From: a virus
Length of the DNA stretch: 32,719 bases
IMG/VR virus record: IMGVR_UViG_3300046001_004299
Location: 1 to 32,719 of that record
Strand: one strand, 5' to 3'
Shown here: in pieces, positions 1 to 32,719 of the stretch
Numbering within the stretch: the stretch's first letter is position 1
Layout of the letters: each line of letters begins with the position of its first letter
Notes under the pieces: generated by a model
Databases searched by the model: none
Seen by the model: only the letters and a program-made list of their open reading frames with translations
What the model was told of the DNA's origin: nothing
Translations under genes and position numbers: made by a program

Positions 1-483
1 AATTGCATCCCCTTGACCAAGAACTTTAACGCTCGGTGGGCCGCTAGGAACCCAATAGTATTCGCGGAAGTTTACAAATTTATCCCACTCAATAGGAGGA
101 TTCCAGCTGTAATGATCTTGGCTGGTAATTAAATCATCACGCTCGTTGAAGTTATTAAAAAATCTAAGTTGATTTTTAAAGTCGATATAGTCGTAGAAAT
201 TTTCAATATTACCTCTATCGTCTGAAAGTACTACTCCCGGTTCTAATTGATATCTACTGCGTAGTGTATTGTCGCTGTCAAGATAAATGTCAGATCCGTT
301 GTAGGTCTTGCCATATCTACGACCAACGTATCCTACAGTTTTTTGTAGCACACCTGGCTGGACCAAGGGGTCAATAACACCGGCCATAAATTTACTGTTT
401 GTTTCAGTTTTAAAAACCTGAGGAAGTAAATCTACTGTCCTGCGAATTGGTAGTCCGCTTGCTGGGAAAATTTCATTTGCCAT
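1..483 (-). CDS. Large virion structural protein, N-terminal part (partial)
   Basis: An open frame begins with ATG at 483-481 and runs off the left window edge, giving about 161 residues starting MANEIFPASG. It follows gp6 directly, with a 9-base gap after the gp6 stop, so it is the next gene of the baseplate operon. It is rich in aromatic and acidic residues (for example YIDFKNQLRFF and HYSWNPPIEWDKF), typical of large beta-rich virion proteins. In aquatic T4-like phages a big structural protein follows gp6, and this position fits, but I do not recognise a T4 counterpart. There is no strong Shine-Dalgarno sequence, so translation may be coupled to gp6. The frame is clearly coding. The function is only inferred from position. 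Confidence 0.75.
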   Translation of the reverse strand, partial: MANEIFPASGLPIRRTVDLLPQVFKTETNSKFMAGVIDPLVQPGVLQKTVGYVGRRYGKTYNGSDIYLDSDNTLRSRYQLEPGVVLSDDRGNIENFYDYIDFKNQLRFFNNFNERDDLITSQDHYSWNPPIEWDKFVNFREYYWVPSGPPSVKVLGQGDAI

Positions 484-492
484 ATTCTACAA

Positions 493-3400
493 TTACCCTA
501 AATTTGTTGATGATATAACTGCCGAAGCATCTACACGAATTTCACTAGCAGTGATTGCTGTTACAATAACAATGTCATCTACTGTGGCACCACTGACAAA
601 AATTTCATCGTTGGCGCTTTGTATTTCAAATAAACTTCCAAAACTCTGTGTTGGCTGTCTTGGTACAATCACCAGATTACTTAGATCCGGTGTTACTGCA
701 TTTGTAATGTAAGTGATTAATTCGCCAAGATAAAACCTATCTCCGAAGTCCCAATTAGCTACATCAAAGAAATCATTGATGGCTGAAATAATTCTAACTT
801 TAAGATCATTATCATTAATTGTTTTATTTGGATTTTTAACAATCTTAAACTGTGCCTGTAATGCATAGTCTGCTGTTGATCCGAATAAGACCTTGTAATT
901 TACTGGATGGTATATTATTTCGTCGCTGATCGATTTAATCTCTCCAAGACTAGATCCAAAACTAATTCGCAAGCTATCACTGTTAGGTGCATCTGGTTTA
1001 ATTGTTAAACCGCCGCCTAGATATTTTCTAAATTCTGTATCGTAACTTCTTGTTAATAGATAAACATCAACAATGTTGCTAACACTAGGATCAATTCTAC
1101 GATCAACATTGGCATTGTGCGTGTACTGAAATTTCAATCCAGAACGACCAACATTTGCCCTATAGCCCGATTCTAAAATTAAACTATTCGATGCAGTATC
1201 TACACGCTTAACTCGATCTTCCGCACTGTCGTAAAAATAAATTAACTGGCCGTCATTATATTCATTAACGTTAATTTGGTCTTCTTTTGGTTCTACTAAA
1301 ATCAAATCAGTGCTGTTATCAAAATAGGCATAGATGATATTACCAAAGCTGTCTACTACTTCTGTAAAAAATAGGTAATTTAGATCTTGGTCGGCTCCGA
1401 CAATCTGTTCAAATGCATCTGCATTGTCAATAACGCCATCGTCGTCACTGTCGCTAAATGCCACTTGAATTTCTTCTGAGCTTTGATAACCATCTTCAAA
1501 TTTGATAGAATCATCAACTTCAAATACAAGATCTTGTTTTAACGGCAAAGGAGTACTCGGCATCGGTGTAGTGTTGATACCTAAAACTCGAACCTGATCC
1601 TTGATAGTTTTACCTGTCTTTCCATCGTAGATTTTTTGATTAACATCAAAGTAAAATCTGTTTTGTTCAAGACTACCAAATATGTAATTTAGAGTTCTAA
1701 CACGAATTTGATACTCATCTGCTTCTTTAATAAAAGCAATGATCCAACTAGTATCGAGATTGTTATTTGAAGTATCACCTGCTTTACCTAGTGCAAATGC
1801 ATTAATTAGGTCAATGTTAGGAGCTGTAATAATCTTCCACGATGCCGTGGCAACATCAAATCTAAGGCCAAAGTTTTTATTTTCAGCACACAGGTTTACA
1901 ATCTGTGTTTCTAAGGCGTCAGGCAAATTGTTTACAAACTTTGGAATAATCCTACTGGCAATTGCTCCGGTAGGCACAGTATCATTGAATATTACTGGAC
2001 CTTTTCCCGTGCTTAATGTGCCACGGCCTGCATTGGTTCCATCACCTATTACTCGAATAACTTTGGTCCACAGTCTATCAGTTTGATCTAAATCGTTAGC
2101 GTTAGTTGTGACTAATTCGCCTCGCTTAAAGCTCTTTCCTGCAGGTGGCACAAATTTAATCATTGCACCAGCAGTGACATATTTTAATGTGTTAGTTGTA
2201 TAAGAACTTACTTTTTGCAATGTAAGGTCTACGGAGTTAGTAAAATATCCTGTACTTTCATTAACATCTGAAGTAATTTGTGTCCATCTAGTATTTGTGT
2301 CAGTGAATAAAATTTTATCATATTTTGTAAAATAAAAATTGTAAACTCCTGTATTAGTAAACAGAGGTTCGATACTTTGTCTTACAAAATTAATTGTGTC
2401 AATTCTACTAACATTTTTAAATGCTAGACTTTTTTCACTTTCTGATTTATAAATTAAACCGTCATCAGCAAATACATTTACGCTAGAATATTTTCCGCTA
2501 GCATCAATGATGTCAAAATTGCGACTAACCCCACTAGATGTTCTGTTAATGGCTTTGACTTTTAAGATGTCTTGGCTACTAGCCAGTGGCGCAAGATTGT
2601 AATCTTCTGCCGTAATCATTCTGTTCTGAGTGTAATATTGGGCAGGTGCTTTTGTTCTAATGCTTTCTACAGTTTCAGCAGGTACACTGTTGCTAACTGT
2701 GTATTTTAAACTCATGCTAATCTTAAGAACATGACTTTGTCCGGACTTGTTTACATAAGATACTTCAATGTTAATACCGCGCATTTCATTAGGAAGAACA
2801 CTGTATGAAAGACCATTGCTAACACGATAGTAAACTCTAAACGATCCTTGTGGTAGATTTCCGTAGACGCCGTCTGCAAAAATAAGATCTATTCTATCTG
2901 AATTTTTTGTAGATATAGAATATATATTTCTGATATTTTTTTCAATACTGTTATAGGCAATGTTATTACCAGTTAGATTAGATACCTGTGTCCAAGGATC
3001 GATCTGGGCGCCGTTGGCCGCTAATTGAAACAACCATACATCACTGTTATTGATATTATCAGCATCTACTGCTACTTTCTCGTTGGTGGTAGGTACAGCT
3101 ATTGAAAAGTCTGCAAGCTCAAGACTACCCTGTTTAAACATCAAGAAAAATCCGGTGTTGGTACTAGCAGCACCTTTACCGTCTGACTTGTAAATGAACC
3201 CAAGCTGGTTACCAGGAACTGGGGGTTCTTCATAAATCTCTTCACTGCCTTTAAATGCGGTACTTACCATTTCAAAAGGCATAGATCGCCCGGCAACATT
3301 TTTGTTGTAGGTAAAAATTGGAACATCTCTGCTGGCGGTTCTAAATCTATATTGTTCTGTAGGAATGCCCTGAATTGTAGCAGCGCCTTGACTACGGCCG

Positions 3401-3909
3401 ATTTCAGTATTATCTGCCATAGCAGCATTTAATATGGCGTTGAACTGTTCTTTCCAGTTAGGGTTAGTTGAGTCGTTCCACTGAATAATTTGTCGGGCAA
3501 GATTTTTTCCGTTGGCATCAAGGATATTCTCAGTGGTGCTAACGGTGTCGAATTTTAACAGACCCTTGCTGGCAATATTCCTCTTCGCATTATAGCTCAA
3601 CATACGGGCTATACGAAGGACGCTTTCTCTACGAGATGCTAATTCAATAAAGTTTTCTCTGCTGGCAAGGTCAATACGAAATGCTAGACTTTGTCCTAGA
3701 AATGCTACAGCATCAATTAAAGCTAGATATTCACTAGATTCAATGTAATCGTTGAAATCTTCTGGGTAGTTTTCACGCAGATATGTGATAATAACTCTAC
3801 GCAAATTTTCAAAGTCGTAGCTTTTGAAATCAGCACTTTTAAAGGTCTGATAGATTCTTGTCCAATCCTGATTCAATATTAAATTCGTTTGTCTAGTAGT
3901 CGTAGTCAT
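493..3909 (-). CDS. 6: Baseplate wedge subunit gp6
   Basis: A 1138-residue protein matching the gp6 family of T4-like phages. The N-terminal ~110 residues carry the family pattern of an FENLRRVIITYLRENYPEDFNDYIESSE-like stretch followed by an ALIDAVAFLGQSLAFRIDLASRENF-like block and SYNAKRN. In T4, gp6 dimers link neighbouring baseplate wedges into the inner ring and drive the hexagon-to-star transition on contraction. The protein is much longer than T4 gp6 (about 660 residues), so the middle and C-terminal parts contain inserted beta-rich domains. One of these has a calcium-loop-like DSDDDGVIDNADAF motif near residues 817-832. The gene lies downstream of gp25 in the baseplate operon. The upstream gap is 45 bases and contains a poor GGTAAATA octamer that I do not call a promoter. 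Confidence 0.9.
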   Translation of the reverse strand: MTTTTRQTNLILNQDWTRIYQTFKSADFKSYDFENLRRVIITYLRENYPEDFNDYIESSEYLALIDAVAFLGQSLAFRIDLASRENFIELASRRESVLRIARMLSYNAKRNIASKGLLKFDTVSTTENILDANGKNLARQIIQWNDSTNPNWKEQFNAILNAAMADNTEIGRSQGAATIQGIPTEQYRFRTASRDVPIFTYNKNVAGRSMPFEMVSTAFKGSEEIYEEPPVPGNQLGFIYKSDGKGAASTNTGFFLMFKQGSLELADFSIAVPTTNEKVAVDADNINNSDVWLFQLAANGAQIDPWTQVSNLTGNNIAYNSIEKNIRNIYSISTKNSDRIDLIFADGVYGNLPQGSFRVYYRVSNGLSYSVLPNEMRGINIEVSYVNKSGQSHVLKISMSLKYTVSNSVPAETVESIRTKAPAQYYTQNRMITAEDYNLAPLASSQDILKVKAINRTSSGVSRNFDIIDASGKYSSVNVFADDGLIYKSESEKSLAFKNVSRIDTINFVRQSIEPLFTNTGVYNFYFTKYDKILFTDTNTRWTQITSDVNESTGYFTNSVDLTLQKVSSYTTNTLKYVTAGAMIKFVPPAGKSFKRGELVTTNANDLDQTDRLWTKVIRVIGDGTNAGRGTLSTGKGPVIFNDTVPTGAIASRIIPKFVNNLPDALETQIVNLCAENKNFGLRFDVATASWKIITAPNIDLINAFALGKAGDTSNNNLDTSWIIAFIKEADEYQIRVRTLNYIFGSLEQNRFYFDVNQKIYDGKTGKTIKDQVRVLGINTTPMPSTPLPLKQDLVFEVDDSIKFEDGYQSSEEIQVAFSDSDDDGVIDNADAFEQIVGADQDLNYLFFTEVVDSFGNIIYAYFDNSTDLILVEPKEDQINVNEYNDGQLIYFYDSAEDRVKRVDTASNSLILESGYRANVGRSGLKFQYTHNANVDRRIDPSVSNIVDVYLLTRSYDTEFRKYLGGGLTIKPDAPNSDSLRISFGSSLGEIKSISDEIIYHPVNYKVLFGSTADYALQAQFKIVKNPNKTINDNDLKVRIISAINDFFDVANWDFGDRFYLGELITYITNAVTPDLSNLVIVPRQPTQSFGSLFEIQSANDEIFVSGATVDDIVIVTAITASEIRVDASAVISSTNLG

Positions 3910-3954
3910 TGTTTTTCTTGCCCTATCACATATTTACCCTAAAAAATAAACTGG

Positions 3955-4389
3955 TCAGTTTACTATATTGTTTGTTTTGTCAAAGTCAAAAGTCATGCGC
4001 TCGTTGACATTAAACGGCAGATAAACAACATCTGCTTGTATTCTAATACCTTGATCTGTGCTGTCAATTGTCAATGCATTTACTTTAACTCTTGGATCGT
4101 AATTGATGATTTGCTCAACATCTTCAGTGATTAGTCTGCGAACTTCTGAGGTAAAATTTTCAAATAACATGTCCCAAATAATGGTTCCAAAATTAGGGTT
4201 TTCCAATTTCTCACCTTTGCGAATATAAAAGTGATTCATTAGGTCTCGCTTGACTAGTTCAATGTCGTAGAGTTTAAAATTGTTTTTTGTTTCGTTAGAG
4301 CTGAATCCCTTGTATCTAAAACTAGAACTAGTTTGTATTGTAGTAGCTTTGTTAGTTGCTACTGATTGTTGATTATATAGTTTTGCCAT
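3955..4389 (-). CDS. 25: Baseplate wedge subunit gp25 (gp25/W family)
   Basis: A 144-residue protein of the gp25/gpW baseplate family. The diagnostic block lies around residues 50-100: FYIRKGEKLENPNFGTIIWD followed by a helix reading FENFTSEVRRLITEDVEQII and then DPRV.V..L.ID. In T4, gp25 forms the core of each wedge together with gp6, gp7 and gp53, and its C-terminal fold resembles the tail sheath handshake domain that nucleates sheath assembly. The start is the ATG at 4389-4387, with GAGGAAG just upstream inside the end of gp5. Only three bases separate the two genes, indicating co-translation. The length is close to T4 gp25 (132 residues). Confidence 0.93.
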   Translation of the reverse strand: MAKLYNQQSVATNKATTIQTSSSFRYKGFSSNETKNNFKLYDIELVKRDLMNHFYIRKGEKLENPNFGTIIWDMLFENFTSEVRRLITEDVEQIINYDPRVKVNALTIDSTDQGIRIQADVVYLPFNVNERMTFDFDKTNNIVN

Positions 4390-4392
4390 ATT

Positions 4393-6147
4393 TTATGCTT
4401 CCTCTGGTGGTGGATCGCCACCTTCGTCGCCACCGGCTGCTAGTCCGTCTTCACCACCGCCTGCTTGTTCTCTATCAGTTAGATCAGGTTTAACTGATAG
4501 AGGATCTAGGTTCTCGTGACTGGGCCAGGGCTCGTGCATGGGTATTCTAAACATAATACTTTCTAAAGGAGTTTCTGTATTATATCTTGCACCTACCCAT
4601 TCGGCTGCTGCTGGATTAATTACAATATTTCCATTAATACCTAATGCTAATGTTGGCGTGGCTGCTGTTGATTTTGTAGCATCAGCTGCATCAGGGGCTG
4701 CAGGACCGTTAAGATTAATGGCTCCGCCAGTAAATGTTAAATTGGCTGCACCCCAACTGCCGTCACCTCCGGCAGTCACCTGCATAGCATCTCCAGATTT
4801 GATATCCATGCTTGTACCGGATTGAATATTAATGTTAGTTCCTGCTTTTATATGAGTATCTAGACTTGACTGAATATAGGTGCTTAGAATACTTTTAAAA
4901 TTATTATTCATTACAGAAGTTATATGATTATCTTTCAACGTAGCAATATGTACTTCACCTTCTGTGGTAATTTTTGTATCGCCTTTGACAAAGAATCTAG
5001 TGTTAGCTTCTGTGTCTACACGAAAGTTTCCGCCGCCGGTTTCGTGTACCGCAGAAGCTTTCATGTTGATATTTCTACCGGCTTCAAAATTAAAATCGCG
5101 ATCGGCATAAAAATTAAAATCTTGTTTAGTGTGAATACTAATACTGTCTTCGGCAAAGATATCAATTTTACCATCACTGGTCATTTCGATCCAACTGGTT
5201 CCTCTACTATTACCTATGTAGATTAAATCTTCACTGGTGTGTAATAATAATTGATGGCCTGTTCTCGTACGCAGTCTAATATATTCATCTGATGGTATTG
5301 TTGGTTCTCCAGCGTCGCCGTCGAGTGTGTCAGCATAATCATAGCCGCCATCTCCGGCAGGTGTTCTACGCTGATAACGATCGTCGCCGTCGTCCATGAC
5401 AAATTGACTACCACCTAGTCTACTCACAGGAACAGGCACCGGACTTTGACTATCTGATTTACCAATAAATGTTTTCTTTGCTCCGTCCCTTCGATCTAAT
5501 GGGCCTGGAGTTGAAATACCATAAACACTACTAGGAACATTCCTACGGCTGGTAGAATATGTTACACCTCTAACATCATCTTCTAATAATCCTTCTTCTA
5601 AAAAATGATCAGCAATGGGATGCACTGCTCGCTTGATTTTATCAATTTCTGTATTTTCTTCAAGAGAGTTAGCACGGCGATTTGCTTCAGCAACTGGCAC
5701 AAATCCAGTATCGTATTTTTCTTGTTCGCCATCAGCAAAAGCCACTGACCTGCTGGCTGCAATACCCGGAACCATGTGATTTGAAAATTTGTCTGGAACA
5801 CAGCCTAACCAATAGCCTTGACTAGGATCACCTTCGATAAAAAATACCAATACTGTATTTCCTACATCGGGCGGTACAAACCAAAAACCGTAACTTTTTT
5901 GTGTGTCGTTAAAATCATCTACATTGGATCCTTGAAATTCAAATGCTGTTTGTCCGGCGAAGGGACTAGCATACCTTACTCCGTAAGTTTGCCCACCATC
6001 ACCAATACTATTACCATCTGGTCTTAAAAGCGTAACTTCTAGCCCGCCCATAAATGTAGGATCTAGGTGACTGATAATTTTAGCAAGATACGGACCTCCG
6101 GAAATGTCGCTGGTTTTATTTGCTGATTCTCTTTTTACTTGTGCCAT
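4393..6147 (-). CDS. 5: Baseplate central spike / hub protein gp5 (no lysozyme domain seen)
   Basis: A 584-residue gp5-like spike protein. The N-terminal ~135 residues look like the gp5 OB-fold: GPYLAKIISHLDPTFMGGLEV, then GGQTYGVRYASPFAG, then PPDVGNTVLVFFIEGDPSQGYWLGCV. From about residue 285 comes RTRTGHQLLLHTSEDLIYIGN, followed by repeated short strands (DIFAEDSISIHTKQDFNFYA and so on). These are typical of the trimeric beta-helix that pierces the outer membrane in gp5 and VgrG proteins. The region between them, about 150 residues, is polar and charged and shows none of the catalytic features of the T4 gp5 lysozyme domain. The C-terminus is an acidic, Gly/Pro-rich tail. AGGA precedes the ATG and lies inside the end of the upstream hub gene. 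Confidence 0.85.
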   Translation of the reverse strand: MAQVKRESANKTSDISGGPYLAKIISHLDPTFMGGLEVTLLRPDGNSIGDGGQTYGVRYASPFAGQTAFEFQGSNVDDFNDTQKSYGFWFVPPDVGNTVLVFFIEGDPSQGYWLGCVPDKFSNHMVPGIAASRSVAFADGEQEKYDTGFVPVAEANRRANSLEENTEIDKIKRAVHPIADHFLEEGLLEDDVRGVTYSTSRRNVPSSVYGISTPGPLDRRDGAKKTFIGKSDSQSPVPVPVSRLGGSQFVMDDGDDRYQRRTPAGDGGYDYADTLDGDAGEPTIPSDEYIRLRTRTGHQLLLHTSEDLIYIGNSRGTSWIEMTSDGKIDIFAEDSISIHTKQDFNFYADRDFNFEAGRNINMKASAVHETGGGNFRVDTEANTRFFVKGDTKITTEGEVHIATLKDNHITSVMNNNFKSILSTYIQSSLDTHIKAGTNINIQSGTSMDIKSGDAMQVTAGGDGSWGAANLTFTGGAINLNGPAAPDAADATKSTAATPTLALGINGNIVINPAAAEWVGARYNTETPLESIMFRIPMHEPWPSHENLDPLSVKPDLTDREQAGGGEDGLAAGGDEGGDPPPEEA

Positions 6148-6150
6148 TTA

Positions 6151-8526
6151 TTATCCTGGGAAATCACCTAAGTCGGCGTTGTTTTGTGCAATCTCTTCAT
6201 CGGTATATCCACTACCTTCCCATCCGGCAATATCAATTCCATACAGCGGATTGCTTTCATTATAACTTGCATCATCAGTATTAACGCCGGTGTCTGGAGT
6301 ATCTTGTTTGCTGATATCAGCTGCAAATATCTTTTTGCTCGGTCCTTTGTAAGGATCGTAGTCTTGTGGCTGATTTGGCATACGAGTAGCTTCGATTGTT
6401 TGTGTAAATTTTCCATCACTAAATTTATTGTCACAATAGAGAACTTTATAAATTCCACTGTAAGGATTGATTGGTTCATTAGGTGGAAAATTGTACAAGC
6501 CACCTACTCCTGAAGTTCCAAGATTGGGTTCCACTGGAGTTCTAAAAATTACTCTTATATGAGTATCTGCTCCTTGATAGTTTACACTACCGCCAGCATC
6601 TCTCATAATATATGGTTGTCCGTCATGCTCGTCGCCTAGATAATTGCCCATACCACTATCGCTAATCCAATAAGGGTCTCCTAAAATTTCTAAATTAATC
6701 TTAGTCATGTCACCGGTGCCTTGATTTAGAATAGCATTTTTCAGCGTTTCTGCAACTCTTCGAGCAACTGTTTGCGCACCATATCCGCCCTTAGTGGTTT
6801 GTTTAGTCACTGACATATCACCAAGTGCTGGCGCAGCATCTACAGTAGTGGCAGCATCTGCTGTGTCAGTGTCGGGAACTATATAGATCTGATCTGGATC
6901 TTCTCCTACCGTTGAAGTTGAAGTTGCTATTACACCTGCACTGTTTTCTGGCGGTGCAGGTTGCTTACCAGTATGAAATAATTGATTGATTTGTATGTCA
7001 AATTTTAAAATATCGTTGTTTTGTCCTGTGTAGATATACTTGTATTCTTTCCCTATAATTTTATTAAGGCCTGGATATCCTGGAGGATTAGCTGTGGGGT
7101 TCCTAAACACACTAGAGTGTACCATAAAAGGTAGTACTCTAAAAATATAAGTTCGCTGGCGTGTATTTCTTTTAAGATCAAAATCTCCAATTTTGATTTG
7201 TACATCAACTCTAAACCAACTTATTCTTCCTTCACTGTCTAGCTTCGATGGGTCAAGGGCATTTTTTGCATAATCAGAACTTAGTATAACTTCTTGGATG
7301 ACATTCTGTATGGTTGCACCGGCTTCAAAAGAAAACTCTCGTTGTTTAGGATCAATGGTTAGAGAATTTCGTTTAATCAACCCCGTAGCTTCATCTGTAA
7401 CATCGTTTTCAAATCCAAAATTCATGTTACCGCCAGAGGTGGCTCCAAATCCTAAACTACTAGTTCCAATAATACCATTTCCGTAACTTAAAGAATCTTG
7501 TCCGGTTCTGCCCTTGATAGGCGATGATTCAGGCGCTTGGGGGTCAGCGGTTGCCTGTTGCTCTGTTTCAAATTGTTCGGCACCGGCACCGGGAAGGCCA
7601 ATAGGGTCATTCCATTTTTCTGGAAATACAACAATATATTTGTCATTTAAATCTTGAGTCTTGGGAACTAGATCCATCTGTGCTTTGTTAAGAATACTGC
7701 ATAGACTAGTATTGCCTGCTACCAACATTTCTTTAATATTTTCGCCACGAAGTTTAATGTTGTTTACGATCTGTTGAGCAACATTGGTAAATCCGGTGTG
7801 ATTGAGTGGCACTGCTTCACACTTGTAGGTGCTGCCGCCTTCATTGGTTGTAAAGTTAACTTTTGTAAATTGTATAACAAAATATTTGTTTAGTGCTTCA
7901 CTGCTGCCAAACATTTGTCCGTTGTCTTTGTGTCCAACAAATTCTAATTTTAATAAGTATGGTGTTCCGTTGTAATTAGGATAGCCTGCGTTGATAGCTG
8001 CGGTTTGTAAACTGTGAATAAAATAGCCCATTGAATATGGTTCATAGACTTCAAAGGCAAAATTAATAACATTAGTCGAGCCACTGGCCTTTGTTGCTGC
8101 CAGTGTCATTCTCATGTTAAAATTATTGACAAAATATTCAGGTGCTCCAACAATGGTCTGTGTGCGCTGACTAGCAAATCGACCTGCTGAAGAAAATACT
8201 ACATTTTGTAAAGCGCCGGGCTTTCCTCTATATTGACTTGGATCGTTGAACTGATCAGGTGAAAGGCAAGCCAATGTCCATAATGGAGTGTATGATGCAA
8301 ATTGTTCGAGAATATTTTCATACGGGGGGCCGTTAGCCGTTGACTGTTGTTGAAACCCAGCAAGACTATAAAAATCAATGTCACCTAAATTAGCAAAATC
8401 GCCAACATTACAACTTGCCAAGGCTTCTGTAGCGCCTGTTACAACCGATGCAACTCCAGATGGAACATTTGTTACACCCGGGTCATCTTCGTAGGTGCTG
8501 CCATTAAATCCTATTTCATCCCACAT
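6151..8526 (-). CDS. Large baseplate hub-like structural protein (gp27 candidate)
   Basis: A 791-residue protein encoded between gp53 and gp5, where a hub component is expected. No gp27 gene is otherwise visible in the operon. Recognisable segments are ILEQFASYTPLWTLACLSPDQ near residue 70, FAFEVYEPYSMGYFIHSLQ near 160, a strand-rich middle with FRVDVQIKIGDFDLKRNTRQ, and near the C-terminus LEILGDPYWI and KVLYCDNKFSDGKFTQTIEATR. The ILGDP and KVL..NKFSDG.FTQ.L patterns are common in hub proteins of large myophages, where the last beta domain contacts the gp5 spike. It is about twice the length of T4 gp27 (391 residues). The hub role is an inference from position and these motifs; the coding call is firm. 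AGGAA lies ahead of the ATG inside the end of gp53. Confidence 0.75.
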   Translation of the reverse strand: MWDEIGFNGSTYEDDPGVTNVPSGVASVVTGATEALASCNVGDFANLGDIDFYSLAGFQQQSTANGPPYENILEQFASYTPLWTLACLSPDQFNDPSQYRGKPGALQNVVFSSAGRFASQRTQTIVGAPEYFVNNFNMRMTLAATKASGSTNVINFAFEVYEPYSMGYFIHSLQTAAINAGYPNYNGTPYLLKLEFVGHKDNGQMFGSSEALNKYFVIQFTKVNFTTNEGGSTYKCEAVPLNHTGFTNVAQQIVNNIKLRGENIKEMLVAGNTSLCSILNKAQMDLVPKTQDLNDKYIVVFPEKWNDPIGLPGAGAEQFETEQQATADPQAPESSPIKGRTGQDSLSYGNGIIGTSSLGFGATSGGNMNFGFENDVTDEATGLIKRNSLTIDPKQREFSFEAGATIQNVIQEVILSSDYAKNALDPSKLDSEGRISWFRVDVQIKIGDFDLKRNTRQRTYIFRVLPFMVHSSVFRNPTANPPGYPGLNKIIGKEYKYIYTGQNNDILKFDIQINQLFHTGKQPAPPENSAGVIATSTSTVGEDPDQIYIVPDTDTADAATTVDAAPALGDMSVTKQTTKGGYGAQTVARRVAETLKNAILNQGTGDMTKINLEILGDPYWISDSGMGNYLGDEHDGQPYIMRDAGGSVNYQGADTHIRVIFRTPVEPNLGTSGVGGLYNFPPNEPINPYSGIYKVLYCDNKFSDGKFTQTIEATRMPNQPQDYDPYKGPSKKIFAADISKQDTPDTGVNTDDASYNESNPLYGIDIAGWEGSGYTDEEIAQNNADLGDFPG

Positions 8527-8527
8527 A

Positions 8528-8845
8528 TTATATTCCTAAATAATTCTGTAGATTTGATTTCTTAGGAATAAAAATAACCGTTCCTGGTTCAAAGTCATAG
8601 ATGCAATCTTTGATAACGTCCATATTTCTTTGAACAAATACCCACCATAATTTAGGGTCACCATACAGGTCAAAGGCCAGTAGGTCAGGCCGGTGACGAT
8701 ATTGATTTTCAATAACATATTTGAAGTCATCACTTTCTGCAGGCACTGGGCGAATTGACAGTATGTCAAGGTACAACCTGTTCTGTTTAGTAGTGGCCCA
8801 TGGGCTAGTCTTTTTGTATTTGACCGTATTAGATTGTGTAGCCAT
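8528..8845 (-). CDS. 53: Baseplate wedge subunit gp53
   Basis: A 105-residue protein with the gp53 signature: YVIENQYRHRPDLLAFDLYG, then PKLWWVFVQRNMDVIKDCIYDF and PGTVIFIPKKSNL. In T4, gp53 clamps wedge to wedge and has a LysM-like fold at its base. The run D.YGDP.LWWV...N......D.E.G..I.IP seen here is that LysM-like region. It is shorter than T4 gp53 (196 residues), as is usual in aquatic T4-like phages. The ATG at 8845 follows the tube-cap gene stop by three bases, with AAGGGA inside that gene serving as ribosome site. Confidence 0.9.
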   Translation of the reverse strand: MATQSNTVKYKKTSPWATTKQNRLYLDILSIRPVPAESDDFKYVIENQYRHRPDLLAFDLYGDPKLWWVFVQRNMDVIKDCIYDFEPGTVIFIPKKSNLQNYLGI

Positions 8846-8848
8846 ATA

Positions 8849-9877
8849 TTAAATATATCCCTTGGTGCTCATTGAGCCTGATGCATATTCTTGTAGACTA
8901 AACTGACGAAGTTTACTTCTGTTGTATATCGGTGTTACAGTAACAGAAATTTTACTTAGGATAGGAACCCATGTAGCTTGGCCAAAATTGTTAGACGAAC
9001 ATTTGATATAGTTTACATCTTCGGGTAAGTCAACTGAAAAACTTTTTACCACAACTGGAATAGAATTTAACACTCCGGGACCGTAGCCGCTTAGATTACA
9101 GATCACCGGTGGATTACCAGCGTTTGTGCTCTTACCAAAAAACATTTTAGTAGATGCTTTAAAAAATGTTGTGGCTTGTATCCAGTAGGCTGCATCTTGT
9201 TCTGTTTCGCAACTAAATTCACCAGATATTTGTATGTCGTCAACTGAGCTGCTTTTGTATGCTTGAAACGGATAGTTGCTGTGTACTGGATCAATAGCAG
9301 AGTAGTTGGCTTTAGTAGCTATAGTTATCGATGGGTTGTAGGGCCAAACTACTCCGTTGGTTTCTTGTAATAAGCTAAAAGCGTTATCTCCGAATAGTCC
9401 AAAGTTGCAGTTGATTCTAACACGCCAGTCTTCGGCATTGCCTGATTGTAGTTCTACAAACGATCCTCGTTGTTCAAACAACTCTCCGCTTGCTGGTAAA
9501 TTTTTACCCCTAAACAAGCTAAGTACATTATTGAGCTGGCCTGCTCCTGAGGAAATAGCACTGGCAAATCCTCCTACAGCGCCTATTGCGCCGCCGATTC
9601 CTGCACCATTGATACTTCTTCCGATATCACCGGCAATGTTTGTAATGCTACCTATACCTTTTAATGCAGTACCTATGTCACCGAAGCCGCCTGCACTTAG
9701 ACCGTTTAATGCCGATCCGATGCCGCCGCCTAGTTTGTTTACTGTGTCTTCGAGACCACGCATACCGGCATTCATGCCGCCACTACCGAAGCCACCGCCG
9801 AATTGATTAGTAACTGCACTGACTGCACTCTTAGCTGAACTAAGAATTGAGGAGAACGGATTGAGTGAAAGACCCAT
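8849..9877 (-). CDS. 48: Baseplate tail-tube cap protein gp48/gp54 family
   Basis: I place the start at the ATG at 9877-9875 (MGLSLNPFSS), giving 342 residues. The frame could extend to 9913. However, AAAGGAA lies at a good distance before 9877, and a late-promoter octamer at 9898-9905 falls inside the would-be extension, so a late transcript would not contain the earlier ATG. The first ~110 residues are Gly/Ala/Ser-rich. The C-terminal half carries the cap-protein pattern DAAYWIQATTFFKASTKMFFG, then AGNPPVICNLSGYG and IPVVVKSFSVDLPEDVNYI. In T4, gp48 and gp54 close the baseplate and start tail-tube polymerisation. Only one such gene is seen here. Most phages of this type annotate it as gp48, but gp54 is the alternative. 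Confidence 0.82.
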   Translation of the reverse strand: MGLSLNPFSSILSSAKSAVSAVTNQFGGGFGSGGMNAGMRGLEDTVNKLGGGIGSALNGLSAGGFGDIGTALKGIGSITNIAGDIGRSINGAGIGGAIGAVGGFASAISSGAGQLNNVLSLFRGKNLPASGELFEQRGSFVELQSGNAEDWRVRINCNFGLFGDNAFSLLQETNGVVWPYNPSITIATKANYSAIDPVHSNYPFQAYKSSSVDDIQISGEFSCETEQDAAYWIQATTFFKASTKMFFGKSTNAGNPPVICNLSGYGPGVLNSIPVVVKSFSVDLPEDVNYIKCSSNNFGQATWVPILSKISVTVTPIYNRSKLRQFSLQEYASGSMSTKGYI

Positions 9878-9897
9878 AAGAAATATTCCTTTTAGTC

Positions 9898-9905
9898 TAT
9901 TTATT
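9898..9905 (-). promoter_or_regulatory. Late promoter octamer AATAAATA for the baseplate operon
   Basis: On the minus strand the octamer AATAAATA lies 20 bases before the gp48-like ATG. T4 late promoters need only a TATAAATA-type -10 element read by gp55, and NATAAATA is the form reported for T4-like cyanophages. Transcription would start near 9892 and cover the Shine-Dalgarno AAGGAA. It is the only good octamer seen ahead of the minus-strand baseplate genes, so it probably drives the whole operon down to gp6 and beyond. No start site has been mapped. Confidence 0.6.
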
Positions 9906-9925
9906 CTTGACAAAATGTGTTATTA

Positions 9926-9933
9926 TATAAGTA
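9926..9933 (+). promoter_or_regulatory. Possible late-type promoter TATAAGTA before gp55
   Basis: TATAAGTA differs from TATAAATA at one base and ends immediately before the first possible gp55 ATG (9934). If used, the transcript would begin near 9939, and translation would have to start at the second ATG (9952). In T4, gp55 is made before late transcription begins, so an autogenous late promoter would only boost it. This is a weak call. Confidence 0.25.
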
Positions 9934-10815
9934 ATGGAGAACCCTATAACTATGACAATCAGTGCGCAACCACCTAAAATCAAGTACTTAACCAACAAAG
10001 ATCTACTACGAGAAATACATCTAAGCAAGAATACTTACTGTAGTTTTACAAGTCCCGACTACAGCGAGTATGATTTAATTTTGCCAAATATCAGCAAAAT
10101 AAATGTTAGAACAATTGCTGAAGCAAAAAGAAATCAAGCCTCTAGACTAAGCAAACGAGCTCACGAACTAGCAGTACTAACAGGCGGTAAAAAGCTACCT
10201 GCAAAAGAGTTTGAAGTAGATTATAAAACAATTAAAAAAGTAGATGTTGTGTTCCGCATCATGACCTTTGAACACATACCGTTAGCACCGGGTCGTAAGA
10301 AGACTCTCAAGAATACAGCTGACAGTCACGACAAAGTAAACTTTCCTCCCTTCCAACATTGGAAGTTTGACGACAATGAAAATCTAATACTGGTAGGAAA
10401 AAGTCATTGGAAGGGGCCGTTAGACACAGGCGAGTTTAACAAAGAGCACGGCAAGATGACTAACAACCTAGCCCGCATGTTTTTAAAACTTTGTGAAAGA
10501 TACGCCACTCGTGGCAATGTTCGTGGCTACACCTACAACGACGAAATGCGTGGGCAAGCCATTCTCCAACTAACTCAAATAGGACTCCAATTCGATGAAA
10601 GTAAATCTGATAATCCTTTTGCTTACTATACTGCTGCTGTCACTAATTCATTCGTTAGAATTATCAACATTGAGAAACGCAATCAAAACATTCGAGACGA
10701 TATTTTAGAAATGAACGGAATGAATCCCAGTTGGACTAGACAGAACAGTGGAGGTTCGGGAACCTATGGTGGAACTGGCGCAAGTTCTGGTGAAGGTGGT
10801 GGTGATTGGGATTGA
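9934..10815 (+). CDS. 55: RNA polymerase sigma factor for late transcription, gp55
   Basis: A 293-residue (or 287 if started at the ATG at 9952) member of the gp55 late sigma family. The key region is residues ~165-245: KMTNNLARMFLKLCERYATR, then RGYTYNDEMRGQAILQLTQIGLQFDESKSDNPFAYYTAAV and FVRIINIEKRNQNIRDDIL. This is a region-2-like block used to bind core polymerase and the -10 element. gp55 recruits host RNA polymerase to NATAAATA late promoters with gp33 and the gp45 clamp. The C-terminus is a Gly/Ser-rich linker ending GGGDWD, which may be a tethered clamp-binding tail. It is longer than T4 gp55 (185 residues) because of an N-terminal extension of about 100 residues. It heads a plus-strand run with gp47 and gp46, divergent from the baseplate operon. 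Confidence 0.88.
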   Translation: MENPITMTISAQPPKIKYLTNKDLLREIHLSKNTYCSFTSPDYSEYDLILPNISKINVRTIAEAKRNQASRLSKRAHELAVLTGGKKLPAKEFEVDYKTIKKVDVVFRIMTFEHIPLAPGRKKTLKNTADSHDKVNFPPFQHWKFDDNENLILVGKSHWKGPLDTGEFNKEHGKMTNNLARMFLKLCERYATRGNVRGYTYNDEMRGQAILQLTQIGLQFDESKSDNPFAYYTAAVTNSFVRIINIEKRNQNIRDDILEMNGMNPSWTRQNSGGSGTYGGTGASSGEGGGDWD

Positions 10816-10855
10816 CCTTGGTGTTAAATGTTGTTAAACTAACTAAGGAGATTCT

Positions 10856-11866
10856 ATGTCATTATTTAAAAAAGTAGCTTGTTTCACCGATATACATTTC
10901 GGTCTAAAATCAGGAAGCCGTACACATAATCAAGACTGCGAAGATTTCGTTGATTGGTTTTGTGATACTGCCATAGCACAAGGTGCAGAAACATGCATCT
11001 TCCTAGGCGACTGGCACCATAATCGTAATACTACAGATGTTAGTACTATGAACTACACAGTGTCAAACCTAGAACGACTGAGTAAATCCTTTGAGAAAGT
11101 CTATGTTATTCTAGGCAATCACGATGAGTTCTATAAAGACAAGCGTGAAATTCACAGTCTCGAATTTGCAAGATTGTTCCCTAACATTGAATTAGTAAAT
11201 GAAACTATGACTGCGGGTGATGTAACTATCATGCCTTGGCTAGTAGGTGATGAGTGGCGCAGTGTATCTAAAATACAAAGTCGTTATATCTTTGGTCATT
11301 TAGAATTACCCTTGTTTATGATGAACGCTATGGTACAGATGCCGGATCACGGACAATTACAGAGCGATCATTTTGTCAATCAAGAATATGTGTTCAGTGG
11401 GCACTTTCACAAGCGGCAGAGCAAAGGCAGTATTACCTATATTGGTAATTGTTTTCCGCACAACTATGCAGATGCAGGCGATGATGATCGCGGTATGATG
11501 ATATTAGCGTGGGGTGGTAAGCCAGAGTATCACACTTGGCCAGGACAACCTACTTTTAGAACTTACAAACTGAGTCAGATTATCGATCGCCCGGACGAAT
11601 TGCTACGAGAGCGTATGCATTGCCGTGTGACTATCGACTTGCCTATTAGTTTTGAAGAAGCAAACTTTATCAAAGAAACATTTATGCCTCAGTATAAGTT
11701 GCGTGAGCTTATGCTGATTCCAGAAAAAGTAGATGTTGAATCCGGTAATGCTCCTATTGATATCAACTTTGAATCAGTTGATACTATTGTTATGAATCAA
11801 ATCAATGCCATTGACAGCGATACTTTCGACAAAGGCCTGTTATTGGAGATCTATAGAGAACTATGA
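10856..11866 (+). CDS. 47: Recombination endonuclease subunit gp47 (Mre11/SbcD-like)
   Basis: A 336-residue calcineurin-like metallophosphoesterase. The metal-binding motifs are all present: DIHFG at residues 12-16, LGDWHHN near 57, LGNHDEF near 87 and GHFH near 182. gp47 with gp46 forms the phage Mre11-Rad50 complex, which resects DNA ends for recombination-dependent replication and repair and helps degrade host DNA in T4. AAGGAG lies seven bases before the ATG. The stop overlaps the gp46 start (ATGA), so the two subunits are translationally coupled, as expected for a stoichiometric complex. Confidence 0.95.
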   Translation: MSLFKKVACFTDIHFGLKSGSRTHNQDCEDFVDWFCDTAIAQGAETCIFLGDWHHNRNTTDVSTMNYTVSNLERLSKSFEKVYVILGNHDEFYKDKREIHSLEFARLFPNIELVNETMTAGDVTIMPWLVGDEWRSVSKIQSRYIFGHLELPLFMMNAMVQMPDHGQLQSDHFVNQEYVFSGHFHKRQSKGSITYIGNCFPHNYADAGDDDRGMMILAWGGKPEYHTWPGQPTFRTYKLSQIIDRPDELLRERMHCRVTIDLPISFEEANFIKETFMPQYKLRELMLIPEKVDVESGNAPIDINFESVDTIVMNQINAIDSDTFDKGLLLEIYREL

Positions 11867-13641
11867 TTAAAATTAAAAATCTAACTGTACGCAATTTCAT
11901 GAGTGTGGGCGCACAGACGCAGGCCATTGACTTTGACAAAGGACAACTAACTCTTGTCTTAGGTGAGAACTTAGATCTAGGTGGGGATGACAGCGGAGCT
12001 CGTAACGGTACCGGTAAAACTACCATCATCAACGGTCTCAGCTATGCTATCTACGGCAATGCTCTAACTAACATCAAGAAAGACAATCTTGTTAACAAGA
12101 TCAACGGCAAAGGCATGCTGACTACTGTAACCTTTGAAAAGGACGGTGTCAACTATCACATCGAGCGAGGTCGTAAACCTAATGTCTTGAAGTTTACTGT
12201 AAACGGTCACGCACACGAAGACAAGAATCAAGACGAAAGTCAAGGCGACAGTAGAGAAACACAAAAAGAAATCGAAGATGTATTTGGCATGACTCACGAC
12301 ATGTTTAAACATCTTGTGGCTCTGAACACTTACACTGAACCGTTTTTGAGTATGAAGGCTGCTGATCAACGAGCAATCATTGAACAGTTGTTGGGTATTA
12401 CACAGTTAAGCGAAAAAGCCGAAGCATTAAAAGAACAAATTAAAAATAGCAAAGACTCTATTGTTACTGAGAACACTAAAATTGAAACTATTCGTTCTAG
12501 CAACGATAGAATTCAGCAGAGCATTGACTCGCTTGAGCGTAAAGCCAAGATGTGGACTGAACAGAACGAAGTCAGTGTTACTAATCTAGCAAGAGCCATT
12601 GAGAAATTGCTGGATATTGATATTGATCAAGAAATTCTAGCACATAGATCACTAGATGCATATAACGCCAAGCGTAAAAGTATTAACGAAATTTCTAGTT
12701 GGATCAAACGCTGTGAATTAGATGAAGCTAGAGAAAACAAAGATATAGAAAAACTCAAAGCGGATATTGCCAGTTTAGAAAATCATACCTGTCATAGTTG
12801 CGGACAAGGGTTTCACGATGACAAACAGGTAGCACTGCTAGAAAAGAAGCGTAAAGATCTGCAAGAAACTGCACTTCAGGCCTTGTCCACGAATACACAA
12901 TGGATGGAACATACTGACGCTCTTAAGGAATTAGGTGAACTAGGCGAATGTCCTGTTGTGGTCTATGACAATCTTGAGCAGGCATTGAATCATAAAAACA
13001 CTCTCAGTGGGTTTGAGCGTGATTTAGAAATCAAAGCAGCTGAAACCAATCCATATACCGAACAAATAGAAGAACTAAGACATACTGCGGTGCAGGTAAT
13101 TGATTATAACAGTCTCAACGAGATGGTTCGTGTCAAGGATCATCAAGAGTTTTTGCATAAACTGTTGACAAACAAAGATAGTTTTATCCGCAAGCGAATT
13201 ATTGATCAGAACTTGGCCTATTTGAATCAGCGACTGACCTATTATCTAGATCGCATAGGCTTGCCGCACACTGTTGAATTTCAAAATGATCTAAGTGTGA
13301 TCATTACACAACTGGGTCAAGACCTGGACTTTGATAATCTAAGTCGTGGCGAACGCAATCGCCTGATCCTAAGTCTAAGTTGGGCGTTCCGTGATGTATG
13401 GGAGAATCTATATCAGGCTATCAACTTGCTGTTTATTGATGAATTAGTAGATAGTGGCATGGATGCATCAGGTGTTGAGTCAAGTATTGCTGTGTTAAAG
13501 AAGATGACTCGTGAAAGAAACAAGAATGTATTCTTGATCAGTCACCGAGATGACTTAACCAGCAGGGTGAATCATGTGTTGAGAGTTATAAAAGAAAACG
13601 GATTCACCAGCTATTCGAATGATGTGGAGATTGTTGCTTGA
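11863..13641 (+). CDS. 46: Recombination endonuclease subunit gp46 (Rad50/SbcC-like ATPase)
   Basis: A 592-residue SMC-like ATPase. The Walker A loop is NGTGKTT at residues 48-54, preceded by a Gly/Asp-rich insertion that widens the P-loop. Two long heptad-rich coiled-coil arms flank a zinc hook CHSC with cysteines at 310 and 313. The C-terminal lobe has the ABC signature LSRGER near 498 and Walker B LLFIDE near 524, followed by a LISHRDD switch region. It partners with gp47 encoded just upstream. The stop codon overlaps the TTG start of the next gene. Confidence 0.95.
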   Translation: MIKIKNLTVRNFMSVGAQTQAIDFDKGQLTLVLGENLDLGGDDSGARNGTGKTTIINGLSYAIYGNALTNIKKDNLVNKINGKGMLTTVTFEKDGVNYHIERGRKPNVLKFTVNGHAHEDKNQDESQGDSRETQKEIEDVFGMTHDMFKHLVALNTYTEPFLSMKAADQRAIIEQLLGITQLSEKAEALKEQIKNSKDSIVTENTKIETIRSSNDRIQQSIDSLERKAKMWTEQNEVSVTNLARAIEKLLDIDIDQEILAHRSLDAYNAKRKSINEISSWIKRCELDEARENKDIEKLKADIASLENHTCHSCGQGFHDDKQVALLEKKRKDLQETALQALSTNTQWMEHTDALKELGELGECPVVVYDNLEQALNHKNTLSGFERDLEIKAAETNPYTEQIEELRHTAVQVIDYNSLNEMVRVKDHQEFLHKLLTNKDSFIRKRIIDQNLAYLNQRLTYYLDRIGLPHTVEFQNDLSVIITQLGQDLDFDNLSRGERNRLILSLSWAFRDVWENLYQAINLLFIDELVDSGMDASGVESSIAVLKKMTRERNKNVFLISHRDDLTSRVNHVLRVIKENGFTSYSNDVEIVA

Positions 13642-13871
13642 CAACTGAATCTCACGATAAGATGATCCGTGCCTTTCAGGAATATTTCAAATGGCAGGAT
13701 CGTTTTGAGTACAGAGGCAGCGACGAGGCAGGAGTAAAGGCACGGTATTGGCTAAGTGAAATACGCAACGAGGCATCAATTAGGCGAGTAGAAATACAAA
13801 CAAAACGAGACGAACGAAAACAAGCCAGAAAAGGCATGGTAGGAAGGCCCCCCAAGATACATAAGGGATGA
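13638..13871 (+). CDS. Small basic conserved phage protein
   Basis: A frame of 77 residues from a TTG start at 13638 that overlaps the gp46 stop (TTGA). An ATG at 13662 would give 69 residues starting MIRAFQEYFKWQDRFEY. The 3' end overlaps the next gene by ATGA. The protein is helical, Arg/Lys-rich and ends GRPPKIHKG. A small protein of this look follows gp46 in other aquatic T4-like phages as far as I recall, but I know of no assigned function. The GRPPK tail resembles an AT-hook-like minor-groove binding element, which would suit a DNA-binding partner of the gp46/47 complex. That is a guess from one short motif. Coding status is well supported by the two tight overlaps. Confidence 0.7.
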   Translation: MTTESHDKMIRAFQEYFKWQDRFEYRGSDEAGVKARYWLSEIRNEASIRRVEIQTKRDERKQARKGMVGRPPKIHKG

Positions 13872-14302
13872 CATGGTTGTATAAGAAAAAAATCGTTGAA
13901 GAAATCTCAGAAGAGTATATCGGATTCGTATATCTTATTACAAATGTTATCTCTGGACGCAAGTACATAGGCAAAAAACTAGCAAAATTCGCTAAAACAA
14001 CATACAAAACAATCACACTTAAAAACGGCAAGAAGAAGCGAAAGAAGATTAGAGGCAAGATCGAAAGCGACTGGAAGGACTATTATGGTTCTAGCGATGC
14101 GCTAACAGCAGACATACAGGCACTAGGCAAAGAAAACTTCACCAGAGAAATTCTATTTTACTGCACAACTAAATCAGAATGCAGCTACATCGAGGCAAGA
14201 GAACAATTCAAACACAAAGTTCTAGAATCAACTGACTGGTACAACGGTCACATACAGGTTCGAGTTCACGGCTCACACATCCTCAAAAAACCCAAAAAGT
14301 AA
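13868..14302 (+). CDS. GIY-YIG-like nuclease (putative)
   Basis: A 144-residue protein with a GIY-YIG-type core: GFVYLITNVISGRKYIGKK at residues 19-37, in which VYL and KYIG stand for the GIY and YIG halves. Further on come WKDYYGSS near 74-81, GKENFTREIL near 93-102, EAREQF near 115-120 and YNG near 132-134. The spacing of Tyr, Tyr-Ile-Gly, a downstream Glu and a late Asn suits the catalytic layout of Seg/I-TevI-type enzymes. A Lys-rich insertion (LKNGKKKRKKIRGK) interrupts the core. Related free-standing genes occur near gp46 in aquatic T4-like phages. No separate DNA-recognition domain follows, so a homing role is uncertain; a repair or structure-specific nuclease is equally possible. The start overlaps the previous gene by ATGA. 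Confidence 0.65.
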   Translation: MTWLYKKKIVEEISEEYIGFVYLITNVISGRKYIGKKLAKFAKTTYKTITLKNGKKKRKKIRGKIESDWKDYYGSSDALTADIQALGKENFTREILFYCTTKSECSYIEAREQFKHKVLESTDWYNGHIQVRVHGSHILKKPKK

Positions 14303-14821
14303 TAGACAGACACTGCCGCAAGGCACACCTAGGCTCAATAAATTCAGGCAACAAACTGCCAAATAAGCCCGCACCGGCGTTGTTAGTGTGCCCTTAAAGC
14401 TGGATCTCGGATCGCAGTCAATGGAAGACCCTACTTGGTAGAGGGGTTGTAACAGTAGTATCCTTAACAGGACCATGATCGGATATGCCTATAGAACCGG
14501 TTTACTGTACAAGAAAGTATTAATCAAGGCTAAAAGAGGGTGAAGAACCCACGGCTGTAAGTATGTTAGCGTATATTTGCAGACCCGCCGTCGTATTAAG
14601 ACGCAGCTAAAGGTACCGGACGACCGCCTTAGTAATGCTGTAACGCTAAGTGACCATTGTGCAACTCAGATAATGTTCATTTTTAGCCCGCAAGGGCTAA
14701 GTGTGACTGAACAATCTAGATAATATTTAAAGTGCTTCGCACTTAATGTAATCAATGTTAAGAGAAAAGAAATTCGTTGAGCGTCTAGCGAAAACGAATA
14801 TGAGCTTTAGCTCATAGCTGT
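14303..14821 (+). ncRNA. Candidate large structured non-coding RNA
   Basis: About 520 bases carry no plausible gene in an otherwise gene-packed genome, but many stems can be read. They include 14314-14325 (TGCC-GCAA-GGCA), 14347-14360 (GGCA/TGCC), a long pairing of 14322-14328 with 14386-14392 (GGCACAC/GTGTGCC), 14429-14445 (CCCTAC/GTAG-A-GGG), 14538-14550 (GGGT/ACCC), 14555-14582, 14589-14603, 14628-14650 (CTTAG/CTAAG) and 14668-14717 (AGAT-AA-TGTTCA with TGAACAATCT). The last encloses a 7-pair GCAA-capped hairpin at 14683-14700. After it come 14730-14744, 14772-14799 and 14800-14815. GNRA loops appear on the plus strand, so that is the likely RNA strand. None of the hairpins is followed by a T tract, so they are not ordinary terminators. 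It could belong to a large ornate phage RNA class such as GOLLD or ROOL, but I cannot verify this. The boundaries are approximate. Confidence 0.55.
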
Positions 14822-14829
14822 AATAAATA
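14822..14829 (+). promoter_or_regulatory. Late promoter octamer AATAAATA
   Basis: AATAAATA lies 22 bases before the ATG at 14852 and just after the last hairpin of the non-coding RNA region. It matches the NATAAATA late consensus and would start transcription near 14835, driving the three-gene module 14852-17581. The Shine-Dalgarno sequence of that first gene is weak (TTGGATC). Confidence 0.5.
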
Positions 14830-14851
14830 ACAAATAAGTCTTGGATCTTAA

Positions 14852-16333
14852 ATGCATAACAAAATAACTTTATTAGAACATCAAGTAATCTTTGAAGAAC
14901 ATATGATTAGTTCTCGAAAGATTCTGCGAGAGTCATGTTCTGGACTTAATAAAGAGCAACTGATAATTGTTGAAGGCATTTATCACGAGTCTACACCTTT
15001 AATTGAAGCAAGTTTAACGGCTGATCAAATACAGTCGTTATTTGGAGAAATAGAAAAAAATGCCACGGCTGTAGGAGGTAATAGAACCGCCTTGGGTAAG
15101 GCAGTTGATATTCCGGGCAAGGTAAATGATTTAATTGGTAAAGTTGGAAAATATCTACAAGATACAACTCCAGTTAAGATGGCTGATCAAAAATTTGAAC
15201 AGCTTAAGGTCAAAGTAGGTGCAAAGTTTCCTGAACTAGATAAACAGCTTACTAGTATGGGTACATGGATGAAAGAAAATCCAGGTAAGTCGGCAGCTAT
15301 TATTGGCATATTAACTACACTTGCTTCGTTGGCAGGAGGTCCTGTAGGAGGTGCTATAGCCGGTCAATTCTTAAGAGGCGCAGCAGAATTAATCAAAGGT
15401 GAAAAACTAAGTACCGCTGTTGGAAAAGGTATTAAGACTGCTGCATTAGGTTACCTATCCGGTAAGGCATTTGAAGTACTTGGAAAATTTGTAAGCGGAA
15501 TGAGAGCAGACTCATTGCCTATCCCTGGTGCTGGTGATTCCGGATTAGCTAAGGTTAGCTATGGAGCCACTAGAACTTTATCGGCTCCCGGAATAAGTTC
15601 CAGCGAAATGGTGCAAGGATTCAATGTTACTGTGTTTCCTTCAGATCAAGAAGCTATTAATCAAGCCATGCAGGCGATTAGAGATGGACAAGCAGGCGGA
15701 TTCGATACGCTAAGAACAATAGCTAGAGAAATTCAATCAGCTGATTACAAATCAGCTATGAAAGATATTCTAGCAGGAGTAAGGTCTGATCAATTAGCTA
15801 ACGATGGTCTAATGAATTGGATCAACGGTATAGCCAAGGCAGGACAAGCAATGAGTCAAGGTGCTGTAGCAGCATCAACGGGGACCAAAAAACCTAAAGA
15901 AAGTTATTACAACAGTACTCGAGCACTGAGTGAAGGCCAGGTCTATATGGTTATTAATAGAGTATGTGCTCAACAAATAGACGAAGGCGTTTGGGATTCT
16001 GTTAAAGGCGCAGCAGGCAAGGCAGTTGATTGGGCTAAAACCAAAGGCAAGAATCTTACAACTACAGTAACCGCAGACAAATTAAACTCAGCTTGGCAAA
16101 AAGCTGGGGCACCGACCGACAGTGAAGAGCTAAAACAATTCTTAACTGCACAAGGAGTCGAAGCAGGTGTTGTTGACTCTGTTTACAAAACATTAAAGAT
16201 TTCATCAGGCACTGCTGAAGAACCAGCAGCACAATCAATGTACGCTCAAATTAAAAAGGATGTACAAACTCTAGATAAGAAAAGCCGTCAGCGCATTATG
16301 ACTTATCTGCAAAAACAATTAGGAACTGCATAA
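14852..16333 (+). CDS. Probable virion-associated protein with glycine-zipper segment
   Basis: A 493-residue protein that I do not recognise as a T4 homologue. Residues ~145-175 form a hydrophobic glycine-zipper stretch (AAIIGILTTLASLAGGPVGGAIAG) compatible with a membrane-inserting or tightly packed helix. Residues ~370-395 read VYMVINRVCAQQIDEGVWDSVKGAAGKAVD, and the C-terminus ends MYAQIKKDVQTLDKKSRQRIMTYLQ. Both the QQIDEG...G..GK.V block and the MYAQ(I/V)K...LDKK..QRI motif recur in the next protein, so the two share a duplicated module. A late promoter and the structural neighbourhood suggest a virion or injected internal protein. LSEG and QIDEG contain (L/I)xE sites of the kind cut by gp21, which would fit head packaging. 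This is an inference; no enzyme motif is visible. Confidence 0.7.
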   Translation: MHNKITLLEHQVIFEEHMISSRKILRESCSGLNKEQLIIVEGIYHESTPLIEASLTADQIQSLFGEIEKNATAVGGNRTALGKAVDIPGKVNDLIGKVGKYLQDTTPVKMADQKFEQLKVKVGAKFPELDKQLTSMGTWMKENPGKSAAIIGILTTLASLAGGPVGGAIAGQFLRGAAELIKGEKLSTAVGKGIKTAALGYLSGKAFEVLGKFVSGMRADSLPIPGAGDSGLAKVSYGATRTLSAPGISSSEMVQGFNVTVFPSDQEAINQAMQAIRDGQAGGFDTLRTIAREIQSADYKSAMKDILAGVRSDQLANDGLMNWINGIAKAGQAMSQGAVAASTGTKKPKESYYNSTRALSEGQVYMVINRVCAQQIDEGVWDSVKGAAGKAVDWAKTKGKNLTTTVTADKLNSAWQKAGAPTDSEELKQFLTAQGVEAGVVDSVYKTLKISSGTAEEPAAQSMYAQIKKDVQTLDKKSRQRIMTYLQKQLGTA

Positions 16334-16334
16334 A

Positions 16335-17288
16335 ATGAAAATTCATGAAATATTAGTAGAAAGTCAACAGCTAGACGAAGGTCCATTGCTGAATAAAATT
16401 GGAAGTGCTATTGGCAAAGGTGTTGGCACACTGGCCAAAGGCGTTGGCGCAGTTGCAGGTGGTGTTGCAGGCGCCGGAACAGCTATGAAGAAAGGTTGGG
16501 ATGCAGGCAAAGCAGCAGTTGGTAGAGCAGGCGATGACGAACCTGAAACAGCAGCACCAGCAGCGGCAGCACCAGCAGCTGAACCAACTGCGGCAGCACC
16601 AGCAGGAGCACCAGCGGCAGGCGCAGCAGCACCAGCAGGAGCACCAGTAGGCGGTCCAACTGCACAACCAGCAGCAGGCGATGTAAATAAAGCAGGACCA
16701 CCAGGCACAGCAGCCGCAAAGCCATTGCAAGGTCAAGCTAAAGTGGCAGCAGACAAAACAGCAGCAGCTACCGCAGGACAAGATCCCTCAGCCGCCGGTC
16801 AAACAATGTATGCTCAAGTTAAAGCTAATATTGACAAGCTAGACAAGAAAGGCAAGCAGAGAATTTTACAGTTGTTACAAAAATCAATGGCAGCACCAGC
16901 AGCAGCAGCACCAGCAGCAGCAGCACCAGCAGCAGCAGCACCGGCAGCAGCAGCACCGGCAGCAGCAGCACCGGAAGCGCCAGCAGCTGAACCAACTGCG
17001 GCACCGGCAGCACCGGAAGCGCCAGCAGCTGAACCTGCAGCAGCACCGGCACCGGCAGCAGCTCCAAAGAAAACAGGTGGCAGAGTAAAAGGCCAACTGA
17101 GTCAAGATCCTAGAGCTGTAAAAAGAAGAGATGCTAATGCAGCAAAAACAAAACAAGCCGCACCAGCGCAGACGCAAGCTGAGATTGATGCCGATCGTGA
17201 AAGAATTATGGGTGTAACTTCTGACAGTATTGTTCGTAGACAACCTATGATGGCTGAAGGTTTTAGCTTGTTTAGAAAAAGAACATGA
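16335..17288 (+). CDS. Ala/Pro-rich protein with capsid-targeting-like N-terminus
   Basis: A 317-residue protein in three parts. The N-terminus MKIHEILVESQQLDEG resembles the T4 internal-protein capsid-targeting sequence (MKTY.EFIAE) and has two LxE sites (LVE-S at residue 9, LDE-G at 15) where gp21 could cleave. Next is a Gly/Ala-rich helix (GKGVGTLAKGVGAVAGG) and an Ala/Pro linker. A helical motif MYAQVKANIDKLDKKGKQRI near residue 157 is shared with the C-terminus of the upstream protein. A second, highly repetitive AAAAP linker (residues ~185-240) leads to a basic tail with KKTGGRVKGQLSQDPRAVKRR that could bind DNA. The stop overlaps the next start (ATGA). The function is unknown; a packaged internal head protein is my best inference. 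Confidence 0.7.
   Translation: MKIHEILVESQQLDEGPLLNKIGSAIGKGVGTLAKGVGAVAGGVAGAGTAMKKGWDAGKAAVGRAGDDEPETAAPAAAAPAAEPTAAAPAGAPAAGAAAPAGAPVGGPTAQPAAGDVNKAGPPGTAAAKPLQGQAKVAADKTAAATAGQDPSAAGQTMYAQVKANIDKLDKKGKQRILQLLQKSMAAPAAAAPAAAAPAAAAPAAAAPAAAAPEAPAAEPTAAPAAPEAPAAEPAAAPAPAAAPKKTGGRVKGQLSQDPRAVKRRDANAAKTKQAAPAQTQAEIDADRERIMGVTSDSIVRRQPMMAEGFSLFRKRT
16890..17062 (+). repeat. Ala-Pro coding tandem repeat
   Basis: From about 16890 to 16974 a 15-base unit (four GCA codons then CCA or CCG) repeats about five to six times, encoding AAAAP. It is followed by two copies of a block CCGGAAGCGCCAGCAGCTG roughly 41 bases apart. The repeat stays in frame and codes for a flexible linker. Copy number probably varies between strains through slippage in multiples of 15 bases. 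Long opposite-strand frames here (Cys- or Leu-rich) are artefacts of the repeat. Confidence 0.8.
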
Positions 17289-17581
17289 GATTTAAAGAAA
17301 TTAGTTTAAATCCTGCTAAAGCATTTTCATCAGGATTTGACAAAGCAAGCGACACTGTTGATAAAGCCTTTACTCCTAGTCAATGGGGTAAAGGCGGTGG
17401 TACCAGTAAGCCTTCTTCAGACAGTGAAAAATCAAACAAGCCAACAATAACTCTTGAAAAGTATCAGATAAGAGATGCTGAAGGAATTATACAAGCTGTG
17501 ATAAAAGGGGATGTATCTGTGTTAACCCAACAGCAAACTGACCTAGCAAGAGACTTGTTAAATCAAATACAGAAACTTTAA
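17285..17581 (+). CDS. Small hypothetical protein, third gene of the module
   Basis: A 98-residue protein starting at an ATG that overlaps the previous stop (ATGA). It begins MRFKEISLNPAKAF, an N-terminus loosely like the MK..E..... start of the preceding protein. It then has a Gly/Ser/Lys-rich linker (residues ~35-58) and a helical C-terminus ending QQQTDLARDLLNQIQKL. I recognise no domain. Its coding status rests on the overlap and consistent codon use. Its stop overlaps the stop of the convergent minus-strand gp51-like frame by three bases, so the two operons meet tail to tail with no visible terminator between them. Confidence 0.65.
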   Translation: MRFKEISLNPAKAFSSGFDKASDTVDKAFTPSQWGKGGGTSKPSSDSEKSNKPTITLEKYQIRDAEGIIQAVIKGDVSVLTQQQTDLARDLLNQIQKL

Positions 17582-17793
17582 AAGAACGGCAAGTTTGTTT
17601 TCTTGGTAGTTTCTAAGTTTTCTTTTATAATATCACCGATAATACTGCGTTCTTCAAAGCTAAGATGCATTGATTCTGCGTAACTCATACCGCGCATATA
17701 CCAACACATCTTAAGTGCTTCTTTCTTTATGTCTCGGCTTTCTTTATCTAATCGTTTAGAGTACTCTACGATCTCTGGTACCGAGAGGCTCAG
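17578..17793 (-). CDS. 51: gp51-like tail/baseplate assembly frame, no canonical start; likely frameshift extension of gp26
   Basis: This reading frame ends at TAA 17580-17578. From the CTG that overlaps the gp26 stop (CTGA) it encodes 71 residues. Its C-terminus, KEALKMCWYMRGMSYAES, SFEERSIIGDIIKENLE and TTKKTNLPFF, resembles the short gp51-like baseplate hub assembly proteins found after gp26 in aquatic T4-like phages. Upstream the frame stays open to a TGA at 17841-17839, and in that stretch there is no ATG, GTG or TTG. The first canonical start is an internal ATG at 17709 that would remove the first 28 residues. The frame is -1 relative to gp26, and an A AAU UUU slippery heptamer at 17814-17808 lies where the two overlap, so a gp26-gp51 fusion is likely. 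A CTG start coupled to gp26 is the alternative. Confidence 0.65.
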   Translation of the reverse strand: MSLSVPEIVEYSKRLDKESRDIKKEALKMCWYMRGMSYAESMHLSFEERSIIGDIIKENLETTKKTNLPFF

Positions 17794-17797
17794 GATC
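17770..17797 (-). other. Predicted stem-loop downstream of slippery site
   Basis: Ten bases after the slippery heptamer, the RNA can form GAUCCUG (17797-17791) paired with CAG-A-GAUC (17777-17770), seven pairs with one bulged A. Inside it a CC/GG pair closes a UCUC loop. A stem at this distance is a usual stimulator of -1 frameshifting. I read the pairing by eye; no energy was computed. Confidence 0.4.
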
Positions 17798-18647
17798 TTA
17801 CTGCGAAAAAATTTGATTGATCCATTGTAACTGGCATGTCAAATTCTTTAGTACACTCATTACAACTTACATGTTGCACAGGCAACTCGATATTCTTTTT
17901 CATATCATTGATATGTTCAGAAATTTTATCGAACACATCTTTTGGAGAGTTACGAATAAACTCTTGAATCTGTTCCTGATCAGTAACATCACCGTCAGGT
18001 GTTGATATCATGGCTACACAACCTGCAATGATATCAACAGTGAGTTCTGTAAGTTTAATAAAACTCTTGCCAAAGCGTTCAATTTTATCTTCGTCGCTCA
18101 TTTCTTCATTATTGATCACATTAAAGATGCGCTGATGTTCAAGAGTTTTTAAACTAGTTTGACTAAGTTCTTTATAAGTGTATGGGCGAACATGTATGGT
18201 TAACGGAGCAATATCCACTTCTGGTTTAAACTGCCAGTTGTTGATAGTGTCTAACCATTTAACTAAATCGATATCATATTCGTTAAGGTGTTCACAATGT
18301 GGGCAGTTAGCTTCAACTCCCATGTTTTCACCGTAGGTAGCAATACGCACAGCAATCAGCGCAGCATCGATGTCTAGACTGGGCATATGCCATGGATCTT
18401 GGATTGCGGGAATACAGCTTTTAATAACTTCAACGGTACTTTGACCTGATAGCAATGCGTCAGGAGTTTTAAACATCAGCTCATCTTTGGCAGTCATAGC
18501 ATAAACTGCATATTCGCCTGTGGTACTCTTGTCCAATGCGCCTGCAGGGTAGTACTCGCCCTGTGAAGGCAACTTTACAAAAATTTTAGGCTGTCTAAAC
18601 CATTGACTTAATGGGTTATGCTTTTTTGCTTGATTGTTTTGATCCAC
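17790..18647 (-). CDS. 26: gp26-like baseplate/tail assembly protein (T4_baseplate family)
   Basis: I choose the GTG at 18647-18645 as start, giving 285 residues, because GGAG lies about nine bases upstream. A GTG further out at 18680 would leave almost no leader after the late promoter at 18700-18693. The protein begins VDQNNQAKKHNPLSQWFRQP and contains KIFVKLPSQGEYYP, the opening block of the gp26-like T4 baseplate family (Pfam T4_baseplate). Two CxxC pairs, CPHC at 115/118 and CNEC at 262/265, probably form a zinc ribbon. T4 gp26 (208 residues) acts in hub assembly next to gp51. Here the gene sits back to back with the tape-measure gene, the position that tail-assembly chaperones occupy in many other tailed phages. 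Near its 3' end lies a slippery A AAU UUU site that could extend it by about 76 residues. Confidence 0.82.
   Translation of the reverse strand: MDQNNQAKKHNPLSQWFRQPKIFVKLPSQGEYYPAGALDKSTTGEYAVYAMTAKDELMFKTPDALLSGQSTVEVIKSCIPAIQDPWHMPSLDIDAALIAVRIATYGENMGVEANCPHCEHLNEYDIDLVKWLDTINNWQFKPEVDIAPLTIHVRPYTYKELSQTSLKTLEHQRIFNVINNEEMSDEDKIERFGKSFIKLTELTVDIIAGCVAMISTPDGDVTDQEQIQEFIRNSPKDVFDKISEHINDMKKNIELPVQHVSCNECTKEFDMPVTMDQSNFFAVRS
17808..17814 (-). other. Candidate -1 ribosomal frameshift slippery heptamer A AAU UUU
   Basis: Read on the minus strand in the gp26 frame, the sequence is TCA AAT TTT TTC GCA, which presents the X XXY YYZ heptamer A AAT TTT. Slipping back one base re-pairs both tRNAs fully (AAA, TTT). 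The ribosome then enters the gp51-like frame, reading F-R-S-K-I-L-S-L-S-V-P, which stays open to 17578. The zero-frame gp26 stop is only 16 bases further on (17792-17790). The fusion would be about 356 residues. Confidence 0.6.
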
Positions 18648-18660
18648 GATTTTTATCTCC

Positions 18661-18668
18661 AATAAATA
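18661..18668 (+). promoter_or_regulatory. Late promoter octamer AATAAATA for the tape-measure/head operon
   Basis: AATAAATA on the plus strand lies 59 bases before the tape-measure ATG (18728) and fits the NATAAATA late consensus. Transcription would begin near 18674. It is the most likely source of the long plus-strand run from the tape measure through the portal. It faces a minus-strand promoter 24 bases further on. Confidence 0.5.
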
Positions 18669-18692
18669 CAATATCGTCACTGTATGACATAG

Positions 18693-18700
18693 TATTTATA
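18693..18700 (-). promoter_or_regulatory. Late promoter TATAAATA for gp26/gp51
   Basis: The minus strand reads TATAAATACTAT from 18700, which matches the T4 late promoter consensus TATAAATA followed by the favoured CTAT. Initiation near 18687 would give a leader of about 40 bases including the GGAG site, ending at the GTG start of gp26. It is the best late-promoter match on the minus strand of the window. Confidence 0.7.
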
Positions 18701-18727
18701 TGCGCAGTTTTCTGGGAAAAAATTAAA

Positions 18728-21700
18728 ATGGCAGAAAAAGTAGAAATTGACATTCCGGGCATTGGTTTAATAGAAGCCAAGAATGCCGCCACGGAAGCCA
18801 CCTTGCAGGAAATACTTAAAGTTATGCAAGGTACCCAGAAGGCTGTACAGCAACAAGCCAAAGGAAAGCCCGGATCAAATCAAGGTGGGGGTGGAGGCGG
18901 TGGAAGTGGAGGTAAAGGTGCAGAAGATCAAAATGGATTAGGCAAACGAATTAAGGAAACTGCAAACTCATACAAAGGAATGGGGGGCGCTGCTAAAGTA
19001 GCAGGGACCGGCTTTAAACTAGTAGGGCAATCAGCTCACTTGGCAACATTTGCAATGTCTGGGCTTGCCGCAGGCGCCGGCGCAGCCGCTGGTGCTGTTA
19101 TTAGTCTAGGTAAAAATACATTAGATCTAGGAGCCAAGTTTGCTGACACATTAGAAAGAATGTCCAAAGTTGGCGATAGCACTGAAAGTGCAGCCAGCGC
19201 CTTAAGTATGATACCCGGTGTTGGTGGTGCGCTCAGTGGAGTATTTGGCGCAGTAGCCGGAGCTGTTGAAAAGTCTGTAGCAAGTTATCAAACAGCAGCC
19301 AGTGTAGGTGCAACATTTGGCGGTAGTGTTCAAGCAATGTCAACAGCAGCCGGTGGTGCCGGCATGACACTAGATCAGTTTGCTGGATTGATAAAATCAA
19401 ATGCAGAAAATTTAATCTATCTTGGGGGAACTACTGAAGCGGGAGCAAAACAATTTGCTGGACTGGCTAAAGAACTGCAAGGTAGTGGTGCTGGTGCTGA
19501 ACTACAAAGACTGGGATTTACCACCGAACAAATCAACGGCGGCATGGCCAAGTACATTGGAATACTAGGAAAGACTGGTGCTTTAAGTGGAATGACTACT
19601 AGTCAAATTGCCGCAGCATCTGGCAGTTATCTAAAAGAACTAGACGGTCTGGCAAAAATTACTGGACAAACTAGAGAAGCTAAACAAGCAGAACAAGATG
19701 CATTAATGAAAGATGCACAAGTTCGAGCAGCCATGGCGGGTATGGATGCTGAGTCACAAAAGCAAATGATGAATTACATCACCAGCTTTCCAAAAGAACA
19801 GCAGGCGGCAATCAAAGACATGATTGCCACTGGTAATGTTACCAGTGAAGAAGCTATCAAATTACAAAGTATGTTGCCTGGAGTTGCTGAACAGACCATG
19901 CAGTTTGGCCGAACCATGCAAGCCGGCGGAAAAATCAATGCTGACCAAATGAACTCGGCTAGAAATAATGCTATCAAAGAAGCCAAAGATAGTGTTATGA
20001 GAAACAAAGCTCGAGGTATGTATGATAAAGAATCAGGAGAAGCTTATGTTGGTGCCGCAAATCTTGCTGCAATGGAAATTGATGGCTTAAGCAAAGCTAT
20101 GGGAGAGCAAAGTAAAGCTACAGATAAAGCTAACCTTGCAGAAAATTTAACTAAAGCCAAACAGCGACTTGCAGAATTCAGCAATACATTTCAACAGGCA
20201 TTGGCTAATCCCGCAATGCTTGACATGTTGATGAAGTCATTTGAAACACTGGCAACATTTGTGCAACAGGTTATTGTTCCAGCATTTAATATTTTTGCAC
20301 AGATATTGTCAGCAATAATTCCAGTAGTGACTAATTTGTTGTTGCCTGCATTTAAAGCCTTAGGTGATTTTATGCAGTCTACAATAGTTCCCGGATTCAA
20401 TATCTTAGGAATTTTTGTGCGTGATGCGTTAGTACCGATCTTCAAACAGGCATTCAGTATTGTAAGTAATGTGGTAGGATCATTGTTTGATTTCTTGGGT
20501 ATTGCCAACGACACAGTAGATGGACTTGGATCCTTTGAAGAAACATTATATACTATCAGCGACTTTATTGAAGACAACTTACATGAAGTTTTAATAGGAT
20601 TTGGCGTATTGATGGGTACAGTGCTAGTTGCTAAACTGGTTGCATGGGGTGCAGGAGTATTAGCTAGTTTGGCTCCTCTTGGTAGTTTTGTAATGGGATT
20701 AGCATCGGGCGCACTCGGTCTATTAAAATTGGCGGCACAGTTATTGCTAACAACTGCTGGATTCTTATTAATGAATCTTCCTATTCTTGCGGTTGTCACC
20801 GCGGTTGGCTTGTTAGCATATGGCTTCAAGAAAATGGGCGGAGATTTATCAATACTTGGTGATGCCTTTAAGTGGGCAAAGAGTATGATTGAAACTACAT
20901 TGTTATATTACAAAATGACAATTTTTAAAATATTAGATTTAATTCCAGGAGTAAGTTTCAAGAAAGAAATAGAAGAAGTTGGAAAAGAATTAAAAGCCAA
21001 CGAAGACGAACGAGCAAAGTTAGAACAAGACATGGCTGCAAGAAGGAAAGCAAATCTTCAAGCAGAGGCAGATGCTGAAGCCAAAAAACTTGCAGATGAA
21101 AAAGCAGCTAAAGATGCTGCAATGAATCAAGAAAATGCTGATAAAGCTAAAGCAGCTAAACGAGCCGAAGACAGGGAAGCTCGTAAATCAAGACGCGAGC
21201 AAGATGCAATTAAGAATAAAGAAAATGCTGAACTTAGCGCAATTGATAAAAAAGAAGAAAGAGAAAAAGCCGCAGCAGAAGAAGCCAAAGGTGTTACTGT
21301 AGATAAGAGTGACCCTATTCAGATGCTTAAGACTTTTGCTAATCAGCAAAAATCAGCATTAACACAAGAAGCTAAAGCACTTGACGATAAAGAAAAGGCT
21401 CGTAGTGATCTTGCCCTAGCCAGCCAAGAGATGGCAAAAGCAGTTGAACAGAGTGGAAAAGCTACTAACGATATGGAACGCAAAGCCGCTGCGGAAAGAA
21501 TAAAGGCTGCTGAAGAGAGACTGAGTAAAACTACCAAAGCAAATGAAGCAGCAGATGACACAGTTAACAAAGCCAAAGAAAGAATGGCGTTGGCAAAACA
21601 AGGTAAAGATCCAGGTGCAGTTGCAACAGGTTCTCCTCCTAGCGCAGGAACAACAACTGCAACATCAACTGCAATAGCTACCCCAACAGTTGATAAAGCT

Positions 21701-22915
21701 GCTGTTACTGAAGGAGTTGGAAATCTATATCAACAGACACAAGATGCCATGAACAAAGGTATCAAGTACGGATTTGGATCTAAAGATCTTAAGACAGGAG
21801 CTATTGACTGTTCGGGTTGGATTGCTAATATTAATACCAACATGATGAATTCTATCAACAAGGAAGCTGGTAAAGAAATCTATGGTAAAGAAGCCAAGAA
21901 AGCATTCCAAGGCAGTGCTGCCGACATTATTAAAAATGTATCAGCAGCTGGTGGCGGTATGCTTGAAGGTAGTAAAAATATTAGAGCCAATCTTAAAGAA
22001 GGTATGTTGATTGGTGAAGACAACGGCGAAAAAGGTTGGGACGCTGGTCGTCACAAAGGTATTGATCACATTACTCAAACAGTTAAAGATCCTAAGACTG
22101 GCAAACTAATGATTTCCGAATCACAAGGAGGTAAAGGTGTTACCCTAACAGATCCAGAAGAGTACTTTGCAAAGAAAGAAAAGAAAGGAGTTAAACTGTT
22201 TGGTACTGATATGACAGCAATGGCCAAAGGAGGTGAAGGTAGAACTACCGCACCACCGAGTGCAATGGCAAGCGTTCCTAAACCCGAAGATGCTGCCAAA
22301 GCTAGAACAGACGCAGCCGCAAATGATCCAAGAAGAACTGACAAAACACAAACTCCAGCAACAGCAGCTGAACCTAAGCGTGAAGAAACTCTACAGAGTC
22401 TAATTAGAGACGGCATTACTCCTACTACGATGGCATTCCAAGAATTGATCAATAAAGGAATTAAACCATTTCAATCTGTTATGTCTAGCGGAATACAGAT
22501 AAAGACTCCATTAGGGCAAGTACCTGCTAAAGACAGTCTAAGTCCTGGTGAAGAAATAGTTAAAACAAGAGGAATGTTTGATACAGATGCAAGTAAGTCA
22601 TTTGTGGCAATGGCCAAGAATATGAGCCCTTCTACTTCTTTTGAAACTCCTAAATCTGAAATAATCGCTCAAGCCGAAAAAGCCGCAGCAGAAAAAGCCG
22701 AATTGGAAAAACAGCAAGCCGAATATAGAGAAAAACTCAAACAAGAAGAAGCTATGGCAATGACTGGACCTTCAAGCCAAGAAGGTGCGCTATCCGGGTC
22801 ATCTGACTTAAATACAGCACTAGCTGAATTAATTGCAATTAGCAAGAGAACAGCAGACTTAAACGAAAAACAATTAAGTGTACAAAGCAGCCTAAGCGGC
22901 GACTTGTTTGCTTAA
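18728..22915 (+). CDS. Tape-measure-like tail protein with NlpC/P60-type peptidase domain
   Basis: Started at the ATG at 18728 (MAEKVEIDIPG), the product has 1395 residues. The frame is open further upstream, but that part overlaps gp26 and the promoters. The N-terminus is helical, with a poly-Gly linker near residues 53-65. Residues ~70-180 are Gly/Ala-rich and hydrophobic. A long helical region follows, then a run of hydrophobic segments (~500-705), as in tape-measure proteins that enter the host membrane. A Lys/Glu/Ala-rich coiled coil occupies ~710-920. Near residue 1015 begins a peptidase-like domain with IDCSGWI (Cys1028) and GIDHITQ (His1114), followed by a polar ISESQGG strand, the Cys-His arrangement of NlpC/P60 enzymes. 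It would set tail length and open the murein layer. T4 gp29 has 590 residues and no such domain, so the tape-measure role rests on architecture and on the gp26/gp51 neighbours. Confidence 0.7.
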   Translation: MAEKVEIDIPGIGLIEAKNAATEATLQEILKVMQGTQKAVQQQAKGKPGSNQGGGGGGGSGGKGAEDQNGLGKRIKETANSYKGMGGAAKVAGTGFKLVGQSAHLATFAMSGLAAGAGAAAGAVISLGKNTLDLGAKFADTLERMSKVGDSTESAASALSMIPGVGGALSGVFGAVAGAVEKSVASYQTAASVGATFGGSVQAMSTAAGGAGMTLDQFAGLIKSNAENLIYLGGTTEAGAKQFAGLAKELQGSGAGAELQRLGFTTEQINGGMAKYIGILGKTGALSGMTTSQIAAASGSYLKELDGLAKITGQTREAKQAEQDALMKDAQVRAAMAGMDAESQKQMMNYITSFPKEQQAAIKDMIATGNVTSEEAIKLQSMLPGVAEQTMQFGRTMQAGGKINADQMNSARNNAIKEAKDSVMRNKARGMYDKESGEAYVGAANLAAMEIDGLSKAMGEQSKATDKANLAENLTKAKQRLAEFSNTFQQALANPAMLDMLMKSFETLATFVQQVIVPAFNIFAQILSAIIPVVTNLLLPAFKALGDFMQSTIVPGFNILGIFVRDALVPIFKQAFSIVSNVVGSLFDFLGIANDTVDGLGSFEETLYTISDFIEDNLHEVLIGFGVLMGTVLVAKLVAWGAGVLASLAPLGSFVMGLASGALGLLKLAAQLLLTTAGFLLMNLPILAVVTAVGLLAYGFKKMGGDLSILGDAFKWAKSMIETTLLYYKMTIFKILDLIPGVSFKKEIEEVGKELKANEDERAKLEQDMAARRKANLQAEADAEAKKLADEKAAKDAAMNQENADKAKAAKRAEDREARKSRREQDAIKNKENAELSAIDKKEEREKAAAEEAKGVTVDKSDPIQMLKTFANQQKSALTQEAKALDDKEKARSDLALASQEMAKAVEQSGKATNDMERKAAAERIKAAEERLSKTTKANEAADDTVNKAKERMALAKQGKDPGAVATGSPPSAGTTTATSTAIATPTVDKAAVTEGVGNLYQQTQDAMNKGIKYGFGSKDLKTGAIDCSGWIANINTNMMNSINKEAGKEIYGKEAKKAFQGSAADIIKNVSAAGGGMLEGSKNIRANLKEGMLIGEDNGEKGWDAGRHKGIDHITQTVKDPKTGKLMISESQGGKGVTLTDPEEYFAKKEKKGVKLFGTDMTAMAKGGEGRTTAPPSAMASVPKPEDAAKARTDAAANDPRRTDKTQTPATAAEPKREETLQSLIRDGITPTTMAFQELINKGIKPFQSVMSSGIQIKTPLGQVPAKDSLSPGEEIVKTRGMFDTDASKSFVAMAKNMSPSTSFETPKSEIIAQAEKAAAEKAELEKQQAEYREKLKQEEAMAMTGPSSQEGALSGSSDLNTALAELIAISKRTADLNEKQLSVQSSLSGDLFA

Positions 22916-22931
22916 AAAAATGGAACTATAA

Positions 22932-24635
22932 ATGAGCTGGAAAAAATACTTTACTCCTGTAGATCTTGACAATAGAAAGTCTATGAGCCCAATGGGCAAT
23001 GGCGGTCGCCCAGGTCCTGCACGAGCAAACTACAGTTCGTTCCTACCTGATGTCTATGCTGGCAGTCCGAATCGTGTCGAGCGTTATATGCAATATGACA
23101 CAATGGATATGGATTCAGAAGTGAATGCTGCCTTGGATATCCTTACAGAATTTTGCACACAGAAAGACAAAGAAAACGCTACACCGTTTAACACATTCTT
23201 TCGTGGACAACCAACAGCAACCGAAGTAAAGCTGATCAAAGAAAGCCTACAGAAGTGGACCAAACAACAGCAGTTCGAAACACGCATCTTCCGTATTATT
23301 CGTAACACATTCAAATACGGTGACTGTTTCTTTGTTAGAGATCCAGAAACACAGAAGTGGTTGTATGTTGATGCAGCCAAGGTTACAAAAATTATTGTAA
23401 ACGAAAGTGAAGGTAAAATTCCTGAACAGTATGTTATCCGTGATATTAACTTTAATTTCAAGAACTTAGTAGCAGTAACTCCACACGGTACAACTAACAC
23501 AGCACCTAGCGGCACTAGTTCTTACACAAGTGGCGGCAGTCAAGGTAGAGGAATGGTTGGTGGAGCAGCACAACCTCCGGGTACAAGATTTCATAATCAA
23601 ACTAATGAAGTCACGATTGATGCTAAAAATGTTGTACATATTTCATTAAGCGAAGGCCTAGACAACAACTATCCATTTGGCAACAGCTTGTTAGAAAGTG
23701 TGTTTAAAGTCTACAAACAGAAAGAATTGCTTGAAGATGCGATCATTATCTATCGTATACAACGAGCTCCTGAGCGTAGAATATTCTATGTGGATGTAGG
23801 TAACATGCCAGCACACATGGCCATGGCGTTCGTTGAGCGTGTTAAAAATGAAATCCATCAACGCCGTATTCCTAGCTCAACTGGTGGCGGGCAAAACATG
23901 GTTGATGCTAGCTACAATCCGTTATCTGTATCGGAAGACTACTTCTTTCCGCAGACAGCAGAAGGTCGTGGATCAAAAGTTGAAACTTTACCAGGCGGAA
24001 CTAATCTAGGTGAAATTACAGACTTGCGTTATTTTACCAACAAGCTATTCCGTGCGCTAAGAATACCAGCAGCCTATTTGCCAACAGGCATTGATGAAGC
24101 AGCCAACACTATTGCAGACGGAAAAGTTGGTACTGCATATATCCAAGAACTGCGTTTTAACGAATACTGCAAACGATTACAAAGCAACATTGTAGAAACA
24201 TTTGACTTAGAATTTAAACTTTGGTTACAGAATCAAGGTATCAATATTGACTCAAGTTTGTTTGAGTTGAAGTTTAACACTCCTCAAAACTTTGCCGCTT
24301 ATCGTCAAGCAGAAATGGATACTGCCCGTGCAGCTACATTTGCCACACTGCAAGAATTGCCACACCTGAGCAAGCGTTTTGCACTCAAGCGTTTCTTAGG
24401 ACTCACAGAAGAAGAGATCAAAGAAAACGAACGCCTATGGAGAGAAGAGCAAGGCGACAACCTAGCTGCTCCTATGGATGCTCCAGGAGCTATGCGCTCA
24501 GTAGGCATTACACCGGGCGGCATGGGTGCTGAAGCTCAAGAGCCTGATGCTGATCCAGGCATGGCCGCAGCAGCAGAAGCTGGCGCAGTACCTGCAGAAG
24601 GAGAGGCTGCACCTGCACCCGCTCCAGCAGTCTAA
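22932..24635 (+). CDS. 20: Portal vertex protein gp20
   Basis: A 567-residue portal of the T4 gp20 family. Hallmarks are RVERYMQYDTMDMDSEVNAALDILTEFCT near residues 55-80, IFRIIRNTFKYGDCFF near 118, LLEDAIIIYRIQRAPERRIFYVDVGNMP near 265, NPLSVSEDYFFPQ near 330, and the ITDLRYFTNKLFRALRIPAAYL crown/channel segment near 365. Twelve copies form the DNA entry ring, start prohead assembly and dock the terminase and later the neck. The C-terminal ~50 residues are an Ala/Gly/Pro/Glu-rich tail (ending APAPAPAV) not present in T4. It follows the tape-measure gene by 16 bases, with GGAA before the ATG. Confidence 0.95.
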   Translation: MSWKKYFTPVDLDNRKSMSPMGNGGRPGPARANYSSFLPDVYAGSPNRVERYMQYDTMDMDSEVNAALDILTEFCTQKDKENATPFNTFFRGQPTATEVKLIKESLQKWTKQQQFETRIFRIIRNTFKYGDCFFVRDPETQKWLYVDAAKVTKIIVNESEGKIPEQYVIRDINFNFKNLVAVTPHGTTNTAPSGTSSYTSGGSQGRGMVGGAAQPPGTRFHNQTNEVTIDAKNVVHISLSEGLDNNYPFGNSLLESVFKVYKQKELLEDAIIIYRIQRAPERRIFYVDVGNMPAHMAMAFVERVKNEIHQRRIPSSTGGGQNMVDASYNPLSVSEDYFFPQTAEGRGSKVETLPGGTNLGEITDLRYFTNKLFRALRIPAAYLPTGIDEAANTIADGKVGTAYIQELRFNEYCKRLQSNIVETFDLEFKLWLQNQGINIDSSLFELKFNTPQNFAAYRQAEMDTARAATFATLQELPHLSKRFALKRFLGLTEEEIKENERLWREEQGDNLAAPMDAPGAMRSVGITPGGMGAEAQEPDADPGMAAAAEAGAVPAEGEAAPAPAPAV

Positions 24636-24638
24636 AGA

Positions 24639-24646
24639 TATAAATA
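24639..24646 (+). promoter_or_regulatory. Late promoter TATAAATA within the head cluster
   Basis: A perfect TATAAATA sits between the portal stop and the ATG at 24652. Late transcripts begin about six bases after this octamer, which would be at or next to that ATG. The message would be leaderless for the 82-residue gene, or would mainly serve the downstream core, protease, scaffold and capsid genes. It provides an extra entry point that would raise expression of head-core and capsid proteins above the portal. Confidence 0.6.
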
Positions 24647-24651
24647 CAGAT

Positions 24652-24900
24652 ATGCTTTTAAGAGAGTTTTTTTATTTTAATGACAATCACAACGATTTTG
24701 CCAATGATCGTCGCTATGATGCCTCTCGCGACAAATCTGTATTAGAAAAGGACGATACTCGTAAGATCAAACTTACACTTCGTCAAATCAACCAGCTAAG
24801 ACATCAAACCGAAGCGCATGAGTTTGAAACAGAGTCCGAGCGCGGTTTTATTAAACAGATGTATGGTACAAAAGTTGAAGCAGAACAACCAGCCGCATAA
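24652..24900 (+). CDS. Small conserved head-cluster protein (gp67/gp68 position)
   Basis: An 82-residue protein from the ATG at 24652 (MLLREFFYFNDN). Longer frames begin inside the portal gene out of frame and are less likely. It is highly charged, with DDTRKIKLTLRQINQLRHQTEAHEFETESE.GFIKQMYG, probably all helical. Its position right after gp20 matches T4 genes 67 and 68, which encode small prohead-core proteins. I recall similar proteins at this spot in aquatic T4-like phages, usually left unnamed. The identification as a core protein is from position only. There is no clear Shine-Dalgarno sequence, and a late promoter lies immediately upstream. Confidence 0.75.
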   Translation: MLLREFFYFNDNHNDFANDRRYDASRDKSVLEKDDTRKIKLTLRQINQLRHQTEAHEFETESERGFIKQMYGTKVEAEQPAA

Positions 24901-25513
24901 TGTTGCCTTTGTATTAGGCAACGGAACAAGCAGAAAAAACCTAAACCTAAACGAAATAAAAAATCGTGGAACTGTCTATGGGTGCAATGCCCTATACAGA
25001 GAGTTTGAACCCGATTATTTAATTGCTGTTGATACCAAAATGGTCAATGAAATTATTGCCGCAGGCTACCATAAAGATCATCAAGTTTGGACAAACCCCA
25101 ACAAAGGCATTACCAGCAAGAGCCATGTAAACTTCTTTAGCCCGCACAAGGGTTGGAGTAGCGGCCCTACAGCATTATGGTTTGCCTGTCAACAAGCATA
25201 TTCACAAATTTACATCTTTGGATTTGACTATCAAGGGCTAGAAGGCAAGTTTAATAATGTGTATGCAGATACTTTTAACTACAAAAAGAGTAATGACGCT
25301 GCAACATTCTTTGGCAACTGGTTGAGCCAAACAGAAAAAACTGTTAAAGAATTCAAGAATATAAACTTCTTTAGAGTGATGGAGCCAGGACAATTTGTTC
25401 CAGACAAGCTACAAGGCATTCCCAACCTTCAGCACATCACCTACGACAACTTTGAACAAAAGTTCAAGGGTAGTACTTATACTACCGAAAATCATCAAAA
25501 AACTATCATTTAA
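24863..25513 (+). CDS. Glycosyltransferase/DUF115-like protein inserted in head cluster
   Basis: Started at the ATG at 24863, the product has 216 residues. An ATG at 24818 in the same frame is possible, but both overlap the preceding gene. The conserved part starts near residue 13 with NVAFVLGNGTSRKNL, then GTVYGCNALYREFEPDYLIAVDTKM, and near residue 105 SSGPTALWFACQQAYSQIYIFGFDYQG. The order of a GNG(T/P)S loop, a (G)CN(A/R)(L/F)Y strand, D(Y)(L/Y)(I/V)A.D, and a G..A...A.......I.(I/L).GFD helix-strand is that of the Rossmann-like DUF115 / GT42-sialyltransferase-type superfamily. It has no T4 counterpart at this place. It might modify virion proteins or host surface sugars. The substrate cannot be read from the sequence. 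Confidence 0.65.
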   Translation: MVQKLKQNNQPHNVAFVLGNGTSRKNLNLNEIKNRGTVYGCNALYREFEPDYLIAVDTKMVNEIIAAGYHKDHQVWTNPNKGITSKSHVNFFSPHKGWSSGPTALWFACQQAYSQIYIFGFDYQGLEGKFNNVYADTFNYKKSNDAATFFGNWLSQTEKTVKEFKNINFFRVMEPGQFVPDKLQGIPNLQHITYDNFEQKFKGSTYTTENHQKTII

Positions 25514-25573
25514 CACCATTTTTTTAAATGCGTAGTAAATAACTTACAGCCTAACAATCAAGGAGAATACGCT

Positions 25574-26419
25574 ATGGCAGATAAAAATATTCTTGAGCAG
25601 ATGCTTGGACATCTGGTCAACGACGACAAACAAAAAGCAGAAGAACTATTCCACGAGTATGTGGTAGCTAAATCTCGCGAAATCTATGAGCAACTAATCG
25701 AAGCTGAAATGGACGACGAAGAGGAAGAAGAAGTCGACGAAGCTTCTGAAGAAGAAAAAGAAGAAGGTGAAGACGACCTAGAAGAAAACTTTGAAGACAT
25801 TGCCTACGAAGGTGATGACGAAATGCCAGATATGGGTGGAGACCCAACTGATGATCTAGCCGGTGAAATGGGTCCAGACGAAGAAGGCAATGACGAATTT
25901 GCTGACAAAGCCCCAGAAGAACTATTTCAAGATCTAGACGCTATTGTTGACGAACTACAAGCTAAGTTTGATGCAATGAACGGTGACGACATGGGCGGTG
26001 ACGACATGGGCGGTGACGAAGAAGAAATGAAAGACGGTTTTGATCTAGCAACAGTTCGTGAATATGTTGAGAAAGTTCCAGCAGGTCACGGCGCAGAAAA
26101 GAAAGGCCAAGGCGAAAAAGCTGACGGTTCTGCAGGTGGTCTAAAGTTCAGCAAGAACGACATGGGCGGCACAGCAGCCAACATCCTAGGCGGCAAGAAC
26201 GGCAGCGATGCTGGCCAACAAGGTATGTCCGGTGACCTAAAAGGTTCAGGCCTATCAAAAGGTAAGCCACAGTTACAAGACGGTGGTAATGTAAATACTC
26301 CTGGTGCTAAGAATGGTAATGCATTCTCTACTAAAGAACCAGGACACGGTGCCGAGAAAGCTGGTTCTAAAGAATCTGCAGACAAAGGCGCCGCAGGTCT
26401 TTTCCGTGGTCGTAGGTAA
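25574..26419 (+). CDS. 67: Acidic prohead core protein (gp67-like)
   Basis: A 281-residue, strongly acidic protein. Residues 1-45 are helical (ILEQMLGHLVNDDKQKAEELFHEYVVAKSREIYEQLIE). Residues ~46-160 are Glu/Asp-rich with a small tandem repeat GDDMGG. The C-terminal third is Gly/Lys/Ala-rich, with two AGHGAEK/GHGAEK motifs, ending GLFRGRR. Its place before gp21 and gp22 and its acidity fit the T4 gp67/gp68 prohead core group, although T4 gp67 has only 80 residues. Core proteins are cut up by gp21, which agrees with low-complexity composition. AAGGAG stands eight bases before the ATG. Assignment to gp67 rather than another core protein is tentative. Confidence 0.7.
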   Translation: MADKNILEQMLGHLVNDDKQKAEELFHEYVVAKSREIYEQLIEAEMDDEEEEEVDEASEEEKEEGEDDLEENFEDIAYEGDDEMPDMGGDPTDDLAGEMGPDEEGNDEFADKAPEELFQDLDAIVDELQAKFDAMNGDDMGGDDMGGDEEEMKDGFDLATVREYVEKVPAGHGAEKKGQGEKADGSAGGLKFSKNDMGGTAANILGGKNGSDAGQQGMSGDLKGSGLSKGKPQLQDGGNVNTPGAKNGNAFSTKEPGHGAEKAGSKESADKGAAGLFRGRR

Positions 26420-26431
26420 TAGGACGACAAG

Positions 26432-27058
26432 GTGAAGCATACTCTTAGTGAACATTTGAGTTTCGACCAGGCCAAGATTGTATTGGAGAGCGAGGATGTC
26501 GGTGGCAAGAAGTCACTGCATCTAAACGGGATTTGCATTCAGGGTGATATCCGTAATGCAAATCAACGTATATATTCTTCGCAAGAGATTGGCAAGGCTG
26601 TCAAAACGCTTAACGAACAAATCTCTGGCGGATACTCCGTACTAGGAGAAGTTGATCACCCACAGGATTTAAAAATCAATCTAGATCGAGTTAGTCATAT
26701 GATTACCAAGATGTGGATGGATGGTCCTAACGGCTACGGAAAACTAAAAATACTCCCAACTCCAATGGGGCAGTTAATTCAGTCCATGTTGGAAGCAGGA
26801 GTCAAGTTGGGAGTTTCAAGCAGAGGTTCTGGTGAAGTAGATGGATCCGGGAACGTACAAGGTTTTGAAATTATCACAGTGGATGTTGTAGCACAACCCA
26901 GCGCCCCGGGAGCATACCCAACTCCAGTATACGAACATTTAATGAATACATTAGGTGGAAACAAGGCATTAAACATATCAAGAGAAGTTCAAGGCGACCC
27001 AAAGGCACAGAAATACATAGCAGAGAGCTTGGTGAAGATCATCAAGGGTCTCAAATAA
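26432..27058 (+). CDS. 21: Prohead core protease gp21
   Basis: A 208-residue serine protease of the T4 gp21 / herpes-assemblin-like fold, started at the GTG at 26432 with AGGA seven bases upstream. The family block QGDIRNANQRIY precedes GEVDHP with His76, and KLGVSSRGSGEV follows with Ser129/Ser130. An Asp at 151 (ITVDVVAQPSAPGA) may complete the triad. The His-to-Ser spacing of about 54 agrees with T4 gp21 (His85, Ser140). The enzyme sits inside the prohead, removes scaffold and core, and cleaves the capsid protein after (L/I)xE sites. Confidence 0.93.
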   Translation: MKHTLSEHLSFDQAKIVLESEDVGGKKSLHLNGICIQGDIRNANQRIYSSQEIGKAVKTLNEQISGGYSVLGEVDHPQDLKINLDRVSHMITKMWMDGPNGYGKLKILPTPMGQLIQSMLEAGVKLGVSSRGSGEVDGSGNVQGFEIITVDVVAQPSAPGAYPTPVYEHLMNTLGGNKALNISREVQGDPKAQKYIAESLVKIIKGLK

Positions 27059-27073
27059 CAGTAGGAGAATCAC

Positions 27074-28171
27074 ATGCTAGATTTCGTTAAAAAATTGTTT
27101 GAAGACAATGTGATTTCCGAAGATATGAAATCGGAAATTGAGTCTGCCTGGCAAGGCAGAATCGAAGAAAACCGTGAACAAGTCACTGCAATGCTACGTG
27201 AAGAATTTGCTCAGAAATATGAGCACGATAAATCCTCATTGGTAGAAGCTGTTGAATCTATGTTAGCTGACCGCTTGTCAGCTGAATTAGGTGAACTAGC
27301 CGAAGACCGTCAGGGACTTATTGAAGCAAGAGCTCGTTATGCAGAAAAAATGAATCAAGATTCCGCCACAATGGAATCTTTTATCATGAATAATCTGCGT
27401 AAAGAGATCGGCGAACTACACGAAGACCGTTCAAAGGTAGCAGGAAATGTTAGTCAATTAGAATCCTTTATTGTGGACGCACTGGCGAAAGAAATCGCAG
27501 AATTCCACAGCGATAAGAAAGACCTAGCTGAAACCAAAGTTAAATTGGTTCGCGAAAGCAAAGCTAAGTTTGAAGCTATCAAGAAAGAATTCATTGCTCG
27601 TTCAAGTCAAATCATCGAAGAAACAGTCTCTAAAGGACTGAAGTCTGAAATGAAACAATTGAAAGAAGACATTGAAGCAGCCCGCAGAAATGATTTTGGT
27701 CGCAGAATATTCGAAAGTTTTGCAAGCGAGTATGCAGCTAGCCATCTTAATGAGAAATCAGAGACAGCTAAACTTCTAAAAGTGCTTGTTCAAAGAGAAC
27801 AAGAATTAGAAGAAGCAGCAAAGATCGTTGCAGATACACAAAAGTTAGTAGAAAGTCGTGATGCACAATTACGCATGGCAAAGGACACAATGGCACGCAA
27901 AGAAGTTATGAGCGAATTGCTAAACCCATTATCCGGCGACAAGAAAGTAGTTATGCGTGAACTGTTAGAATCAGTTCAAACAGACAAATTAAGAAATGCT
28001 TATGACAAGTATATTCCTTCAGTAATGAACGGCGGTAATACTCCAGTTAAGAAAGCGTTGACCGAAGGCAAAGAAATTACAGGCGATAAGAAACAGGCAC
28101 AACAATTTAGCAGTGAAGAAAAAACTGCTGAAATTTTTGACATCCGCAGGCTTGCGGGACTAAAAGTTTAA
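27074..28171 (+). CDS. 22: Prohead scaffold (core) protein gp22
   Basis: A 365-residue, almost entirely helical and coiled-coil protein with Glu/Lys/Ala-rich heptads, encoded between gp21 and gp23. It begins MLDFVKKLFEDNVISEDMK and contains three related blocks around residues 75-150 built on L..LAEDR / LHEDRSK / FHSDKKDL. It ends AEIFDIRRLAGLKV. gp22 is the main internal scaffold that gives the prohead its shape and is then digested by gp21. GGAG precedes the ATG. It is longer than T4 gp22 (269 residues), due to the repeated coiled coil. Confidence 0.9.
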   Translation: MLDFVKKLFEDNVISEDMKSEIESAWQGRIEENREQVTAMLREEFAQKYEHDKSSLVEAVESMLADRLSAELGELAEDRQGLIEARARYAEKMNQDSATMESFIMNNLRKEIGELHEDRSKVAGNVSQLESFIVDALAKEIAEFHSDKKDLAETKVKLVRESKAKFEAIKKEFIARSSQIIEETVSKGLKSEMKQLKEDIEAARRNDFGRRIFESFASEYAASHLNEKSETAKLLKVLVQREQELEEAAKIVADTQKLVESRDAQLRMAKDTMARKEVMSELLNPLSGDKKVVMRELLESVQTDKLRNAYDKYIPSVMNGGNTPVKKALTEGKEITGDKKQAQQFSSEEKTAEIFDIRRLAGLKV

Positions 28172-28182
28172 GGAGAACTACT

Positions 28183-29352
28183 ATGTCACAATTACTCGAG
28201 TCACGCTGGTCGGAGACCAAAGAGGCCCTATTAGAAGGTCTACAAGGTAACAAGCGTTCAGTAATGGCAACTACTCTAGAGAATACCCGCAAGTATCTCG
28301 CAGAAAGTGCTACTGCTGGAGCTACTTCCGCTGGCAACGTTGCAACACTTAACCGTGTTATTCTACCCGTCATCAGACGTGTAATGCCAACCGTTATCGC
28401 TAACGAGTTGGTAGGTGTCCAGCCTATGACTGGCCCAGTTGGTCAAATTCACACATTGCGTGTGCGTTACGCTGACACATTCAACAGCACATCAGGTACT
28501 GATGTAACAGCTGGTGATGAAGCACTAAGCCCATTCAAGATTGCTGAAGGCTATTCTGGTGCTGCTTCTGATAAAGCTGCTTCTACAGCCGCTCTTGAAG
28601 GTGTAGCTGGTAACAGAATGAGCATCCAAATCTTGAAACAAACCGTCGAAGCTAAGACACGCAAGTTGTCAGCTCGTTGGACGTTTGAAGCTGCTCAAGA
28701 TGCACAAGCCCAACAAGGCATTGACATCGAAGCAGAAATCATGGCTGCTCTAGCACAAGAAATTACAGCTGAAATCGACCAAGAAGTTATTGCTTCTTTG
28801 AACAGCCTAGCTGGTACAGTTTTAACTTATGACCAAGCTGCTGTTTCTGGTACTGCTACATTCGTTGGTGATGAACACGCTGCTCTAGCTGTTCAAATCA
28901 ATCGTGCAGCTAACTTGATCGCTCAGCGTACACGTCGTGGTGCTGGTAACTACGCTGTTGTATCTCCAACAGTATTGACATTGCTACAAAGCGCAACAAC
29001 TTCTGCGTTCGCAAGAACAACAGAAGGTACATTCGAAGCTCCTACAAACACCAAGTTTGTTGGTACATTGAACAGCGCAATGAAAGTTTATGTTAACGGT
29101 TATGCTACATCTGATGATGTTCTTATCGGTTACAAAGGTTCTAGCGAGTCTGATGCTCCAGCATTCTACTGCCCATACATTCCATTGATGAGCAGCGGTG
29201 TTGTTCTTGACCCAGCAACTTTCGAACCAGTCGTATCATTCATGACACGATATGGTTATGTTGAGTTGACAAATACAGCTTCTTCTCTAGGTAACGCAGC
29301 TGACTACCTAGCTAAAGTTGCAGTAACTTCCGCTAACCTACGTTTCGCTTAA
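28183..29352 (+). CDS. 23: Major capsid protein gp23
   Basis: A 389-residue T4-type major capsid protein. The propeptide is helical and includes SRWSETKEALLEGL. The gp21 site is very probably LAE-S (Glu41/Ser42), leaving a mature protein of about 348 residues. HK97-fold landmarks follow: NRVILPVIRRVMPTVIANEL, GVQPMTGPVGQIHTLRVRYA near 80, KTRKLSARWTFEAAQDAQAQQGID near 165, EIDQEVI near 200, and PTVLTLLQ near 270. The propeptide is shorter than in T4 (65 residues), and the protein lacks the T4 insertion domain length (T4 521 residues), as in other aquatic T4-like phages. AAGGAG precedes the ATG. A strong terminator follows the gene. Confidence 0.96.
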   Translation: MSQLLESRWSETKEALLEGLQGNKRSVMATTLENTRKYLAESATAGATSAGNVATLNRVILPVIRRVMPTVIANELVGVQPMTGPVGQIHTLRVRYADTFNSTSGTDVTAGDEALSPFKIAEGYSGAASDKAASTAALEGVAGNRMSIQILKQTVEAKTRKLSARWTFEAAQDAQAQQGIDIEAEIMAALAQEITAEIDQEVIASLNSLAGTVLTYDQAAVSGTATFVGDEHAALAVQINRAANLIAQRTRRGAGNYAVVSPTVLTLLQSATTSAFARTTEGTFEAPTNTKFVGTLNSAMKVYVNGYATSDDVLIGYKGSSESDAPAFYCPYIPLMSSGVVLDPATFEPVVSFMTRYGYVELTNTASSLGNAADYLAKVAVTSANLRFA

Positions 29353-29376
29353 TCAGCAGGCGTATTACGCAAATCC

Positions 29377-29404
29377 AAAAAGGCTCTTCGGAGCCTTTTT
29401 GTTT
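29377..29404 (+). terminator. Rho-independent terminator after gp23
   Basis: AAAAAGGCTC (29377-29386), loop TTCG, GAGCCTTTTT (29391-29400): ten perfect pairs closed by an extra-stable C(UUCG)G tetraloop, with a T tract on the 3' side. It lies 25 bases after the gp23 stop and ends the long head operon. This is the clearest terminator in the window, and its symmetry would allow it to work in both directions. Confidence 0.9.
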
Positions 29405-29418
29405 GACTTAAATAGCAA

Positions 29419-29688
29419 GTGAAAATAGAATCAGACAAAGACTTCGAACAACTTCGCGCTCAGTTTACCGGATGGCGCAAACGCTTCCCTATGTTTACAC
29501 ACGATGTACAACTCATCGAAAAAATGATCAATCAGCACATACAAGAACACAGTAAAATAATGGTGTTACATAGGCAGACCAAAAATAGAAGTCACTTAGA
29601 AAAAGCACAACAGGAAATAGATGCTATCAATAAAATAATAGATACAGTAGAAAAAATGGAACTGATGGCTATGCTGAGTCGCGGATAA
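29419..29688 (+). CDS. Small coiled-coil protein of unknown function
   Basis: An 89-residue protein from a GTG start (MKIESDKDFEQLRAQFTGWRKRFPMF). It is mostly helical and charged, with a C-terminal heptad region (HLEKAQQEIDAINKIIDTVEKMELMAML). It lies just after the gp23 terminator and before a late promoter that overlaps its stop codon. There is no strong Shine-Dalgarno sequence. Since the gene follows a terminator, it needs read-through or a weak promoter: a CTTAAATA octamer lies at 29407-29414 but is too close to the start for a normal leader. The family is not recognised. An assembly or virion accessory role is only suggested by location. Confidence 0.65.
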   Translation: MKIESDKDFEQLRAQFTGWRKRFPMFTHDVQLIEKMINQHIQEHSKIMVLHRQTKNRSHLEKAQQEIDAINKIIDTVEKMELMAMLSRG

Positions 29689-29691
29689 ATA
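29684..29691 (+). promoter_or_regulatory. Late promoter octamer GATAAATA
   Basis: GATAAATA overlaps the stop codon of the 89-residue gene and lies 68 bases before the next ATG (29760). It fits NATAAATA. The transcript would start near 29698 and carry a leader with a hairpin and an AAGGAG site. It probably serves the run of small virion and fibre genes to the window end. Confidence 0.55.
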
Positions 29692-29707
29692 AACAGTCAA
29701 GAAGATT

Positions 29708-29728
29708 TATGCAGAATCCCTCTGCGTA
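29708..29728 (+). other. Leader hairpin upstream of the MGRPL structural gene
   Basis: TATGCAGA (29708-29715) pairs with TCTGCGTA (29721-29728) around an ATCCC loop, eight pairs with one T-G wobble. It lies in the 5' leader between the late promoter at 29684 and AAGGAG near 29750. No T tract follows, so it is not a terminator; it may protect the 5' end of an abundant late message. Confidence 0.4.
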
Positions 29729-29759
29729 GACCTAGAACGTCATATTTAAGGAGAAACAA

Positions 29760-30155
29760 ATGGGACGTCCATTAAGAAAAGATGCATTCGGTACCGATGT
29801 TGTAGGTACATATAACGGCAATTCTGGTATTAGAGTTACATTCTATGATGCCAGTTCAAGAACCGACGGAGTTATTATTAAGCAACGAGGAAGAAGAACT
29901 TTTGTAGTTGCTCAAATTGGCAACATTGGAACCACTACTGCCTACATGACCGGAACTACAACTGCTGATGCACCTAACGCATACGGAGAAATAGCAATTA
30001 AAGGTTATTTAAATGGTGGTGCAGATGCTAGTGAAGTATTCATTAGATCATTGTCAAAACGCATTGCTATTGATTTTGCCGGAGCTCGGTACACATGGAA
30101 GTTAGAAAACTTTCAGGACAGTACAGGCGATCAACTTACACTATATCCTTTATAA
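29760..30155 (+). CDS. Small beta-rich virion structural protein (MGRPL type)
   Basis: A 131-residue protein starting MGRPLRKDAFGTDVVG, with Thr/Gly-rich beta strands (TYNGNSGIRVTFYDAS, RRTFVVAQIGN, TTAYMTGTTT) and a final YTWKLENFQDSTGDQLTLYPL. As I recall, proteins beginning MGRPL(N/R)K are common among structural genes of aquatic T4-like phages; their role in the virion is not known to me. AAGGAG is well placed. A late promoter and a leader hairpin precede it, suggesting high late expression. Confidence 0.7.
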   Translation: MGRPLRKDAFGTDVVGTYNGNSGIRVTFYDASSRTDGVIIKQRGRRTFVVAQIGNIGTTTAYMTGTTTADAPNAYGEIAIKGYLNGGADASEVFIRSLSKRIAIDFAGARYTWKLENFQDSTGDQLTLYPL

Positions 30156-30169
30156 TTTAGGAATCAGCA

Positions 30170-31222
30170 ATGGGACAGTTTTTCCGCGTCAACGGCGATT
30201 ATAATATTAAAGTTAAAGATGGCGGTACTATTAAGTTAGATACCGGAACATCTGGCGACACTATTATAACCGGCAATCTAACAGTTCAAGGTGATGTTAC
30301 TTCTGTTTCTACTACCAATTTAGAAATTTCAGATAGAATAATTACCCTCAATGATGGAGAAAACGGTCCCGGAGTCAGCCTCACATATTCAGGCATTGAA
30401 ATCGATCGAGGTACATATGTGGATTCTACAGCAGTTCCTCGAGCAGCTTTTGTGTGGAATGAAACAGATCCAGGATTCGCCACAGATGAAGATCCTGCTT
30501 CTGCGTCCGGCTATTGGCAAATTGTTACCGGATCGTCGGAAACAGCATACGGATTTGCTGATAGTAATTTAAAAATTAGAAGAATTTTAACTGATTCATC
30601 AACAGACAGCGGTGACCTTACTCTTATTGGTACAGGTACAGGTGTTGTTAAAGTAGCAGGTACAACAAATTATCGATTACAGGTAACTGACAACGACGAT
30701 ATTCCAAACAAAGATTATGTTGACTTTTCTATCTTGAATAATCCAACATTTCAAATTCGTGCTCCGCAGAGTCAGGATACTCGTGTTATTATTGCAGATA
30801 AAGATATTACACCAAATAATTCTAGTACAGGCGGAAGTCTAACATACTATGGAACCCAAACAGGATATCCAACTACTGCAAGCACAGTTGGATTCTTTGT
30901 AGACGGAGTATTGGCTGCAAACATTTATGCAGATCGAGTACAATTGCAAAGATTAGAATTTGACCAAACAGAAATTTTAACGGTAGGTTCTGGAAATGAT
31001 AACATAAAACTTACTCCTTTTGGAACTGGAAAAGTTGAGATCAATACAACATTACAGATAAACAATGATGTGGGTAGTCCAGGCTTGGTATCTGGTAGTC
31101 ATGTAATATATTCTAGAGCAGAAAGTACTGGTAGGTCAGGACTTTATTTTGTTAACACAGAAAATACTAGAGACGAATTGGTAAGTAAAAACAGAGCATT
31201 GCTGTTTAGCATGTTATTTTAA
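30170..31222 (+). CDS. Fibre-like virion protein
   Basis: A 350-residue beta-rich protein. It opens GQFFRVNGDYNIKVKDGGTIKLDTG, followed by the repeat-like ITGNLTVQGDVTSVSTTNLEI.DRIITLNDGE, a pattern typical of trimeric fibre shafts and adhesin-like virion proteins. Near residue 280 it has LTPFGTGKVEI, which is echoed in the last gene of the window (LNPNGTGIIDI). The C-terminus ENTRDELVSKNRALLFSMLF may be an attachment or trimerisation end. It is the second gene after the promoter at 29684. Without comparison I cannot say whether it is a tail fibre, whisker or collar component. Confidence 0.65.
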   Translation: MGQFFRVNGDYNIKVKDGGTIKLDTGTSGDTIITGNLTVQGDVTSVSTTNLEISDRIITLNDGENGPGVSLTYSGIEIDRGTYVDSTAVPRAAFVWNETDPGFATDEDPASASGYWQIVTGSSETAYGFADSNLKIRRILTDSSTDSGDLTLIGTGTGVVKVAGTTNYRLQVTDNDDIPNKDYVDFSILNNPTFQIRAPQSQDTRVIIADKDITPNNSSTGGSLTYYGTQTGYPTTASTVGFFVDGVLAANIYADRVQLQRLEFDQTEILTVGSGNDNIKLTPFGTGKVEINTTLQINNDVGSPGLVSGSHVIYSRAESTGRSGLYFVNTENTRDELVSKNRALLFSMLF

Positions 31223-31231
31223 GGATTAAAA

Positions 31232-31621
31232 ATGGCCGTTATAGGAAAAATAGTTGAGGGTACTACAATGACAACTCCTACTACTGTATACACAAGTAGT
31301 GGAAATAATGCAGTAACCTGTATAGCAATATGCAATACTGGAACAATAAGTTTAACTGACGAAACTAGTGAATCAGTTGACATCAATATCTATATTGTTT
31401 CTCCAAGCGGCGGTAGTGACAACAACACAATAACTGGAGGTACTGCAAAATCTTTAGTGGTTAAACAACTAACAGTTCCAGCAGGAGAAACTGTATTTTT
31501 TAACGATGAAAAATTTGTTTTAGCCAATACAGACTATATTGCAGTTGGATATCAAATGAGCAATGCAGCCAGTCCAGTTACTAATTTATTAAACGTTACA
31601 GTCAGCACATTACCAGTATGA
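31232..31621 (+). CDS. Small beta-sandwich virion protein
   Basis: A 129-residue protein rich in Thr, Ser, Val and Ile with regular strand spacing (TVYTSSGNNAVTCIAICN, VDINIYIVSPSGG, LTVPAGETVFFNDEKFVLANTDYIAVGYQ). The pattern of an Ig- or jelly-roll-like beta sandwich, without signal peptide or catalytic motif, suits a virion decoration or fibre-associated protein. Its stop TGA overlaps the next start (ATGA), so both are translated together. The specific role is unknown. Confidence 0.65.
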   Translation: MAVIGKIVEGTTMTTPTTVYTSSGNNAVTCIAICNTGTISLTDETSESVDINIYIVSPSGGSDNNTITGGTAKSLVVKQLTVPAGETVFFNDEKFVLANTDYIAVGYQMSNAASPVTNLLNVTVSTLPV

Positions 31622-32244
31622 GATTCTTAAAACAAAAAACTCTGTCTAGTTATAGTGCATCCGATGATGCGCTAATGATCTACGACAACAGAGATTTGGC
31701 AACGCACACAAATAATGGTGGTCGTGCTGTTATGGACATTACCGGCGGTTTACGATTGCCAAAAGGCACTACAGATCAAAGACCTAAGCTCAGCAATGTT
31801 CGTACACCTAACGGCCCCAACGGGTATATTAGATATAATACATCAACTAACAGCATTGAAGCATACATTGACGGAATATGGGAAGTTGTTAAAAAAGCAG
31901 GAGCATCTGCCATCCAAGTTAGCAGATTTGCTGCCAATGGCACCGAAACAACATTTGGCCCATTGAGTGCCAATGTAGACTATCGCACATCATACACAAA
32001 CAGTGATTATAATTTAATGGTATTAGTCGACAATGTTATACAAATTGGTGCAACGATAAACTACACCGTGGTAAAAAGACAAGCTGGCGCATTTGTCAGT
32101 GTAAACTACACCCCGCTCAGCGCATCAGGTCCTGGTACATATACCAACGATGAATACTACGTTCAATTTGCCACAGCAGTACCTGCAACAGGTGGAACTG
32201 GTGATCCAATTTATGTAACTGTGTTTTACGGTTACGGAAACTAA
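31618..32244 (+). CDS. Fibre-like virion protein with fibre-shaft motif
   Basis: A 208-residue protein. Residues ~40-85 read ITGGLRLPKGTTDQRPKL, then GPNGYIRYNTSTNSIEAYIDGIWEVV. This matches the widespread phage fibre pattern LP.GTT.QRP...G.IRYNT.....E.Y..G.W. The C-terminal half is beta-rich (NVDYRTSYTNSDYNLMVLVDNVIQIG, ending VYVTVFYGYGN-like) and may be an Ig-like tip. It overlaps the previous gene by ATGA and is followed two bases later by another fibre-like gene, suggesting a multi-protein fibre or whisker apparatus. Confidence 0.68.
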   Translation: MRFLKQKTLSSYSASDDALMIYDNRDLATHTNNGGRAVMDITGGLRLPKGTTDQRPKLSNVRTPNGPNGYIRYNTSTNSIEAYIDGIWEVVKKAGASAIQVSRFAANGTETTFGPLSANVDYRTSYTNSDYNLMVLVDNVIQIGATINYTVVKRQAGAFVSVNYTPLSASGPGTYTNDEYYVQFATAVPATGGTGDPIYVTVFYGYGN

Positions 32245-32246
32245 TC

Positions 32247-32719
32247 ATGTCACAGTTGGGTCGTATCAGTGGTCCTCTACTAGATGCAAACCTAAATAGG
32301 CTAGGCGTTGATCTCACATTTCGCAACTACGGTGCTGATGATGACTTATTATATCTTGATGTAACCAACAACAGAATTGGTGTTAATAAACAACCAGCAA
32401 ATCGACGAGTTGAAATTGATGGCATCACACACAGTACAAATTTAATTAGTACAACCAGTGCAGACATTGCCACAATCACAGCCACAACCAATATATTTTC
32501 CACAGATATATCAAGCACAATTATCGTAAGCCCAAATCAAGTCAATCCATTAGTTACATTTGACAACATGCGTGCCGGGGATTTAGATTTCAAAGACAAC
32601 ATAATTAAAAATTACGCAGTCAATGGTGGTATTGAATTAAATCCTAACGGCACAGGCATTATTGACATATATTCCAATGCCACAGTCAACGGAAATATAA
32701 CAGTAACAGGCAACACACA
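32247..32719 (+). CDS. Fibre-like virion protein, N-terminal part (partial)
   Basis: The frame starts with ATG at 32247 (MSQLGRISGPLLDANLNRLGVDLTFRN) and is still open at the right window edge, about 157 residues. It contains LYLDVTNNRIGVN.QPA.RRVEIDG, a pattern of fibre-shaft repeats, then IELNPNGTGIIDIYSNATVNGNITVTGN. The last part parallels the LTPFGTGKVEINTTLQI block of the protein at 30170. Its size and domain end cannot be judged. The start is supported by the two-base gap after the previous stop and by continuous coding to the edge. Confidence 0.7.
   Translation, partial: MSQLGRISGPLLDANLNRLGVDLTFRNYGADDDLLYLDVTNNRIGVNKQPANRRVEIDGITHSTNLISTTSADIATITATTNIFSTDISSTIIVSPNQVNPLVTFDNMRAGDLDFKDNIIKNYAVNGGIELNPNGTGIIDIYSNATVNGNITVTGNT

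Follow-up and report, generated by a model that had tools for sequence, protein, structure and literature searches.

An NlpC/P60-like domain in an apparently exchangeable slot of the predicted tape measure protein of a jumbo T4-like phage

Introduction

The locus studied here raises the question of whether the tape measure protein of a large T4-like phage can carry an enzyme for opening the bacterial cell wall and, if so, whether that enzyme is a fixed or an exchangeable part of the protein. In T4 the gp5 spike carries a tail lysozyme, and we know of no wall enzyme of this kind in the T4 tape measure, gp29. An earlier note, made from the DNA sequence alone, proposed that a predicted tape measure contains a peptidase-like domain with the Cys-His layout of NlpC/P60 proteins.

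There is precedent for such an arrangement in other phages. According to the available text of Piuri and Hatfull 2006 (PMC1796659), TM4-type mycobacteriophage tape measures contain motifs 1, 2 and 3, which vary between phages and resemble small host proteins, and motif 3 of the TM4 protein hydrolyses peptidoglycan and aids infection of stationary-phase cells. The accessible part of a jumbo-phage survey describes NlpC/P60 proteins as sometimes tail-associated (PMC7824862).

Results

The predicted tape measure gene and its phage

The window, i.e. the whole stretch of 32,719 nucleotides that was analysed (IMG/VR record IMGVR_UViG_3300046001_004299), contains a plus-strand ORF at 18728-22915 which, translated from the ATG at 18728, encodes a predicted tape measure protein of 1395 residues. 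Its end is separated by 16 bases from the start of a gp20-like portal protein gene (22932-24635, plus strand; phrog_213, E 7e-109), and the T4-like neighbours comprise, with the portal, a baseplate wedge, a gp5-like spike, a late sigma factor, SbcC/SbcD-like subunits, a head protease and the major head protein. Judged by the major capsid protein, the closest named relatives of the window are jumbo phages, i.e. Sinorhizobium phage Phosso (71.6% identity) and Vibrio phage 2.275.O (69.7%), with GAP32 at 66.9% and PA5oct and Paride at 66.5%; by these sequence comparisons the window phage is a jumbo T4-like phage, not a close relative of T4.

An HMM of the tape measure backbone matches the proteins next to the portal in Phosso (E 1e-26), GAP32 (4e-20), Vibrio phage 2.275.O (4e-13) and PA5oct (2e-10), the other seven of the 11 proteins tested giving E values of at least 0.097 or no match. 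The Vibrio homologue is NVP2275O_437; its neighbour in numbering, NVP2275O_438, was considered as the tape measure and ruled out by the same HMM. The record of the PA5oct homologue lists its detection by mass spectrometry, and the name 'tape measure' is absent for the homologue in the inspected stretches of the Phosso, GAP32, Vibrio 2.275.O and PA5oct records. From the size of the 1395-residue protein, its position ahead of the portal gene and its homologous virion proteins, we infer that it is the tape measure. Its conserved parts include a backbone region at residues 150-515 (19175-20272, plus strand) and a C-terminal tail, DLNTALAELIAI...SGDLFA (22805-22912, plus strand).

Two other plus-strand ORFs of the window merit a remark. 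That between the portal and head protease genes (24818-25513) weakly matches a sialyltransferase-like PHROG (E 0.004). The best PHROG for that at 13868-14302 is labelled NAD synthetase, its other matches being homing endonucleases, and a GIY-YIG-like motif is visible by eye at the N terminus of its product, which is probably a mislabelled endonuclease.

The Cys-His domain and its sequence family

In the ORF translation, Cys1028 and His1114 lie where the earlier note had put them. Cys1028, the predicted nucleophile (21809-21811, plus strand), is within the sequence IDCSGW (residues 1026-1031), and His1114, the predicted general base (22067-22069, plus strand), is the first residue of HITQTV; they are followed by Ser1130-Glu1131 (22115-22120, plus strand), either residue of which may supply the third catalytic position. 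The proposed domain is present, as judged from a family alignment, an AlphaFold model and structural matches; its span, however, had been given as 21770-22200 and is larger, i.e. residues ~985-1170 (~21680-22237, plus strand). By eye, the sequence ahead of it does contain hydrophobic stretches and others that are highly charged and coil-like.

Neither the domain nor the whole protein was identified by searches of Pfam (E up to 10), PHROGs, NCBIfam and PDB sequences, and tblastn with the whole protein, the domain and one bacterial member of the family gave no match in 50,697 phage records. A first contig scan, with uninformative peptides, returned 140 stretches, none of which was confirmed. The first match outside phages, and the sole one when the whole plasmid collection was searched by tblastn, was a 181-residue hypothetical protein on a Paraburkholderia sprentiae plasmid (33.6%, E 5e-11). 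A genome scan with the Paraburkholderia protein in the alignment yielded 22 bacterial loci, from Caballeronia, Paraburkholderia, Robbsia, Methylobacterium and a Rhodospirillales MAG (L023-L044); Paraburkholderia nodosa and Methylobacterium indicum contribute two loci each, so that a genome can hold more than one copy. These members are stand-alone orphan proteins of ~180-200 residues with an invariant Cys-His-Glu set; inspection by eye of nine of the loci revealed no common neighbour gene.

The bacterial proteins make up 22 of the 24 rows of the family alignment and are only 24-31% identical to the window domain. Asp-Cys-Ser-Gly-Trp, His1114, Gln1117 and Ser1130-Glu1131 are invariant across all 24 rows, as they are in a 20-row alignment that includes two additional viral carriers, L048 and L049. 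The existence of a homologous family that keeps the Cys, His and Ser-Glu residues rules out a chance motif match.

The L048 carrier is a protein of 1060 residues (L048:3646-6825), in which a stretch with SLT similarity below the Pfam cut-offs (E 5e-4 and 1e-3) is present besides the NlpC/P60-like domain. In L049 the carrier is a short ORF ahead of a portal-sized one, and is broken into two overlapping frames (L049:4112-6645); over its final ~33 residues the 639-residue ORF reads the NlpC/P60-like domain out of frame, which places a one-base shift, real or an error, near 5930.

No match to PF00877 was obtained for any of the 24 members (E up to 1), or for the window protein (E up to 10), and we therefore class the domain as NlpC/P60-like and not as a member of PF00877. 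When profiles of the family and of five PF00877 members were compared, the probability was 2.65%, with only 25 columns, around DCSG, aligned. By these sequence searches the family is new, in that it is not named by Pfam, NCBIfam or PHROGs.

Predicted fold and active site

AlphaFold models were obtained for the window domain (pLDDT 81.9, pTM 0.82; poor at model residues 31-40, ahead of the Cys) and for the L048 domain, the latter model being the better (pLDDT 90.0, pTM 0.87). Both have a papain-like alpha+beta fold in the circularly arranged NlpC/P60 topology, i.e. the outcome that the earlier note had proposed to look for by structure prediction. When the structures on the Foldseek list were compared using VIA-align, the window model aligned with 7v6t, a 'bacterial peptidase' (Z 13.0, 2.4 A, 130 aligned residues), and with Escherichia coli MepS (8xup, Z 12.5); most of the top rows are NlpC/P60 entries, with the T6SS amidase Tse1 at Z 8.6. 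The L048 model aligned with 7cfl and 7v6t at Z 13.8 and with MepS (8xud) at Z 13.5. CHAP structures, considered as an alternative assignment, rank lower (Z about 5 to 7 versus 12 to 14), and CHAP was rejected. By Foldseek E value, the best PDB match of the window model is MepS at 8e-3, with none below 0.001, and MepS is matched by the L048 model at 1e-3. A search of viral models ranked a 751-residue 'hydrolase' from Myoviridae sp. ctBDS4 first (E 4e-8) and placed a putative Corynebacterium phage P1201 tape measure fifth (E 0.011).

In the window model, Cys1028 opens the helix at model residues 44-63 and His1114 opens the strand at 130-136, which is the next core strand but one after the Cys helix, a layout as in NlpC/P60 enzymes. 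The usual third catalytic residue of the latter is a His, Asn or Gln; the invariant Ser1130-Glu1131 of the window family lies at roughly the corresponding position. With Z scores of 12-14 for two models against many NlpC/P60 structures, the Cys-His layout that had been read from the sequence is borne out, and the assignment of an NlpC/P60 fold is supported at the level of predicted models. Catalysis on peptidoglycan is predicted, the bond cut probably being one in the stem peptide or a cross-link.

Comparison with MepS/Spr (PF00877) brings out both likenesses and differences. The predicted fold, the DCSG Cys at a helix start and the His on the strands that follow are shared. By contrast with PF00877, the window family has no profile match, a Trp after DCSG, apparently Ser-Glu in place of the usual third His and a helical insertion between the Cys and the His.

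A slot with different enzymes

The domain lies between stretches that are conserved among tape measures of the lineage. A motif, VDKSDPIQML (residues 858-867; 21299-21328, plus strand), is located upstream; the upstream anchor of the slot itself is AKQGKDPGAV (residues 956-965; 21593-21622, plus strand), found as AK[AQ]GKD[PT]G in 7 of the 8 relatives examined, the window included. The downstream anchor, KARTDAAANDPRRTD (residues 1191-1205; 22298-22342, plus strand), is likewise found in 6 of those 8, its DPRRTD being present whether the cassette ahead of it is NlpC/P60, SLT or GH19.

Nine relatives of the whole protein were found in IMG/VR, and further ones by profile. The slot holds the same NlpC/P60-like domain as in the window in L001, L002 and L005, SLT in L003, L004 and L007 (PF01464, E 1e-9), GH19 in L006 and L009 (PF00182, E 5e-9) and also in L017, and a VgrG3-like domain in L008 (PF21277, E 5e-63), and also in L018 and L019; GH24 is found in the slot of L144 (PF00959, E 4e-14) and VanY in that of L148 (PF02557, E 4e-7). 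A weak match of 104 residues in L021 was dropped as unrelated.

A scan based on the portal was used for a wider sample, in which the best 80 of at least 592 relatives gave 77 upstream ORFs, and the last 1000 residues of the 56 non-redundant ones of at least 450 residues were searched with Pfam. In this sample VgrG3-like domains were found in six tape measures, SLT in three, GH19 in three, Phage_lysozyme in one and VanY in one, with one matching member each for GH46 and PF06737; taking local HMMs and Pfam together, 14 distinct proteins of the 56 carry an enzyme. The remaining 42 of the 56 tape measures from the best 80 relatives lack a Pfam match to a wall enzyme, and by this sequence criterion a tape measure enzyme is not required in every relative. 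Among 88 tape measure sequences, duplicates included, the HMM of the window family matches only those of the window and L001. In the C-terminal part of the L192 tape measure (L192:1549-4218) a degenerate, M23-peptidase-like stretch (GSPVTGTILSAGNGRVEIYDP...) is discernible by eye, without a Pfam match.

The other occupants of the slot bear on what the window domain does. It may be that the NlpC/P60 fold is retained without hydrolase activity, as a substrate-binding or structural relic like RipD; the canonical third His is apparently missing, and non-catalytic RipD (4lj1, by title) is among the matches of the L048 model. However, the Cys, His, Gln and Ser-Glu residues are invariant across distant viral and bacterial members, and the other slot occupants belong to families named for wall hydrolysis, so that a relic is considered unlikely. 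A papain-fold enzyme acting after entry on another substrate, such as a lipid amide or a protein of the host periplasm, is also conceivable, since the NlpC/P60 superfamily, in the available text of PMC10194240, includes amidase and acyltransferase activities; further, no signal peptide was seen by eye in the bacterial members, and two family members score weakly with PF05708 (E 0.08). That NlpC/P60 wall enzymes, of MepS and autolysin type, are the nearest structures, and that the slot mates are wall enzymes, makes this reading distinctly improbable. The preferred reading of the domain remains a hydrolase that would act on peptidoglycan.

Evidence for cassette exchange

Pairwise comparisons reveal that identity breaks down at the slot. 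The window protein and that of L003 (SLT) have 85% identity across residues 1-480, 74% for the coil ahead of the slot and 71% behind it, versus 22% by forced alignment within it; the same four regions of L007 (SLT) and L009 (GH19) give 82%, 49% and 57%, with 25% for the slot. The converse is seen with pairs of like class: the SLT-bearing L003 and L007 share 95% of slot residues but 29% of those in the middle region just upstream, and for the GH19-bearing L006 and L009 the values are 96% and 33%, respectively. In L144 (GH24) and L148 (VanY), unrelated domains lie between near-identical flanks: one flank window matches at 50 of 50 residues and the C terminus at 24 of 27.

High identity within the slot may also reflect constraint, and a tree of the backbone is therefore the stronger evidence. 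The tree was made from residues 150-515, excluding the slot, and has 25 rows, eight of them enzyme-free and picked by hand; left out were L191, for its long branch, L173, as a near copy, and three sequences whose backbone is absent or short (L144, L146 and L156). The window groups with L004 (SLT; 100/96) and then with L003 (SLT; 99/98), apart from L001, which has the NlpC/P60-like domain. On the 17 enzyme-bearing rows, of five classes, nine class changes are counted, the minimum being four; on all 25 rows, with six states, there are 12 changes against a minimum of five and a shuffled mean of 14.9, a count as low occurring in 3 of 200 shuffles. The class labels on the tree are mixed yet somewhat clustered, not random.

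Identity at four-fold degenerate sites is near 50% in most pairs and gives no dates for the exchanges. The pair that stands out is L003-L004 (slot 82% versus 56%), with values slightly higher in the slot for L003-L007 (54 versus 38) and L006-L009 (68 versus 49).

It can be asked whether chimeric metagenome assembly has produced this pattern, in that the evidence comes from uncultured IMG/VR contigs, many of them fragmentary, but such an artefact can hardly be the explanation, given that the NlpC/P60 combination is found again in contigs named from three other samples, that L018 and L019 are nearly the same although they come from two samples, that the frame and both anchors run on across differing cassettes and that the pattern is seen in many separate pairs. 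Cassette exchange between lineages of jumbo T4-like phages is, at the sequence level, well supported.

The gp5 spike

The gp5-like spike of the window (4393-6147, minus strand) has an OB fold and a beta-helix-like part without a lysozyme domain, as judged by Pfam and HMM searches; its OB domain matches PF04717, a DUF2345 match is below the cut-off, and its C-terminal region has VgrG/gp5-like similarity. A lysozyme HMM found no match in this protein or in the best 80 of 505 gp5 relatives, 78 of which have a gp5 length, counted from the match start, of 480-599 residues. GAP32 and Vibrio phage 2.275.O have a C-terminal lysozyme on gp5; as the HMM was built from these two and L144, its two positives are no independent control. 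No lysozyme was found in the 1044-residue gp5 of Phosso. PA5oct has a 476-residue gp5 without a lysozyme and a tape measure without a recognised enzyme.

Annotation of these spikes is not uniform, in that the PA5oct gp5 (L055:6290-7723) is named 'tail lysozyme', though a lysozyme domain was not found in its 476 residues, and the gp5 of Paride (OR805295) bears the same name.

A lineage-wide replacement of the gp5 lysozyme by a tape measure enzyme is ruled out by the 42 tape measures of 56 without a recognised enzyme (from the best 80 of at least 592 relatives) and by PA5oct, in which neither was found. Phages with such tape measures also tend towards a short gp5; since these phages combine a short gp5 with a tape measure in which an enzyme is evidently not needed, compensation for gp5 is only a suggestion. 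A move of the enzyme from spike to tape measure would agree with what is seen in the window, but does not hold in general.

Discussion

Taken as a whole, the evidence makes it likely that residues ~985-1170 of the window protein form a papain-fold domain of NlpC/P60-like type whose active site is predicted to comprise Cys1028, His1114 and either Glu1131 or Ser1130, and that this domain occupies an exchangeable slot in the C-terminal third of a jumbo T4-like tape measure and would open the wall at entry. Contraction of the sheath would drive the tube through the outer membrane, after which the tape measure would exit through the tube; the cassette could then open the peptidoglycan locally, so letting the DNA pass. 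This proposed sequence of release and cutting follows the TM4 tape measure precedent, and in it the window cassette would stand in for the gp5 lysozyme of T4 and RaK2-type jumbo phages.

As in TM4, insofar as the available text of that work describes it, the window tape measure holds a domain of wall-hydrolase type in one ORF with its backbone. The TM4 group are, however, mycobacterial siphophages, whereas the window belongs to a contractile, jumbo T4-like lineage, with homologous flanks around a single slot for six enzyme classes, and with an unnamed NlpC/P60-like family. RaK2 gp078, as described in the accessible text of PMC3622015, is an 886-residue protein with a C-terminal lysozyme; like it and T4 gp5, the window domain appears to be an enzyme of the virion that would attack the wall at entry. 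The T4 and RaK2 enzymes are on the spike, by contrast with the window, where the tape measure carries the predicted enzyme and a lysozyme was not found in gp5.

In enterococcal siphovirus and myovirus tape measures a lytic transglycosylase (LT) domain is present at the C-terminal end, and the survey, in its accessible text, says that lysins of other types were not observed in these proteins (PMC10194240). By that account, enterococcal tape measures carry LT only, whereas several classes alternate in the window lineage. Smug et al. 2023 found tape measures to be mosaic by sequence and did not confirm genuine, recently emerged mosaicism, according to the accessible part of their report (PMC10684548); pairs in the window lineage are candidates, undated, for the tape measure mosaicism that they could not confirm. 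The tape measure slot was not described in the papers that searches of an open-access library listed, most subscription papers lying outside that library. That tape measures can have wall-degrading domains is already known from TM4; what is new is the NlpC/P60-like family and the exchange of cassettes in jumbo T4-like phages.

A broader proposal, which we put forward tentatively and regard as somewhat doubtful, is that the tape measure is a plug-in platform, in which a fixed scaffold has one slot for at least six unrelated, host-matched classes of wall enzyme, recombined at conserved flanks, and acting after or instead of the gp5 lysozyme. If so, the class of enzyme would track the wall chemistry or growth state of the host, and the present results make it testable whether tape measure enzyme class tracks the host wall or growth state.

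The results provide clear examples of the replacement of an enzyme domain within tape measures, and add an NlpC/P60-like family whose members in Burkholderiaceae and Methylobacterium are orphans. They point to a possible way through the wall for large T4-like phages that lack a gp5 lysozyme, and suggest that phages of this lineage swap entry tools through exchange of one module.
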